Source of the DNA: Eremomyces bilateralis CBS 781.70
Taxonomy: Eukaryota; Ascomycota; Dothideomycetes; Eremomycetales; Eremomycetaceae
Assembly: GCF_010015585.1 (NCBI RefSeq)
Contig: NW_022985090.1
Location: 1-64,000 of the forward strand
DNA length: 64,000 nt
Direction of reading: 5' to 3'
Below the pieces are notes generated by a model. That model was not told where the DNA came from. It did no database searches and saw only the letters and a list, made by a program, of their open reading frames with translations. Of the stretch, positions 1 to 64,000 are shown in pieces; position 1 is the first letter of the stretch, and every line of letters starts with the position of its first letter. The position numbers were made by a program, and so were the translations under genes.

Positions 1-262
1 GGGCTACGGAGAAGGCCCTTTTGGCGAAGGAGAGGCAGGTTAGTAAGGAGGCTCGATTAGCCAACCTCCAGATCCGCAGGGAGTCTAGATCCTTTAGAAC
101 CACCAAGAGAAAGTCTATACAGGTGGTTTCAAGGCGAAGTCTACAGCCTCACGTTATCCCCAGTGGTCAAGAAGATACAGAGGGGGGTCCTTCGTCTGGG
201 CGCCCACGACGTGAGAAACGCCTCCCAAAACGCCTACAGGACTACGAATTAGATGGGAAATA
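1..262 (+). pseudogene. C-terminal fragment of a pogo/Fot1-type transposase
   Basis: The reading frame enters from the window edge and ends at a stop at 260-262. It encodes a basic, charged tail (about 80 residues visible) rich in Arg, Lys and Glu, typical of the C-terminal end of fungal pogo/Fot1 (DDE_1) transposases. Bases 1-159 match 15457-15615 without a visible difference, where the same tail follows a recognisable DDE domain; that is the main reason for the call. The catalytic domain lies outside the window. No terminal inverted repeat could be located downstream. Confidence 0.7.
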
Positions 263-1175
263 AGGCTCTATCTACACAGACCTCACCACCAGCTTTTTCT
301 ACATAATTTACTTTTTTATGGGTGCGAGTAGCCTCAAAAACATATCCAAAATATCCAGTGAAATCGTGCATTGAGTGGGACCGTGCACGCCGCGTGGAAG
401 ACCTCAAACCTTTAACCTTAGACCTCAGACCTCTACCCCCTGTGGCTTTTCCAGTTCCCGCCCGTGACAATTTCCACGATATTACTTGTGCCTAACTGCC
501 GATTTGGCTCTGCACCTCCATCCAAGTACCTATTAAATGAAGTCCCTCACACCATACAAAACAAACCAACAGACTATGGAGTACACGTACCCCTCCCCCA
601 CCCACCGTATTCAGGTTTGTTACTGATACGACGAAGCCTCCACCGGATGTCAACTCCCGAAATGGCGTGTGAGGATGAGACCACAAATGCAGGGGCCCTT
701 GGTGCCTTGGTGCCCTAGGCTGCTAGACAGCAGAGTATGTTTATCAATGTGTGTTAACTAGTCTACCAATCACACAGCGTATCCCGTTTAGATGGGGTTC
801 TGATTGGTTGATATAAAACGCCAGGCATCCAGGCATAAAACTACACCGCCGCCTCGCCAGTAAGGAAGGAGGGATGGGAAGGTAGCTGGCCCGTGTCCCG
901 GCATCAATATCCTTTTGTTCTCCACAACTCTGAGGGGATGAGGGAAATCCTCCGTTCAGGTCTCGAATTTCTTTTATCACCTCCGAACCAGTGGTCTTGG
1001 GTACATATCTTGTCCCTTCGTCAGTCACTACTGCCACGTCTTTGCCGATTGACGGGCTCATGCTGCAATTGGTGCTCCATTGACCTGAATTGTGCATTCG
1101 TTATCGCGTCTTTGGTCGCTGAATAATCGGTTCCGAGAGATTCCTGGGAAGGACCTTTAGACGCAAACACCAACG
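263..1175. other. Intergenic region upstream of erg5
   Basis: No convincing gene is seen. Short open frames on both strands overlap one another and resemble nothing recognised. The right half is presumably the erg5 promoter and leader. The sequence ATCACCTCC near 978 vaguely resembles a sterol-regulatory (SREBP/SrbA) E-box variant, but this is not strong enough to call. Confidence 0.5.
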
Positions 1176-3059
1176 ATGGCAACCAACGCAACGTTTTTGC
1201 CGGTGGCGGGTGTGAAGGTGATGCCGATACGGCATACAAGCTTCTTGAGATCGATCATTGAGGGGACGAATATCGCGACGGTGTTGGTGACGCTGATTAT
1301 AGGCGCTCTTGTGTATGATCAAGGTACGGGACCCCCTGCTTATGCCTAAAGGTACCTCGTACCTGGAGATCATATGCATATTCCTCTAGGTTGATGTCTT
1401 CAACAATACTAACATGTCTCCGGAACAGCGATGTATATCTACAGAAAACGTGGCATCGTGGGTCCCAACTGGAAAACCCCCTTCATCGGCCCTTTCCTCG
1501 AGTCCGTGAACCCCGATTTCGAGAAGTACTACGCCAAATGGACCAGCGGCCCGCTCAGCTGCGTCTCCGTCTTCCACAAGTTCGTCGTCATCGCCTCAAC
1601 GCGCGATTATGCCCGAAAGATCTTCAACGCCCCGGCCTACGTCAAGCCCTGCGTCGTTGACATCGCATACAAGCTCCTGAGACCGCAGAACTGGGTGTTC
1701 CTGGACGGAAAGGCGCACGTCGACTACCGAAAGGGACTAAACGGTCTATTTACGCGCCAGGCACTCGAATCATACCTTCCCGGACAGGAGGAGGTGTTCG
1801 ACCACTACTTCGATGCGTTCATCCAGACGAGCAAGAAGAACGGCATGAAGCCGGTCCCCTGGATGCCGGACTTCCGCGAACTGCTATGCGCGGTCTCCTG
1901 CCGCACCTTCGTGGGCCACTACATGACTGAAGCCGCCGTGAAAAAGATCGCGGACGACTTCTACCTCATCACCGCAGCGCTTGAGCTCGTCAACTTCCCC
2001 ATCATCATCCCCTTCACGCGCACCTGGTACGGCAAGAAGGCCGCCGACATGGTGCTCGACGAGTTCGCCAAGTGCTCTGCGAAGAGTAAGGTGCGCATGG
2101 CGGCAGGCGGCGAGCCGAACTGCATTCTCGACCGCTGGGTGGTGCAGATGATCGCGTCAGAGAAATACCGCGAGCGGCTCGCCGCCGGGGTGGCTCCCGA
2201 GGACGCGGGGAAGCCCGACATCGTGCTGCGAGAGTTCACGGACTTCGAGATCAGCATGACGCTGTTGACATTCTTATTCGCGTCGCAGGACGCCACCAGC
2301 AGTGCGTGCACGTGGATGTTCCAGATTATGGCGGATCGGCCGGAGTTCCTGGATAAGATTCGGGAGGAACAGTTAGCAGTACGCGATGGGGACAGGAACG
2401 CGCGGATGACGTTGGATATGTTGGATAAGATGACGTACACGCGAGCGATCGTGAAGGAGACGTTGAGGTATCGACCGCCCGTGATCATGGTGCCGTACAT
2501 GGTGAAGAAAGACTTCAAGCTCAGCGAAGATTATACAGTGCCGAAGGGTAAGTCATCTCTTGTTACTCTTCCCATTCCTCGCTCCACCATATTCTGTCTT
2601 TCTTCTTTTCTCCCCTCGACAACCATCAGAATCATCCTAACCTTCCCAGGCTCCATGGTCATCCCCACCACCTACATGGCCCTCCACGACCCCGAAGCCT
2701 ACCCCAACCCGGAATCCTTCGACCCGGACCGCTGGATCACCGGTGACGCGGAGAAGCAGACAAAGAACTGGCTGGTCTTCGGCACGGGCCCGCACTACTG
2801 CCTCGGACAGCAGTACGCGCAGCTGAACCTGATGGCGCTGATCGGGAAGGCGAGTTTGGAGGTTGACTGGAAGCATGAGATCACGCCGCTGTCGGAGAAG
2901 ATTAAGGTGTTTGCGACGATTTTCCCGCAGGTTCGTACCGTTCCTTTCCTTGCCTAGAAACAGGCAATCATCCCCATCGGTCGGTGATGGGTTCTATGGT
3001 GCTAGCAGCTAATCCGAGAACAGGATGACTGCCTTCTCACCTTCTCGAAGCGCCCATAA
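1176..3059 (+). CDS. erg5: Sterol C-22 desaturase, cytochrome P450 CYP61
   Basis: Erg5 introduces the C-22 double bond of ergosterol in the endoplasmic reticulum. Four exons are inferred: 1176-1323, 1429-2547, 2650-2930 and 3024-3059. The first exon encodes a hydrophobic membrane anchor and ends in YDQ, leading into MYIYRK. The protein shows the CYP61 I-helix signature FLFASQDATSSA, the K-helix KETLRYRPP, and the haem loop FGTGPHYCLGQQ with its cysteine ligand. The last exon restores the family C-terminus DDCLLTF, which reading through the final intron would lose. The three introns have GTACGG, GTAAGT and GTTCGT donors and CAG acceptors. The gene looks intact. A convergent rhodanese gene lies about 370 bp downstream. 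Activity against azoles cannot be inferred from CYP61. Confidence 0.93.
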
Positions 3060-3432
3060 CGGTAGCACGAGCGGAAGAACGGCAACACTTATAAAGCATC
3101 TCATTTCACAGAGAACCTGTATATAGGGGGGAACGGCGTGGACGTTGGAAAAGCCAACGACGGAGCCGCGATCGATCCAGCACCCCCAATCCAAGGCTCG
3201 ATCGATGCGGCTGGACGCACCGAGTGTGGGATGTAATCATAGACCTTTTCAGCGGCGCTCGACTTTGTGGCCTGGGGGCGGTATTATAGCTTGAACTAAT
3301 ATTAATGGCACGGCCACTTTTCATCCAACACGTCTACTTTTTATGTTGTTGGGCTGCAATCGTCTAGTTATCTTCACTTATCCCGTCTTCTCTTCTCCCC
3401 ACCGCCGCGCTCCCTCCAAACTATCTATCCTC

Positions 3433-4101
3433 CTACGCCCTCTCACCCCCCTTTCCCACCCAATCCACCCAACTCCCCTTATACTCCCCCACCCTCCCAT
3501 ACCCCGCCCTCCGCGCCATCTCCGCCGCCGCCTTACTCCTTACCCCAGCCTTACAGTAAAACACCAGCTCCTGTGTCTCCTGCGGCTTCGGCATGCCGAA
3601 CCGGTCGGCGAACTCCGCGGGAGGGAGGAACAGAAAGTCCGGGGAGGAGGTGATGGGGAGATTGAGAGCGCGGGGGATGTGGCCGGAGGTGAATTCGGTG
3701 GGTTCGCGGACGTCTGGGATGGGTGGTTAGAGTGGTGGGGAGGCGGGGAGAGGGATAGTGGAGGAAGATGGGGAAGGGGGAGATAGTGTGAAGTCGTCAA
3801 CCATCACTCACCGATCAGAATCCTCTCCGGATCCGGTTTGGTACTTAATTCCTTAATCTACCACACCTCCTCGTCAGCGTCCGTTCCCCTTCATCGACAG
3901 TGTCCAGGCGCGACCTACCGAGTCGAAATCATATTTCTTTGCCGTTTTCGCTTCGCTCGCGGAGTACCATCGCACCGCATGCACTGGCGCCGCGGCTTTC
4001 GTTTGCGTTCGGAGGGTGGGTGAAAGGGTGAGGAGTGGGCGGGTAGTGGTGCGGAGGGAGGGGACGGTACGGGAGAGGTGGAGGAGGGTGCGGGATGCCA
4101 T
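3433..4101 (-). CDS. Rhodanese-domain protein, probably mitochondrial thiosulfate sulfurtransferase
   Basis: Three exons are inferred on the minus strand: 4101-3919, 3857-3812 and 3713-3433, giving about 169 residues. Residues 1-50 form an Arg/Ser/Thr-rich, acid-free presequence typical of mitochondrial import. It is followed by KKYDFDS and a single rhodanese domain with DVREPTEFTSGHIP and the active-site loop FYCKAGVRSKAA, whose cysteine would carry the persulfide. The loop and length resemble the fungal single-domain RDL1/RDL2-like sulfurtransferases. Introns have GTAGGT and GTGAGT donors. The domain ends in GEYKGSWVDW close to the stop, as expected. The physiological sulfur acceptor is unknown. 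The gene converges on erg5. Confidence 0.85.
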
Positions 4102-4483
4102 TGGGAGTGCAGGTGGTGGGGGTTGGCGAGGGGGTATCGGAGAATCTGGGGTTTCGTGGAGTTGTTGGTGGGAGACGTTGGGGTTAGGAACCAGATGTTT
4201 CTCTGCTACAGTGCTGTTTGAGTCGGTATTTGCTTAGCTCGGGGAGGTTTTGGCAGTTTCTGGCGTGCCGGGATGAATATCGGACGATGTCGTCAGTTGC
4301 ACCGCCACAGTTCTAGGGGTTCCTCCGTCTGGCCTCGGCGGCGCATGGAATTCCAGCTTGAGCGACATGATAAGTCTCGGAACTGTTCATGATGTGCATC
4401 TCTCCTACCAACCCCATGAAATAGCAGGTCATTCCCGCAGACCATTTCCTCGCGCTCTTCTATGGCGCGCATCCTCCTCCATA

Positions 4484-6615
4484 ATGCCCGACCAACCCGA
4501 TGACGTCCCGCCTATCGCGGCGGTGTTTCTGATCAAGTTCGATCTCAAAGTCGGGTGTGTATCGCCGTGCATCCATGGGCGCTTTGTGAACGCTGTGGGG
4601 ATCCGAAGCTGACGGGTAGGATGTAGCTATACAATTGCCTGGAAACGATCGATATCCGAAGGTGAGACCGCGCCATGTCCTGCCCGCTGCGGATGCGAAA
4701 CGACCGGTCCGGACTGTCCTAACTAGCGATAGTTACCGTCGATGGCGGAGTGGAGTTTAAGTCGCTGCCGTCTGGATTACACAATGTGAAGGATGATCTT
4801 GTGTATGTATCCCAGGTATCAGCAGCATAGAAGAGGCCTGACGGGAGACTAGATACTTCATCCAGGACGACTACGCCGGCATCAGCGCGTTTGTCAACCG
4901 TCCCGCCGCGGAATCAGAGCGCAATGCGCACCTCGTTGCCGTGGGCGTACTTGTACCTCTGAATAACAGTCGGCTGGGGAGAGGATGGCTACATGCTGAG
5001 AAGCTACAGGAATTGGCAAGGTATGGATTGCGTCGCCGGTACCGTTGGCGACAGCTCAACATGAGCGTGAAGCTAACGACTATTCTCCACGATAGCGCCG
5101 TCGCTGACGATACATCGAAAACCGCTCCCCTCGAAAAGTTCTGGGAGCAATGGAGATCCGATAAGGGGAAGCAGGGAGCGTCCGCATCAAAATCGCCGCC
5201 AGGACTAGATCAGCGGAAATCAGGTCATTCGAGAATTAGGGCGTTGTCCACGCTGACGATCAATGTTCCCGCGGAGCAATCATTACCCAAGTTCCATCCC
5301 TCACTCTCGATATTGAAGTGCTTGGATGTGTTCGGGCCATTGATATTTCCACTTTACCGGGCTGCATTGCTACGACCGCGGATCCTGTTGATCGGGTCCG
5401 CGCCGGTACGATTTCCTTGCGAATTCGGTGAGTTCGTACCTTCTCATACCCAGCATCTGGGTCGAATATATGAACCGGAATTGACAATCGACAGCGTACG
5501 ACCTTTCCATCATCTCCGCCATCTCCTCCACCCTCCACTCCTCCCTCCCCATCGAATCCACCCCCCTCTACCGCCTAAAACCCCTCTTCAACGTCGGTGT
5601 CCACGACATCCCGTACCTCTCCCGCCCTCGCACCGGCGATGCCAACGACATCGAATCCGAGCTCGGCTGGATCGCCTGCACCACCGACGAGATCCTCGCC
5701 ATGAAACCGCAGCTCTACGACCTCCTCATCGAGCTCCCCCCAATCACTGACGACAAACCCGGCTCCCACCCCGGCCGCGTCCGCAAATGGCCCAAACTCA
5801 AAACCAGCGCCGGCGCCGAAATCAAGGCCACCCGCCGCGACCTGCGCCGCTACAAAGCGCTCTACTCCGTCCTCCGCCCCCTCCTCCATCCCTCCTCGAA
5901 CTCCCACCTCAACGAGGACGGCATCTCATCTACCGCCCCCATCGACCAAAGCACCACCTCCTACACCGACGACGAAGATGCCGACACCAACAACGACCAC
6001 CTCCCCCTCCTCCGCCACCCGAACTACGTGACCAAGAATCCTGCCGCACAAACCCCTGCCGAAGAAGATAGCCAGCTCTTCTCCGACCTTGAGAAGCTCA
6101 CCGAGCCGCGTTCGTGGACCGCGCTGGCATACTCCGGGTTCATGTGGTGGGCGGCAGCCGGGGAGCCGGACTCGAGCGAGGAGGAAGAGCAGCGCGACGC
6201 GGAGGACAGCGTGGGCGAGCTGGCGGACGTGGTGGGGCGGCTGGTGGACGAGGGAATGATCGGCGGCGGGCGCGGCGACGCGGAGAAGACGAGGGGGTTG
6301 GTGGAGACGACGATCGTGGCCAGCTTTCATCGGATGACGGCAGGGTTGGTGAGGGTGGGGGCGGAGGTGGCGGGGGTGCATGGGGAGCGGCCGGATATCG
6401 GTGTAGAGGATGGAGATGATGGTGAAGGAGAGGAGGCAGTGGAGGAGGAACTGGAGGCGGTGGATGTAGATACGGAGGATTTGAGGCGGATGGGGCTGGA
6501 TGGGTGGAGCCCGGGGGATGCAGAGTTCGCGCAGCGGTTCTTGGAGCTCTATTGGGGGCGGGAGGTGCGGGTGCGGACGGCGGGGTTGGAGTGTTGTGGG
6601 GTGAAGATCTGTTGA
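4484..6615 (+). CDS. DENN-related LCHN (DENND11/DUF2347) family protein
   Basis: Six exons are inferred: 4484-4554, 4627-4661, 4733-4802, 4853-5020, 5096-5427 and 5495-6615, giving 598 residues. The order of motifs matches animal LCHN/DENND11: AAVFLIKFDLKVG at the N-terminus, VEFKSLPSGLH, VYFIQDDYAGISAF, VGVLVPL, a helix around FPLYRAALLRPRILLIG, WIACTTDEILAMK followed by LYDLLIELP, and a C-terminal MGLDGWSPGDAEF segment. This family is related to DENN proteins, which act in Rab GTPase-linked membrane traffic; the exact role in fungi is not known. A long acidic, low-complexity insert (EEEEQ and EDGDDGEGEE stretches) lies in the last third. Each intron preserves frame. The third exon codons are GC-rich and purine-skewed. 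Confidence 0.85.
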
Positions 6616-6909
6616 GCGAGGATGTGTACGGTTCCTTGGCTCTTTTACGGCGTATTTTGTTGTACGGAAGAATTCAGGGGCTTCTCGATCTGGGACGGGA
6701 ATATTGCTCTTGTCGGTCTATGTAGATTTCAGGTTCGGTCGGGTGCCTGGGGTCAAATGTATCATCAATCGGCGAAAAAAACCGCAGGACATGGCTCAAT
6801 TGTTCTACATCGAATCAGACACCCTCCTCCCTCCTTGCAGCAAAGTCTGCTCCAATCCCCCAAAAATCCTCCCCCCGCATCCCCGCCCCCTCTTCTTCCC
6901 CCATCTGTT

Positions 6910-7329
6910 TTACATCAATCCCGCCCAAAGCTCTTGCCGATTCCGCCCATACACCCCATTCTCTGCCGTCCAATCCACCTCCCCGTCCGGGCGCCCTTGG
7001 CCCGCATTCACATCGCCAGACGTCGCGCGGTCACCGCCGTTCGCGTGTGCTCGCGGAAGATTTTTCGGATCCGGGTTCAGGGGGTAGCATTTCGATTTCG
7101 GGGCGGAACCAGGGGGGGCGGTCTTCGCGTGGAATTCACGGGGGCCGGGGGAGCGGCCGGGTTGGTGCTGGTGGGGGTTAGAGGTGGGGTGGTGAGGGGA
7201 AGAGGTGGAGGGGCTTACGGCTTTGGAGGAGTGGGGGGGATCGTGGTGGATGCGGGAGGAGAATTGGCCTTGGTTGGAAAGGGATTTGGTGGAGGAGGGG
7301 GTGCTAGTTGCGGTGCCGATGGCGGACAT
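6910..7329 (-). CDS. Small hydrophilic protein of unknown function
   Basis: An open frame begins at an ATG at 7329 and runs to 6910. A probable 51-bp intron interrupts it: GTAAGC directly after the SSKA codons, CTAAC branch and CAG acceptor. Splicing would give about 122 residues; reading through gives 139. The product is rich in Ser, Pro, Asn and Gly with no membrane segment or signal peptide. The end contains a compact block, GDVNAGQGRPDGEVDWT, that looks conserved rather than random. I do not recognise the family. The gene sits head to tail with a membrane-protein gene about 760 bp away. Confidence 0.55.
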   Translation of the reverse strand: MSAIGTATSTPSSTKSLSNQGQFSSRIHHDPPHSSKAVSPSTSSPHHPTSNPHQHQPGRSPGPREFHAKTAPPGSAPKSKCYPLNPDPKNLPRAHANGGDRATSGDVNAGQGRPDGEVDWTAENGVYGRNRQELWAGLM

Positions 7330-8086
7330 GGTGGAGGTGTTGACTTGTTGGTGAGAGACTTCTAATGTGGTGGGTGGATGAAATGGGGAGGTTTGACGGT
7401 ATGGAAGCAGTTCTTTAAAGACTTAAATGAATTGAAATAGTAAAGAACACAAAACTGCAAGTGACGTTGACTGGGTCTTGTCCCTACATCATTTCTTCAG
7501 ATATCAGGGTGTTTCTAGACGTGATCTTCCTAGTCATACGACACTGATGCCTAACACAGACCTGATTCATATATTGTTATCTTCATTTTGGATCCCGAAC
7601 ATCCGAATCGTAGACTCATATATAGAACTGAGAACATCGTGTTAGATGCTTAGATCTTGTAAGAATTTGCAAACAGTGCCAAAGGTGCTTCCAATGGCCG
7701 GTCGTGATGAGATTATATATCGTGTCGAAGATTAGATATTGCCTTAATGCCTGAGGCCCAACTTTGATTTTTGATTACGTCAGGCAACCATTCTGCGTTG
7801 GCCAGACCGACCAATCCACTCCTGTTTACATGTGAACGAGATCGGACTCCTGCTGCTAAAGTCTACTGGGTATAGGAACCCAAGGTTGACGATTTCAATA
7901 TTCGATTGTTTTGGTGTATACATGTGCATGTATCCTACAAGCGATCAGTGTGCGCCCCAATGAGTCCAATGAATGTCCGATATCACGTAGATAGTCCCAT
8001 ATACCCATATCGACATCCAGTTCGCAACTCCAACGCATATCCCGAAACCCAATTCCCAAATACCCATCCCTCATAAACCCAAACCA
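7330..8086. other. AT-richer intergenic region
   Basis: Contains no credible open frame. It lies between two minus-strand genes and probably holds the 3' end of the membrane-protein transcript and the promoter of the small gene at 6910-7329. No repeat or RNA gene is seen. Confidence 0.5.
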
Positions 8087-9319
8087 TTACCCTGAATTAG
8101 ACGGCGCCAAATCCCCCAACTCAATTTCCCTCCTCCTCTCCTCCCGACTTTTCGCCCTCGCCACCCCCTTCCCCCCCTCCTCCCCACCCCCCTTCCTCCC
8201 CCTCCCCCGCGCCCGCCGCACGCTCCCCGGCACCGCCAACAACCGGTCATACACCTGCGTCTTCCCATCGGGACCCATCCGACTCACCCGCTCGATCCGC
8301 TCAATCTGCACCTCATCCTCTTCACCGCCGGGCCACTCGATCTGGAACGTCGAGCCCGCCGCCGTCGCGGGGGCGGTGCCGCTGTCAGATTGGGAGCGTG
8401 TCAGGAGGAGGGCGAGGTTGCGTTGGGTGGGATCAGGTTCGTCGGGATCGGCCGGAGGGGGGACAGGGGCGGCAGGGGAGGGGATGGGGGAGTGGAGGGC
8501 GGAGGGCCATTGGTTGGCGTAGTAGTTTTGGTAGTAATCGGAGGACGGGGTGGGTTGGTGGGTGGGGGAGGTGTTGCTGGTGTGGGCGGTGTTGGCGTAG
8601 CTGGAGGAGGGCTGGAAGGCCCCACCGATGCCGGGGCTGGCGCGGTAGATGTCGTCGATTTGGGTGCCGGAGATAGTGGTGCGGTGGGTGGAGAAGCGGG
8701 GTTTGTTCGAGGCGTTGCTGCGCCGTTGCGCGATCCGTCGCTGGGTGAATATTAAAAGTGCGGCGTAGATGATGGTGGATACCAGGGAGAGGACGATGGC
8801 GACAGGGGCTCCTGCGCCGGAGAAAGTGTATCGTGTAGACGAGGCGAAGGCGTAGAGAGTTGCGAGGAGTCCCAGTGCGGAAGAGGCGAAGCATGGGAGG
8901 AAGAGTGATTCGGCGCGGAAGAGGGGGGATTTGCAAGCGAAGCAGATAAGCGGTGTTAGACTGTGTCCTGCCGTGAGGAGAGCGACCACTATGACGATGA
9001 GAGCGGTTTTGGAGAATCGAAGTTTAGGGTCGACGTCGAAGGTAGTGGGAAGAATGCAGTATCTTGGACGTTGTCAGTATGGCCGACCCTCGGTTCTATA
9101 GTCAAAGTCCTCACCCTCCCATGATCATCCATGATGCTGCTAATGCAAGACCGCGCCAGTACCACTGCCATAATGTCAGAAAACTCGGAATCTGTCAGTC
9201 ATGCCTTGTAATCTTACTGCAACCGGATCTCTCTCAAAGTATATATCGTCGAGTGCCATATATCCGGTGCGATGCCCGCCTGCATTGGCATCGGTCCGGG
9301 AGAAATCGAAGAGACCCAT
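8087..9319 (-). CDS. Polytopic membrane protein of unknown function
   Basis: Three exons are inferred: 9319-9218, 9164-9115 and 9062-8087, giving 375 residues. The start MGLFDFSRTDANAG was chosen because it joins in frame through two introns (GTAAGA and GTGAGG donors) to WYWRGLALAASWMIMGGY and then YCILPTTFDVDP. About four membrane helices are visible: LALAASWMIMGGYCILP, ALIVIVVALLTAGHSL, FASSALGLLATLYAFA and VAIVLSLVSTIIYAALLIF. A long cytosolic-type tail rich in Ser, Pro and Gln follows, ending in a basic RRARGRGRK stretch and a charged end. It resembles conserved unannotated fungal membrane proteins; no transporter or enzyme motif is seen. Confidence 0.75.
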
Positions 9320-10559
9320 TGGATAACCATATATTCGATACAGCTGTTAGGCCGGAGAGATTCTTCCACAGCCAGGGAGGCTGCTCATCTAGGGGAAATA
9401 GGCCCGTCGTAGAGCCAGGTAGATTCGACGTCGATAGTGCGGTCGTGGGGTTGTTTCGGGGAGTGCGTTCGAGGTTTCTTCACTTTTCCAGGGCAATTCT
9501 CGCCCGGGCGTTCTATTATACCACGACCGAACTATATGTGATGTACGACCCTAGAAAACCGTCGAAGTGCGATTCGAGAGGAAGAACGAGGGTAGAACTC
9601 GATATCAACAAGTGGAGGAGCGAGTGACAGAACCAATGGATGGCAACCGGAGGCCTCCGAACGTTTCACGGCCAGACCAGCATCACCCTCAAGTCAACGG
9701 TTTGACCGATAAAAACAACGCAAGAAGTTTTCACGAGTGAAGATGGAAAAGTCTCGCAGCTGAATGATGGGTTGGGAATACGATACGACTGTCAGTGCAG
9801 CTCCCACGGACTGTTACTTCGATCCCAAGTCGTTACTTCGACCGGGGGGCTGTGTTTCGGGGCAAGGCTGCACGAGATGGCGGGGCGATGCTAACCCGGT
9901 CTTACAGATAGGCGAGATTCTGCCTTGACTCGAGCAAGAAATTGTAAGATTTTCAATGGGTAGTTTATATCAGAATAGAACTTATTGGTACGCCTGATTC
10001 TGGATGCTGAATTGCATCGAATTAGCACAGAGGAGAACGCGAGCATTTGAACGTCTCGTGGGACTTGTATGGAATATTCTGACTCGGGATTCAGGAAACG
10101 CGCTCTGACAATAGGTAATATCGCACCGTTTGAAGTTAGCCTGACGATCGTGAAACAAACAATATTAAAATGGCTTGACAAGACCAATCTTTCTTTTTGG
10201 ACTGTAAAACGTAAGCCGAGTTTTCAAACGTTTTCCAGGTCGAATATTAGGAGCGAGCCGAAGTTCTCAGCTAACCAGAAGTCGTGAAAAGCAAACCGAA
10301 TCATCAACGTTTTTGCTGTCCTCGACCTTCCTCTTCTCTATTATCACCCTGACCACACTACGCGCTTCCCTTCTAGACATATTCAAGGACAATCTTCATC
10401 ATAACTAATTGAATGTTTACCTATAAAGCCTCTGGTACTCGGTGGTGCAAGAAACGAAGGTAATGACAAGCCTTCACAGTTAGTGTTTGTTTCCAACAGT
10501 TTCAAACAGAAGTTGAATCATGCGCGTTTTTTCTTTTGGTCTTTGCAAGTTCTCGATTT
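9320..10559. other. Intergenic DNA with no recognisable gene
   Basis: Short frames only. The left part is the promoter of the divergent membrane-protein gene. From about 9.9 kb the sequence becomes AT-richer and stop-dense, leading into the decayed region to the right. Confidence 0.45.
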
Positions 10560-11681
10560 CATGCGAGACTACATCGTCCTGTCTACTCCAATGGACTCGG
10601 ACGCCGTCGAACCCGATGGCCATGAAGTGTCATTGGCATTAGTCCAACGAAGCCGTATGATTTGGTCTACGTGCATTGAATCGAGCCACGATCACGATGT
10701 CGATCTGCAGCCCGCTCAGATGGAGTACCTGATCTCTGAATCCAAGGACTTGACCGACTCGTCTTGGAGATCGATATTGGGGAGACAACCTAGGACGCAT
10801 TAACATGGTGGCACACCCTTACATCCCCAGCAAAGCCACTTGGGAAGGGCCTGCTAGACTATGGTACCCTCCTTCTACATGTCCCTCGCATGCAATACGA
10901 GAGAAATTGTTGCACTTCTTTCAACGCCATTTTTCGACAAATCAACTCCCCGCAACCTCATAAGCGCATGACTGGAACCGATATTCGAACTTCTAGATCC
11001 GCTGTGGAAACTGAACCAGTACACAGATTTCCTCAACGTTTTGACCCTGCGAGCCCCTGCTGTGGCATCTCTTGGTTAGGAGCTCTCTTAATTGGCCTGA
11101 AAATGCTCCTTTTGTCCACAGCACGGATAGGAACACCTATCATAGACCTCATGGCCGCGGCATGAAATATTATCTCTACTGACCCAATCCAAGAAAGAGG
11201 GCCACATACTATTCGGCGCGCGGATGAGTGCCGTCCCCTATTCTTTACGCATTGCAATGGGTATAAGCTGCTCCCATCTGTCCTTGGCGGTCGTTTGGAT
11301 CGGTCCCGTTGGAGCAGGCGATACTAGCAGCTCGGGTGCATTTAGAATGTAGACATAACTTTGAATACCAGGGCTGGCTCTGGGCCTCTCTGGCCTTCTC
11401 AAGCTCATTATATGCTGGCTATCACCAAGCTCAACCTCATGGGCTGGCAGAAGATCTACTGGTTAAAACGGCAGCACAGAACATCACCAAACCTTCCTCA
11501 AGCATTTTTCAGAAACTGCGACTCGGAAAACCTTCAGGTGGTTGCATGACAATTCATGGCCGCTGACAGAAACACATATTCAGGAACATGAATGGGTATT
11601 TGCGTACGAAGATAATTCAGAGATTGATAGCACAGACGCAGATTCTTTTAATAACTTTAATTCTCAAGGGGCCATCTGAGA
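10560..11681 (+). pseudogene. Decayed remnant of an unrecognised protein-coding gene
   Basis: The plus strand shows stretches that look once-coding, separated by in-frame stops and frame changes. They include MRDYIVLSTPMDSDAVEPDG, EPIFELLDPLWKLNQYTDFL, a further block near 11.25 kb, and a final acidic block with YEDNSEIDSTDAD ending at the TGA at 11679-11681. The order of an N-terminal polar block, a tryptophan/leucine-rich middle and an acidic end suggests one ancestral gene. I do not recognise the family. Many breaks are TAA or TAG, as expected from C-to-T decay. Confidence 0.35.
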
Positions 11682-13071
11682 ATTGCTCCTTCGATTAGAG
11701 CAAGGGTCAGTCAGTGACTTCATCTAACTTCCAATGGAGTAGGATACAGTGGTTGTACAATTGTACGGATGATCAGTTTACCAGCAAACTAGAAGCGCAA
11801 GGTTCCGGGGTTCCTCAAGGACAGATATTGAAGCAATCAAAGAGCATGGACTTTGGCATCTAGCACGTCGACCACTCTCACGGTTCATCTAGACTGAACT
11901 GCTTTCATTATTCTATACTAGATCGGTACTCTCCATCGGAATAACCATTCAAAGCGAGATCCGCACCCAGATATTTCCATCTCTCGGATTTCTAGGACGA
12001 ACGCCAACAAACAAAACGGAGGATATGCTTCCACTAGTCTAGTTATGACCGGGGGCTGCTCCTCTGCACAATCGGAGTTAGGATTTCTCTAAGTTATGAG
12101 CTCGGAGTTTGCAGTTATCTCTATCACCGATTGAAGGACGTTCGAACAAGACTATTGGATAAAGGTCCGAAGTCCCTCTTTGCTCCGACTTAAGTTAGCT
12201 TCTTTCTGGGAAATATCGTGGCTCTTTTCAGGTCTACTAACTGATTTCTAATACACCTCTCGATCGGCCTACTCGCCGTTGCGGGTGAGCTGGCGGAGAG
12301 GCTCATCGCGAATTGTGTAAATTTTAGTTCTTCGCCTGTTGCTGGGATAGATCATTGTGCCTGCGTTTTATCGCAATCCACACCCATGAGATTACCTGTG
12401 GTCACGGCTATGGTCTCTTGCGGACCTGGGATTCCCTCTCCAAGCGGCATTATCCAATACCGGCCTTTGAGTAGACTAGAAACTAAGACACAATTGAGCC
12501 CTGGTATAAAGGAGTGCATACTCTGACCAAAGCTATGTCTCCATTGTGCTATTATTGTTGTTCTTGAGCAACTGTGAATCCGACAAAGTACCGTTGAGAC
12601 CTTTAAGTGACTGATGGGACTGATCTTTCCAGTGTAATATATTCGGCAACTGATTCGCGGACCAGGCATTTGGTGTAGGTAGAATAGACAAGTCCAGGGA
12701 CCACTCTATGCCATGTATTCCCATTTATATACGCACCAACTACCATTACATCGGGTGTAGCTCCTGGGATGACCACAACCTGTTCCGTTGCAGACGTTGC
12801 AAACCACCGGAGTCCAAACAGAACCAGTGCCGTCACACGTCAATCACGAACGTCTAAAGCGAGATACTGCGGCACATGTAGGACATTGGTCGTTACGTCG
12901 TCCCATAGTTCCCATCCCACGGCATATCACACACTATGGCGTGACGATGCCGTAGCCATGACAGGCGTTGCAATTTTCGGTGCTCAGCCTTCCGAGCTAG
13001 ACGAGGAGTGGGTTGAGGCTTGGGAGACTAAAAAGCAGTTTAATAAAGGCTTCATTAAGGCTCTAGGGATA
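11682..13071. other. Decayed, stop-dense DNA
   Basis: Fragments of open frame occur on both strands (for example minus 12603-12836 and plus 12769-13086), but none forms a complete gene. The plus frame at 12769 runs up to the LINE insertion point with GIYILGI and would have ended three codons later across the pre-insertion junction. Nothing is identified. Confidence 0.35.
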
Positions 13072-13086
13072 TACATACTGGGCATA
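13072..13086 (+). repeat. Left copy of a 15-bp direct repeat (likely target-site duplication)
   Basis: TACATACTGGGCATA here recurs exactly at 15953-15967. It lies immediately before the point where the LINE reading frame begins, and its partner lies immediately after the TTA-rich LINE tail. This is the expected arrangement for target-primed LINE insertion. Confidence 0.7.
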
Positions 13087-13825
13087 GGGGATATCAGACA
13101 CGACAGCAAAAAACCCGCACCGGATGATCCAGGACGAGTATCGAGCGAAATGGAGGGAGAGATGGCAAGCCGAAGCGGCCAGACCAGGAAGGAGAGCAAG
13201 GACATGGAAGGAACCGTGGGAAACCCAGTGCCTTAACCGGTACGACGGCCTTCAGAAACACGAGACCCCGGCGCTTATGGCACTACGGACTGAGGTAGTT
13301 GGAGTTAAAGGATGGCTCGCGAAAATTGGTGTCCCTGGAATCCACCCAGCGTGTGAGTGCGGTGCCCCCCAACAGACTCTCTACCATCTCCTTGCATTTT
13401 GCCCGCAGCGGACCGACCAGAGGATCGCGCTCCTCCAACGAGCTGGAACAACGGACTTTAAGAGGATATTGCATGACAGGGACAAGGTGCGCCACGCAGC
13501 AAAGTGGCTGATCGATGCGGGAGGCCTAGAGCAATACCGGGTGGCCAAGGAAGTTGAGGAGGAGGTAATAGAGGACTGGAAACCGTTCCAGTTCCTCCAC
13601 GACGTGCCAGAATAAGCTCTCCGCGTAGGCGGAAACACCGACTCTTACGGATAGATAATAAACGTTTAAGATAGTCTACTAAAGGGAGGAGGCGGGATTT
13701 TATGTACCCGCAGCCTCAGGGCTACGGGGAAACTTTTGCCCGCGGCAGACCAGATAGAATACCGTGCTCATAGACCCGAAAGGGATCCAGATAGTACGTT
13801 AAATTGATTCTTATTATAATTAGAT
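13087..13825 (+). mobile_element. 5'-truncated Tad-like LINE, copy A (3' end of ORF2)
   Basis: An open frame from 13088 to 13615 encodes the C-terminal end of a non-LTR retrotransposon polyprotein. It begins GISDTTAKNPHRMIQDEYR, continues through KWRERWQAEAARPGR and the cysteine/histidine motif HPACECGAPQQTLYHLLAFC found after the reverse transcriptase/RNase H region of Tad-type elements, and ends FLHDVPE. About 200 bp of 3' UTR and a TTATTATAATTA tail follow. The 5' break coincides with the 15-bp direct repeat. Compared with copy B at 15626, most differences are C-to-T or G-to-A in this copy, which is consistent with repeat-induced point mutation. Confidence 0.8.
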
Positions 13826-13840
13826 ACATCTTTACCAAAA

Positions 13841-15615
13841 TGAATCAGATTGAGCTCGCTCTTGCTGCGTTGGAGTTGGAGGAGAAACCTAATTATACTA
13901 AGAATGCAAAAGAGTATGGAATCGACCGTACAACGTTATCTAGGAGACATCGCCAAAAAACCACCTCTAGGCAAGATGCGGACTTGAACAGAGGAAAACT
14001 CCATGGATTCCAGGAGAAGAAACTTGTTTCGTATATCAACGACCTCTGTAGGCGTGGTTTTCCGCCTACTACTACAATGGTACAGAACTTTGCCTGCGAT
14101 ATTGCGAAACAAGACATAGGCAAGAACTGGGTCTCTAGATTCGTGGAGCGGCATGAGACGATGCTCGACGGGAGATATCTCAACGTTATCGAGTCCTCCA
14201 GGACCCGGGCGGATAAGGAGCAAGACTATCGTGATTTCTACGCCTTATTAGCCCAAAAGATTACGGAATACGACATTGATCGGGAGAATATGTACAATAT
14301 GGATGAAAAGGGCTTCCTTATGGGGATCATGACCAAGATGAGACGGATCGTCTCAAAGGCGGTTTTATCGCAAAATAAGAGCCTAGCGCCACGACGGATG
14401 GTAATCGTGAGTGGATTACCATTCTTGCATGTATCTGTGCGGATAGTTCCTGGTTACCGCCCGGTCTAATTTACCAGGCGGTTTCCGGTAATCTCCAGGA
14501 CTCTTGGCTCCAGGATTTCGACACGGAGAACCACCAGGCCTTTTTTGCCTCATCTCCATCGGGATGGACGAACGATGAGCTAGGATTCCATTGGTTGACT
14601 ATCGTTTTTGAGCGGTATACGAAGCCGAAGGCGAGACGGAGATATCGTCTCTTGGTTATCGATGGGCACGGTAGCCATATCAATATGAGATTCCTGGATT
14701 GGTGCCACGAAAACCGTATTTTGGTATGCTGCTACCCTCCGCGTACCACTCATCGCCTACAACCGCTCGACGTTAGCCTGTTCTCACCTCTTGCGACCTA
14801 TTATGGGCAGGATCTCAATACCTTCATATCTGAGTGCCAGGGACTCTATTCTATCACGAAACGAGGGTTTTTTCGCTTATTTTGGGCGGCATGGCATAAA
14901 GCTTTCACTCCTGCCCATATTCGAAGTGGTGGGGAAAAAACAGGACTGGATCCACTAGATCAGTCCGTGGTCCTACATGTTATCGGGATTAGGGAAACAA
15001 CCTCTCGACCGGGCTCAAATGCATCATCGGCAGATTCTCACCTCTCGTCAACGGACTGGAGACAAGTAAAACGGATTATCCGTGATGCTGTAGGTAATGC
15101 GGTTACTTCGGAGTCGAAAAAGCTTCTCAGCTCGGTCGCACAGCTTTCAACCGATATTACCCTCTTACGAGCGTAAAACCAGGGCCTGCGAAAGGCTATC
15201 ATCAACGAGAAAAAGAAACGTAAGAGGGCGAAGCCGTTATTTGAAGAGTTATGTGCTGAAACTGGTATAAAGGCACAGTTTTTCAGTCCCTCCAAGATCC
15301 AGAGAGCTCGCGAACTTCAAACACAGAGAGAAGAGGAAAAGGTCGATCAAGAGGCACAAAGACAACAGGATAAGGTAGAGAGAGCACAACGCAAGATAGA
15401 GAAGGAAAAAAAGATGATAGAAAACCGCCTCCAACGAGATGAGGCACGTACAAGGAGGGCTACGGAGAAGGCCCTTTTGGCGAAGGAGAGGCAGGTTAGT
15501 AAGGAGGCTCGATTAGCCAACCTCCAGATCCGCAGGGAGTCTAGATCCTTTAGAACCACCAAGAGAAAGTCTATACAGGTGGTTTCAAGGCGAAGTCTAC
15601 AGCCTCACGTTATCC
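13841..15615 (+). pseudogene. pogo/Fot1-type transposase, frameshifted and cut by the assembly gap
   Basis: Starts at an ATG at 13841, only about 15 bp after the LINE tail. The N-terminus (NQIELALAALELEE, then YGIDRTTLSRRH) is a psq-like helix-turn-helix. A CENP-B-type second DNA-binding domain includes GKNWVSRFVERH. The DDE_1 catalytic core shows YNMDEKGFLMG (first Asp), LLVIDGHGSH (second Asp) and LQPLDVSLFSPL (third Asp). The frame changes between the first and second catalytic blocks (around 14.39-14.47 kb), and a TAA at 15174-15176 separates the core from a coiled, charged tail that continues to the N run. No terminal inverted repeat is seen at either end. It is not functional as written. 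The tail is identical to the fragment at 1-159. Confidence 0.85.
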
Positions 15616-15625
15616 NNNNNNNNNN
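15616..15625. other. Assembly gap (10 N)
   Basis: Ten consecutive N. The left side is transposase tail and the right side is LINE 3' sequence. Both flanks are repeats, so the true gap length and join are uncertain. Confidence 0.99.
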
Positions 15626-15952
15626 CACGCAGCAAGGTGGCTGATCGATGCGGGAGGCCTAGAGCAATACCGGGTGGCCAAGGAAGTTGAGGAGGAGGTA
15701 ATAGAGGACTGGAAACCGTTCCAGCTCCTCCACGACGTGCCAGAATAAGCTCTCCGCGTAGGCGGAAACACCGACTCGTGCGGAAAGATAGAAATGATTG
15801 AGATACTCTACTGAGGGGAGGAGGCGGGATTTTACGTACCCGCAGCCTCATGGCTACGGGGAAACTTTTGCCCGCGATAGACCAGATAGAGTGCCGCGCT
15901 CATAGACCCGAAAGGGATCCAGATAGTACGTTAAATTGATTCTTATTATTAT
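15626..15952 (+). mobile_element. Tad-like LINE 3' end, copy B
   Basis: Matches 13493-13820 of copy A almost base for base: the last 40 or so codons of ORF2 (ending VPE and TAA), the 3' UTR and a TTATTATTATTA tail. The right edge abuts the second copy of the 15-bp direct repeat. The 5' part is lost in the gap. This copy is the more GC-rich of the two at variable sites, so it is probably closer to the source sequence. Confidence 0.8.
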
Positions 15953-15967
15953 TACATACTGGGCATA
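15953..15967 (+). repeat. Right copy of the 15-bp direct repeat
   Basis: TACATACTGGGCATA, identical to 13072-13086, directly follows the LINE tail. Together the two copies bracket about 2.9 kb of mobile DNA. Confidence 0.7.
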
Positions 15968-17443
15968 TCGACATGATATATAATCATTAACTACCAAATA
16001 GGAGAAGCAGGTTTTTCTTGGATTGCTCGAAGTATTTGATGGCCTCAATGCGTAAACAAGTTTGAAAGGGCTCGTTATATCCAAAGCTGTGATCGAGAGC
16101 GTTTAAGTCGCTGGTCACAAGGTTTGTTAGTTGCCTAGTAGTAGCCTTGTACTATTCTCATACGGCTTTAATATGCAAGATACACCAATTAATTTCTATT
16201 GCTTCCGGCCTATTGGTAGCCTTGTACTATACTCATTTGTCTTGTATCCCCATGGCCAGTTGACTGTCTTGTAATATAACCTCCTCCTGCCACCTACTGC
16301 TTGATAACTCCAAAGAAGGAAGAGAGTCTCGACAGAGCTGCAGGTGAATTGGACCGGTGATAGCGAGCTGAAAGGGTGAGACTAAGACTGGACGGTAACT
16401 CTCTAGTGAGAGACCCAGTAGTCTTAAGGTAGTGCTCCTGTTTGCTATGCTTTCAGGACCTCATGCCACCTCTGCTGCGTGCATGCTATCAGAGGGGTAT
16501 TCCAAAGATGGAACTTCAGTAGATTGGACGTGGGGGGAATTACCCACTAGAAGATGTCCGGCAGCTCATTGGTTGTAATATCGCTCTGGAACCCCTCCAG
16601 ACAGAAGGTTATGGTTTTCGAATATCGTCCTAGCCAGATAGAGGGCTATAGTGCGCACTTCAACAAGTACAGTCTGGAACTGTTAACTAGGCTGACAGGA
16701 GGGTTTTATGAAAGGAGAATGGAGTTAGGCGGGTTCAATACTAGGTGTCTCTAGGCTGTGAACAACTGTATCTATGTAGTGCTATAATAGGACTGATTTG
16801 ACTCTACCCTAATGCCAGATATTTTATTTTGCCTACAAACACTGATACCAACATCTTCCTCCCCGCAACTGAAGAGCATATGAACCTCCTTGATTCGAAG
16901 CGCCAAATGTCCTTGTGAAATCTATCCAAAATCAACTGGGTACGTTCTTTGGACATGGTTGAAGGGTGAATGGCAAGCGACGGTGAAGATTCACATGTAG
17001 GCTGCCTAAAATATTAGGTTGGCTCATTTTTGCAATGGAACTATCGCGAGAAAGTTGAGCAGTCGCCGGTTTGGATGCATCTACATTCATGGCCAACGGA
17101 TGAGATAGCCCGGTCAGTGATGAAAAGTTGGAAGTGAGGATACGGGAAGTGATATTATGTGATAGTAGACCCGTGTGCGCAATGTATGGCTGACTCTGAT
17201 TAAGATTAATGATCGCATGTGACAATACTTCTAGAATACAATTTATATTCATATTCACCCTCACATGCCAACTGAAGTGTTACCAACTCAGCCTGCATCG
17301 GACCAGGACCTTTATTTGCATTAACAATCTTCCAAATATTTACCTCGAGTAAGCAGGATACGCCTTACCTGAGCAGGTCCTTGCCATATAGCGCTCTTGA
17401 GGTCACTTACCACTGGTATCAACTGCTCCAGTACTTGAATAGA
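15968..17443. other. Non-coding DNA with a small direct repeat
   Basis: No gene is recognised. Two imperfect copies of TAGCCTTGTACTAT followed by a CTCAT run lie at about 16140 and 16215, 75 bp apart. Short frames such as 16554-16754 have no recognisable content. Confidence 0.4.
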
Positions 17444-18416
17444 ATGCCTCCTAAGAACCAGATTCTAAAAACGAAGAGAGAGGGCAAGGCCAAGGGCCCA
17501 GGTGAGGCCCGATTGCCTCTTTACAAGCAGTGCCTTGAACGAACCAGCATCGTGAAAGAGGTCTTTGGGTCTGAGGCTGCCGAACACCCACTTCGAGCAC
17601 AGATCGTGCAGTATCAGGCTCAGTATCAGTCTCGGATTGAGCCTCTGCAGGAAATCAGTGAATACATCGCCAAGTGCTCATTGATTCATAGGTCTAAGAC
17701 TGACTGCCGAAGTAGACCACATCAATGTCCTGTTCATGAACAAATTCGGGTTCGGGATTATCGAGAAAGAACAAGAGTTGGTTCGCGCTTACATGACTGG
17801 CATCGACGGCCCCGAGGCGAACAAAGCGATCCTGCAGACGATCTACCTCATCTACGCTCGAGACCGCCACTTCAAGACCCGCGATGACCCCTACGAGGAA
17901 CGAACCATCCGGGAATGCTCGAAGCTTCATCTGCTCTTGATCAAAGCGCTGAAAGAGACGTGCAGGAAGCTGAACGTCCTCCGCGCCGATGGTCGGCTTC
18001 CCTCGGAGATTGACAGAGCGGTGGCTGGACTGCCCAATACGATTTGGTTTAGCACATTGGAGGACGCTAATAAACACATCGCTTCCCTCAATGCTGAGAT
18101 GGCAACCGTCGATTTCGTCCGCAAACCGACCGACCCGGTATCAGAATGGTTCAGTTCCGAGGCGTACGCCGCAGCGGCAAGTATGGCGAAAAAAGGCCAT
18201 ATCGACTTTGAAACAAAGCTATTTAGGAACTTTGGGGACTTGAATACCTTGCCTGGGCAGCCTCGAGAGAGGATGGGTCGGGCACCTGCGCTGGTAATCG
18301 GGTCTGAGTCTGCTGTCGTTGGATCTGATGCGGAGGTTCATAGTGGACCGACGGGCGGAGGAGAAAACGATGCAAGGCATGGGAAAGAGTACAAAGTCGA
18401 TCAGGAGACGATTTGA
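17444..18416 (+). CDS. Hypothetical fungal protein, helical and charged
   Basis: Two exons are inferred, 17444-17657 and 17713-18416, giving 305 residues. The 55-bp intron has a GTGAAT donor and an AAG acceptor; splicing joins EPLQEI to IDHINVLFMNKFGFG in one frame. The N-terminus is basic (MPPKNQILKTKREGKAKG). The middle is mainly helical: EKEQELVRAYMTGIDGPEA, then LHLLLIKALKETCRKLNVL. The C-terminus is Gly/Ser-rich and polar. There is no signal peptide, membrane helix or catalytic motif that I recognise. An earlier in-frame ATG at 17381 would add 21 residues. The neighbour downstream, avl9, is in the same orientation. Confidence 0.6.
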
Positions 18417-19009
18417 GCATTGGACTATACGGCTTTGATGTCGGGTCAAGCGTCCTATCCGGACTGAGATGGAACTGGAGGATTGGTGCTAGATCCTTTG
18501 CGCGGCGGTACTACGGACACAGGTTCAGCGATATAGATCGATTTTCACTCAGCTCTTGCTAGTGGAATAGAAGGAATTTGAGCCATTACTGATAGCCTAT
18601 GTTCCCAAATCATTTCGCAAGCAGCAGTCATTCATAGTACCATCATATCTAGAAGTCATCCAGATGAGGTTGAAATAAACCATCCGATCCAGCCGAGGAT
18701 GATCCGCGATCTGGAGATGGGACCCACTTCCTTTACAGACCCTTGTCCACTTTCTGGTTCACGTTCGTGTTCATTCAACATTCAAGTTCAACCCCACGTC
18801 TACAATTTCCAATACGTGCTTTATCGAATGTCAATTGCCAGCGAGTCGAGCATTGGATCATAGAAGTCAAAAGACTATCAGGATTACGCTTCTCGATTTA
18901 AATCGCTCAGTTCTCGCCCATATATTCCTCAACTCGAAGCAACAATGAGGATAGCGGAGGTGCGATAGCTCGCAATCCTCCCATTCATTGTCCTCTCAAC
19001 ATTCCCATA
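18417..19009. other. Intergenic region upstream of avl9
   Basis: No open frame of note. It presumably carries the avl9 promoter and leader. A pyrimidine-rich stretch precedes the start codon. Confidence 0.5.
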
Positions 19010-21738
19010 ATGGAAACCCCCACGGCCCCGTTTGATCCTGTAGTCTGTGTTGTAGACTTTCACCATGCACGGTACGGAGCATTCTCGCACCATCGCCTAG
19101 TGTGGCCGAGTTCTTGGATCACAGAACGCTGTACTGACTAGACGATACAACCAGTGGTCCAGAAGTTGAGACGTGGCTCGGAGTTCAAGATGGCGTAGAC
19201 CTCGCTGCGGAGAATGACTGGTCCTTACTCCCATTCATGGCATTGACGGACGGAGTTCATGCGTATGGCCATCCCTAATCCTACCCTAAAAGTATGATAT
19301 CTAGCGGCGATACTGAGATCCAACTTTAGAGCAGCCGAGGACTACTCCTACTTCACCCTCCGATATACCGGCCCGCCAAACTCCTCAGATGCCCCCGTAG
19401 ATAAGAAGGATGACGAAGAAGGAGATGAGTTCAAATCCATTGCTCTGGACCGCCCTTCCGGTATCGCGGCTACGTCATTATTTGGAATCTCTTGCACCAG
19501 GCAGATCGATGCGTCCCAACTGATAAATCGACCGGCAGACGTCACACGATCGACCGTACAAAAGGCTGTGATAGTGATTGGAGGCGCCCATATGCCGAAA
19601 CATTTTGGTTGGTTGAGGGAGAAGCTGGGTGCTGTGACACGAGCTTGGTTCGAGCAGCGGTACGTCGAACCCGGGAATGATCCTATTCTGAAATATTTGT
19701 CTCCGACATTGGCTTTCTATATGCTCATTTAACGGTTTAGGGACTTCTCGGACCTTGAGATCTTGAAGGTGTGTTAAATCAAGATGGGGATGACGATTAC
19801 AACTAACGGCGTTGAAGGAATTCCAAGACAGCCTTGGGAAGACATTCAAAGACATGGAAGACGAGAAAGATCAATATTTTGGTGGGAATAGCTGTACTCT
19901 CTGTGAACTGTACTTTGTTACTGACATTGCTAACAGGGCTTTCTCTCCGCGAACTGATCCACCAGTTCAAATGGCAGACCCTCGTCCTTCTCAAAGCATG
20001 CCTTTTGCAGCGCAAGGTTGGTTAATACAACCCTGTAAACCGTATTCATGCTGAATCTCGTCCAGATACTCTTCTATGGATCCAACTGCGAAAAGCTATG
20101 CATGATACAATTCTCGCTAATCTCTCTAATCCCCGGATTGCTCCGTTCTCTGCAAGATTGTGCGGATCCACAATTTAACTCCTACGAAGAATCGCTCGTC
20201 ATGCCAACATCGCTGAAGACTAGTGAAAGGGCCTCGCTCCTAGCTTATATGGGACTGCCCCTCCAAATATTTGGCAAGGGAAGTCTATTCGGGCCGTATA
20301 CTCCTTTGCAGCAGCTCGATGTGCTCGCGGATCATGGCACGACATCATATATTGTCGGATCGACGAACTCCCTCCTTTTGCAGCAAAGGGATCGGTACAG
20401 TGACGTACTGATTAATTTGGATGAAAATACTATCGACATCAGTTCACCATCTCTGAGATCGGCTCTGGCTCTATCAACACCCGACCGGAGATGGGTCGAC
20501 TTCATAACACAGACGGTCAACGACACCTGGGATGATGCAAATCCAGGGAGACCAAACACAATGGGCTATGCAGGAAGCGAAGAGTTCATTCGTCTCCAGT
20601 TCGAAGAGTATCTCCTCGCGCTCCTCTCCGCTGTTAAATACCGTTTGTATACGGAGAAGAACAAGGACGACCCGAAAGCCTTGCTAAACGAATACGGTAC
20701 ATATTCTCTTCGTCTTACACACCAAAATCTACTAACACGGGCGTAGAAGGCGATCCGGCTCAGGAATTCAGCAACGAATTCATCAAAGGCTGGATGGAGA
20801 CGGACAATTACCGAGTCTTCCAGAAATTCACGGACTCGCATCTTTTCGACATTGTTGAACCATTGCACCCATGCAGCGGCGGCCTCTCCATTGAGGATGT
20901 CCAACGACGTCTGGCACAGTAGGTCGACTTCCTCTCTCGATTTTTCAACGCTAATAGTATCGTAGGCAAATAACTGAACTGCATCTGGATGAACGAGTGC
21001 AGGCTGGTCGCGAAGTCCTCGGGAAGCACCTCGCCACCGGCCAGAAGAAAGTATCAACCGCCCTGAACAACATCTGGGCGGAGATTGAGGTCATGAGGGA
21101 AGCGCAGAAAATGCGCGCCGAAGAACAGCGTGCTGCGGCTGCCGTTAACAGCCCGACCGCTGGGTCTCCGACAAGTCCGTCCAATGCACAAAGGGGCGGA
21201 GCAGGGTCACGATGTAAGTTAAGGAATGCGTAAGGACCCTAGGGTATCTGCTGATAGTCCATAACCAGTCTCTGCCATCGGAAAACCAGATCTGTCGCAA
21301 GCTCAAGCATCAGCACAGGCAGCTGGCGCCAAAGCCGGAGCATACCTCTCATCTTGGGGTTCGTGGGCGGCGGAGAAGCGGCGGACAGCATGGTCCGCAT
21401 ATTCCGGAACGGGATCACAACCGCCGAGCAGACCGTCCTCGCAGGTTCCCAATACCCCGCCTGGGACATCATGGTCGCTCTCTAGTGGCACTGATTCGAA
21501 GCGATCGAGTGCTGCGGCTGGGAAAGAGAACGAAGTCCCGGATATCAAACCAGTTGATGTTACGAAGGGTCCGCGCGAAAGTTATCAGCAGGTCGTGTTG
21601 GATGTGAAAGCAGATGAGAAGGTACCGGAAGCTAAACCGAAGGGTCTGCAGGAAAGTGATCAGAAGATCTTGTTGGATGGGAAAGCAGACGAGATGGCAC
21701 CGGAAGCTAAACCGAAAGAGACGACCGAGGCTTCCTAG
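19010..21738 (+). CDS. avl9: AVL9-family late secretory pathway protein
   Basis: AVL9 is a DENN-related protein needed for exit of cargo from the late Golgi in yeast. Ten exons are inferred: 19010-19071, 19155-19262, 19330-19659, 19741-19768, 19818-19881, 19937-20016, 20066-20696, 20747-20918, 20966-21213 and 21269-21738, giving 730 residues with frame kept across all nine introns. Diagnostic segments are VVCVVDFHHARGPEVE at the N-terminus, WSLLPFMALTDGVH, ATSLFGISCTRQ, KAVIVIGG, KILFYGSNCEKLC, SLISLIPGLL, LPLQIFGKGSLFGPYTPLQQ and YIVGSTNSLLL. The last 200 residues are low-complexity (Ser, Ala, Gln, Pro) with a short internal duplication near the end (KGPRES/KGLQES, VLDVKADEK/LLDGKADEM). The exon 8 acceptor could be 3 bp further on. 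Confidence 0.88.
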
Positions 21739-21922
21739 TGCTCGCCTGAAATTGCATAGCGATAGGAATTGGATAGGCGTTCTGATTTATGTGTGTAACG
21801 CTAGCATCTTATGAATGTGTTATGAGAACAACTCAGCATATCTATTTGAATGCAGTCCAATAGAACCTTATCTAAATCTAACGATTCTGGGTTTCCTTTT
21901 TCAGATCTGTTACCTAACTGAT

Positions 21923-24900
21923 TCAATTCTCCGTCTCAACAAGTCCCCGGAACCGTCCACCATCTTTCCGCATTAACTCTCCCGGGGAGCCGACCTCCAC
22001 AATCTTCCCCGCATCCATGACCACAATCCTATCAAACTTCATCACGGTTTCCAGTCGATGAGCGATCGCGATCACCGTGGGACGGTGCCTGAACAGCTCC
22101 TCATCACACACCGTGAGCATGCGCTTCTCCGTCTCCGCATCGACCGACGAGGTCGCCTCATCGAGAACCATGATCTTGGCGTTGCGCAGCCGAGCCTGGA
22201 CAAGCGCCCTGGCCAGCGCGAGTAGAGCGCGCTGCCCGTGAGAGAGGACTGCCTCCACGGTATCCATGGAGAGGTCTAACAATGACACTGCGCTCGAGTA
22301 GCCTGCAATATCCCGAAGTGTCCCCAGGAGATCAACATGAGCCAGCACCGATTCTAGGGCAGAATCGTCAACGGACTGTGGCCCCGTCGAAGCACGAAGC
22401 TGAGCGACACGGTTGGCATATAATTCTTCCCGAAGAGTGGTATCACCGCCGATGAAAACGGGCTCTTGGGGCAGCGCAACGACGGACTCGCGGACTTGGG
22501 TCCAGGACAGACCGCTAGCGGCACCGAGGTTCAGCCCGTCAATGGAAATTGACCCGGTTCGAATGTTGAGAAGTCCGAATATGCTCGCGACGAGACTGGA
22601 TTTTCCGGAGCCGGTTCGGCCAACCACGGCAATGCGCTCGCCAGAGTTGATAGTGAGGTTGATAGACTGTAGGACAGACGGGGTGTGAGGAGTGAGAGAG
22701 TAGCCAGCGGCGAAATCTTGGAAGTTGATGCAGCCAGACATGATCGGGTTTCCATGCCCCTCAATCGTCTCTAATGGAACCTTTGAGGGCGATGTAGGCA
22801 CTGGGATGCTTTGGGGACCAAATGAGTTCTCCTGTGGAGTGTTCGTCGCAAACTTCCGGATGCGAGTAATTGCACTGAGTGACGTCTCCAGGTCCGTCCA
22901 ACTCGTCACCAAGACTTTAATCATTATCCCCAAATCCATCGTTCCGACAAGAGCCAGGCCGAGGAATCCAGCATCAAGCTTATTCTTCAATGGGATGGCC
23001 AAGCCGACTGTTACGATGACGATGCCTGCAACCATCAATTGAAGAACCAGATGAAGCCAATTCTGAATGGCTGCCAACAGATAGAATGGACGCTGCGACA
23101 GGTTTAGCAACTCCATGTTCTGCCGATCATATGATTCCGACCACCCGAACGCTCGCACCGTGCTAATCCCAGCCAGCGTCTCCAAGAAATGGGTGCACAG
23201 CGGTGCTTTCGCTTCCAAGTCCATGAGCCGCATTTGCCGGCTCGTCCGTAGGTAAACTCGCTGGATAACCCAAGAGATTCCGAGCAGGAATGGCACCAGC
23301 GCCGCGATTGGAGGGGTCGCAACAACGACCAGTCCGAAATAAAGAGCGCAATTGAGAATCTCTCCGGTGGTGTTAATGAAGGCATACGGAAGATTTCTGT
23401 CAACCAGTGCGATGTCTTGTGAGAACCGGTTGGTGATGTTGCCAATGTCGGTGGAGACTATGAAGGGAAATGATGCGTAGAGCAGTGCTTTCAGTTGGCG
23501 TGCATGTAGCACTCGACTAGCCGAAGGTATGATGCCGAATGAGAAGTGGGCTATCCATATACTGATAAAGGCAATGGCCAGCACGGATATCACGATGAAT
23601 ATGGTGAGGTGTCGATACATCACTTCCAGGCTTTGGTCATTAAAAGAAGCCCAAAGCTTTAGCCATAGAACTATTATATGTTAGCATTGTGGAACGAATG
23701 AGTGTATGCTTAACTCACATTGAGAGAAGGTCATCCCACTTTCCAGCACCATGACCGAGAAGAAGATGATACAATGCTTTAATCCAATAGCAGAGAGGTA
23801 ATATTTGAACGCAGCTTTGTCCCCGGACCTCCGATCGTCGTCAATTACGTAGTCATCCAAAGGAGAATTCTTTGCCGGAGTAGCCTTAACCAAGCTCACT
23901 GGCGTTTGATCTTCATTTTCATCCACACCATTATCTGAAGAAGTCTCTGATGATTGGTCATTGATCAGATCCTTGAAAAGCTCCGAACTCTCGATCAGCC
24001 TCTCTGGTGTATCCGATTCGACGATATTTCCCGACTGGAGTATAACTAATAAGTCCGCCTCTTGAACCCATTTCAAGGAATGCGTTGCGAGTACGACTGT
24101 CGAGTTTGATTTCCGAAGAAGTCCCTGTTTCCCGAACACTCGATGGAACACAAGTCTCTCTGTCGTTGAGTCTAAACCGGATAGTACGTCATCAATAATA
24201 AGTACCGCTTGTCTTGAATAGACCGCTCGTGCCAAAGACATGCGGTTCTTCTGTCCGCCGCTAAGTGCGATCCCTTTTGAACCGACAACGGTCAGGTCCC
24301 CCTGAGACATGTCCACGAAGTCTTCTTGCAAGCCGCAAGCATATACAACTTGGTTGTACCAGGTGGAGGAGAAGTCACTCTCGCCAATGATATTTTCTCG
24401 TAATGTTTGATTTCGCAGCCAAGGAGTTTGGGAACAAAATGCCACTGAATCCTGGCTGCGGCTCATTGTCCCATCCAAAAGTTCTATTTCCCGTGCCAAA
24501 CATCGTAGAAAAACCGATTTCCCACTAGCGACCTGGCCAATGATGATGGTTAACGCATGAGACGGGATTTCGAGATTGGCATTTCGGATAATCGGCTTGT
24601 CCGTGTCAATGCCGATCGTCGCGTTTCGAAGGCATATCGCCACTGTATCGGAATAATGTGGCATGGCCTGTAGGCAATAACTAGAGCGTCCATCAAGTCC
24701 CTGGATGTTGTGGTTTTCGCTGGTTTTGCCATGATTCTCAGAAACGAGATACCTATGGATCCGCTCCAAAGAAGAAAACGCATTCTGGAAAGTAGCTATG
24801 CTCTGTAGAGCAGGTAGGAGAGGGGTTGTGATAAGCTTCAAGGCTGATAGAGAGGAAAAGAGCCGAGAAAAGTCGAGTATAGAACCTTTCGACATGTCTA

Positions 24901-26542
24901 TTCCTGCAAATAGGGCATAAGTAGCGAGAGCCGCCAACGGAAAGATGAAGTTTGCAATGGCGATGATAATGGAAAGTAGATGGAATGAATAGTTCGACTT
25001 TTTGACTTCGGTCTCCCGCAGGTCGGTCAACCTATTCTCGAAGACGCTGGTCAGGCCCAGCATTCGGATTCCTTTTACCGAAGCCACCATATCTGAGACG
25101 GATTTCACTCTTTTCTCGGTCATCCCCACGTAGTTGAGTTGACGTGGTCGAATTCTACTTCCCAGAATTGAACAAATGAAAGCCGCTGAGAAGATGGAGA
25201 CCAACGCTCCCAGGAAGGCAATTCCAAGCTGATGGTAGAGAATATAGGACGCAATTCCACTCTGTACAGCGGCTGACCAGAATTCGTGGAATCTTGGGAG
25301 CCCTTCAACAACCTTTTCGACATCCACATTCATAAGAATTGTCGCTGAGCCCATGTTGACGTCTTTGGGTGAAATTTCTAGCGTCTTGCCGTATAGCAGC
25401 GAAATGAGTCCTCCTCTTATTTTTGCCTTGAATCGTGCCAGCGCTTGCAAATGCCAGGCGGAGAAGATCGCAAGGAACATATAATCCAACGAAAAAGCAG
25501 CGAGGAGTCCATAACCGGTATTTCTTGTCGTTTCGCTGTCGGGAGTTTGTACGTATTTTGTGATAGCCGGGATCAAGAACGTCTGCGATATCGTCATCCC
25601 TATCTGCAGGAGCATAGGTATGACGGGAATGACGATATCCGCAGGGATGACTTTGACAATCGTCCATAGCAGAGACAGCCGCTTCTCCTTGTTTCTCGTT
25701 TTGGCCCATGATTCTCGGAACGAGACTTGGAGACTCTCGGCAGTCAAGTCCCCATCCAGCGAAAACAGATCATCGGGCTCGAGGATCTGTCGATATCCAG
25801 CGCGAAAGAGGCCGTTCAAGTGCCAAAACAGCTTCTGAGCAAACAAGCCTATAGTATCCTCAGGAGAGAGCCTCGTAAAAGTGTCAGACAGGAGCTCCGA
25901 CTTGTCTAGAGACTCTAGAAGGAGCAGCATGGCCGTCAAGAAGGTATGGACAGAAGCAACCGACACTAACGACGATTCGTATTTCATCAAGAACAGCGTT
26001 CGAAGCCTAACTGCATCGGTGGCCAACAGAACTAGCAAGAATAACTGCAATAAATGGCTAGGTCGCACGGCTCGCGTATGTTCTAACCGTGACAGCGCAA
26101 TCACAGTCAAAGATCCCAGGAGCTCAAACACCGCCGCCGCAACTGTTTCTCGGGTTCGGAACCTTGCTTCGCTCCAAAGCACAAGCAGCGCCGTGCTTGA
26201 CGCCGCGTAGATGAAGGTAGCGACGACTTTGAGAGTTCCAAGGCGGGAGTGCTTCGTAAGTCTTTCTCGACGCAGCCGGAGAGTACTGTAACGTATCGGT
26301 GCAAGGAGGAGAAAGAAACATTGTGGGAGAAGCGCGAAGATGCTGTCTTCGAAGAGCAAGGTGAAGTCGAAGGAGCCACGACAATGATCACCGACTGTCG
26401 GGCCAAACGTGCTATCCGTTGGACACACCCGTGCCATGATTACCAGACTGATAACGTATGAACCAAGGATGATAAACAAGAATTCGATAGAACTATCGAA
26501 ATTGCACCATAGACATTTCCACCATGATAAAACTGATGCCAC
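21923..26542 (-). CDS. Full-length ABC-C (MRP-type) transporter
   Basis: Two exons are inferred, 26542-23719 and 23670-21923 (GTGAGT donor, TAG acceptor), giving 1523 residues. Layout: an N-terminal helical domain of about five segments, first membrane domain, first nucleotide-binding domain (NBD1), second membrane domain, second nucleotide-binding domain (NBD2). NBD1 has Walker A GQVASGKS, Q-loop CSQTPW, signature LSGGQKNR and Walker B LIIDDVLSGLD, where the usual catalytic Glu is Asp. NBD2 has Walker A GRTGSGKSS, LPQEPVF, a variant signature LSHGQRAL and Walker B IMVLDEATSSVD. It should export organic anions, conjugates or secondary metabolites across the plasma or vacuolar membrane; the substrate is unknown. 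Family comparison suggests the real start may be the in-frame Met at 26437 (MARVCPTDSTFG), since family members usually begin close to this motif. Confidence 0.9.
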
Positions 26543-26889
26543 TTAATTAGCCGAACACCTCTGGTTATGTACGAAGGTTAGCGAGCTCTAGAATTTGCAA
26601 GGACGCGCCAGCCGATGAGTATACGCAATCCAGCTCCGCGTTCTGCAATAATACCTAGCTAGTTGCGGCACGTCGGAGTCATCACTCGTCAGATAAGACG
26701 GATCTCCGACACAAAGAATCAACATGATAGGTTCGATGAAAAACCTCCTAATCGCATACGCGGGATCTGAGCGATCTTGAAGGTGAATTGAGTTGGTGCC
26801 TGATGGCAGTTCTAGATATTAGTCTGACGCCGTTTGGAGTTCGACTTCGGGGTTCGACTTCGGAGTTGGATTTTTGACGACCGCCAAGC
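26543..26889. other. Intergenic region between the ABC transporter and a transposon
   Basis: Promoter side of the ABC gene. Near 26840-26870 the motif GTTCGACTTCGG occurs twice in tandem. No gene is seen. Confidence 0.45.
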
Positions 26890-26891
26890 TA

Positions 26892-28715
26892 AGTTCGAAT
26901 CCCTGCCAAATACCATAAGCAACCACCTAAGTAGCCAGTATCACCATCTCAACCACCATCACCTAGACCGTGATACCACTACGTAATTGTATTTAGAATT
27001 TAAACTATACGACTATTGCACAATATCTTGGGGAGACTCTTGGGCAGTTTGAGCTATTGGACTAGCCTGATTTGGTGGTGTATTCGCGTCAAGAAGTCGT
27101 ACAGCCTCTTGCGCTAGTTTGATCTCTTGAATCTGTGCGAATTTGACATTAAGATCTATCTGAACCTTCCTCTTACGTTTTGGGAGTGGAGCGGAATCTA
27201 GGTGGGCCTGAAGACCAGCAATTTTCAGTTCTGACGCAGCCTGGCGCGCCTGTAGCACTCCGATTGCCTTTGCTGCCTTCTCTATGTACGACTTGGTCGC
27301 CTTCGCCATGTGTGTATTCTTGCTAAGAACGCGCAATGCACTTTGTATTTGTTTGGGCCTGTAGGGCATCGTCTGGAGGACTGAGGGGACTAGTATTGGG
27401 GCGCGTGGAAGCGTGTTTGGTGGTGGAATTGAGGATGTTGTTTCGGTAGGCGTGGGCGGTACCACGAACCGGTTATTGAGGCCTTTTGACGGGTCCCACG
27501 GTATAAGACCTGCCCCCTTCCACCCCGATCTGATTGTACGGTCGGTTAGGCGTGCCTGGCGCGCCTTAGCATAGAGGACAATGAATCTTTGTCGTTTAAT
27601 CGGTAGCGCCTCGTCGATAAATGCGCTTTGGCGGAGGAGGGCCTTGTAGAAGCGTTTCAGAGGTGAAAAACAGGCGAGATCGAGAGGTTGAAGGATATGG
27701 GAGGTATGCGCAGGTAGGAAGACCACAGTCATGTCGTTTATCCTGCATTCGTATAGGAAATCGACGGTTGCATGGCTTCCGTGCCCGTCCATGAGTAGGA
27801 TCCTGGACCGTCGCTCTGTAGCGGTTTCATGGATGAAAACCGTACGAAGCCATACCAACACGTGTTTATCTGAAGCCCATCCGTTCGAAGATACCGCATA
27901 ATGCAAGTCTGGAGGCTGTCCGGGGAACCAAGCAGATTGTAGGGACGCGCCTTTCTGGATAACGGTTGCTTTGAGAGAGCGACTGGTTGCAGACTGCTTC
28001 TAGGATAGAAAACCATTCCCGGTTCTCAGGACTCGTGATTTAGGCTGTCGACTTCTGCGAGTCTGCGATAACAGTAGAAGTAGAACTAGCACATATTCCC
28101 ATTCCAACACCGACTTCATCCATATTTCATGTATCGGAAGAGTGGACATCGTACTGTGTCTGAACTTGGTGAAAATACGCGTAAAACCCAATGATTGTAT
28201 CCGGTGTTGCAGCCCGACGTCATACGACATCTGGACTATGTCCAATACAGGTCGCAACGCGTGGATTTCGATGTAGAAATCGCGGTACCCAGTTCTTCCC
28301 AAGAGGGGTGGAATCTTCTTGAAGGGATAGAACTCGCGATGCCATTTCTCGCAGTCGTGCGTGGGTAGGAGGGAATCCTTGAGCGTTATTCTCAAGTATC
28401 CAATCAACTAAAAAGGCCTCTTGCACCGGTGTAAGGCGTTGGTTCGATCGTTGAGCTTTAGCTCGTGGAGGGACACCTCTGAGGCGGTTTTGAAGCGTTC
28501 GTCAGTTGACCTGGAATAGGGCCGCAGCTTCGTTTTGTGATTTGCATTGACCGGTCTCTACTTAAGGCATGAATGGCATGTTGGACTCGATCCTCCAAAG
28601 ATGACATCGTAATATTAGACGGTGGCGGTGACATCACGGTTCAAGTGATGGTGGTTGAGATGGTGATACTCTACTGGCTACTTAGATGAGTGGCTACTTG
28701 GCTGGGGTTCGAACA
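26892..28715 (-). mobile_element. pogo/Fot1-type DNA transposon with long terminal inverted repeats
   Basis: The two ends form an imperfect inverted repeat of about 87 bp: 26892-26978 against 28629-28715. Matching blocks include GTTCGAA at the tips, TAAGTAGCCAGT, ATCACCATCTCAACCACC and ACCGTGAT. TA dinucleotides flank both ends (26890-26891 and 28716-28717), as expected for Tc1/mariner-superfamily insertion. The length of about 1.82 kb and a single internal transposase fit a pogo/Fot1 element. It looks complete at its ends but its transposase is broken. Confidence 0.8.
27013..28607 (-). pseudogene. Transposase of the 26.9-28.7 kb pogo-type element, broken
   Basis: The C-terminal 297 residues are open (27906-27013) and contain the second catalytic Asp in LLMDGHGSH and the third in LQPLDLACFSPL, then a charged tail rich in Gln and Ala. 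The first catalytic Asp, in NMDEVGVGMG, lies near 28120 in another frame, and the CENP-B-like DNA-binding block (FLVDWILENNAQGFPPTHAR, then GKNWVPRFL) lies at 28426-28220. A TAA near 28050 and at least two frame changes separate these parts. The likely original start is the ATG at 28607. The protein cannot be made intact from this copy. Confidence 0.8.
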
Positions 28716-29504
28716 TATTTTCATACCCATCGGGCATGATCCCAAATATCCATACAGTACATCAATTGATTCTATCATTCATTTCTATTATATTTGTTTT
28801 CCTGGAGTGCATGACCATAAAACCTTGTATCAAATCAAAAATAGCCATCTTCTTAGCCAAGCACCCAATGGCGTGACCACATCGCCTACTGATTGTGATT
28901 TGCGCCAAAAGGCCGCTCCATTCCTTTTGCGGGGCCAATCGGCGCCTTGACGACGATATTGAAGCGCCAGAGCCGCAAATCTGTGATGGACTAGTAGTTC
29001 TACTTGCAATGCACGATTTATCAGCTTCAACATATTCTAGAAGCCTAGCGTTAAAACCGAGATCCAAACACTGCTTTTCCATGAAGACGTTTTTGCGCAG
29101 CCTTATTGCGACATCCTTCTGACATCGTGAGTCAGATACGGTATACAATAAGGGTTGGAAAGATGGTCTGAGCTTTGGAGATCGATCAGCGGGCAGCGGC
29201 CAGCGCAACTCATTCGACTTATACTCTTTCGCACAGAAAACTAATCACTAACTACATTGAGGGTTGCATTCCTCCGGCTTCATGCCAACAAATCCCAATC
29301 TGTGGCAGCCTGAAAGAGACGCGCAACGACATACGGTACGTATACCCCAGGCTCATATCTTAAACAGAAAACCGCTGCCTGCTACACCATTTGTATTTAA
29401 TCGCCGAAGGGACGACAATATGACGAACAAATTCAAGCATCAATTCAAGCATCAATTCAAGCATCAATTCAACTACGTTGGAAAGTTTTCTAAAAGTCAC
29501 CAAA
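28716..29504. other. Intergenic region with a short tandem repeat
   Basis: No gene is recognised. The right end is the leader of the GNAT gene and holds the 12-bp tandem repeat listed separately. Confidence 0.45.
29429..29473 (+). repeat. 12-bp tandem repeat in a 5' leader
   Basis: The unit ATTCAAGCATCA is repeated about 3.6 times without a mismatch, ending about 30 bp before the GNAT start codon. Units are a multiple of three, but no coding frame through them is convincing. Confidence 0.8.
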
Positions 29505-30205
29505 ATGGCCACCACGATCCCCAACCACTCCATTCTCCCTCTGGAAGAGTCTGACATTCCCTCCCTCGCACGTCATGTTCAGGCCTCCAAGCTTGAACTC
29601 TCCATTAATCGTTTTTTATGGAAGGACTGGCCCAACGAAGCTGGTCAGGCTGTGAATTCCCGCCAAGCTATAGAGGGATCATTCGCCAGGTCCGACAGCG
29701 ACCGGTTCAAGGTCGTCAAAGATGACACTGGTGAGATTGTTGGACATCTTGTCATAACGCACAAGCGTCCTGTCCCCCAGGAGGAGGGAGGAAATCCAGT
29801 AAAGCCAGAGGTCCAGAAGGAGATGAATCCAGAAATCCTCGACTGGGTGATCAGGGCAAGTGCTAGCAACCAAAAGCTTGTCAAGGACCGAGAGCACTTA
29901 GGTATTTTGTGCCCCTCGATATTACCTTCGATCACTGGCTTATTATCACAGTTATAACTCACTTCTACGTCGCCCCCTCCTCGAGAAAGCAAGGGATTGC
30001 TTCGAGCCTGATACGTTTGGTCATTCAGAAGGGCAAGGAGGCAGCCCTTCCTGTCTTTGCGGGCGTGGAGCCACAGGCCCTTTCTTTACTACTCGCGCAT
30101 GGGTTTAAAGAGATTGGCTACTCTGATATTGACTTGAGCAAGTTTGCGCCAGAGAACTGCGGTTGGGGTGTGTTTCGTCTCACGGCAGTGATCCTGGAAC
30201 ATTGA
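29505..30205 (+). CDS. GNAT-family N-acetyltransferase
   Basis: Two exons are inferred, 29505-29901 and 29952-30205, giving 216 residues; the 50-bp intron has a GTATTT donor and a CAG acceptor. The acetyl-CoA binding motif A is visible across the junction: ITHFYVAPSSRKQGIASSLI, with the pyrophosphate-binding QGIA turn, followed by an amphipathic helix and the motif B-like strand LPVFAGVEPQALSLLLAHGF. The N-terminal half carries LEESDIPSLARHV and EIVGHLVITHK, typical of small-molecule GNATs of the RimI/Puf6-like fungal group. The substrate is unknown. The start follows a tandem-repeat leader; no earlier ATG is better. Confidence 0.8.
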
Positions 30206-30689
30206 CATTTCACAAGAATATCTTTGTCAGCTTTGGGTACGAATTACATCGTAAACTGTGTGCTACCGAATTGCCGTTTGTGATTTAGTGCCACCCTATC
30301 GGGTATAGCGTTATTTTCCGTTTTCAAACCTCAAATCTCGAAAACATAAATACCACCACCCCTCCCCTTCTCAACTCCCCATAACTCTCTTCCGCCTCTT
30401 CCACCCTTTCCACACTTTAGTTTCTCTTTTCCTTTTGCTTCGCCCCGTCCTAATATTGCTCTGCACACCAATCGACCCCTTGCGCGAGCCATTTGCACTG
30501 GCTGAATCCGCCACCCCCTCCCCCCAGCACCCAAGTTTCTTCTCCTTCCTTTTCCATTCCATGCTTGACTGCTCACTCGTAGCGCCTTCTGGATGGTGAG
30601 TAAATGTGCGGCTTTATTGGAGCTTCTCGCCGCAATCTAGCGGAACTCTCAAGATATTTGTCCTAAGGGCACGTCCTACCTCGGCACCT
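30206..30689. other. Intergenic, polypyrimidine-rich
   Basis: 30350-30560 is strongly C/T-rich on the plus strand, giving purine-rich open frames on the minus strand that are composition artefacts. No gene is called. Confidence 0.4.
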
Positions 30690-30953
30690 CCGTATCCTCA
30701 GATTCGGCTTATCGCTCCGGCGAGTTCTTTGTAGATTTCGACTTCATTCATAAGATGTGAAGGACTGAGTTGGTTGTACTCGAGCTTCAAAGCGACGTTT
30801 TGTCCGGTTTGAAGGTCGTGACCTGCGATATCGATTAGGCTTCCCTTGCAATATCCTTTGAATCCGCACTAACCTTGATACAACTTCGCCATAAGAGCCG
30901 CCGCCAAGCCGGAGGTCTAACTGGTACTTATTCCGGACAAGGATAGGTTTCAT
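30690..30953 (-). pseudogene. N-terminal fragment of a CK1-like protein kinase
   Basis: From an ATG at 30953 the minus strand reads RNKYQLDLRLGGGSYGEV, a clear kinase glycine-rich loop preceded by the KY...L pattern of casein kinase 1 relatives. After a short interruption (possible 37-bp intron, GTATCA to AAG), it continues with IAGHDLQTGQNVALKLEYNQ, the VAxK lysine strand, and LMNEVEIYKELAGA, the equivalent of the alpha-C helix. A TGA then follows, and nothing resembling the catalytic HRD or DFG loop is found downstream. Only the first fifth of a kinase remains, so it is a truncated gene. The intron, if real, is shorter than usual here. Confidence 0.65.
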
Positions 30954-31536
30954 GACGGAAAAGAGAGGAGGACGTGGTTGAGTAGCCCAGAAGGTCCGCT
31001 ATTTTGGCCAGCATACAATTGTCTATCTTAGACCCCACTGTCGCACAGTATGTAAAAGCTAGTTATCAGGATTCCTCAAAACTTACAGAAATGTAGGTAA
31101 TTTGGTGGCGTAGACAGGGGGGGGTTGCAGCCCGTTCTCAGAAAGCCGGAGAGATATGTATGTTGTAGATCGGCTCTCCATTTCATCCCGACTCACTGTC
31201 AAGGGAAGATTTGTCAACTCTAATTGGAGGTTGGAATGTTGGCTGAGCAATTCACACGTACAGAGTGGGGTAGGGGCTGCACAGCCCTTGTATACTGTAC
31301 CGCCACTCATTCTGCAAGCCCCTGAGCAAGCGATTGGGAAGAGAGCTTGCGAATTCGCAAGGCCCGGATTGAATCCGAGGCTGGCATGTATCAACGTGCT
31401 TAAATCAACTATAAAGTGCCTACCCAAGCATCTCACCAGCTTCGATTGGCGTCAGCATCGTCGCCCGTCCACATCCAACTTTCCGACTACCGTGCCGAGC
31501 AAGGTGGATAAGGCGGGGATATATATCGAGCGCAGC
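30954..31536. other. Intergenic region between the kinase fragment and the cysteine-rich protein gene
   Basis: Long open frames here run into the start of the next gene but have no recognisable content. This is probably promoter and leader sequence. Confidence 0.4.
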
Positions 31537-32398
31537 ATGGCAGATATTTTCCGAGATTCCTTGTTCACGTCGAAGGCGACGGACTACGTGTGCCCCAAGT
31601 GGACTAGTCCGTGGCGGTTTTGGTGCAACGCTCCGAGCATCTGCACGACCGACTCTCGGACATCGAAACAGTATTGCTGCAATCCTGGTGATATCTGCTG
31701 GGCTCCCACCTCAGCGTGCTCTGGCGACGGGAGTACTTTCACCTGCACCAGTGGCGACAGCACATGGTGCTGTCTAAAGGATAAGTTCGTTCACACCCTG
31801 CTAGTGCTGGAGACGACCACAGTGGAAGACCAAGCTAACTCACGATTACATTGATAGAGAAATTTGCACACAGTTGACGGGTCAAAGAAACATATGCTAT
31901 ACCACATCCCCAAATCCTCTACAAAACTTTACCGAGAGCGTACTCGATGATACGTTTTCGTCCTTGAGCTCCGCGGCGCCGACCGCCAGTGCCTACAGGT
32001 TCGATCTCGCCGCGTTACTTGGACAAACCACACACACGTCGGGGCAAATCGCAGACCCGACGGGCACTAGTTCGACCTCAGATGGCGTTCCGTTGTCCAA
32101 TTCTCCGTCAAGTGGTCAGCCGTCTGCCGGTTCTCTTTCTGGTGGAGCAATAGCAGGAATCGTCATCGGCGCATTGGCCGTAGTTGTTATCGCTGCCCTC
32201 GTCGTGGTTCTCTTCTTGCGATACCGACAGAAACCCAAGAACCAGGTTGCGCAGCTGGCCCAGCCGCAGACCGGCCCAAAGTACTTTCCATCGGTTGAAG
32301 TGTCTCAAGCGGCTCCGCCTGTGGTGCCGTATGAGCTACAATTCATTTCGGTCAGCCCAGCGGAGCTGCCTGGATATGGGAACGGAGGCGGGCGATAA
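31537..32398 (+). CDS. Cysteine-rich single-pass membrane protein
   Basis: Two exons are inferred, 31537-31784 and 31858-32398 (GTTCGT donor, TAG acceptor), giving 262 residues. The first 110 residues contain about 12 cysteines in closely spaced pairs (FWCNAPSICTT, YCCNPGDICW, STWCCLKDKEICTQ), suggesting a disulphide-bonded outer domain. A Ser/Thr-rich stalk follows, then GGAIAGIVIGALAVVVIAAL, a single membrane helix, and a basic stop-transfer RYRQKPK. The tail is about 50 residues and rich in Pro and Gln. This is the layout of fungal wall sensors and other stalked receptors, but no WSC domain is present and no classical signal peptide is seen at MADIFRDSLF. The role is unknown. Confidence 0.75.
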
Positions 32399-32706
32399 CG
32401 ATCGTTTTCGAAAGAGCTTGAGTACTTCAAGATATAGTTAAATATTATGCCTGGTTAGGCAGGAACGCTCACGGAGGATACATCAAGGGAGCGATCACCA
32501 GTGATCGAAGGGATTAGAGTAATCACTAGTGATAGTTTGGAGGATTCTTGGATTGATCTCAAAGGTAAACTATCTAGTATCGGACAGAACGAAGAATGAA
32601 GAAGAAAAGGGAAGGGAAACAGGAACGAAGGAGGTATCTTATCTACATGTGTATCTTCCCGTGGTGGTTGTTTGTTACCCACCTCTCAACACATGCGACT
32701 ATCCTA
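32399..32706. other. Intergenic region before a mariner-type element
   Basis: Contains GATCACCAGTGATC and AATCACTAGTGAT, a short self-complementary pair near 32490-32530. No gene. Confidence 0.4.
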
Positions 32707-34328
32707 CATTGGGGTGGTCAAATTTGTGGCGCAGAGGTCTTAGCAGCTGATATATCTCCAGCTCCCTCAACTTTGATCTTCAATATCTTCACCATTTTTT
32801 ATACAAATCATGCCAGGAAAAGAGTGGGATAGTCTCCGTAAGATTGCATTTTTTAGGCTCTATGATCAGTCCAAAACCGCCAATGATTTACCTCAATCTG
32901 TCGCCAAAAGGGCATTAAGATCCCACCATCAACAGGCCGCCGATGGCTTGCCCAATGCGATGAGCCAGGGCTACGGGCTATACGACGTACAAGGGATATT
33001 AGCAAACGCCTTGGACGACCTCCTAGCCTCGATAGCCGGACGCTTCAGAGCCCCCTCGATCCGTAGAACGAGCTATACTGGAAGTCAAGAGAGGAGCAAG
33101 CAAAAGAGCTAAGGGTATACACTCGAACACTCCAAAAGAACTTCTCTAAACGGCTCAACGCGAGGCGCTATAAGAAGCCACAAACCAAGGCTATCAGCTC
33201 TACAAACAAGGGGGTCCGGAAGGTCTATGGGGAGGACCATCGTGGTAAGTCAATCAAAGATCTATGGCGATGGCTCTACTTCATAGACGGGACCTATTTC
33301 AACTCCAGAGATCTCGCTGATAAGCAGGAATACGAGTTACGGGTCCCAGGCGAATCTCAACGATTTAAATCAATACAGGGGATTCAGGGTAGCCCCCTCG
33401 ACGTAACGGTTCACGTTGCAGCCGGAATCTCCTATGATCGGAAAGGGGTCTTCCATTTCTACCCTAATCCAGCCGAACCAGCTGCAAAAAGGGCGTATAG
33501 GCCCCGGAGACCGCGGAGGTCAAGTGTTGAGACTTGTAAGTGTATCACTGTAGGGAGTCTCCAATCGTGAGGCAAACATTGAATTGTTGCTATGAAGGAG
33601 GAATCTATCTAACTGTAAGGTGTGCGAGGCGTTTATCTGTTCTGGTGTTTACAGAGCAAACGGGCCAGGGCCACAGCAGGGCCACATGACAAGGCCACAA
33701 GGCCACAAGGCATCCAGGTCGATAGACCTCTGATCCATCACAAGACTACTGAGCAGTATACCGCTGCATAAGAGGCGTGGGAGGCCGGCTAGCGGGGCGA
33801 TATTGACGTAGATATCAAGATTAAAGGGAACTCGATGACCCAAAATTATTACGCTCAATACATCCTTCCAAAGCATATCGAGCATATTAAGGCTCTTGGT
33901 GAGCAATTCGGCCATCGTTTCTACTTATAGGACGACGGTGATTCATCGCATGGGATGCGATCCTTGATGAATCCAGCCGCGCAGGCTAAACCCGCGGCAG
34001 GTATCTTGATACTCCCCAATCCAGCGCAATCGGCTGATCTCGACCCCAATCGAGTCAATTTGGCAGATCATAAAGTAACGGCTACGCGGCGGGAGGTGGG
34101 AGACGGTGAAAGAGTTCAAGGAGGCGATCCTACGCGAATGGAAGCGTATTACACAGCAGCAAATCCGTTCAAGGACATCTGAGATGCGTTGGCGATGTGA
34201 GAAAGTAGTAAAACTTAAGAGAGCACGTATTAGGAGCTCGTTGTGGTAGATACCAACAATTGAAGTCGTTGATAGCGTGCTTTGTCCGGTGCCAAGACCT
34301 CTGCGCCACGAATTTTACCACCCCGGTG
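32707..34328 (+). mobile_element. Dead Tc1/mariner-type (Ant/Tan-like) transposon
   Basis: The ends form an inverted repeat of about 39 bp: 32707-32745 against 34290-34328, sharing GGGGTGGT, then GTGGCGCAGAGGTCTT. Inside, plus-strand pieces of a DDE_3-type transposase are visible from 32810 to 34249. They run in order from MPGKEWDSLRKIAFFRLYDQ, a helix-turn-helix region, LWRWLYFIDGTYFNSRD, to MTQNYYAQYILPKHIEHIK, DDGDSSHGM and a final EMRWRCEKVV. Several stops and frame changes interrupt it. A flanking TA is present on the left (32705-32706) but not clearly on the right. Confidence 0.75.
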
Positions 34329-34345
34329 GAGCGCGTGCAAGGTCT

Positions 34346-34447
34346 TGGCGCTGTGGCAGGGAGTTTTTGGAACCGCCGGTAACGAAACGGGAGCGTTTCG
34401 CCTAAGCGGAAAACCCTCCAAAAACGGCGTCAGAAACCTCCGTTTTT
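34346..34447 (+). repeat. Diverged direct repeat, copy 1
   Basis: About 100 bp beginning GTCTTGGCGCTGTGGCAGGG are repeated at 34977-35080 with roughly 80 percent identity by eye; most differences are transitions. In one frame both encode LALWQGV, then GT..NET.AFRL and NGVRN. Copy 1 begins just outside the right end of the mariner-type element. Confidence 0.7.
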
Positions 34448-34556
34448 GGAGGTCATTTCGGTAGCACACAGTTAATTACTGCGTATCCGAACATCAGATT
34501 TCATTTCATATACACTCTCTGCCTCGATCATAGGCAGACATACGAGTCGAGCAAGC

Positions 34557-35085
34557 AATGCAAAGGCCATCTCCGTCGCATTTAGCGGCAGCGGCGCCCA
34601 GTCAATCGCCTCTTCCCCCACGAATACAATCAACGCCTTCTACATCGCTTCAATCCGAACCATCTACCAGCATATCCGACAGCGCGTAATCTGCCTCGCC
34701 CAACCCACCAATTCATGTCCAGCAGTCAGAACACCCGCCATCTCAACCATTTCAGCTCTCTAAACCGCCTGAAGCAGAGTTTCCTCGCCCTACCACCGGC
34801 CTTACCCAGACCGCACACGTTGCCCCCTTCCTCCTCAACACAAACCTGATCCATGTCTCGAGCAAGGCCGATTGCCCATTCGCACAATTTCGGGCTGCCA
34901 GAGCCGTGAATCTAGCGTGGAGAAGTTGTGAAGGCTCTCTGAGGCGAGATCCGAAAATATCGTTTGCCAAACACGACGCCTTGGCGCTATGGCAGGGAGT
35001 CTTGGGCACCACCAGTAATGAAACGAGAGCGTTTCGCCTAGGCTGAAAGCCCTTTGGAAATGGCGTCAGAAACTACCGTGTCGCT
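34557..35085 (+). pseudogene. Unrecognised Pro/Ser-rich reading frame, interrupted, with duplicated tail
   Basis: From the ATG at 34557 the frame reads a Pro/Ser/Gln-rich segment (MQRPSPSHLAAAAPSQSPLP), meets a stop near 34689, and continues through FPRPTTGLTQTAHVAPFLL and CPFAQFRAARAVNLAWRSC to the tail DALALWQGVLGTTSNETRAF. The tail is shared with copy 1 at 34346. The pattern of a repeated, decaying reading frame suggests a mobile or multi-copy gene, but I recognise no domain. Confidence 0.35.
34977..35080 (+). repeat. Diverged direct repeat, copy 2
   Basis: Partner of 34346-34447. It forms the 3' end of the interrupted reading frame at 34557-35085. Confidence 0.7.
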
Positions 35086-35438
35086 TTGTAATGCCTGCTC
35101 CAACCTGTGCAACACGGGCTTAACTGTGCTAATATCTTTGGCGGCGTCTGGAGCATCTTTAACATTGTTGATGGTCTTGGCGAGGAACTATGCGCTCTAA
35201 AGAGCTGCCGTGGTGATGTCTACGATAGCAGCAGTAATATTAAGAGGGTTCGTTATGGTTACAGAAACCGTTCATGGAGATTAATCGATGGGTTCCCAAC
35301 CGAGGTAAAGAAACGAACACTGGAATGGAGGGATGAACGGTACGTTGGCCCGTTGGGAGGGCTACACTTCAATTGAGACGGTGCTGAGGGGCTGCGACGA
35401 ATCATCAGGTGCACCTAGACGCTGCCGCTTCAATACGC
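35086..35438. other. Upstream region of the NLR gene
   Basis: A plus-strand open frame without ATG (35107-35376) reads IFGGVWSIFNIVDGLGEEL and later WRLIDGFPTEVKKRTLEWRD. It looks protein-like and could be an upstream exon or the remains of an N-terminal domain of the NLR, but no splice path into 35439 was found that keeps the frame open. Confidence 0.3.
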
Positions 35439-38400
35439 ATGACGAGGTCTTTTGTTCGTCGATCAAAATCGTCGATCAACACCTATGCAGACCAAAGTTG
35501 TGACGAGATTACATCGTTGAGTATTCCATCAAGGCATAACGTAACAATGGTAATGGTACGCAATAGCGGCGATACCTCCGGTAAGTACCTCAGTTTTGCG
35601 GCTTCTAGATACATCAAATTGACTAGCAGTCTAGATTTAGATCGAGTACTTAATATCTTACCCATTGCTGCCGATGCATCGTTCAAATCATTCAAGCGAC
35701 AGCACGAACCAACCTGCCACCCCGATACCCGTGTCGCCCTCCTCCGAGAGATATACAACTGGGCTGATGGAGAACGCTCACCATTCATCTTCTGGCTGAG
35801 CGGTTTGGCCGGCACTGGCAAGTCTACAATAGCGCGAACAGTGGCCGCCAGTTACTCTCAGAAGGGTCAACTTACGGGGAGCTTCTTCTTCTCACGGACC
35901 GGGGGGGATGTTGGTCGCACCGGAAAGTTCATTACAAGTATTGCATTCCAGCTTGCGAATGCAATACCAGATTTGAAGCCTAAGATTTGCGATGCTATAT
36001 CTAAGTGCAATAATATTTCAAGCTGGTCTCTCCACGATCAGTGGCACGAACTCATTCTTGGTCCCTTATCGAAACTTGACGACAAGGATTGCCGATCGAA
36101 ACATGTCCTTGTTGTCGACGCGCTTGATGAGTGTGAAGATCAGAACAATATTCAGATTATTTTACAACTTCTAGCTGAAGTTCAATCATTAAAGGTTATT
36201 AAGCTACGAGTGCTTTTAACGAGCAGGCCTGAGGTTCCGATCCAGCATGGGTTCCACCAAATACGAGAAGACGAGCACCAAGATTTAGTACTTGATGATA
36301 TTAAGCGGTCGATTATAGACCACGACATTTCTGTTTTCCTGAGAGGCAAACTCAGACTTATTGGACGAGAATGTCGATTTAAGGCCGGCTGGCCGGAAGA
36401 CAGAGCTATCGAACGCCTAGTCCAGAACTCAGGGGGATTGTTTATCTGGGCTGCAACAGCCTGTCGGTTCATCGAACAAGACGGCCAGCTTGCAGAAACA
36501 CGACTGACTTCTCTTCTATGGGAAGGCAGTGGTATACTTCTACCAGAGCGGAAGCTTGATAAAATATATACCACCGTCCTCACCAATTCTCTCCGAGGAG
36601 AATACGATAAAGAAGAAAGCTGGAGGCTGCACAAGCTATTTCGCCAAATTGTTGGACCTATGGTAACGTTACGAGATCCGCTATCCGTATCTAGTCTTGC
36701 GGAGCTGCTTGGGAAAGATGTCCACACTTTAAAACGAACCTTGACCAACTTATATTCCGTTCTCGATATGCCGAACATCGAGACAAATACCATTCGGCTT
36801 CTCCATCCATCATTCCACGACTTCCTTCTTGACCAGAGCAGATACTCGAATCCTCAATTTTACATCGACAAGAAACTCGTCCATCGTCTAATTTATCAAA
36901 ACTGTCTTCAAGTAATGTCAAAGCACCTACGGCGCGATATCTGCAATCTCCAACATCCGGGAGCTTCCACAGCCGGCTTGAGCGGAACCGAATTAGACAG
37001 ACATGTCCAACCTCCTGTCCAGTACGCATGCCGGTTCTGGGTATATCATTTCAAGCGAAGCGATATGGACATTGGCGACTACGATGACATTGAAGTATTT
37101 CTCCGAAGGCACTTCCTTCACTGGCTTGAAGTACTATCATTGCTAGGTTGTGTCTCTGATGCGACTTTTATGATTGATATGCTAGACTCAACATTGGTAA
37201 GAAGACCGATCACGGAAATCGATGACACTAGCTGACCGGTCAGAATATGCGAATCGAGCAACCTCAGATGCGATTAGGGCTTCGTGATAGAATAAAATCG
37301 ACCTTTCTACACCGCCTTGACCTCAAGAATGAAGGAACAACACCTTCTAGTTTACAAGCTTTCATACATGACGCTATACGCTTCACCGTAACTTTTCAAC
37401 CGGTTTTGGAAACGTCACCACTACAAGTATATTACGGGGGTCTAACATTTAGTCCGAATGCGAGCATTGTCAGGAAGAACTTCTTGATTGAAGTTCCAGC
37501 TTGGATCTCATGCATGCCCAAGGTGTCGGAAAAATGGAGCCACTATTTACAGGTGTTCAAGGGCCATTCAGGCCGGGTCACGTCCGTGGACTTCTCGCCG
37601 GACAGCAAGACGCTGGCATCAGCATCAGAGGACGCAACGATCAGGGTGTGGGACGCCGGGTCCGGAAAGGCGCTACAAACGCTTAAGGGCCATTTAGACT
37701 GGGTCATGTCCGTGGCCTTCTCACCGGACAGCAAGACGCTGGCGTCGGCATCGGTGGACGCGACGGTCAGGGTGTGGGACGCCGAGTCCGGGAAGGCGCT
37801 ACAAACATTTAAGGGCCATTTAGACTGGGTCGCTGCCGTGACCTTCTCGCCGGATAGCAAGATGCTAGCGTCAGCATCGAGCGACGCGACGGTCAGAATA
37901 TGGGACGCCCGGTCCGGAAAGGCGCTACGGATACTCAAGGGCCATTCGGGCATAGTCAAGGCCGTAACCTTCTCGCCGGACGGTAAGACGCTGGCGTCGG
38001 CATTATGCGATGCAACGGTTAGGGTATGGGACGTCGAGTCCGGAAAGGCGCTACGGACACTTAAGGGCCATTCGGGCTGGGTCGCGGCTGTGACCTTCTC
38101 GCCGAACGGCAAGACACTAGCGTCGGCATCATGCGACGGGACGGCCAAGGTGTGGGATCTCGGGTCTGGGGAGACGCTACAGACGCTTTATGGCCATTCG
38201 AACGTGGTCGCAGCCGTGACCTTCTCGCCGGATGGTAAGACACTAGTATCAGCATCGTGGGATACGACGGTCAGAGTATGGGACGCCGGGTCCGGGGAGG
38301 CGCTACAGACGCTTAAGGGCCATTCAAGGGCCGTTAAAGCCGTAGCCTTCTCGCCGGACGGCATGACGCTGGCGTCGGCATCGGGAGACACGACGGTCAG

Positions 38401-40426
38401 AGTGTGGGACGCGGGGTCTAGAGAGACGCTACAGACGCTCAAGGGCCATTCGAACCGGGTCACGGCTATAGCCTTCTCGCCAGACGGTAAGATGCTAGCA
38501 TCGGCATCAGATGACGCGACCGTCAAGATATGGGACGCCGGGTCTAGAAAGGCGCTACAGACGCTTAAGGGCCATTTGAACCTAGTCACGGCTATAGCCT
38601 TCTCGCTAGACAGCAAGACGCTAGCTTCGGCATCAGACGACGGGATAGTCAGGGTATGGGACGCCGGGCCCGGAAAGGCGCTACAGATACTTAAGGGCCA
38701 TTCGGGGTGGGTTACGGCCGTACTCTTCTCGCCGGACAGCAAGACGCTAGCGTCGACATCATGGGACGCGACGGTCAGAATATGGGACGTTGAGTCCGGA
38801 GAGGCGCTACAGACGCTTAAGGGCCATTCGAACGTGGTCATGGCTGTGGCCTTCTCGCCGGACGGCAAGATGCTGGCGTCAGCATCGGGCGACGCAACGG
38901 TCAGAATATGGGACGCCAGGTCCGGAAAGGCGCTACGGATACTCAAGGGCCATTCAGGCTGGGTTACAGCCGTGACCTTCTCGCCGGACGATAGGACGCT
39001 GGCGTCGGCATCGTGGGACACGACGGTTAGAGTATGGGACGCCGGGTCCGGAAAGGCGCTACAGATACTCAAGGGCCATTCGGGCTGGGTCGCGGCCGTA
39101 GCCTTCTCGCCAGACGGCAAGACGCTAGTATCGGCATCGTGGGACGCGACAGTCAGAATATGGGACGCCGGATCCGGGAAGGCGCTGCAGACGCTTAAGG
39201 GCCATTCAAACCTGGTCGCAGCCGTGGCCTTCTCGCCGGACGGCAAGACGCTGGCGTCGGCATCGTGGGACACGACGGTCAGAATATGGGACGCCAGGTC
39301 CGGAAAGACGCTACAGATACTCAAGGGTTACTCGGGTCGGGTCACGGCCGTAGCCTTCTCGCCAAACGGTAAGATGTTAGCGTCGGCATCGTGGGACATG
39401 ACGGTCAGAGTGTGGGACACCGGGTCTAGAAAGTCGCTACAGATGTTCAACGGCCATTCGAACGCGGTCACGGCCGTAGCCTTCTCGCCAGACGGCAAAA
39501 CGCTAGCGTCCGTATCGGACGATACGACGGTCAGAATATGGGACGCCGGGTCCGGGAAGGCGCTACAAACACTTAAGGGCCATTCGAACCGGGTTACGGC
39601 CGTAACCTTCTCGCCGGACGGTAAGACGCTAGCATCGGCATCGGGCGACGCAACGGTCAGAATATGGGATGCCGGATCCGGGAAGGCGTTACAGACGCTT
39701 AAGGGCCATTCGGGCTTTGTCGCAGCCGTGGTCTTCTCGCCAGACGGCAAGACGCTGGCGTCGGTACCGTGGGACATGACGGTCAGGGTGTGGGACGCCA
39801 GGTCCGGAAAGGCGCTCCAGACGCTTAAGGGCCATATGGGCATAGTCATGGCCGTGGCTTTCTCGCCGGACAGTACGATTCTGGCGTCGGCATCGTGGGA
39901 CGAGACGGTTAGGGTGTGGGACGCCGGGTCCGGGAAGGCGCTACAAACACTTAAGGGCCATTCGAACCGGGTTATGGCCGTAACCTTCTCGCCGGACGGT
40001 AAGACGCTGGTGTCGGCATCGAGCGACGCGACGGTCAGAATATGGGACGCCAGGTCCGGAATGGCGCTGCGGACGCTCCAGACGAATTTCAGTATTGGCA
40101 GCTTATCGTTTACCGAAGACGGGTCGTGTCTTATGACTAACAGGGGATTACTATATATTTGGGATCCTTCCAATCCCACAGTTCTTTCTCAACCCACGTC
40201 TCAGCCGTCAGCATTTATCGAGGATGAATGGGTATGGTATGGTGGTGAAAGAATTCTTTGGCTTCCTTTAGAGTATCAACAATCAACATGTACTGCTGTC
40301 CATGGTAGTACTGTTGCGTTTGGGTATTCCTCTGGTCAGGTTTTAATTATTGGATTTGCGTTTGAACATTTGCGTTTGCCTTTACCACCTCCCCAGTCAT
40401 CTCCGTTGCAGTTACGCTCTCTTTGA
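35439..40426 (+). CDS. NACHT-WD40 NLR, het-e/HNWD-like
   Basis: Two exons are inferred, 35439-37196 and 37244-40426, giving about 1646 residues. The 47-bp intron is classical (GTAAGA, CTGAC, CAG) and removes the stop that would otherwise end the first frame. Residues 1-85 match no effector domain I know. The NACHT domain starts at FWLSGLAGTGKSTIA (Walker A about 122-129), with FFFSRTGGDVG and Walker B HVLVVDALDECED near 225-235, then TSRPE (sensor) and LLHPSFHDFLLD (winged-helix end). WD40 repeats occupy 37556-40075: 20 units of exactly 42 residues, then a degenerate 21st blade ending in YIWDP. Such proteins act as non-self sensors triggering cell death or incompatibility; ligand binding by the WD40 part opens the NACHT oligomeriser. 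The start is uncertain: the ATG at 35439 is the first in frame. Confidence 0.88.
37556..40075 (+). repeat. Tandem array of 20 WD40-coding repeats, 126 bp each
   Basis: Twenty units in perfect 126-bp register with no insertion or deletion. Each encodes a version of LKGHSxxVxAVxFSPDGKTL followed by ASASxDxTVRxWDAxSGKALQT. Long stretches such as AAGGGCCATTCG and CTTCTCGCCGGACGG recur almost unchanged between distant units, so they have been homogenised or amplified recently. Differences cluster at a few codons, mainly the positions after GH, just before FSPD, before the D of SASxD, and after WDA. With the degenerate blade that follows (FSIGSLSFTEDGS to YIWDP) the total is 21, enough for three seven-bladed propellers. 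Confidence 0.95.
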
Positions 40427-40779
40427 TTTCGCCATTAATAGGACACTAATGAGGAAGGGATGATTGGAAACAGATGATTGGAAATACAATGGCTTTTGAA
40501 ACTAAACTATATACTCTTGAAGGCCTGCAGAGAGCGGACTCTACACCTCCACCCAGGGCAGCCTGGGAGCCCATCGAAGACGATACCGACAATTGCCTTC
40601 ACGACGCCTGCGCAGCAGTGGCGAAGCCTTTCACCTTAACACCCCGACGACTACAAAGTACTAAGAGCCTGGATCACACCGAGCGGCGTTCGCCTCCGAT
40701 ACCTGTGGGGGAGGATTACCGTTTACCTTTGTTTGGGTGCAAAGGGACTAGGTTGGGATCCTGAATTAAATGAAACCTA
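40427..40779. other. 3' flank of the NLR gene
   Basis: A weak open frame (40474-40764) with MIGNTMAFETKLYTL has no recognisable domain. The region runs into a truncated transposase on the other strand. Confidence 0.35.
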
Positions 40780-41755
40780 TATACATCCCGCTCTGAGGAA
40801 TTGGTCGTTATTGGGGGCGAGTAAGGTCAATCATACTGTACCGGGCCGCATAGGCGGAGGGATGAATGAACTTATGGGTAAGATGCGAAGCGTGGTTATC
40901 CATCAAGAGCAGTCGTTTCCCCTTCTTAGCCCGGTGTCTTGTATACCGATGGAAATCCTGGATCCAATCGAAGGCAATAAGGTCGTTTGACCACCCAGAC
41001 TTAGAGATGTTGATACAGTAATCGTCTGGAATCTGGCCTTCGTACCATCGTTCAAGATGGTTCTCGCCCTTTAAGATAAAGTAGGGCGGAAGAACAAAAC
41101 CATCAGCAGCGACACACTCGATATCCGTAACCGATTCGCCTGACTCCGTACTAGGACTGCCTCGTTTTGCCCCCGGTCGGAAACTAACCACTTTTTGCCG
41201 CTTCCCTTCACCAAGGCGGAAGCCACTTTCGTCGAAATTATATATATTCCGTGCCTCGATTCCATGCTCTTGAATCTGCTCCTGAAGGAGTTGAAACCAA
41301 TACTGTATATGTCCAAGATCCTCAGCACGTAGGCAGTCGTCTTTAACTGGTTTTTGGTCGATAAGCGAAAGGGTGTGGCGCTTGATAAATTTATATTTCC
41401 AGTTCTTACTAACGTGAGGTGGCTGCGTTGTATCGAGGGCGTTTATTCGGAGTATAGAGTTGGCGCACGCTTCGATTTCTGTAGGCGTAGGAGGCGCTCC
41501 CCACTCATCAAGCTGATGGATCCAAGCTAGGAGAGCCTTATCTGTAGCTGATCGAGTTTAGACGCTTGTACGAACGGAGAACGGTTGGTATAGGATGTTT
41601 TTCCTTCAAGGCGGCCTCGAAGGACAGGCCGGCTGATTTGGAACTCACGCGCTAACGCTGAAACGTTAACCAATTTCCCTGCTTTTTTTTTTTGGCTCTG
41701 TAGCCTTCTTGAGTGCTTTCTGTATAGTCTCCTCTGAATATTTGACACGTTTAGA
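40780..41755 (-). pseudogene. pogo-type transposase, 3'-truncated and broken
   Basis: The likely start is the ATG at 41758-41755 (MSKRVKYSEETIQKALKKA), a psq-like DNA-binding region. It is followed by a run of ten A on the coding strand where the frame shifts, then LAREFQISRPVLRGRLEG. The catalytic core shows IYNFDESGFRLGEG (first Asp), a zinc-free linker with GFVLPPYFILKG, and LLLMDNHASHLT (second Asp). Shortly after HKFIHPSAYA the coding sequence is lost, so the third catalytic Asp and the tail are missing. It is a different lineage from the elements at 13.8, 26.9 and 50.5 kb. No matching terminal repeat is found on the truncated side. Confidence 0.75.
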
Positions 41756-42128
41756 CATGTTTGGTGGTATAGATTTGAAGATGATGGTAAAATTGGACTT
41801 TTGGCGTGGGTTTGACTTTTGGTGTGGGAGCACCAATAACTGGAGGTTGTGGGGCGGTCATGGGGCACGGATAATGGCTAGCATACGAGAATAACCCATA
41901 ATTATGTTTATTCACGTGAAGGTAGATGAAACTGCTGTTATATTGTACCTTGCTTCTTCTAAATCCGCGAGGAGTTTCGAGTTGGGTATGGTATGCAATC
42001 GCGCGGACGCTGTCGGCTCCTGGAATCAAAGTCTGTGTAATATAGACGCTTGCCTGGCCCGCCACAGGTTTGTAGCCGACATAATTTCATCCTATGCATT
42101 TGCCGAGATTGATGTCCTATTCAGTCCT

Positions 42129-42503
42129 TCAAATAGAATGTACCTCACAAGACTCCGCATTCCAGAATGACAAGAGTAGATATACAACCTCACTCGCTCC
42201 AAGTCCGCACGGGAGAGCCCACGGCAGCAGCTGGAGAAAGATGTCTTGGTTCGTCAGGCTCCCGAAGAATACAATCGCGACAAATGCAATAGGTATAATA
42301 TGGGGCTGATACTTGTCGAAATGAAGGCAATGATGTAGAAAATTGGCGACGGTGTAGATGCAGCTGGCGAGAACCAAGCCCTGGGCCCAAGGTTGTGGTT
42401 CTGGACTACGTGCATCGCTGATCGGGCTGCGGGGAAGTGCCGAAGTGGCGGAAGTCGGGAAGTGCCGAAGTGGAGCGGACCAGGGGCTCGGACCTCTGTC
42501 CAT
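42129..42503 (-). CDS. Possible small membrane protein or exon
   Basis: An open minus-strand frame of 124 residues. The first 35 residues are Pro/Ser-rich and cover a minisatellite. The rest contains hydrophobic segments LVLASCIYTVANFLHHCL, IIPIAFVAIVFFGSL and LPWALPCGLGASEVVYLLLSF that look like real membrane helices. It may be the terminal exon of a longer minus-strand gene reaching to about 43.4 kb (an ATG at 43393 starts MDHSDTFGLCEATRKAM), but the exons between could not be resolved. Family not recognised. Confidence 0.35.
   Translation of the reverse strand: MDRGPSPWSAPLRHFPTSATSALPRSPISDARSPEPQPWAQGLVLASCIYTVANFLHHCLHFDKYQPHIIPIAFVAIVFFGSLTNQDIFLQLLPWALPCGLGASEVVYLLLSFWNAESCEVHSI
42431..42476. 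repeat. Short minisatellite
   Basis: Two copies of a unit beginning GGGAAGTGCCGAAGTGG, separated by CGGAAGTC, 26 bp apart. Confidence 0.7.
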
Positions 42504-44164
42504 TCTTCTGAGAAAGGGGTCTGAATTTGGACATCATTATTAGTTCTTTTCCTCATAAAATCCTCAAGGATAAAGAAAGCCTTATGATATCGTCCCTTCA
42601 TTATTTCTACGGATGTTCATCATGATTATTGTCGATCCGATCGTGCATAGAAGTAGAGACACAGAAGCAAGAGGCTATTTCCGTAACGCCTGTCGTGGAC
42701 CTGTCCACGCCCGACTCGGTGTGTTACGAGCCGTACTAGTCTTCTCGTCGTCCTACGCGGACAGGCACCCAAAGTCCTCTTTTCTCTCGATTCTAGCTAA
42801 TATTCTACGGTTGATCGACGATATAGATTTCTGGTCACTAGCATTCTGAATGCACCGGTCATCCGATAGGGGAAGCTGGAGCCCCCGCTTCAGTAACCAT
42901 CGAGTTCGTCGTTCCAATAGAAGATGGCAAATACTGCCCGCCATTTGTATCTTATATCTCTTTCTAGATATCGAAGGAACGCATCTAGCTCGAATCTCAA
43001 CTGGGGTAGTGATCATATGACAACCATACGACTCTCATCTGTCATGGGTTCTTCGGAACATTTTTAGATGTTTCCCAGCAGCGTCAACATTGGCGGCAAT
43101 TTCGTTTGGAGTCCGGATACATCCTTCAGTCCATCGGCTTGTGTCCTGAGCAAACTCGGCAGGCTCGTCTGAGATGCAAATGTTATCCTGGGGATAGAAT
43201 GTATCTGATCGGTAACCAGATCCGCCATTTTTGATGATATGAGACCTTGAACAAGGAGCTCGCAACGGAACAATTTGATTGACAACGTCAACAAGAGTAA
43301 CAGCAACACGATGTTATGGACACAGTATTGGTACGTACCCCTCATAGCCTTGCGAGTGGCCTCACAAAGTCCAAATGTATCAGAATGGTCCATGCGGGGG
43401 CTGCCTGTAAGTGTCTAGGAGAGCTGTGGGATCTTCGTTTGATTTATTGTTGCTTTACATCCCATCTTACCTATACCGTCCTTTCAAAATTTCCGAGCAA
43501 TTTTTCTTTGGACCCGGACGAAACAATAATCCACTGGCTACAAACAGGTGTTCCAAGGCAAGCTAGGTTTATATCTCCCTTGCAAGTCTATAGCCTGAAG
43601 CAACTGGTTGGTGGCCATGACGGACTCCTCGATCCTGCGAATTACGAAAGAGCTACGTGAAAGTATAGAGGTTGCTAACGATTTCTATCTTCGAAAATAC
43701 GTATTGGGGCAAGATTCTTCTTTGTCGGAGTCATGGTTTCTATAGAAAGGCGCTCACGACATGGCTAGCACGCGCAAGTACCGGTAAGAAAGGCGATACC
43801 AATGCCACGAACCCAGCTGCAAGCTTTTCGGAGGCATCAACCTCTCAGCTTCCACGGCTTTCACGTTCACCAGAGAGTGGCGCATGGCATTAATTGGGAT
43901 CCTTTAATACTCCTGCTCTGCCTCGACTTACGTTGACGCGGACTCTTCGATCGTGCCCATAATCTACATGAACTTGTACGCAGAGTTCATTTGCAGTCTG
44001 CGGACTATGGTGAGGTGCTCTGGAATGATTCTCAGCTAGCAAGGCCCCTAGTGGACTGCCTTAAACGTAGGAAAAATTCGATTCGCTGCGTCCTGGACAG
44101 ATCAGTTATCCCGAGGACCTGAAACGCTTCTTGAAGAGAAGGATACGTCCGGATTGCCTGGAGG
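42504..44164. other. Region with scattered short frames, no gene called
   Basis: Plus frame 43316-43660 contains FISPLQVYSLKQLVGGHDGL, and minus frame 43035-43265 contains DEPAEFAQDTSRWTEGC; both look once-coding but neither is placed in a gene. Decayed genes or unresolved small exons are possible. Confidence 0.35.
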
Positions 44165-45017
44165 ATGCTCCTGCGAATAGCCTTCAGGTCGACACGGGCT
44201 TTCCAACCTCGTCCATATCCTCAGAGGTTATATACCTCTTCAATCAGGACACTCGAGCACAGCTCAACTATAATTTCCTATCCCGTGACCCCACGTCCTC
44301 AATCGCGGAGGTACCCCGGCCCGAATCATCCTTTTCAGTCCTTTGAGGCTACCCAAAGCCCCCCGCACCAGCATCTTATTCGCTCTTCCCCTGACTGTCG
44401 CCGCCCAGTCAATCAGTACCGGCATAAAGGCCCTCACCTACGGCAGCGGCGCCATCGTCTGCGGCGGAGGCTACACTGTTCTCCGCATCCCCGAACTCCC
44501 CGATGCGCCACTCACCCACCTATTCATATACGACCCCCCTCCCTCACCAACCTGAACCCAACACCCCCACTCACCTTCACTCTATAGCCTCTACTCCAGT
44601 TCCGCGTTCGTCTCCCTCCTCTGCGTCACCACCGCCACGAAATACAGGCTCGACGCGCACGAGCGCCTCCCGTACATCATCATGGTGATCCTCCTCACGG
44701 CGGGGATGAGCTTTCTCTTTAACCATGGCGTCGCGCCGGCGGGGCCGCCGAAAACGCAGTGGCCGGAGTCGCTGCCACTAATTGCGACGCTGGGAATTTT
44801 CATGGGGCAGGTTATTGTGTTGGTGTTACGGACGCCGAAGCAGGAAGGGTGGTGGGAGGGATATGGAGGATGGGGCGCTCACGCTAGAGTAAATGGGCTG
44901 CAATACATTCGCGGGACGCGAGGATTGCTGGACGGAATGTCCTGTACGTCCATGCGGTGGTTCATGGTATGGGCTTTGGTGTATTTTCCCTTGGTCATGG
45001 TCGGTTGGATACGGTAG
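44165..45017 (+). CDS. Putative membrane protein with unresolved splicing
   Basis: The ATG at 44165 opens an Arg-rich, acid-free N-terminus (MLLRIAFRSTRAFQPRPYPQ) resembling a mitochondrial presequence. A weak GTTATA donor at 44227 and CAG at 44336-44338 would join it to SILFALPLTVAAQSISTG and GSGAIVCGGGYTVLRIPELP. A TGA in the same frame follows. The frame then resumes with SLYSSSAFVSLLCVTTATKY, IIMVILLTAGMSFLF, LIATLGIFMGQVIVLVL and WFMVWALVYFPLVMVGW up to 45017. The 51 bp between FIY and SLY has a CTATAG acceptor and a CTGAAC branch but no GT at its left edge. Either the donor is non-canonical or mutated, or the gene is broken. About four membrane helices; family unknown. Confidence 0.4.
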
Positions 45018-45718
45018 GTTGGTACCTATTGCCCAGCGTCTGGCAAGGGCATAGAATTTCACTGGTAGATTGAGAGATTTTCGGCAATTAGTTAACCTTC
45101 GAGGATGACTCAGACTGAATTATAAGATAGCATATCAATGTTTAGCGTTGCTTGCATTTATCAGTTCCTTGCCAGGGGCTCGACATCTTCCTGGCCTCCA
45201 TAAGGCGGCATTGTGATTAACCCGCGACATGTTCGCCTTGTCATCCACAATCCCCCTAGACGGCGATGCTTACCTCACCGCTCTTATCCCTCTCCTAAGG
45301 CTCGACCGCATGCGACACGAAACAGCATCACCACAAACGCCAAGTTAAACAATGAATTTCCATTTTTATCTCATCTACACATACCCCACCCTACCATGGA
45401 AACGTAAAATCCAGGCACCCGCCCGCTCACCAAACCGACCCATCCATCGTCGTCCCATATCAGAATGCTCATCACTTCACCCGCCGCATGCCGTGCGGTA
45501 TGCGGACGGGCCCGAATGTGAAGCCAGCGGGACGCGGGAAACCGGGAAATATGCAGAACGCCAGAATGCCGGGGCATCGTGGATGCCTGTGCTGGGAAAC
45601 GAGAATGGTGCGACTGACTGCCGCCGTCTATGAGGGGGTTTGGGGTCAAGGGAGGGGGGAAGGAGGTCGTGGAGTCCGGAGACTTTGTGCGCTTCGTATT
45701 GGCGTGGAGGAGGGGGGG
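45018..45718. other. Intergenic, convergent between a membrane-protein gene and culA
   Basis: Contains the 3' ends of both neighbouring transcripts. Short Pro/His-rich frames are composition effects. No gene is seen. Confidence 0.5.
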
Positions 45719-48360
45719 TTAGGCTAGGTAGCCAAGATCCTCGGAGTCGATGCGCTCGAGGTATTCTTTCTCGAGGAGGATGTCGATGCACTTCTTGATG
45801 TCGGCGACGTGGGGCATGAAGCGGTTCTTGATCTGTTCGATGGTTTCGGTGATGAGGAGTTGGTGCTTCATTCGCTTTCGCGACTTCATGATGCGGACGA
45901 TGGCGGACTGTAGAATGGTTAGCAGACCGCAAGATATCAGCATAGAGGCATGATACATACCTGGAGTAGAAGCTTCCGGTCTTCTTCGATCGTCTTGTGC
46001 GTGTCCTCCACTTCCTGCTTCGCCTCCGATTTGACCGCCAGGTTGAGGTTGATCTTCATCTTCTTGGTCCGGAAGCCGTAGTTGAGAGAGAACGTGGTCC
46101 CTTTCTCGGGCTTGGCACCCTCCGGTTGGATGTTTAGAATCTTCGCTTTGACCATCAACGCGACACTGGGCTCCAGTTGCTCCTTGAAGAGGAGCGTGCC
46201 CTGCTCAATGTCCTCGTACGTGAGGGTGTCAGCGTCGTTGAAGAGGAGGAGGATGGCGGTCTGATATGCGGAGACTTGCAGGGTCAGGGGGACCTTGCCG
46301 GGCTTGATGTAGTTCACGCGCACTTCGCCCTTGGACAGCTGCCACAGCCAGGTGAGTTTCCGACCCTGGTGCTTCGTGAGGTAGAATTTCTGGAATCGGT
46401 CGTACGTCTTCGAGATGATTTCGGGTGGGGAGAACTTCGTATTGGGAGCGGTGAGAGGCCAGAAGCTGGTGCCTAGGATCTGGAAGTAGGTGTCCACCAC
46501 AGCTTTGTTCTCAGGTTCGTCGAGATAGGTGTTCAGCCATTCCTTGTAGTTGGAGTTGAGGTCCTTGGACAGTTGCATGTCCTGGAACATTCGCTGCAGC
46601 TTGTTGGTGTATTCGAAGCCGCAAGCCTCCTTCATCTTGCTTATCATGCTCGTCTCTGCATCGTCGGAAGCAGAAAGTTGGTGGACCAGACGTCGTGCGA
46701 GACCTCGCGTGTAAAACTTCTGGAACACGTCTTTGTCTTCGATGTACTTGAAGACCGTCATGATATGCGTTAGCTGCTTCTCCACATCGTCTTCTTCGGA
46801 ATTCTTCGCCCCTGATCTCTTTAGTAGCGTGTCACAGTACTTCGCCAGAAGTTCGGGAGACTTGGTCGTGCCAGACTTGCAGACCTTATTCCGATTGACG
46901 AACTCTCGGCAGGCGTTATCCAAAGACCGAACAAACTCCGCTTCGCCGTTGAAAGCCATGTTGACGAGAGACTGATACTGCGTGTGGACATCGAGGAGAG
47001 TCTCCACATAGACTTTGGGTTCCATGATTTCTTTATCGGTGGTCTTTTCGATGGCAGCAAGACCCGATTTGCGAACGTGGGTCTCGAATCGGGTGCGAAG
47101 AGGGTCAAGTCCATCCGGTATTCTAGCTAGGAGTTTGTACATCCTGCCTAGGTCTTCCTGGCGATCGTTGTCCAGAAGGCTTTGGAATTCGTCTCGAAGA
47201 AGCAAGGAATGATCGGCGATAAGCGCTTCTTCGCACGTCCTCATGAGCGGTTGGGTGATCTCATTGAGCAAATACAGTGAAACGCGATCCTTCTCCTCAT
47301 CCAGTCGGAGCTCGGCTTTCTTCATATACTCCACCACGCTATTCTCGGCCAAAAACACCTTCGACTCTTGCTCATAATAGGCTTTAGTCGCAGCGAGGAA
47401 TGGCTTCTCGAAGTACTCTCGGTAGACGTCCAAAGTAGATTTCGTACTGTCGGACTCGTCCAGGCCGAGGGAGACGAAGGAGTTGACGATTTGCTTAATC
47501 TGAGACTGCTCGATGGTCTCACCATTGCGCTGCTTTTCCACAAGCCGCAGGACAGCTTTCATAACCTCTTTGTGGGTGTGGTTGAACATGTCTTCTTTCC
47601 AGCGCACCAGATGGAGGGTGTAGATATCATAGACGTTCTTCTTGCCCTCGTCCATCTCCCGCTTCACCCAATGTCGGTTGAGGTATCGGAAGAGATGGTT
47701 GTTGTAAGTCGCCGCGGTTGTGTAGCGGTTCCATTCGCTGATATAGTAGTGTAGAAGGGCTTCATCGCTGTGAGCTTTCGATCGTTCAAGGACACCAGCT
47801 AGATGTCCCCTGAGATAGTTGATTAGGTGGTTGTATAAGTCTTCGCCTAGGAGATGTGCTGTGGGAGTCGTTAGCAATAATGTACCTAATTCCGACCATT
47901 AACATCAAATGCCTGGAGAAGACAAGAGCTCAATCAGACTAAGATATAAGATGGAAAGTGTTCGGAGCGGCTGAAGGCGGTACGATGGTAGCTAATAATG
48001 AAGAGCCCGGCATAGCTTCAAGGTTGGGTTGACGGTGCTCTGAAACAGCAGCGAAATAAGATTCAATGTGTACAGTACCTCCTCCACCAGTAGCTGATCT
48101 CTGGTTGTTGCTGAAAGATCCTGATCCCACGGCTTTCTGAGCTGTGCAGAAGTTGTGTATGGCAGTGTAGAGGCTCATGTACATCTTCATGTCCATGCCC
48201 TTTTGCAGCTGGGTCATAATTCGGTCGACCCCCGATTCCAGTTGCGACCATCTGCAACTCACCGTTAGCCATGACACTCGCTTGTGGTCCCGCCATGAAT
48301 GATCCCTTACGTTGACTTCGCATCGTCCTTCATGTTCATCCCCATACCATTCCGTGCCAT
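45719..48360 (-). CDS. culA: Cullin-1 (Cdc53-type) scaffold of SCF ubiquitin ligases
   Basis: Cullin-1 bridges Skp1-F-box substrate receptors and the RING protein Rbx1. Four exons are inferred: 48360-48311, 48251-48079, 47858-45961 and 45907-45719, giving 769 residues, the length I recall for Aspergillus CulA. The start [13 protein letters not shown] was chosen because it splices in frame to [21 protein letters not shown]-terminal cullin repeats include [22 protein letters not shown] and [13 protein letters not shown]. The cullin homology core has [11 protein letters not shown] and [14 protein letters not shown]. The C-terminal winged helix carries the neddylation site in [13 protein letters not shown] (Lys after IM) and ends LGYLA. 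Introns have GTAAGG, GTACTG and GTATGT donors. The gene looks intact. Confidence 0.95.
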
Positions 48361-49079
48361 GCTTGCGTTGACGTTGGAGCGGTTGTTCTCTCAGTGGCGG
48401 CAAGGTTATATGGGAGAAGCTGAAGTGTAGGAGCGTCGGCCGATCGCAGAGGCCCGGACCGCTCCGTCGTTATCAAGGGAAGATAGAGATCCGAGGGGAG
48501 TCTCTGATATTGTAGCGACAGCTGCTAAAGAAGGTAGATTAGTAAGTACTGTACTGGAGGCGCGGAGGGAATATAGGAGGGCAGCTGGTGATGATGATCG
48601 GTTCCAAAACTCACAGAAGATAGGTGTTTGGAGGTTGGTGTGTACCTCTCTTCACAGCTCCCAGGATGACATGAAGCGTGTTGACAGCTGGAGAAGAGAG
48701 AAAGGTCAACAGAGAAGTGGTGGGAAATGTGAATCAGTTATCACCATCAGTTCAGTTCATCATCTGCCTTAGTCGCTCCTGCCAGTCGAAGCATCGCCTG
48801 GACCCCGGTCGTGGCGTAGTTGCCTGAGGCTGACTACTATGATGACATTGCCGCCTGGCGTTGCCTATATTCACGTGACTTGGGTGTCGAGATTTTGATG
48901 CCTGAGGAGTGAGGCAGAGGCGACTTTTTATCTCCAAGTTCAGCTCGAACAAAGTCCACCAGACCACGATTGACGATATACTGTCATAGTTCCATAGAGC
49001 AGAGCTCTTAACTAACACTTAGAGGTCCCAATCTTCATGGCAGTTTCTCCTCCTAGATTTGAAGATAGCCACTTAGCCA
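48361..49079. other. culA promoter and leader; intergenic
   Basis: No gene. Bases 48430-48680 are G/A-rich with GAGAAGAGAGA runs, common in fungal leaders. Confidence 0.5.
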
Positions 49080-49619
49080 TCACAGTCGACAAACTGGCCC
49101 GTCGTCGCCATAGATTGGATCCTTCGAAAACCATGGCAAATCCTTGATCTTCTGGATCTTCTCTTCCTCCCCCTTTTTTCCATAGCACATATCCCAATCG
49201 CAACCTTTCGGATAACTTCCGACCATCTGGAACCCGCCCTTGTCTGCCATAAGCCGATGCAATACACCCGCTGGAACAATCATCACATCGCCCTTCTCGA
49301 CCGTCGTCTCCACTCGGCCTGTGTTGTCCTCACCACCGAAGCAAAGTTCCGCGGATCCTGAAGAGACGCAGAGGACCTCGTCGGCTGTGGTGTGGAAATG
49401 AGACTGGCTGTACATCGTATAGCGCCACTGTGGAGTGACAACTCCGACCTTATTTAGATGGTCTTCGATGGTCGATGCTGAGAGACGGTCGGGACGGAAC
49501 GCGCCATGATAGATCAACAGAGGTTTGTTCCGGATCGATGTGTTTGGTGATAAGCCATGAGCAGAGATTTGCTTCGATGTAACGTGAAGCTTTTCTGTTG
49601 GAGTTAGAAAATACGACAT
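49080..49619 (-). CDS. Cupin-domain protein (YjlB-like)
   Basis: A single-exon frame of 179 residues from MSYFLTPTEKLHV. The frame is open 27 codons further upstream to an ATG at 49700, but that extension is not protein-like. The cupin core shows WRYTMYSQSHFHTTADEVL (metal-binding HxH...E pattern: HFHTTADE), SGSAELCFGG, and the second motif VEKGDVMIVPAGVLHRL with its His. An entry block PLLIYHGAFRPDRLS precedes it. This arrangement matches the small YjlB-like cupins of bacteria and fungi, whose substrate is unknown. A conserved C-terminal block, MVGSYPKGCDWDMCYG, completes the domain. Probably cytosolic and metal-binding. Confidence 0.8.
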   Translation of the reverse strand: MSYFLTPTEKLHVTSKQISAHGLSPNTSIRNKPLLIYHGAFRPDRLSASTIEDHLNKVGVVTPQWRYTMYSQSHFHTTADEVLCVSSGSAELCFGGEDNTGRVETTVEKGDVMIVPAGVLHRLMADKGGFQMVGSYPKGCDWDMCYGKKGEEEKIQKIKDLPWFSKDPIYGDDGPVCRL

Positions 49620-50541
49620 CTTGATATTGCTTTGCGAACGAAGCATTGAGAGAAACTTGTGATGAGTTACATTCTGTCGCGTTACGCTGAGTCGAACCAT
49701 GTCCCACTACGTCATCGTCCGTGGAGCTCTCTGTCTGACCTCTCCATCGCAAACAGTTGCAGTATTTGTGCAAGGTCGTCGACAAATACTGAACTTACCT
49801 TACCGGTTCCTGTCGATGTCGGACATGGAGTAACAGATACCCTAGACTAAAAATTCCATCGGGAGCCGAGTCATTAGAACATGGAGTGCTTGCCCAAGAG
49901 TCAGGAGCAGCTACAGGAATCACCAGCGTTACTCTCCTCCGTTTGTCTATTTCTATTTGTTTGTCTTCTTCTCTCAGCCTTTCTGAAATCTGTATTCTAT
50001 AAAGTCTTCAACTAGAGCATGAATTCGGAGGTTTCTCTTTGATGTCTTTACTTATTCTGCCATTCCTTTTCTAGCTAACGTGAGCCTTTTCCTCATCTCA
50101 TAAACTGTTGCAAATAAGTTTATATAACCTTTCCTCACTGCCGTTATAGTCTTGACATATTGAACATGACGCCGTATATTCAGCCAACCCCGATCCAGAA
50201 GGCATTCCCTCCCGCGTCCTTCCATTAGTTGCTCCTTGTGCCTTAATTTGCAATATTCAAACGCCATCCAAATTTTATAAACTTACTAGAATATATTTCC
50301 AGCCTCGTTCCATTTTCAACGTAGCATTCAGCTGTCAAGAGAGGACTGCTACGAGCACATGTCTCGAAGGCATGAATTGGTGGTTGACATCTCCGCGCCA
50401 TCGCGTTTATAATTTTTTCAGAATAGTTAACGTAATCCACCACCGAGTCGGACACTTCTACTCACGACAGCGATCATCCCTATTTTTTCATAATGACTCA
50501 ACAACGACACTCAATTTTCTTCAAAAGAAGCCGGAATCAAT
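49620..50541. other. Intergenic region between the cupin gene and a pogo-type relic
   Basis: No gene is recognised. The right end is presumably the transposon leader; no clear inverted-repeat end could be paired with the decayed right side of the relic. Confidence 0.4.
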
Positions 50542-51440
50542 ATGGCTATTGAGGTTATCGATCAAGGCCACATTCGATCAATTCGAGGCGCTGCAAAGAC
50601 CTATAACGTCTCGAAAAGTACGCTATCTGATCGCCGTCATGGGACTCCTTCACGACGCGATCGCGCTCCCAATTCGAAAAAGCTCTCAGACATAGAAGAG
50701 AGGGTTATTATCAATTACTGTCTCGACGTCGACGCGCGCGGATTTCAACTTAATTATGGCATGTTGCGAGATATAGCCAACAAGCTACTCAGCGATCGCG
50801 GTCAGGCTCATGTTGGCATCAATTGGCCTTCAAGATTCGTACAACGCGTTCCAGAGCTCAAAACACGCGTTAATCGAAAGTACGACTATAAAAGAGCCCT
50901 GAACCAAGATCCAGAGATTATTCGCGCGTGGTTTCGCCTCGTACGCAACGTAAAGGCAAAATACGGCATCCTAGATGAAGATACAGACAACTTTGATGAG
51001 GTTGGCTTTCAAATGGGCGTAATCGGGACGCGCATGGTCATCACGGGTACCGAACGACGTCAGTCTCCAAAAACGTTGCAACCAGGCAATACAGATTGGG
51101 TGACATCGATCATTGCTGCCAGCGCGCAAGGTTAGGTTGTCCCACCCTTTATCATCTTCAAAGGCGCTCGACACTATGATACCTGGTACGAGGCGATTGC
51201 GGATAGGCCTGATTGGGTTCTATCAGTTAGCGAGAAGGCTGGACGTCTCTTGAGCATGGATTTGAGTGATTGGAGCATTTCAATCGCTTCACAGAAGGCC
51301 GTACTACTAGTGCCTATCGGCTCCTGATTATAGATGGCCATAACAGTCACAACACCATCGAATTCCAGGATTTCTGCAAGGATCACAAAATTATTACACT
51401 CTATATGCCTCCGCATTCATCTCATTTACTATAGCTACTC
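50542..51440 (+). pseudogene. Fot1-like transposase, broken and 3'-truncated
   Basis: The frame opens with MAIEVIDQGHIRSIRGAAK and YNVSKSTLSDRRHG, a psq-like helix-turn-helix. A CENP-B-type block (DARGFQLNYGMLRDIANKLL, then INWPSRFVQRVPELK) and the first catalytic Asp in NFDEVGFQMGVIG follow. A TAG at 51133-51135 interrupts ASAQG-VVPPFIIFKG. The second Asp, in LLIIDGHNSH, and MPPHSSHLL occur in another frame near 51330-51430. The LLDVGLSP block near 51440 holds the third Asp, but the sequence after it does not continue as transposase. So it has at least one stop, one frame change and a missing tail. Confidence 0.8.
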
Positions 51441-53460
51441 GACGTTGGCTTGTCACCGAGTCGCTCCAGACGAACGACACCTAGATCATAAGCTCATGGG
51501 CTTACGGTCTGTAGTTCTCCAGTTATTGTTCTCTCCGCGGTTACCGCCATTCCCATCACGTCGTTTTCGTCCGGCTTCGCGTTGGTAGTCCGTTCGCCTC
51601 GTCCGACCACAACCAGGGGACACTTATCGCTGCGGTGACGTACCTGGCAATTAGAGGTGGTTGAATCATCTGTGATTCCGCGCTCTGTGAGAGGAAGGCC
51701 TAGCCTCCAACCTAGAGTCATGGAACTTTCTCTGCGGGAACAACGAAAGACATTCCGGTTCAGATTAGAACAACACTTTGCGTGGGGTTAGAAGAGCTAA
51801 AATATATGCCTAGGAACATTGTTTAAAACAGTATATGCGTCGCCCAATGAATGGGAGTTCTGGATCAGCAATTCTCAATGATGATGGCAAGGTGGTGGGA
51901 TTCTTTAGGTTTAAAAGCCAAGGCTCTCGAGACGGCTACGCTGTGTCTTCCAAGATGTTGACTTAGGCCCGGGACATATACCAGGCTGGGGATAAGGACG
52001 TATGGCTGGAGTCAACACCAGCGAAACACCCCCACGTTCTGTGTGTCCCGGAAACGAAACTGGAGGTATGGATGCCAGATAAAAATTGCTCTGCGCAGAG
52101 AGATGCTTTCAACCCGAATCGGCACACGACCCTCGCGTAATCGAACGCACAAGCGGCACTGAATAGGCATCCTTCGAGGGCAACGAACGGCCGGATGGAA
52201 TCGCCGGCTCCATCGTAAAGGAGATGACTCAAAACCCCAATCTATGGTTCGCACAATCCACGAGCCCTGCTCTGAGTCCCTGAAGCGGTTTCCATGCTGC
52301 ATATGAAATAGCTCAAGGGCTATTCAGACGCATGGATGTATAAGAACGGCTTCATCACTCTTTCTCTAGCGAGCAAGCTATATATCCATCCATATGGAAT
52401 ATCGATCACAAGCCTAGCCAACTGGCGGGTTTCTTTTTCCAACACCGCAACATCCTCCACGCTCGACTTTTAGCTGCGAGACTCATTGAGATGGTGGCCG
52501 AAGGATACGATGGTCAGTCAGGAGGATCTTGCCAAACAGACTGGTTTGCCCGCAAGCTGAGGGGTGTGCGATTTCTTGGGATACCACAATACTAGCAACG
52601 ATTCATGCAAGACGCTACAGGCTGCTCTAACACGAGCGACGCAAAGACGAAAGTGGCAGAAGCCTTGGAGGAGGTCGAAAGAATCATTGCGAACCAGCCT
52701 CGGCACTGGGCACCAAGTCTGGAATAGGGCGGTTGTCTGAGGAACATCTCATGCAGGTAAGCAGCTCCTTCAGGCTTGTGGGCCACTTAACTCCAATGTC
52801 TACTAGGTCAATGGCAAGTTGGTTTCGGGAATACTAGGTACAGGAAAATGCTCGAACGATACCAGTTCGGGGAACGCCATAGCAAGTGTCACTTTACCAA
52901 CCACAATGCGAGAGATCTAGAGACATGGACTGATCCAGGCTATGTGGCCTACTACTATGCCAGACGCTGAATAGACTGGATTGAGACCCGCGGTGGCAGT
53001 ATTTCAGTCCCCAGGCCGTATTGTTGTAGATCGACACGCAACGATTTTCGACTAAGGTACGTCGGTACCCTCTGTTCTAGTTGTTCCCCTTGTGATGGAG
53101 TGGACTTCCACCATGCACAAGTCACCAGATTTGGGTCACGGGACTTACCACTTCATCACTTGTAGACTTTACAACCTCCTGCTGACGTAGACGTAGATTC
53201 TTCCCTCTTCATAGATGAATCTAACTTGTTACGTTACTACCTTGATTTTACATCATCCAGTATCAATCCGTGACACCCCTCCATGGTGGGTGTGGTCGAA
53301 TCCGGGTCAGTTCAGCAGAGATGAACATCGGGGAGCTGAAGTGGCTGGCTTATAGAATGAACAGTAGAGCATACAAGAAGCGGATAGACTCATTCGAACC
53401 CTTCCTCAATCAATAACCGCGATGATACACTGAACAATGTGCTCTTTGACCTCTCCCTTG
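51441..53460. other. Decayed DNA with once-coding fragments
   Basis: The plus strand around 51.99-52.45 kb contains DVWLESTPAKHPHVLCVP, MYKNGFITLSLASKLYIH and similar stretches broken by stops. They suggest a ruined gene that I cannot identify. Nothing intact is present. Confidence 0.35.
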
Positions 53461-53595
53461 CTGGCGAGGCCAACACCGATGCCATTAGGATGAGCAAGCG
53501 GACCATTCACGAGCTAGAATGGCAGATTACAGACCTGCAGAAAGAAATCCAGCACTGGAAAAAAGGGGGCGAATCTCGAATTGTGCGGAAGTAAC
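53461..53595 (+). pseudogene. Fragment encoding a coiled-coil segment
   Basis: In one plus-strand frame the sequence reads LFDLSLAGEANTDAIRMSKR and then IHELEWQITDLQKEIQHWKK, a heptad-like charged helix, ending at a TAA at 53593-53595. There is no start codon or upstream domain, so it is probably the end of a decayed gene. Family unknown. Confidence 0.3.
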
Positions 53596-53848
53596 TTCGC
53601 AGAGTCGGACCAGGGTGCTAGTTATAACAAACAATAACTTGAATATTAATCTTCAGCCTCAATTCTATAATCCGGCTCTAGCACTCCAGAAAAGGAATAC
53701 TCTCGACGAAGAAGGCCATGATGTTCAGGTTCTGGGCATCGGTATAATGCGGCAGTCGACGAGGTAGTTGCTGACGGCAGTGACGAGCGAAGTGACCAGA
53801 TCAAGCACGCAAATGATGTTCCTGGCAACGGACGGCATATATGGATTT

Positions 53849-53896
53849 GGATGGTTCGGATGGTGCGGATGGTTCGGATGGTTCGGATGGTTCGGT
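53849..53896 (+). repeat. 9-bp minisatellite
   Basis: The unit GGATGGTTC is repeated five times, with one variant (GGATGGTGC), followed by GG. On the minus strand it encodes a His/Pro/Asn repeat in a short frame that is not a credible gene. Confidence 0.9.
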
Positions 53897-54000
53897 TTCT
53901 TGCTGGAGACACTGATCACTGCTCAGCACCATTCAGCAGTCTTTGACACGGTCTGGATGCGCAAGGTCTGCGATTACCAAGTTCCATTAATCTAAACTGA

Positions 54001-54017
54001 AGAGAGAGAGAGAGAGA
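54001..54017 (+). repeat. (AG)n microsatellite
   Basis: About eight AG dinucleotides in a row. Confidence 0.9.
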
Positions 54018-54518
54018 AGAAATCTCCCGGCACCTTTGTGCGCGAGATAGCGACTCTCCTCTCCAATGCCCTACTGCTGTGTTACCATGTTTGTTTGCTT
54101 CTCTGATATAATCCACCAGCCACGTCTTCAGCCACAACCAAGGGAACAGGCCGCAGGCCTGGGACCATAACAGTCTTTGTATTTTTCCATTCCACTCACC
54201 ACGTCGCCATAAAAGCGCGTAACAACTGTCTGATGCAATTCTGGGATCCATCGGTGTTGAAAGGCTCAATACCTTTTCCTGTATGTAATCTAGGTAGTCA
54301 CTGGGTAGAGGCAATCGGCCACGTTATGGATGGCACTGAAGTCGACTTCCCTTGATTCTCACGAGTGACTCTCCCAAGCGGTATAACGTTAAAATATACA
54401 AAGAAAGACGCTGCATCACGCATTATCGTAACAAGCTAAAATACCACTTCCTGTTGTCCCCACATCGTCCATATTCCTGGCGTGCTACTCTGTTATCCAT
54501 ACCCTTTTCCATCCGCAC

Positions 54519-56109
54519 CTATTCCCCCTGACTCCCTTCCCTCGGACCCCTGAAATAATTCCGTACTCTGTCCACAATGCTCTGTGGCCCCTCCCCATGC
54601 TGCGACGAACCCCCCGAGCCTCGCCGGCTTGAACTCAGCCTCCGGCCCCCTGACGACCGCGACGGCGTCGCCGGCTGGGAATAATACCGCGGATCGGGCG
54701 GTGGGAACTGAAAACCTCCGGGGAGTCCGGACATCTGCGGCATAGTCGAATCCGACGGCCGGCCCCCTCTCACCGAGCTCGAAGGACCGGCAGGCACCGC
54801 GGTCGCGGAAGCAGATCGACGTGGCAACGATGCATCGGCGCTGTTTTTTGGCTCGGAGTCACTGGCGATGCCTTGTCTGCAGTGCGGGCAGGTATCGTGC
54901 TCTCCCAGCCAGGCCTCGATGCAGGGGATATGGAACCAATGGGTGCACGGCAACTTCGCCACCTCCTGGTCCAAAATCACCTCGTCCATGCAGATGCTGC
55001 ACTCGGCCTTGCCGCTGTCGCCGAGCATGGATTTGTCGATTTTGACGCGCGGGATGGCGGCGATGGCTTCCGCGGAGGCGGGGCCGGGGGCGGAGCCGGT
55101 GGCGTTTTGCTCCATGAGTTGGGAGATGATGCGGTCAAAGGCTTCTTGGGTGTAGACGCCGTCGCCTTGGACGCCGCCGGGGGGGACGCCGAGCATAGTT
55201 TGGAGGAGGGTAGCGAGAGGGAAGGGTGGGGGAGGGGGGCCGCGGGATCCGGAGGGAGGGTGGGCCTGGTTCGGAGGACCCCAGGCGCGGCCTTGGGCGC
55301 CGAAAAGCATGTCGTTCAGGATACTAATCAGTTGTCAGCGAAGGGAATGGGGTAATAGTTGAGAACGACAACACATACTTCTGGATGGTATCCACGGGCG
55401 GACTACCCGGAGGCGACCCATTTCCATCCCGAGGGAACAGTTGGGTTGACGAGGTGAATGTAAACCTTGACCCCTGACCTGGCCCTGACCTGACCTCTAC
55501 CTGCCCTCCTCGAACATTCATGTTCTCAAGCGGATTTCGCTCGTCTGAAGTTGGGCTTCGCGGGTCTGGAGTTGGGGTCCGTTGTCCGGGTCCGCTTCTG
55601 CTGTTAGAACCGGGGCTTCGTGTCTCCTCTCCTGGTTGTGGACCTGCGATACCAGCCATCATTGACGTGAAGTTGTTCAATAGGTCGTGCAGTGCCGGTC
55701 GTGGTTGGCCATGGTCGTCTCGTGCTTCCCCGGTCGGTGATAAGGACCTATGTATCGTCCCTGTTACTGTGAACCCGTTAGGCGTTGGTCGGAACTGCAA
55801 GTTCTCAATATCATCTTCATCGGGATCGGGTGCTGCCCAGGGATCATGATCGTAGAGTGGGTGGCGCTGTGAGGGTTGAGGTAGATCACCTAAGGTAGGT
55901 ATGGATTGATCGATTCGCGGATCATGATTAGCTTCAATCTGTCGTGTACAGGTTAGTTTTGGTGCTGAGATTGTGATCCATTTCATGTGGGCACATACAA
56001 TCTCTGTGAACTCGGAATGACAATGCGGGCACGTCAAGCCATGTTCATCTCGGAACCACTCCTCCTCACACGAATGACAGTAGACAAGCGCTCGATTCTG
56101 GGAATCCAT
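54519..56109 (-). CDS. RING-H2 E3 ubiquitin ligase with N-terminal zinc ribbon (RNF115/126-like)
   Basis: Three exons are inferred: 56109-55999, 55938-55379 and 55323-54519, giving 491 residues. The N-terminus has a CxxC...CxxC zinc ribbon, VYCHSCEEEWF then LTCPHCHSEF, as in RNF115/RNF126-type ligases, where it binds ubiquitin or clients. A long disordered Pro/Ser/Gly-rich linker follows. ILNDMLFG and an Ala/Pro region lead to the RING-H2: CSICMDEVILDQEVAKLPC, THWFHIPCIEAWL and DTCPHCRQ, with the full C3H2C3 set. The C-terminal 140 residues are Ser/Arg-rich. The first intron is 60 bp and contains no stop in frame, so retention would add 20 residues inside the protein. Substrate unknown. Confidence 0.88.
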
Positions 56110-57774
56110 CTTGTGATATGTGGGGATATCCAAGATATCAGTCGGAAAAGGCTCAATATCGGTTGCGCTCGGAGAATGGGATGCGCTCGGTCTCGTATAC
56201 GTCCCGTCGAAGTTGAGTTCAAAGGGAGTTTGTCATCCTTCTCATCGGCCTGAAATATCCGGAAAGCCTTCCAAAGAGTAGGTATGAGCCTTAATATAAA
56301 GCGTACGGCGCAATCACGAGAAAAACGAGAGGATGATAAAGCCTGGTGTCGTGATGTTGCTCAAGGCTGTCTAAGATGATGCGGGTTGGAATCGAGAGAT
56401 CTTGAATGCGACAGGCAGAGGAAGGAGAGGAGAATAGATAGGCTGAAACCTAATTTGAAGATGGTTTGCTGGAATTCTGATAGTGCTGGGGATCGTTTGG
56501 TTTGATGTGATATGTGGCTCGACACGTTTTTGGTGATGGCAGATGACGTTTGCGCGGAAGTCGTGGACCCTTTATATCTGATTCATCAGCATTCTTCACC
56601 ACTAATACCTATCTACCATCTCTCTTATCACTTCGCCTCTTAATTATTCAGGCAAATACCTCTGTATAGGTATCTTTTAATGGTTTTGTCCGTTGATTTC
56701 TACTGTCATTCGCGATAGGAAGTGGATTGGGCAGGCATGCCTTGTATCCGCCACTCCGGTCAGGTACGATATGCAATATAAATACTGGTACAGGTATTCT
56801 TCAGGGCCATCTTGTCCCTCTTCCTGACTTACAGCGTCATTTGGATCGGTTTACAGTCGTTCAAGTTAAGGCGTCTTTTCTTTTTGGCTGTTTTCTGCCG
56901 TTGTTTAGAGTAATTAGAGCGTCTGTCTTCATACCTTCCCTTCATTCCTCACATCATCCACGGTCCCAGTCCACAGGCACTGGCATCGAGTACGTACCCT
57001 TCAGCTAGCAAATGAGCAATGGGGTGCCTATTGAAACTTCGGGCCAATGAATGACTCTCGGGTCTCTCTCATGTGTCTGGTTGACCATGGAAATAGGACT
57101 CGGGTGGAGAACTCCGATGCTACAATCAACATTCGAAGACAAGTGAAGCGACTTTTGCGGCAGAGAATTCGATTCTTTGCTTGGCTACATTTGTCTAAAT
57201 ATCCATTGCGTCAATCCGAGGGGTATTCTATTAGGATATTGCCTGGTTACTCCCCTCTGTTCATCCAAGTTCTGCATCGTTTGGGCGCTTCCCAGTTCTT
57301 CATTGACAGGACTAGGACGACATGGTACACGCTCTATCTAAGCTAGATGGTCTATTGGGGCAGTGATCTCGCGAAGCTGAACGATCTTCATTCTAGTACA
57401 ATAGCTACTTCTACTAACAGAGAATCAGACACCCTGGGAGTTCAAATTCGTGTATATGCCGACCCTTTCCTAAGCCAACAGCAGCTTAACTTGTTTACAG
57501 TTTGCGTTCTACGGTTGCATACACAGCAGAAGCTGACCTGTTGGGCATGAATGGACTTGAGAATCCGACTGTATGCAAGCTTTCGCAGTACCATCTGCAG
57601 GTCGTATGCAAGACGTGGGGCCATGCATATAGAACCATCTAGACAAAATCAGGAGGCTGGAGCCTTCTTACATGCTTCACACCCGTATATTCAACACAGT
57701 TTCCATGGTATCTCTCTCTTCATTCGAATACAGCTCTCCGATCCAGATAATTCACACTCCGCTCTTCCGCAGCA
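56110..57774. other. Long intergenic region
   Basis: No recognisable gene. The left part is the promoter and leader of the RING gene. Plus frame 57047-57346 is open but has no recognisable content. Confidence 0.45.
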
Positions 57775-58685
57775 ATGGTAATCAAAGGCTCCAAACAACC
57801 GACCTATGTCCTCCTCAACGACACACTGCCGTCCACCGGTTCGCACTCCCAACTACTCGGCCCGTTCGTAGCGAACCCGCTGAGTCCAACCGACGAATAC
57901 GCCCCCGATGATCATTCCATCATCACTGAGATCTTCAGCTCCCTCTCCCCGAACCTCGAGGCCGCTCGCAGTTCGTCTCCCAGCAATTCAGTGCATCTAA
58001 GTCTACCGCCGTGCAAGCACGCCTCGAGCACTTGTTGACGCTGGGCTGCACGGTTTAGCGTCAAGCGGACTGGTATGTTGACACGCCGCGAATTTTGACG
58101 CGGCGGTTAACACAGCATCGGCGCGTCTTTCAGTCTCTCATGCGCGACCAGGAGATCAAGGCGGAGGCACTAGACTTGCTCGAGAATAATGGCGGAATCG
58201 CGTACATGGCGGTTGTGACGCGATCCTTCACGGATGCCAAGGTGGTGGAGAACGGGGGTGTTCAGAAAGAGTTGGAGGGAAGCGTAGCGGTGCCGTTGGA
58301 TAAACTAGCTGGCGATGCTTCAGTCCCGCCGCCGGCGGTACCAAACTTGACAATGAGCGGGAAGAAGGAGGAGACGACGGATTAGGGTAGGGAATACGTC
58401 GTGGAAGGAGAACGGTTCTTCCAGGCACAGTATAGAATCATTAAGGCAAGAAGGTCTGGGTTCCTTGGGCTGGGTACGGGGTTGGTGACGGTACAGTTTG
58501 GTCAGATCGCTGGGGTTGAGGCTGGGAGCAGAACATTCCATGACGGAAGCCCAGTTATATACAGAGATGATCAGGACGAAGAGGACGAAATAGATGGTGA
58601 TATTGACGAAGATGTCGGTATCTCGGAAGAAGATCTTACAGCGGAAGCACTTGGCATGTCTGGTTCGTTGCTTGTGACGGAGTGA
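57775..58685 (+). pseudogene. Broken conserved fungal gene of unknown function
   Basis: The 5' part starts MVIKGSKQPTYVLLNDTLPS and runs through NPLSPTDEYAPDDHSIITEI to LEAAR. There the frame shifts: the next sensible residues (QFVSQQFSASKSTAVQARLE) lie in a different frame near 57970. Around 58045-58095 are stops and another shift. From 58095 the text is good again: LTQHRRVFQSLMRDQEIKAE, GGIAYMAVVTRSFTDAKVV and VPLDKLAGDAS. A single TAG at 58383-58385 then precedes EYVVEGERFFQAQYRIIKAR in the same frame, ending at 58685. The coding pattern is otherwise so well kept that loss must be recent, or some breaks are sequence errors. No domain recognised. Confidence 0.65.
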
Positions 58686-58799
58686 CATTTATATTCCTGA
58701 AGTAAAGAGCATATCCCCAGGGCTTCTGGGGCCGGTGGTAGTTATTTGTAATGCATATCGTGTGCCCCTGTGCTCTCCTTCATCTGAGACTTCCGCAAC

Positions 58800-59760
58800 T
58801 CATCCATCCATATGACCTTGTTGCTGTTCCGGAGTGAGATACAAAAAGATAATCTGCCCAGTAATTTCCAGATATTCATCGAAAGCGAGGCGACCGCGTC
58901 CCATCTCAAATCCTAGAGGTTTGCAAAGAAGCTGAATCTGATCCTCAGAACTCAGATTCTCGAAAGGGATCAGAGTTTCTCGTGCTGCGATCGCCCGCAC
59001 GTAAGCGTCCATGTCGACTTGGGATTGAACCGATTCTCCAGCCTACGTGATGCGGAGCATTGAACGTAAAGCGGAGGAGAGCGCGGCACTGGGCGGCGTC
59101 TGGTTGTCGAAAGAGTCGCTGATTTGTTGGAGTCAATTCCAACTGCTCGATCGAGTCCACTTTCTCGGAGTACGCGTTCCGATTTCCCCAGGTTACCATA
59201 TGCCTGGATCAAAAGCCCACCGGCCTTCTCATATTGCTGCAGGCGTAGATAGGAAAGGCTCCAACGAGAATTGCGTTCGATCAACCCTATCGGAGCAGCT
59301 CGAGTCGCCCAATAGCCACCAGAAAGACCTGATTCAAGAGCAGTATACCGGTCAATGTAAGCAGCCGCAGAATGCCAGTCCTTCTCCTTGATGGCCATAT
59401 CGATCAATTGCTCGTAGTAAATTCCCTCAGCGGGTTTATCACCCCCCCTCTTCATATCTTCCAAGTCCAAGGAGCGCTAAACCGTAAATCAAGAGAGCAT
59501 GGCATTTGGCAGCGCGAAGCTCCGCATCATCTTTGTCGAAATGCATTCCATATCCATGATCATCGTCGAAATTTTCGGGAATTTATCCGGATTTGTCGCT
59601 TGGGATACAATTCGGCGGAGCATCTCAGCCGCCTGATATATGCTTTATTGGTCCAGGGGCGATGATCCAATGATTAAAACATTTCGAACCTTCTCCGATG
59701 GAATTCCTGTACGATCAGGATCTCCACAACCATCTCGGAACTTCAGTCTACCAAGGATAA
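58800..59760 (-). pseudogene. Decayed helical-repeat (TPR-like) protein gene
   Basis: Minus-strand pieces in shifting frames read, in order, AAEMLRRIVSQATNPDKF, ELRAAKCHALLIYGLALLGL, IYYEQLIDMAIKEKDWHSAA, LSYLRLQQYEKAGGLLIQAY, LELTPTNQRLF and AAQCRALLRFTFNAPHHV. They end with a C-terminal block, LPFENLSSEDQIQLL-like, finishing at 58800. The paired-helix spacing suggests TPR-type repeats. At least three frame changes and some stops separate the pieces, and none of the junctions has a plausible intron. A real gene with unusual introns is less likely. Confidence 0.45.
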
Positions 59761-60027
59761 TCGGAAATCCAACAAATTGAGATAAAGATGTGGAAACCAA
59801 CTAGACTTTCCCTGTGGTATTGCGAAAATAAAGTCCAAAATATCATTCTCAACTCGACCGCCATGCAAAACACCAAACGCATTGCTTCACAACCCTGGCT
59901 GCATATCTTAGTGTGCAATATTCCGTTCCTTTTCCTGCTGAGGAGCAAGTTCTCTAAAGGAGCGAATCGTTACCGGAGCTATTCCTCCTTAAATCTCCTT
60001 TTGCTAGCCCCAAAGTTCCTTGAGGTA

Positions 60028-60807
60028 TTAGCCTGGAAGACTGCTATGGCTTGACTCGTCCAGTGGCGTCTGGTCGGCCCCAACTGGAACTTGGTCAGTC
60101 ACCCCTTTTCCACCAAGCAACCCCATTGCACGGAACAGCCTCAAGGTCCTAGCTTCTTGCTTATCACATAGCATTACATCGTGCCGTTGTAAATGCTCAG
60201 TGATCATCCGGTATGCATCTTTCCCTTCCTTTCTAGGAACTTTCATTTCAATCTCCATCAGATGGTGCGGCAGTGCTTTCACATCGTCGAATACCGCTTT
60301 GAATCCTTTGATTCTGAGCTTCCATTTCGGATTTTGGTACGGACCGAAGGGCACAAGGTCCGCCCAAGCAACCCGCTGGAACTGCTCAACGAAAGCGACC
60401 TGGTCGTCGCTCCAGAGTGACTTTCGATGCAGAGGTGATCTGCGTTCACAGGTGTAGAAGGTCGAATTGCCGTATTGATCCCAAACACAGTGAGCCTTGT
60501 CTCGGATGGCGGTTTCGTCTTCGTCGAATCGAACCTTGACTGAGGAGATCTTCTGTCGTTTGCTGATCATCGTACGTTTGCTCATCTTCGTGCGAAACAT
60601 GACCCCATTCTCAGTGTACCTGGGCATCTCCGTGTCATAGTAAGTGACCGGATTCTCTTTATATGGTTTGGAGCCTTTGTGCCCTAGCTTTTCAAGCACG
60701 ATTTTCGGGTGGGGGTCACAGAGTGACCATTGTAGGTGTACACTTTCTTTCGCCTTGGTACATGTAGCAACAGTGACCAAAACCAGGAATAGGAATACAC
60801 GCAGCAT
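60028..60807 (-). CDS. Secreted protein, possible CYTH-like fold
   Basis: A single-exon gene of 259 residues. MLRVFLFLVLVTVATCTKA is a clear signal peptide. The mature part includes TYYDTEMPRYTENGVMFRTK, where YYDT...L/ENGVxxRxR matches the strand pattern of CYTH/triphosphate-tunnel proteins, followed by KISSVKVRFDEDETAIRD (alternating charged residues), an FYTCERRSPL block, LRIKGFKAVFDDVK and LMEIEMKVPRKEGKDAY with paired acidic and basic residues. The fold assignment rests on this pattern only and the protein would be an unusual secreted member. The C-terminal 45 residues are Gly/Asp-rich and probably disordered. There is no neighbour in a shared unit. Confidence 0.7.
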   Translation of the reverse strand: MLRVFLFLVLVTVATCTKAKESVHLQWSLCDPHPKIVLEKLGHKGSKPYKENPVTYYDTEMPRYTENGVMFRTKMSKRTMISKRQKISSVKVRFDEDETAIRDKAHCVWDQYGNSTFYTCERRSPLHRKSLWSDDQVAFVEQFQRVAWADLVPFGPYQNPKWKLRIKGFKAVFDDVKALPHHLMEIEMKVPRKEGKDAYRMITEHLQRHDVMLCDKQEARTLRLFRAMGLLGGKGVTDQVPVGADQTPLDESSHSSLPG

Positions 60808-62222
60808 CTTGAATAGCTATAGCGATATTTAGTGCAATAACTAATAAAGAAATGTTTAAATACAACACTCGTTGAAGATGAGGGTTCGTATGAATATATA
60901 CATCCATCATCTGATGGATGATCAGCACAAGTCGTGCTTGTGACGATAGGATGACGCAAAATTGAGACATTGTGGTACTTCAAAAGGTGTACAGGATAAA
61001 CTCTTATGATAACATAAAACTTCGACCTGGAGGCTACTTTAACAGTATATCGTAATAAACAAAGAAACGGCAGCCATGTGTCTTTTTTCCTTCACAAGTC
61101 AGATAGAAGCGTTCTGCAGACTGGTGAATATATCGACGATGATCCTCGTCGAGTGAATGCTGGAAAAATAAACCGCCCCAGACCACAACTCAGACTCCGT
61201 ACGGAAACATGTAGTGCATAACACATGTATCCAACTTGAAGGAGACATAAATCACAAACAACGGTGTTCTCATAGCTAGTCGGACGACCTTGAACTTCCT
61301 CTGGCAACCTCGCAGAGTCCCAAAGTTACGTCTACTGCAGCAAAAGAGCTGATACATCCCCTTCATCATCCTTGTGAGCTCTTTACTGAACTTCTGGCAC
61401 TTATCATAGGGTTTTTATTGCGCACTGGTCAGGTTGGCATACGGACTCACGCGATAACAGGCATCATATCGAGATATAAGACAGGCATACGGCTTGAGTC
61501 TTAGCCTCGTGTAAAGCTCGTTCTCGTCATTCGTCGCATCACTCTATAAGCTTTGATCAACCAATATGCTACTTCTCACACCCTCTTCGGACACAATTGA
61601 GATTGATGGTATCTCGTACTGTTGGGCCTGCGGCTTCCCGCTGTCGTATGTGTCTCCATGCGTCTGTGAGAGATGCAATTTGTTCAATTGACTTGGAGAT
61701 GTGGAGGGAGAGGGGGAGCAAGGGGGAGAGAGGGCGCGGGGAAGGGAGAACACGGGAAAGAAGAGCGCGATCGACGCGTCAGGGGAACTTCTAAGCGGAA
61801 CATATGTTACATTAAAAGGCAAAATTCATGGCTCGCTGGGGATGTTATTTGCTGATACGGGCACCATTAAGGAGGAAGAGAGCAATGATACATACTAGAG
61901 GTGGCAAACCAAGGAAACTATTCCTCTCAGATGCATATTGATCACATAGCAACATCTTGAAGTGCGGCATCTTACTATTATTCTCTCCCATACTTCGCTT
62001 TGCCACTGATTCCGGTGAATGTCCCTTAGAATTCGGCAGCAGAGCGTCGAGCTGGACCGGATCCCTTTTCCATACGCTGGCTTGAGCTACTTTGTCGAAT
62101 ATCTTCTTACATGACCATGGCCCAAATATGATTGGAGCGACATTCTTCGCTTCCTTTACTAGTCGCCATGGATCGATTGGCGTAGTCTAGGCCATCAGAT
62201 CGAAATTCTCTGATAGGAGCAG
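60808..62222. other. Intergenic region, no gene recognised
   Basis: Only short frames. 61690-61790 is G/A-rich, giving apparent basic peptides on the plus strand. No repeats or RNA genes are seen. Confidence 0.45.
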
Positions 62223-62960
62223 CTCATGTAAAACGTCGAAGCGCCGCATTGGAGTCCAAATGTAGCCCCACACTTTCAAACTTCCGCAACTTCCTTTCGA
62301 AAACACAGAACTCATACGTTTTTCTGCTCAGGCAGTCCAGGATTGGTCGCCAGCTCGGTTGCGTTGAAGATACCTGCCCATGGCACGGTCGTGGCCCCTC
62401 TCCAGTCCAAAACTCCAATGATTTTGTAGTCCTCATCCACCAATATGATTCGATGATCCAAATCCGCATGACATAAAGGAAACGGACCTGTAGGAACCTT
62501 ATCTCGGATGATGTGCGGGAGGGCGTGCATCAGAACCCAACAGACCGTGATCCACTCTTCCCTAGGGACATGTGTCCCAAAGCCCCTGGCGTTGCCGGTA
62601 AGATAGGCCATGTTGATGGGGTTCATGTGCTGCCGATGGCGTGAAAAGTAATCCAACGATGGGCCTAAAGGTGGAGTCCAGGCATTGGACGAGGGAATCC
62701 TAGACCGATCAACTTTGACGTTGGGTGAGCCCAGTTCGCGAGCGGGCATCCCAATCATATCGTAATTTATCAGGCTTAACTGACAATAGTAGTCTGCCAG
62801 ATAGTGTGCGAACTTTGCGCAATGATCTGCTGGCACGATTTCGCAGGCCTGCAGCCAAGTCGCAGAGGTAGTTGAAGTTTGCTTCCACGAGGACTTGCCA
62901 TATCTGACTATGCAGGCCGCTTCATTTGGGGTTCAGACTGGACACAGGAACCCAAGTCTT
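62223..62960 (-). pseudogene. Fragment of an APH-like phosphotransferase
   Basis: A minus-strand frame of 175 residues (62836-62312), open further upstream without an ATG, contains HCAKFAHYLADYYCQLSLIN, then a linker, and the kinase-like catalytic block LCHADLDHRIILVDEDYKII followed by GVLDWRGATTVPW. This matches the Brenner motif and the DW metal-binding motif of fungal aminoglycoside phosphotransferase-like proteins. In the family the block usually reads HxDxxxxNILVD; here the Asn position is Ile. The ATP-binding N-terminal lobe is not found upstream. Downstream the frame changes to ERKLRKFESVGLHLD before ending near 62224. Probably a decayed or partial gene. Confidence 0.6.
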
Positions 62961-64000
62961 GTTCAAAGCTCAGGAGGTGACTATAACTAATTCAGACCGG
63001 GGAGTGCAGATCTGAATTGAAAGGGCAGTGGACCGAATCGAAGGTGCTGGTAATATAAGGAGACGCCGGTGAGACTTAGCCATGCCAGCAGACACACCAC
63101 AGGAACAAATGGAAGCAAACAGTTTGGTTCTTTATATGTATGAGCCAGATGTCTCGGAGATTCTCTTACTGAGTGAGAAGAAAGGACGGTGTTTCCGACC
63201 GCCGCAAGGCGCGTGGTAAGACTTCCGAATAGATATAAAAGGCACGTGTTTTAATATCAAGCCAAAGATATTGCACCAGGATTCAATCCCGAGTACTTGG
63301 TGGTTCGAAAACATGATAAACACATGATGAAGACAAAACACAATGTCCTTCATGCTATTCTTTTCACAAGCTCTTCAACGGCTGCGTCTTCTGTGGATTG
63401 CAGATCAGGTTTGTCTTGATAGTTTGGTAACCCGTAGTGCTGGTACAAGCATGGTGGAGCCTTTGTCAGTTGTTCTTCGTAAGAGAAGTAATCAGGCAAT
63501 GGCTGTTCCTTCGAATTTTCTTCACAGTTTCATATGCTCGAGATCAAGGCTGGCTTTAGAAGAGCGATCCATGGTTGTATAGAGGATGGTAGACCGAAGC
63601 AGAGATTCATATGCACAGAAAAGGAATAAAGAGAAGGTCTAACTGACGTTAGAGTAAGGCAATTTAAGATTCATTTGCAACATGACTCTAGCAGAACGCT
63701 GACTCGGATAAAGCAGTGAAGAAGCTCTCTTGACATGACTAACCATTAGAATATATATAACTAACTAGTTATAGGAGAATGAGTATTCCGATACAAGTCA
63801 TAAACAGGCCTGATCAGGATCTCTACATAAGCAGCTCAGGGAAGAAAGATATGATATGCTCTAGTTAAGTTGTAAGACCGCATTCAAGGACAAAACGCAA
63901 GTTAGTGACCTACTGCGTCTCAGCTAAGGTCACTCTTGACGGCTGTAAATCTAGGAATACGAGGCCCAGCCAGAAGTATAGCTATGCAAGCTGCGGCTGG
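62961..64000. other. Right end of the window, no gene recognised
   Basis: Short frames only (for example 63132-63353 minus and 63343-63582 plus), none with recognisable content. A gene starting beyond the window cannot be excluded. Confidence 0.45.

What the first reader, a model, noticed from the sequence alone, without database searches (positions are those of the whole stretch)
35439..40426. NACHT-WD40 NLR with 20 near-identical repeats: candidate allorecognition or immune receptor
The gene joins a complete NACHT domain (Walker A and B visible) to a WD40 array in perfect 126-bp register. This is the layout of Podospora het-e, het-d and het-r, where repeat number and sequence define non-self specificity. 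One 47-bp intron makes the whole gene open, so it looks expressed and functional rather than decayed.
Basis: partly seen in the sequence, partly recalled or inferred. Interest (0 to 1): 0.85.

Follow-up and report, generated by a model that had tools for sequence, protein, structure and literature searches.

The report
Fungal NACHT-WD40 receptor with twenty repeats
This looks like an intact fungal gene for an internal immune-type receptor with an unusually long row of twenty similar, but not near-identical, WD40 repeats; it is a member of a well-described kind of gene, and this single sequence does not show that it tells self from non-self.

Summary
The gene is real: exon 1 35439-37196, a 47-bp intron 37197-37243, exon 2 37244-40426, 1646 residues; a NACHT/NPHP3_N domain, then exactly twenty 42-residue WD40 repeats without indels. 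It is a fungal NACHT-WD40 NOD-like receptor (NLR). The repeats are not near-identical: mean pairwise identity 79% (DNA), 72% (protein), no two alike, synonymous divergence about 0.35. Against the published 0.85 'high internal conservation' mark the array is borderline: 0.81 to consensus as a whole, above 0.85 only in some shorter stretches. No HET or other effector domain was found in the forward frames upstream. The four most variable positions match the positively selected het-d/het-e positions, but the same four lead in pooled prokaryotic WD40 arrays, so this is generic propeller surface. Purifying selection elsewhere in the repeat (dN/dS 0.25) argues for long-maintained function. Less ordinary: 20 repeats is near the published maximum of 21 (a possible triple propeller), GC3 steps up at both array edges, and a CpA-to-TpA skew resembles RIP. 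No isolates, RNA or fungal genomes were available, so allorecognition stays untested. New member of a known kind.

The parts
35439..37196 (+). Exon 1: short N-terminus (about 100 residues, no domain found), NACHT/NPHP3_N domain, helical region. In-frame ATGs at 35439, 35547 and 35553; the true start is not known
35748..36296 (+). NPHP3_N (35748-36227) and NACHT (35793-36296) Pfam matches; Walker A 35802-35828, Walker B 36102-36134
36798..36833 (+). LLHPSFHDFLLD, place of the helical-third-domain motif; not the NAIP-like motif, so T-NACHT by exclusion
   Evidence: motif quoted in a PMC12258605 passage; the placing is my reading
37197..37243 (+). Predicted 47-bp intron, phase 0, GTAAGA / GCTGAC / CAG
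   Evidence: no RNA evidence
37244..37558 (+). Start of exon 2: linker between NACHT part and WD40 array, GC3 low like exon 1
37559..40078 (+). Twenty WD40 repeats of 126 bp / 42 residues, all different
40079..40426 (+). C-terminal tail with at least one degenerate WD40-like unit (from 40079), then stop; GC3 drops again
   Evidence: degenerate unit is my reading, modelled as strands only at pLDDT below about 66

Best explanation
A fungal NACHT-WD40 NOD-like receptor, a STAND-type molecular switch. The NACHT domain binds nucleotide and holds the protein off; the WD40 propellers (20 canonical repeats plus at least one degenerate one, enough for about three rings) are the sensor; contact of a ligand with the variable propeller faces would release the NACHT domain, which oligomerises and sets off a cell-death or defence response. 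As no effector domain was found at its own N-terminus, it would signal through its short N-terminal segment or a partner protein encoded elsewhere. Shown here: gene structure, domains, repeat structure, purifying selection between repeats. Inferred from the known families: the switch mechanism, the immune role, the partner. Whether the ligand is self or foreign is not known.
For: NPHP3_N and NACHT matches with Walker A and B, 20 WD40 stretches. Open frame of 1646 codons through one well-formed intron. Repeats differ by array-wide dS 0.48 yet dN/dS is 0.25 (0.20-0.31) at the 35 positions outside the seven surface ones, so the array was under constraint while it diverged. Seven repeats plus tail model as a WD40 propeller (pTM 0.74; Foldseek). 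NACHT-WD40 is a common fungal NLR layout, short unannotated N-termini are common (termini under 100 residues are a quarter of all, PMC9815663 passage), and roughly half of NLR N-termini had no annotation in PMC4986451 (passage).
Against: No effector domain, no RNA, no population data, no close relative in any collection searched, no adjacent effector-like gene recognised (10 neighbouring open frames). An immune role is inferred from the family alone. Constraint between repeats is a record of the past and does not prove present function. The gene lies between pieces of transposons.
Confidence: 0.7

Rival explanations
1. An allorecognition (heterokaryon incompatibility) gene that works like het-e/het-d/het-r: repeat number and sequence set non-self specificity.
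For: NACHT-WD40 order and 126-bp repeats as in het-d/e; the four most entropic positions match the four positively selected het-d/e codons (P 9e-6 for a fixed offset that I inferred; by pN only 3 of the top 4 do); dN at those four is 1.77 times array-wide dS; RIP-like skew as reported for Podospora repeats (PMC1805685 passage); some stretches of 3-7 repeats exceed 0.85 to their own consensus.
Against: Same four positions lead in pooled prokaryotic arrays; dN/dS at the four is 1.03 (0.64-1.62), positive selection not shown; mean pairwise protein identity only 0.72; runs test at third positions P 0.35, no sign of recent exchange; no HET domain found.
Confidence: 0.2
2. A truncated or decaying NLR that lost its N-terminal effector domain, perhaps through the transposons upstream, and is on its way to a pseudogene.
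For: Transposon-like debris ends at 35079, 360 bp before the first in-frame ATG; no effector domain in the forward frames upstream; a truncated Tc5-type transposase piece starts 382 bp after the stop.
Against: Whole frame open with no stop and a well-formed intron; dN/dS 0.25 outside the surface positions; short N-termini are common in fungal NLRs (PMC9815663 passages).
Confidence: 0.2
3. A NACHT-WD40 protein with a non-immune cellular role.
For: A fungal NACHT protein needed for unconventional secretion is reported in Penicillium herquei (PMC13311144; title and start of abstract in a search listing only).
Against: Nothing specific here. Highly conserved repeats in Dikarya sit mainly (60-70%) in NLR-like proteins (PMC4986451 section 13), though this array is borderline for that class.
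Confidence: 0.08

Closest known systems
Podospora anserina NWD/HNWD family (het-e, het-d, het-r and NWD members without HET)
   Same: NACHT then WD40 array of 126-bp units; most variable repeat positions in the same places; RIP-like skew in repeats reported there too (PMC1805685 passages)
   Different: No HET domain found; 20 repeats against 11 in usual functional het-d/e alleles (PMC12222747 abstract passage); repeats clearly more diverged. The NACHT parts could not be compared: no fungal sequence was available
Fungal NLRs with many WD repeats (survey in PMC4986451)
   Same: T-NACHT/WD40 layout is frequent; 42-residue repeats typical; up to 21 WD repeats, a possible triple propeller (section 13)
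   Different: Counts drop sharply above 14 repeats in that survey, so 20 is in the rare tail
2ymu, 'highly repetitive propeller structure' (PDB)
   Same: Best Foldseek match (E 3.0e-31, 45% identity) to the model of repeats 14-20 plus tail
   Different: Similarity of fold and repeats only (TM-score 0.54 by query, 0.39 by target)

Membership tests
Fungal NLR (STAND, NACHT type) | Central NACHT nucleotide-binding domain with Walker A and B | tested here: met
Fungal NLR (STAND, NACHT type) | C-terminal superstructure-forming repeats | tested here: met
   20 WD40 stretches
Fungal NLR (STAND, NACHT type) | N-terminal effector or signalling domain | tested here: inconclusive
   None found by Pfam in exon 1 or three forward frames upstream; amyloid-motif profiles were not available
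[quoted passage not shown]
   LLHPSFHDFLLD at that place, by exclusion and by eye; the T-NACHT profile itself was not run; motif from PMC12258605 passage
HNWD family (het-e, het-d, het-r) | N-terminal HET domain | tested here: not met
   0 Pfam families in three forward frames upstream; none in exon 1 before the NACHT part
HNWD family (het-e, het-d, het-r) | Repeats 80-100% identical within the gene | tested here: not met
   Protein mean 0.72; 21 of 190 pairs reach 0.80
HNWD family (het-e, het-d, het-r) | Positive diversifying selection at four surface codons | tested here: inconclusive
   Same positions most variable but dN/dS 1.03 (0.64-1.62), and pattern generic
HNWD family (het-e, het-d, het-r) | Repeat number polymorphic between isolates; recognition of HET-C or HET-V type partners | not testable with these tools
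   No genome or isolates held
NLR with high internal conservation (HIC) repeats | Repeat region of at least 100 residues at 0.85 (T-reks PSIM, PMC4986451 section 8) | tested here: inconclusive
   T-reks was not run. Identity to consensus is 0.81 for the whole array; 8 of 18 three-repeat and 2 of 14 seven-repeat stretches exceed 0.85 to their own consensus, none by mean pairwise identity

The most novel reading that the evidence does not exclude
A rare three-propeller fungal NLR sensor that signals without an effector domain of its own, whose array once evolved in concert (leaving GC-enriched, RIP-marked repeats) but has since been frozen, so that its 20 repeats carry 20 different surface signatures: a fixed multi-contact sensor instead of a fast-shuffling allorecognition one.
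Probability: 0.2. Interest if true: 0.45.

Novelty: new member of a known kind. Interest (0 to 1): 0.27.

Why it matters
It tempers an attractive over-reading. WD40 arrays of this sort resemble het-e at a glance, but repeat divergence and a control with unrelated WD40 arrays separate 'NACHT-WD40 receptor' from 'allorecognition gene'. If the triple propeller and the frozen array hold, the locus would be a natural comparison for how repeat sensors leave the fast-shuffling regime.

Tried and rejected
Allorecognition from the position pattern: rejected as evidence, because the mean entropy over 7 prokaryotic arrays puts the same four positions first. Those 7 are the ones with 6 or more rigid 42-residue repeats among 39 loci fetched; 32 were left out. 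L004 and L005 are close relatives, so the 7 are not independent. Single arrays vary: in L003 the four rank 5, 16, 13, 14, in L010 20, 11, 7, 7, in L023 2, 7, 12, 25. The search pattern itself restricted positions 2, 3, 25 and 31.

Recent exchange between repeats: the runs test gives P 0.001 on all 85 polymorphic sites but P 0.35 on the 37 third-position ones, and the longest run is not significant; not claimed. A periodicity of 7 or 8 repeats has P 0.13 after correction over lags; not claimed.

A second intron at 35581 (GTAAGT): judged unused, because the frame it would join has stops just upstream (frames; my reading).

Relatives: viral-contig scans with the NACHT part and with the WD40 part gave none; plasmids by tblastn with the NACHT part, none; PDB by sequence with exon 1, only three matches at E 0.6-0.9; PADLOC none for exon 1; NCBIfam none for exon 1 and 11 below-cut-off matches for exon 2. 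No paralogue elsewhere in the window at E<=1. Phage records were not searched.

Structure: the exon-2 product alone failed (mean pLDDT 34.9). The second job used repeats 14-20 plus the tail, aligned with 7 other seven-repeat stretches of the array. It cannot decide blade counts, since I chose its ends, and its matches include eight-bladed designs.

The paper's own method (section 8) uses T-reks at PSIM 0.85, and a further count makes it borderline; I raised allorecognition from 0.15 to 0.2 for that reason.

Full report
What is there. The gene runs 35439-40426 on the + strand. Exon 1 (35439-37196) and exon 2 (37244-40426) join across a 47-bp intron with GTAAGA, GCTGAC and CAG, phase 0, giving 1646 residues and one terminal stop. 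Without it the exon-1 frame ends at 37235. A strict pattern for such introns occurs 5 times in the window, 2 on + and 3 on -, against a mean of 0.8 per strand in 40 Markov-1 simulations. One of the other four lies just 5' of the cullin frame (cullin by Pfam) and is probably a true intron (my reading). No RNA evidence was available.

Domains. Pfam gives NPHP3_N (E 3.6e-31, residues 104-263) and NACHT (E 1.3e-8, residues 119-286) in the exon-1 frame, and 20 WD40 stretches in exon 2. Walker A, Walker B and the place of the helical-third-domain motif are at 35802, 36102 and 36798. By the motif quoted in PMC12258605 (passage) the NACHT is of the T type by exclusion. About 100 residues precede the domain. 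Three forward frames starting at 33900 and ending at 35700, 35620 and 35537 gave no Pfam family at E<=1 (ends). Ten neighbouring open frames on both sides and strands gave only one match, below its cut-off; this was not every open frame, and the minus strand was not scanned base by base.

The repeats. The array is 37559-40078, exactly 20 x 126 bp without indels. All 20 units differ. Pairwise identity is 0.790 (0.714-0.889) for DNA and 0.720 (0.571-0.857) for protein; identity to the consensus is 0.86 and 0.81. Median pairwise pS is 0.36 and the closest pair (12, 14) has 0.11. Published marks: 0.85 by T-reks over at least 100 residues (PMC4986451 sections 8 and 13) and over 80% to 100% within HNWD genes (PMC12222747 passage). 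21 of 190 pairs reach 0.80 and 4 reach 0.85; by mean pairwise identity none of the stretches of 3, 4, 5 or 7 repeats passes 0.85, while to their own consensus 8 of 18, 7 of 17, 3 of 16 and 2 of 14 do (a consensus of few sequences flatters them). So 'near-identical' does not hold; high internal conservation is borderline. The longest exact repeat is 58 bp and it is the only one of 40 bp or more, which makes misassembly less likely than in the Podospora genes, where short reads fail (PMC12222747 passages).

Which positions vary. By entropy the top four positions are 6, 24, 26 and 8, then 11 and 5; by pN they are 6, 24, 5, 26, then 8 and 11. PMC1805685 (passage) names codons 7, 9, 25, 27 as positively selected, in pairs around conserved codons 8 and 26. 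I matched these to 6, 8, 24, 26 around V7 and D25 by that spacing, and the seven positions used in PMC12222747 to 4, 5, 6, 8, 24, 26, 33. The offset is my inference. The entropy match has P 9e-6. Control: 7 of the 39 prokaryotic-titled loci had 6 or more rigid repeats; their mean entropy also ranks 6, 8, 24, 26 first, and correlates with this array at 0.64 (Spearman), though three of the seven do not show it singly. The pattern is thus a property of WD40 propeller faces. dN/dS is 1.03 (0.64-1.62) at the four positions, 1.09 (0.76-1.74) at the seven and 0.25 (0.20-0.31) at the other 35; dN at the four is 1.77 times array-wide dS. This fits relaxed or mildly diversifying change and does not establish positive selection. 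The 0.25 argues for function during divergence.

Two compositional marks. GC3 is 0.64-0.83 in the 20 repeats and 0.26-0.60 in the 18 flanking 42-codon blocks of the gene (the first 19 and last 31 codons fall outside the blocks): a step at both edges. Transitions against the repeat consensus favour C-to-T before A (39 of 185, against 6 of 120, 27 of 306 and 9 of 129 before C, G and T) and G-to-A after T (23 of 94, against 22 of 178, 52 of 334 and 29 of 334 after A, C and G). At third positions the T fraction is 0.50 in 8 CpA-type columns and 0.22 in 33 others (Mann-Whitney P 0.0025); 8 of 8 against 20 of 33 are polymorphic (Fisher P 0.033); 41 of 42 columns were used. This resembles RIP, and PMC1805685 reports the same tendency, without convincing statistics, in Podospora repeats (passage). 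Against it: few columns, codon effects, a GC-rich array, and a raised reverse change A-to-G after T (29 of 113), so direction is not shown. Past GC-biased conversion could explain the GC3 step; that is inference.

Structure. Repeats 14-20 plus tail, aligned with seven other seven-repeat stretches, model with pTM 0.74; blocks in the repeats have pLDDT 66-96 and most of the tail is below 50. Foldseek finds WD40 propellers, seven- and eight-bladed. PMC4986451 reports a sharp drop above 14 WD repeats and a maximum of 21, which could allow a triple propeller (section 13). Twenty plus a degenerate unit at 40079 would fit by counting; no model tests it.

Surroundings. Transposon-like debris lies on both sides: an inverted pair 32704-32750/34285-34331 and a 100-bp direct pair whose second copy ends at 35079, and a Tc5-type transposase piece on the minus strand from 40808.

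Literature. I saw passages of PMC12222747 (and section 17), PMC4986451 (and sections 8 and 13), PMC12258605, PMC1805685, PMC2873952, PMC9815663 and PMC5023957, and a listing only of PMC13311144. I did not read any paper whole.

Conclusion. An intact-looking T-NACHT/WD40 fungal NLR with a long, diverged repeat array and no recognised effector domain. It probably works like other NACHT-WD40 receptors. It is not filed as an HNWD member, because the HET domain and the repeat identity were tested and not met; membership in the high-internal-conservation class is open. Allorecognition remains possible at about 0.2.

Noticed in passing
window 37559-40078: GC3 steps up to 0.64-0.83 exactly at the array edges, against 0.26-0.60 in the rest of the gene, together with a CpA/TpA skew.
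   Followed up: partly
window 37543-38187, 38188-39327, 39328-40188, minus strand: Long open frames run antisense through the repeats (214, 379 and 286 codons), most likely a by-product of the repeated composition.
   Followed up: no
window 32704-35079: Inverted pair 32704-32750/34285-34331 (83%) and a direct 100-bp pair 34344-34443/34980-35079 (82%), remains of mobile elements beside the NLR.
   Followed up: partly
window 40808-41557, minus strand: Tc5-type DNA-binding domain plus a DDE_1 match that stops at profile position 93 of 177: a truncated transposase right after the NLR.
   Followed up: partly
window 13493-15959: DDE_1 transposase (14379-15173) between direct repeats 13493-13827 and 15626-15959; a 10-N gap at 15616-15625 follows 159 bp (15457-15615) identical to window 1-159, perhaps an assembly join.
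   Followed up: no
window 26937-28670: Inverted pair 26937-26979/28628-28670 (88%) around a minus-strand DDE_1 transposase.
   Followed up: no
L011 760-5628: A locus titled Methanobrevibacter (MAG) has a long open frame with a P-loop-like motif (GYGKS) followed by WD40 repeats, 13 of them rigid with mean identity 0.56: a prokaryotic analogue or a mis-binned contig.
   Followed up: no
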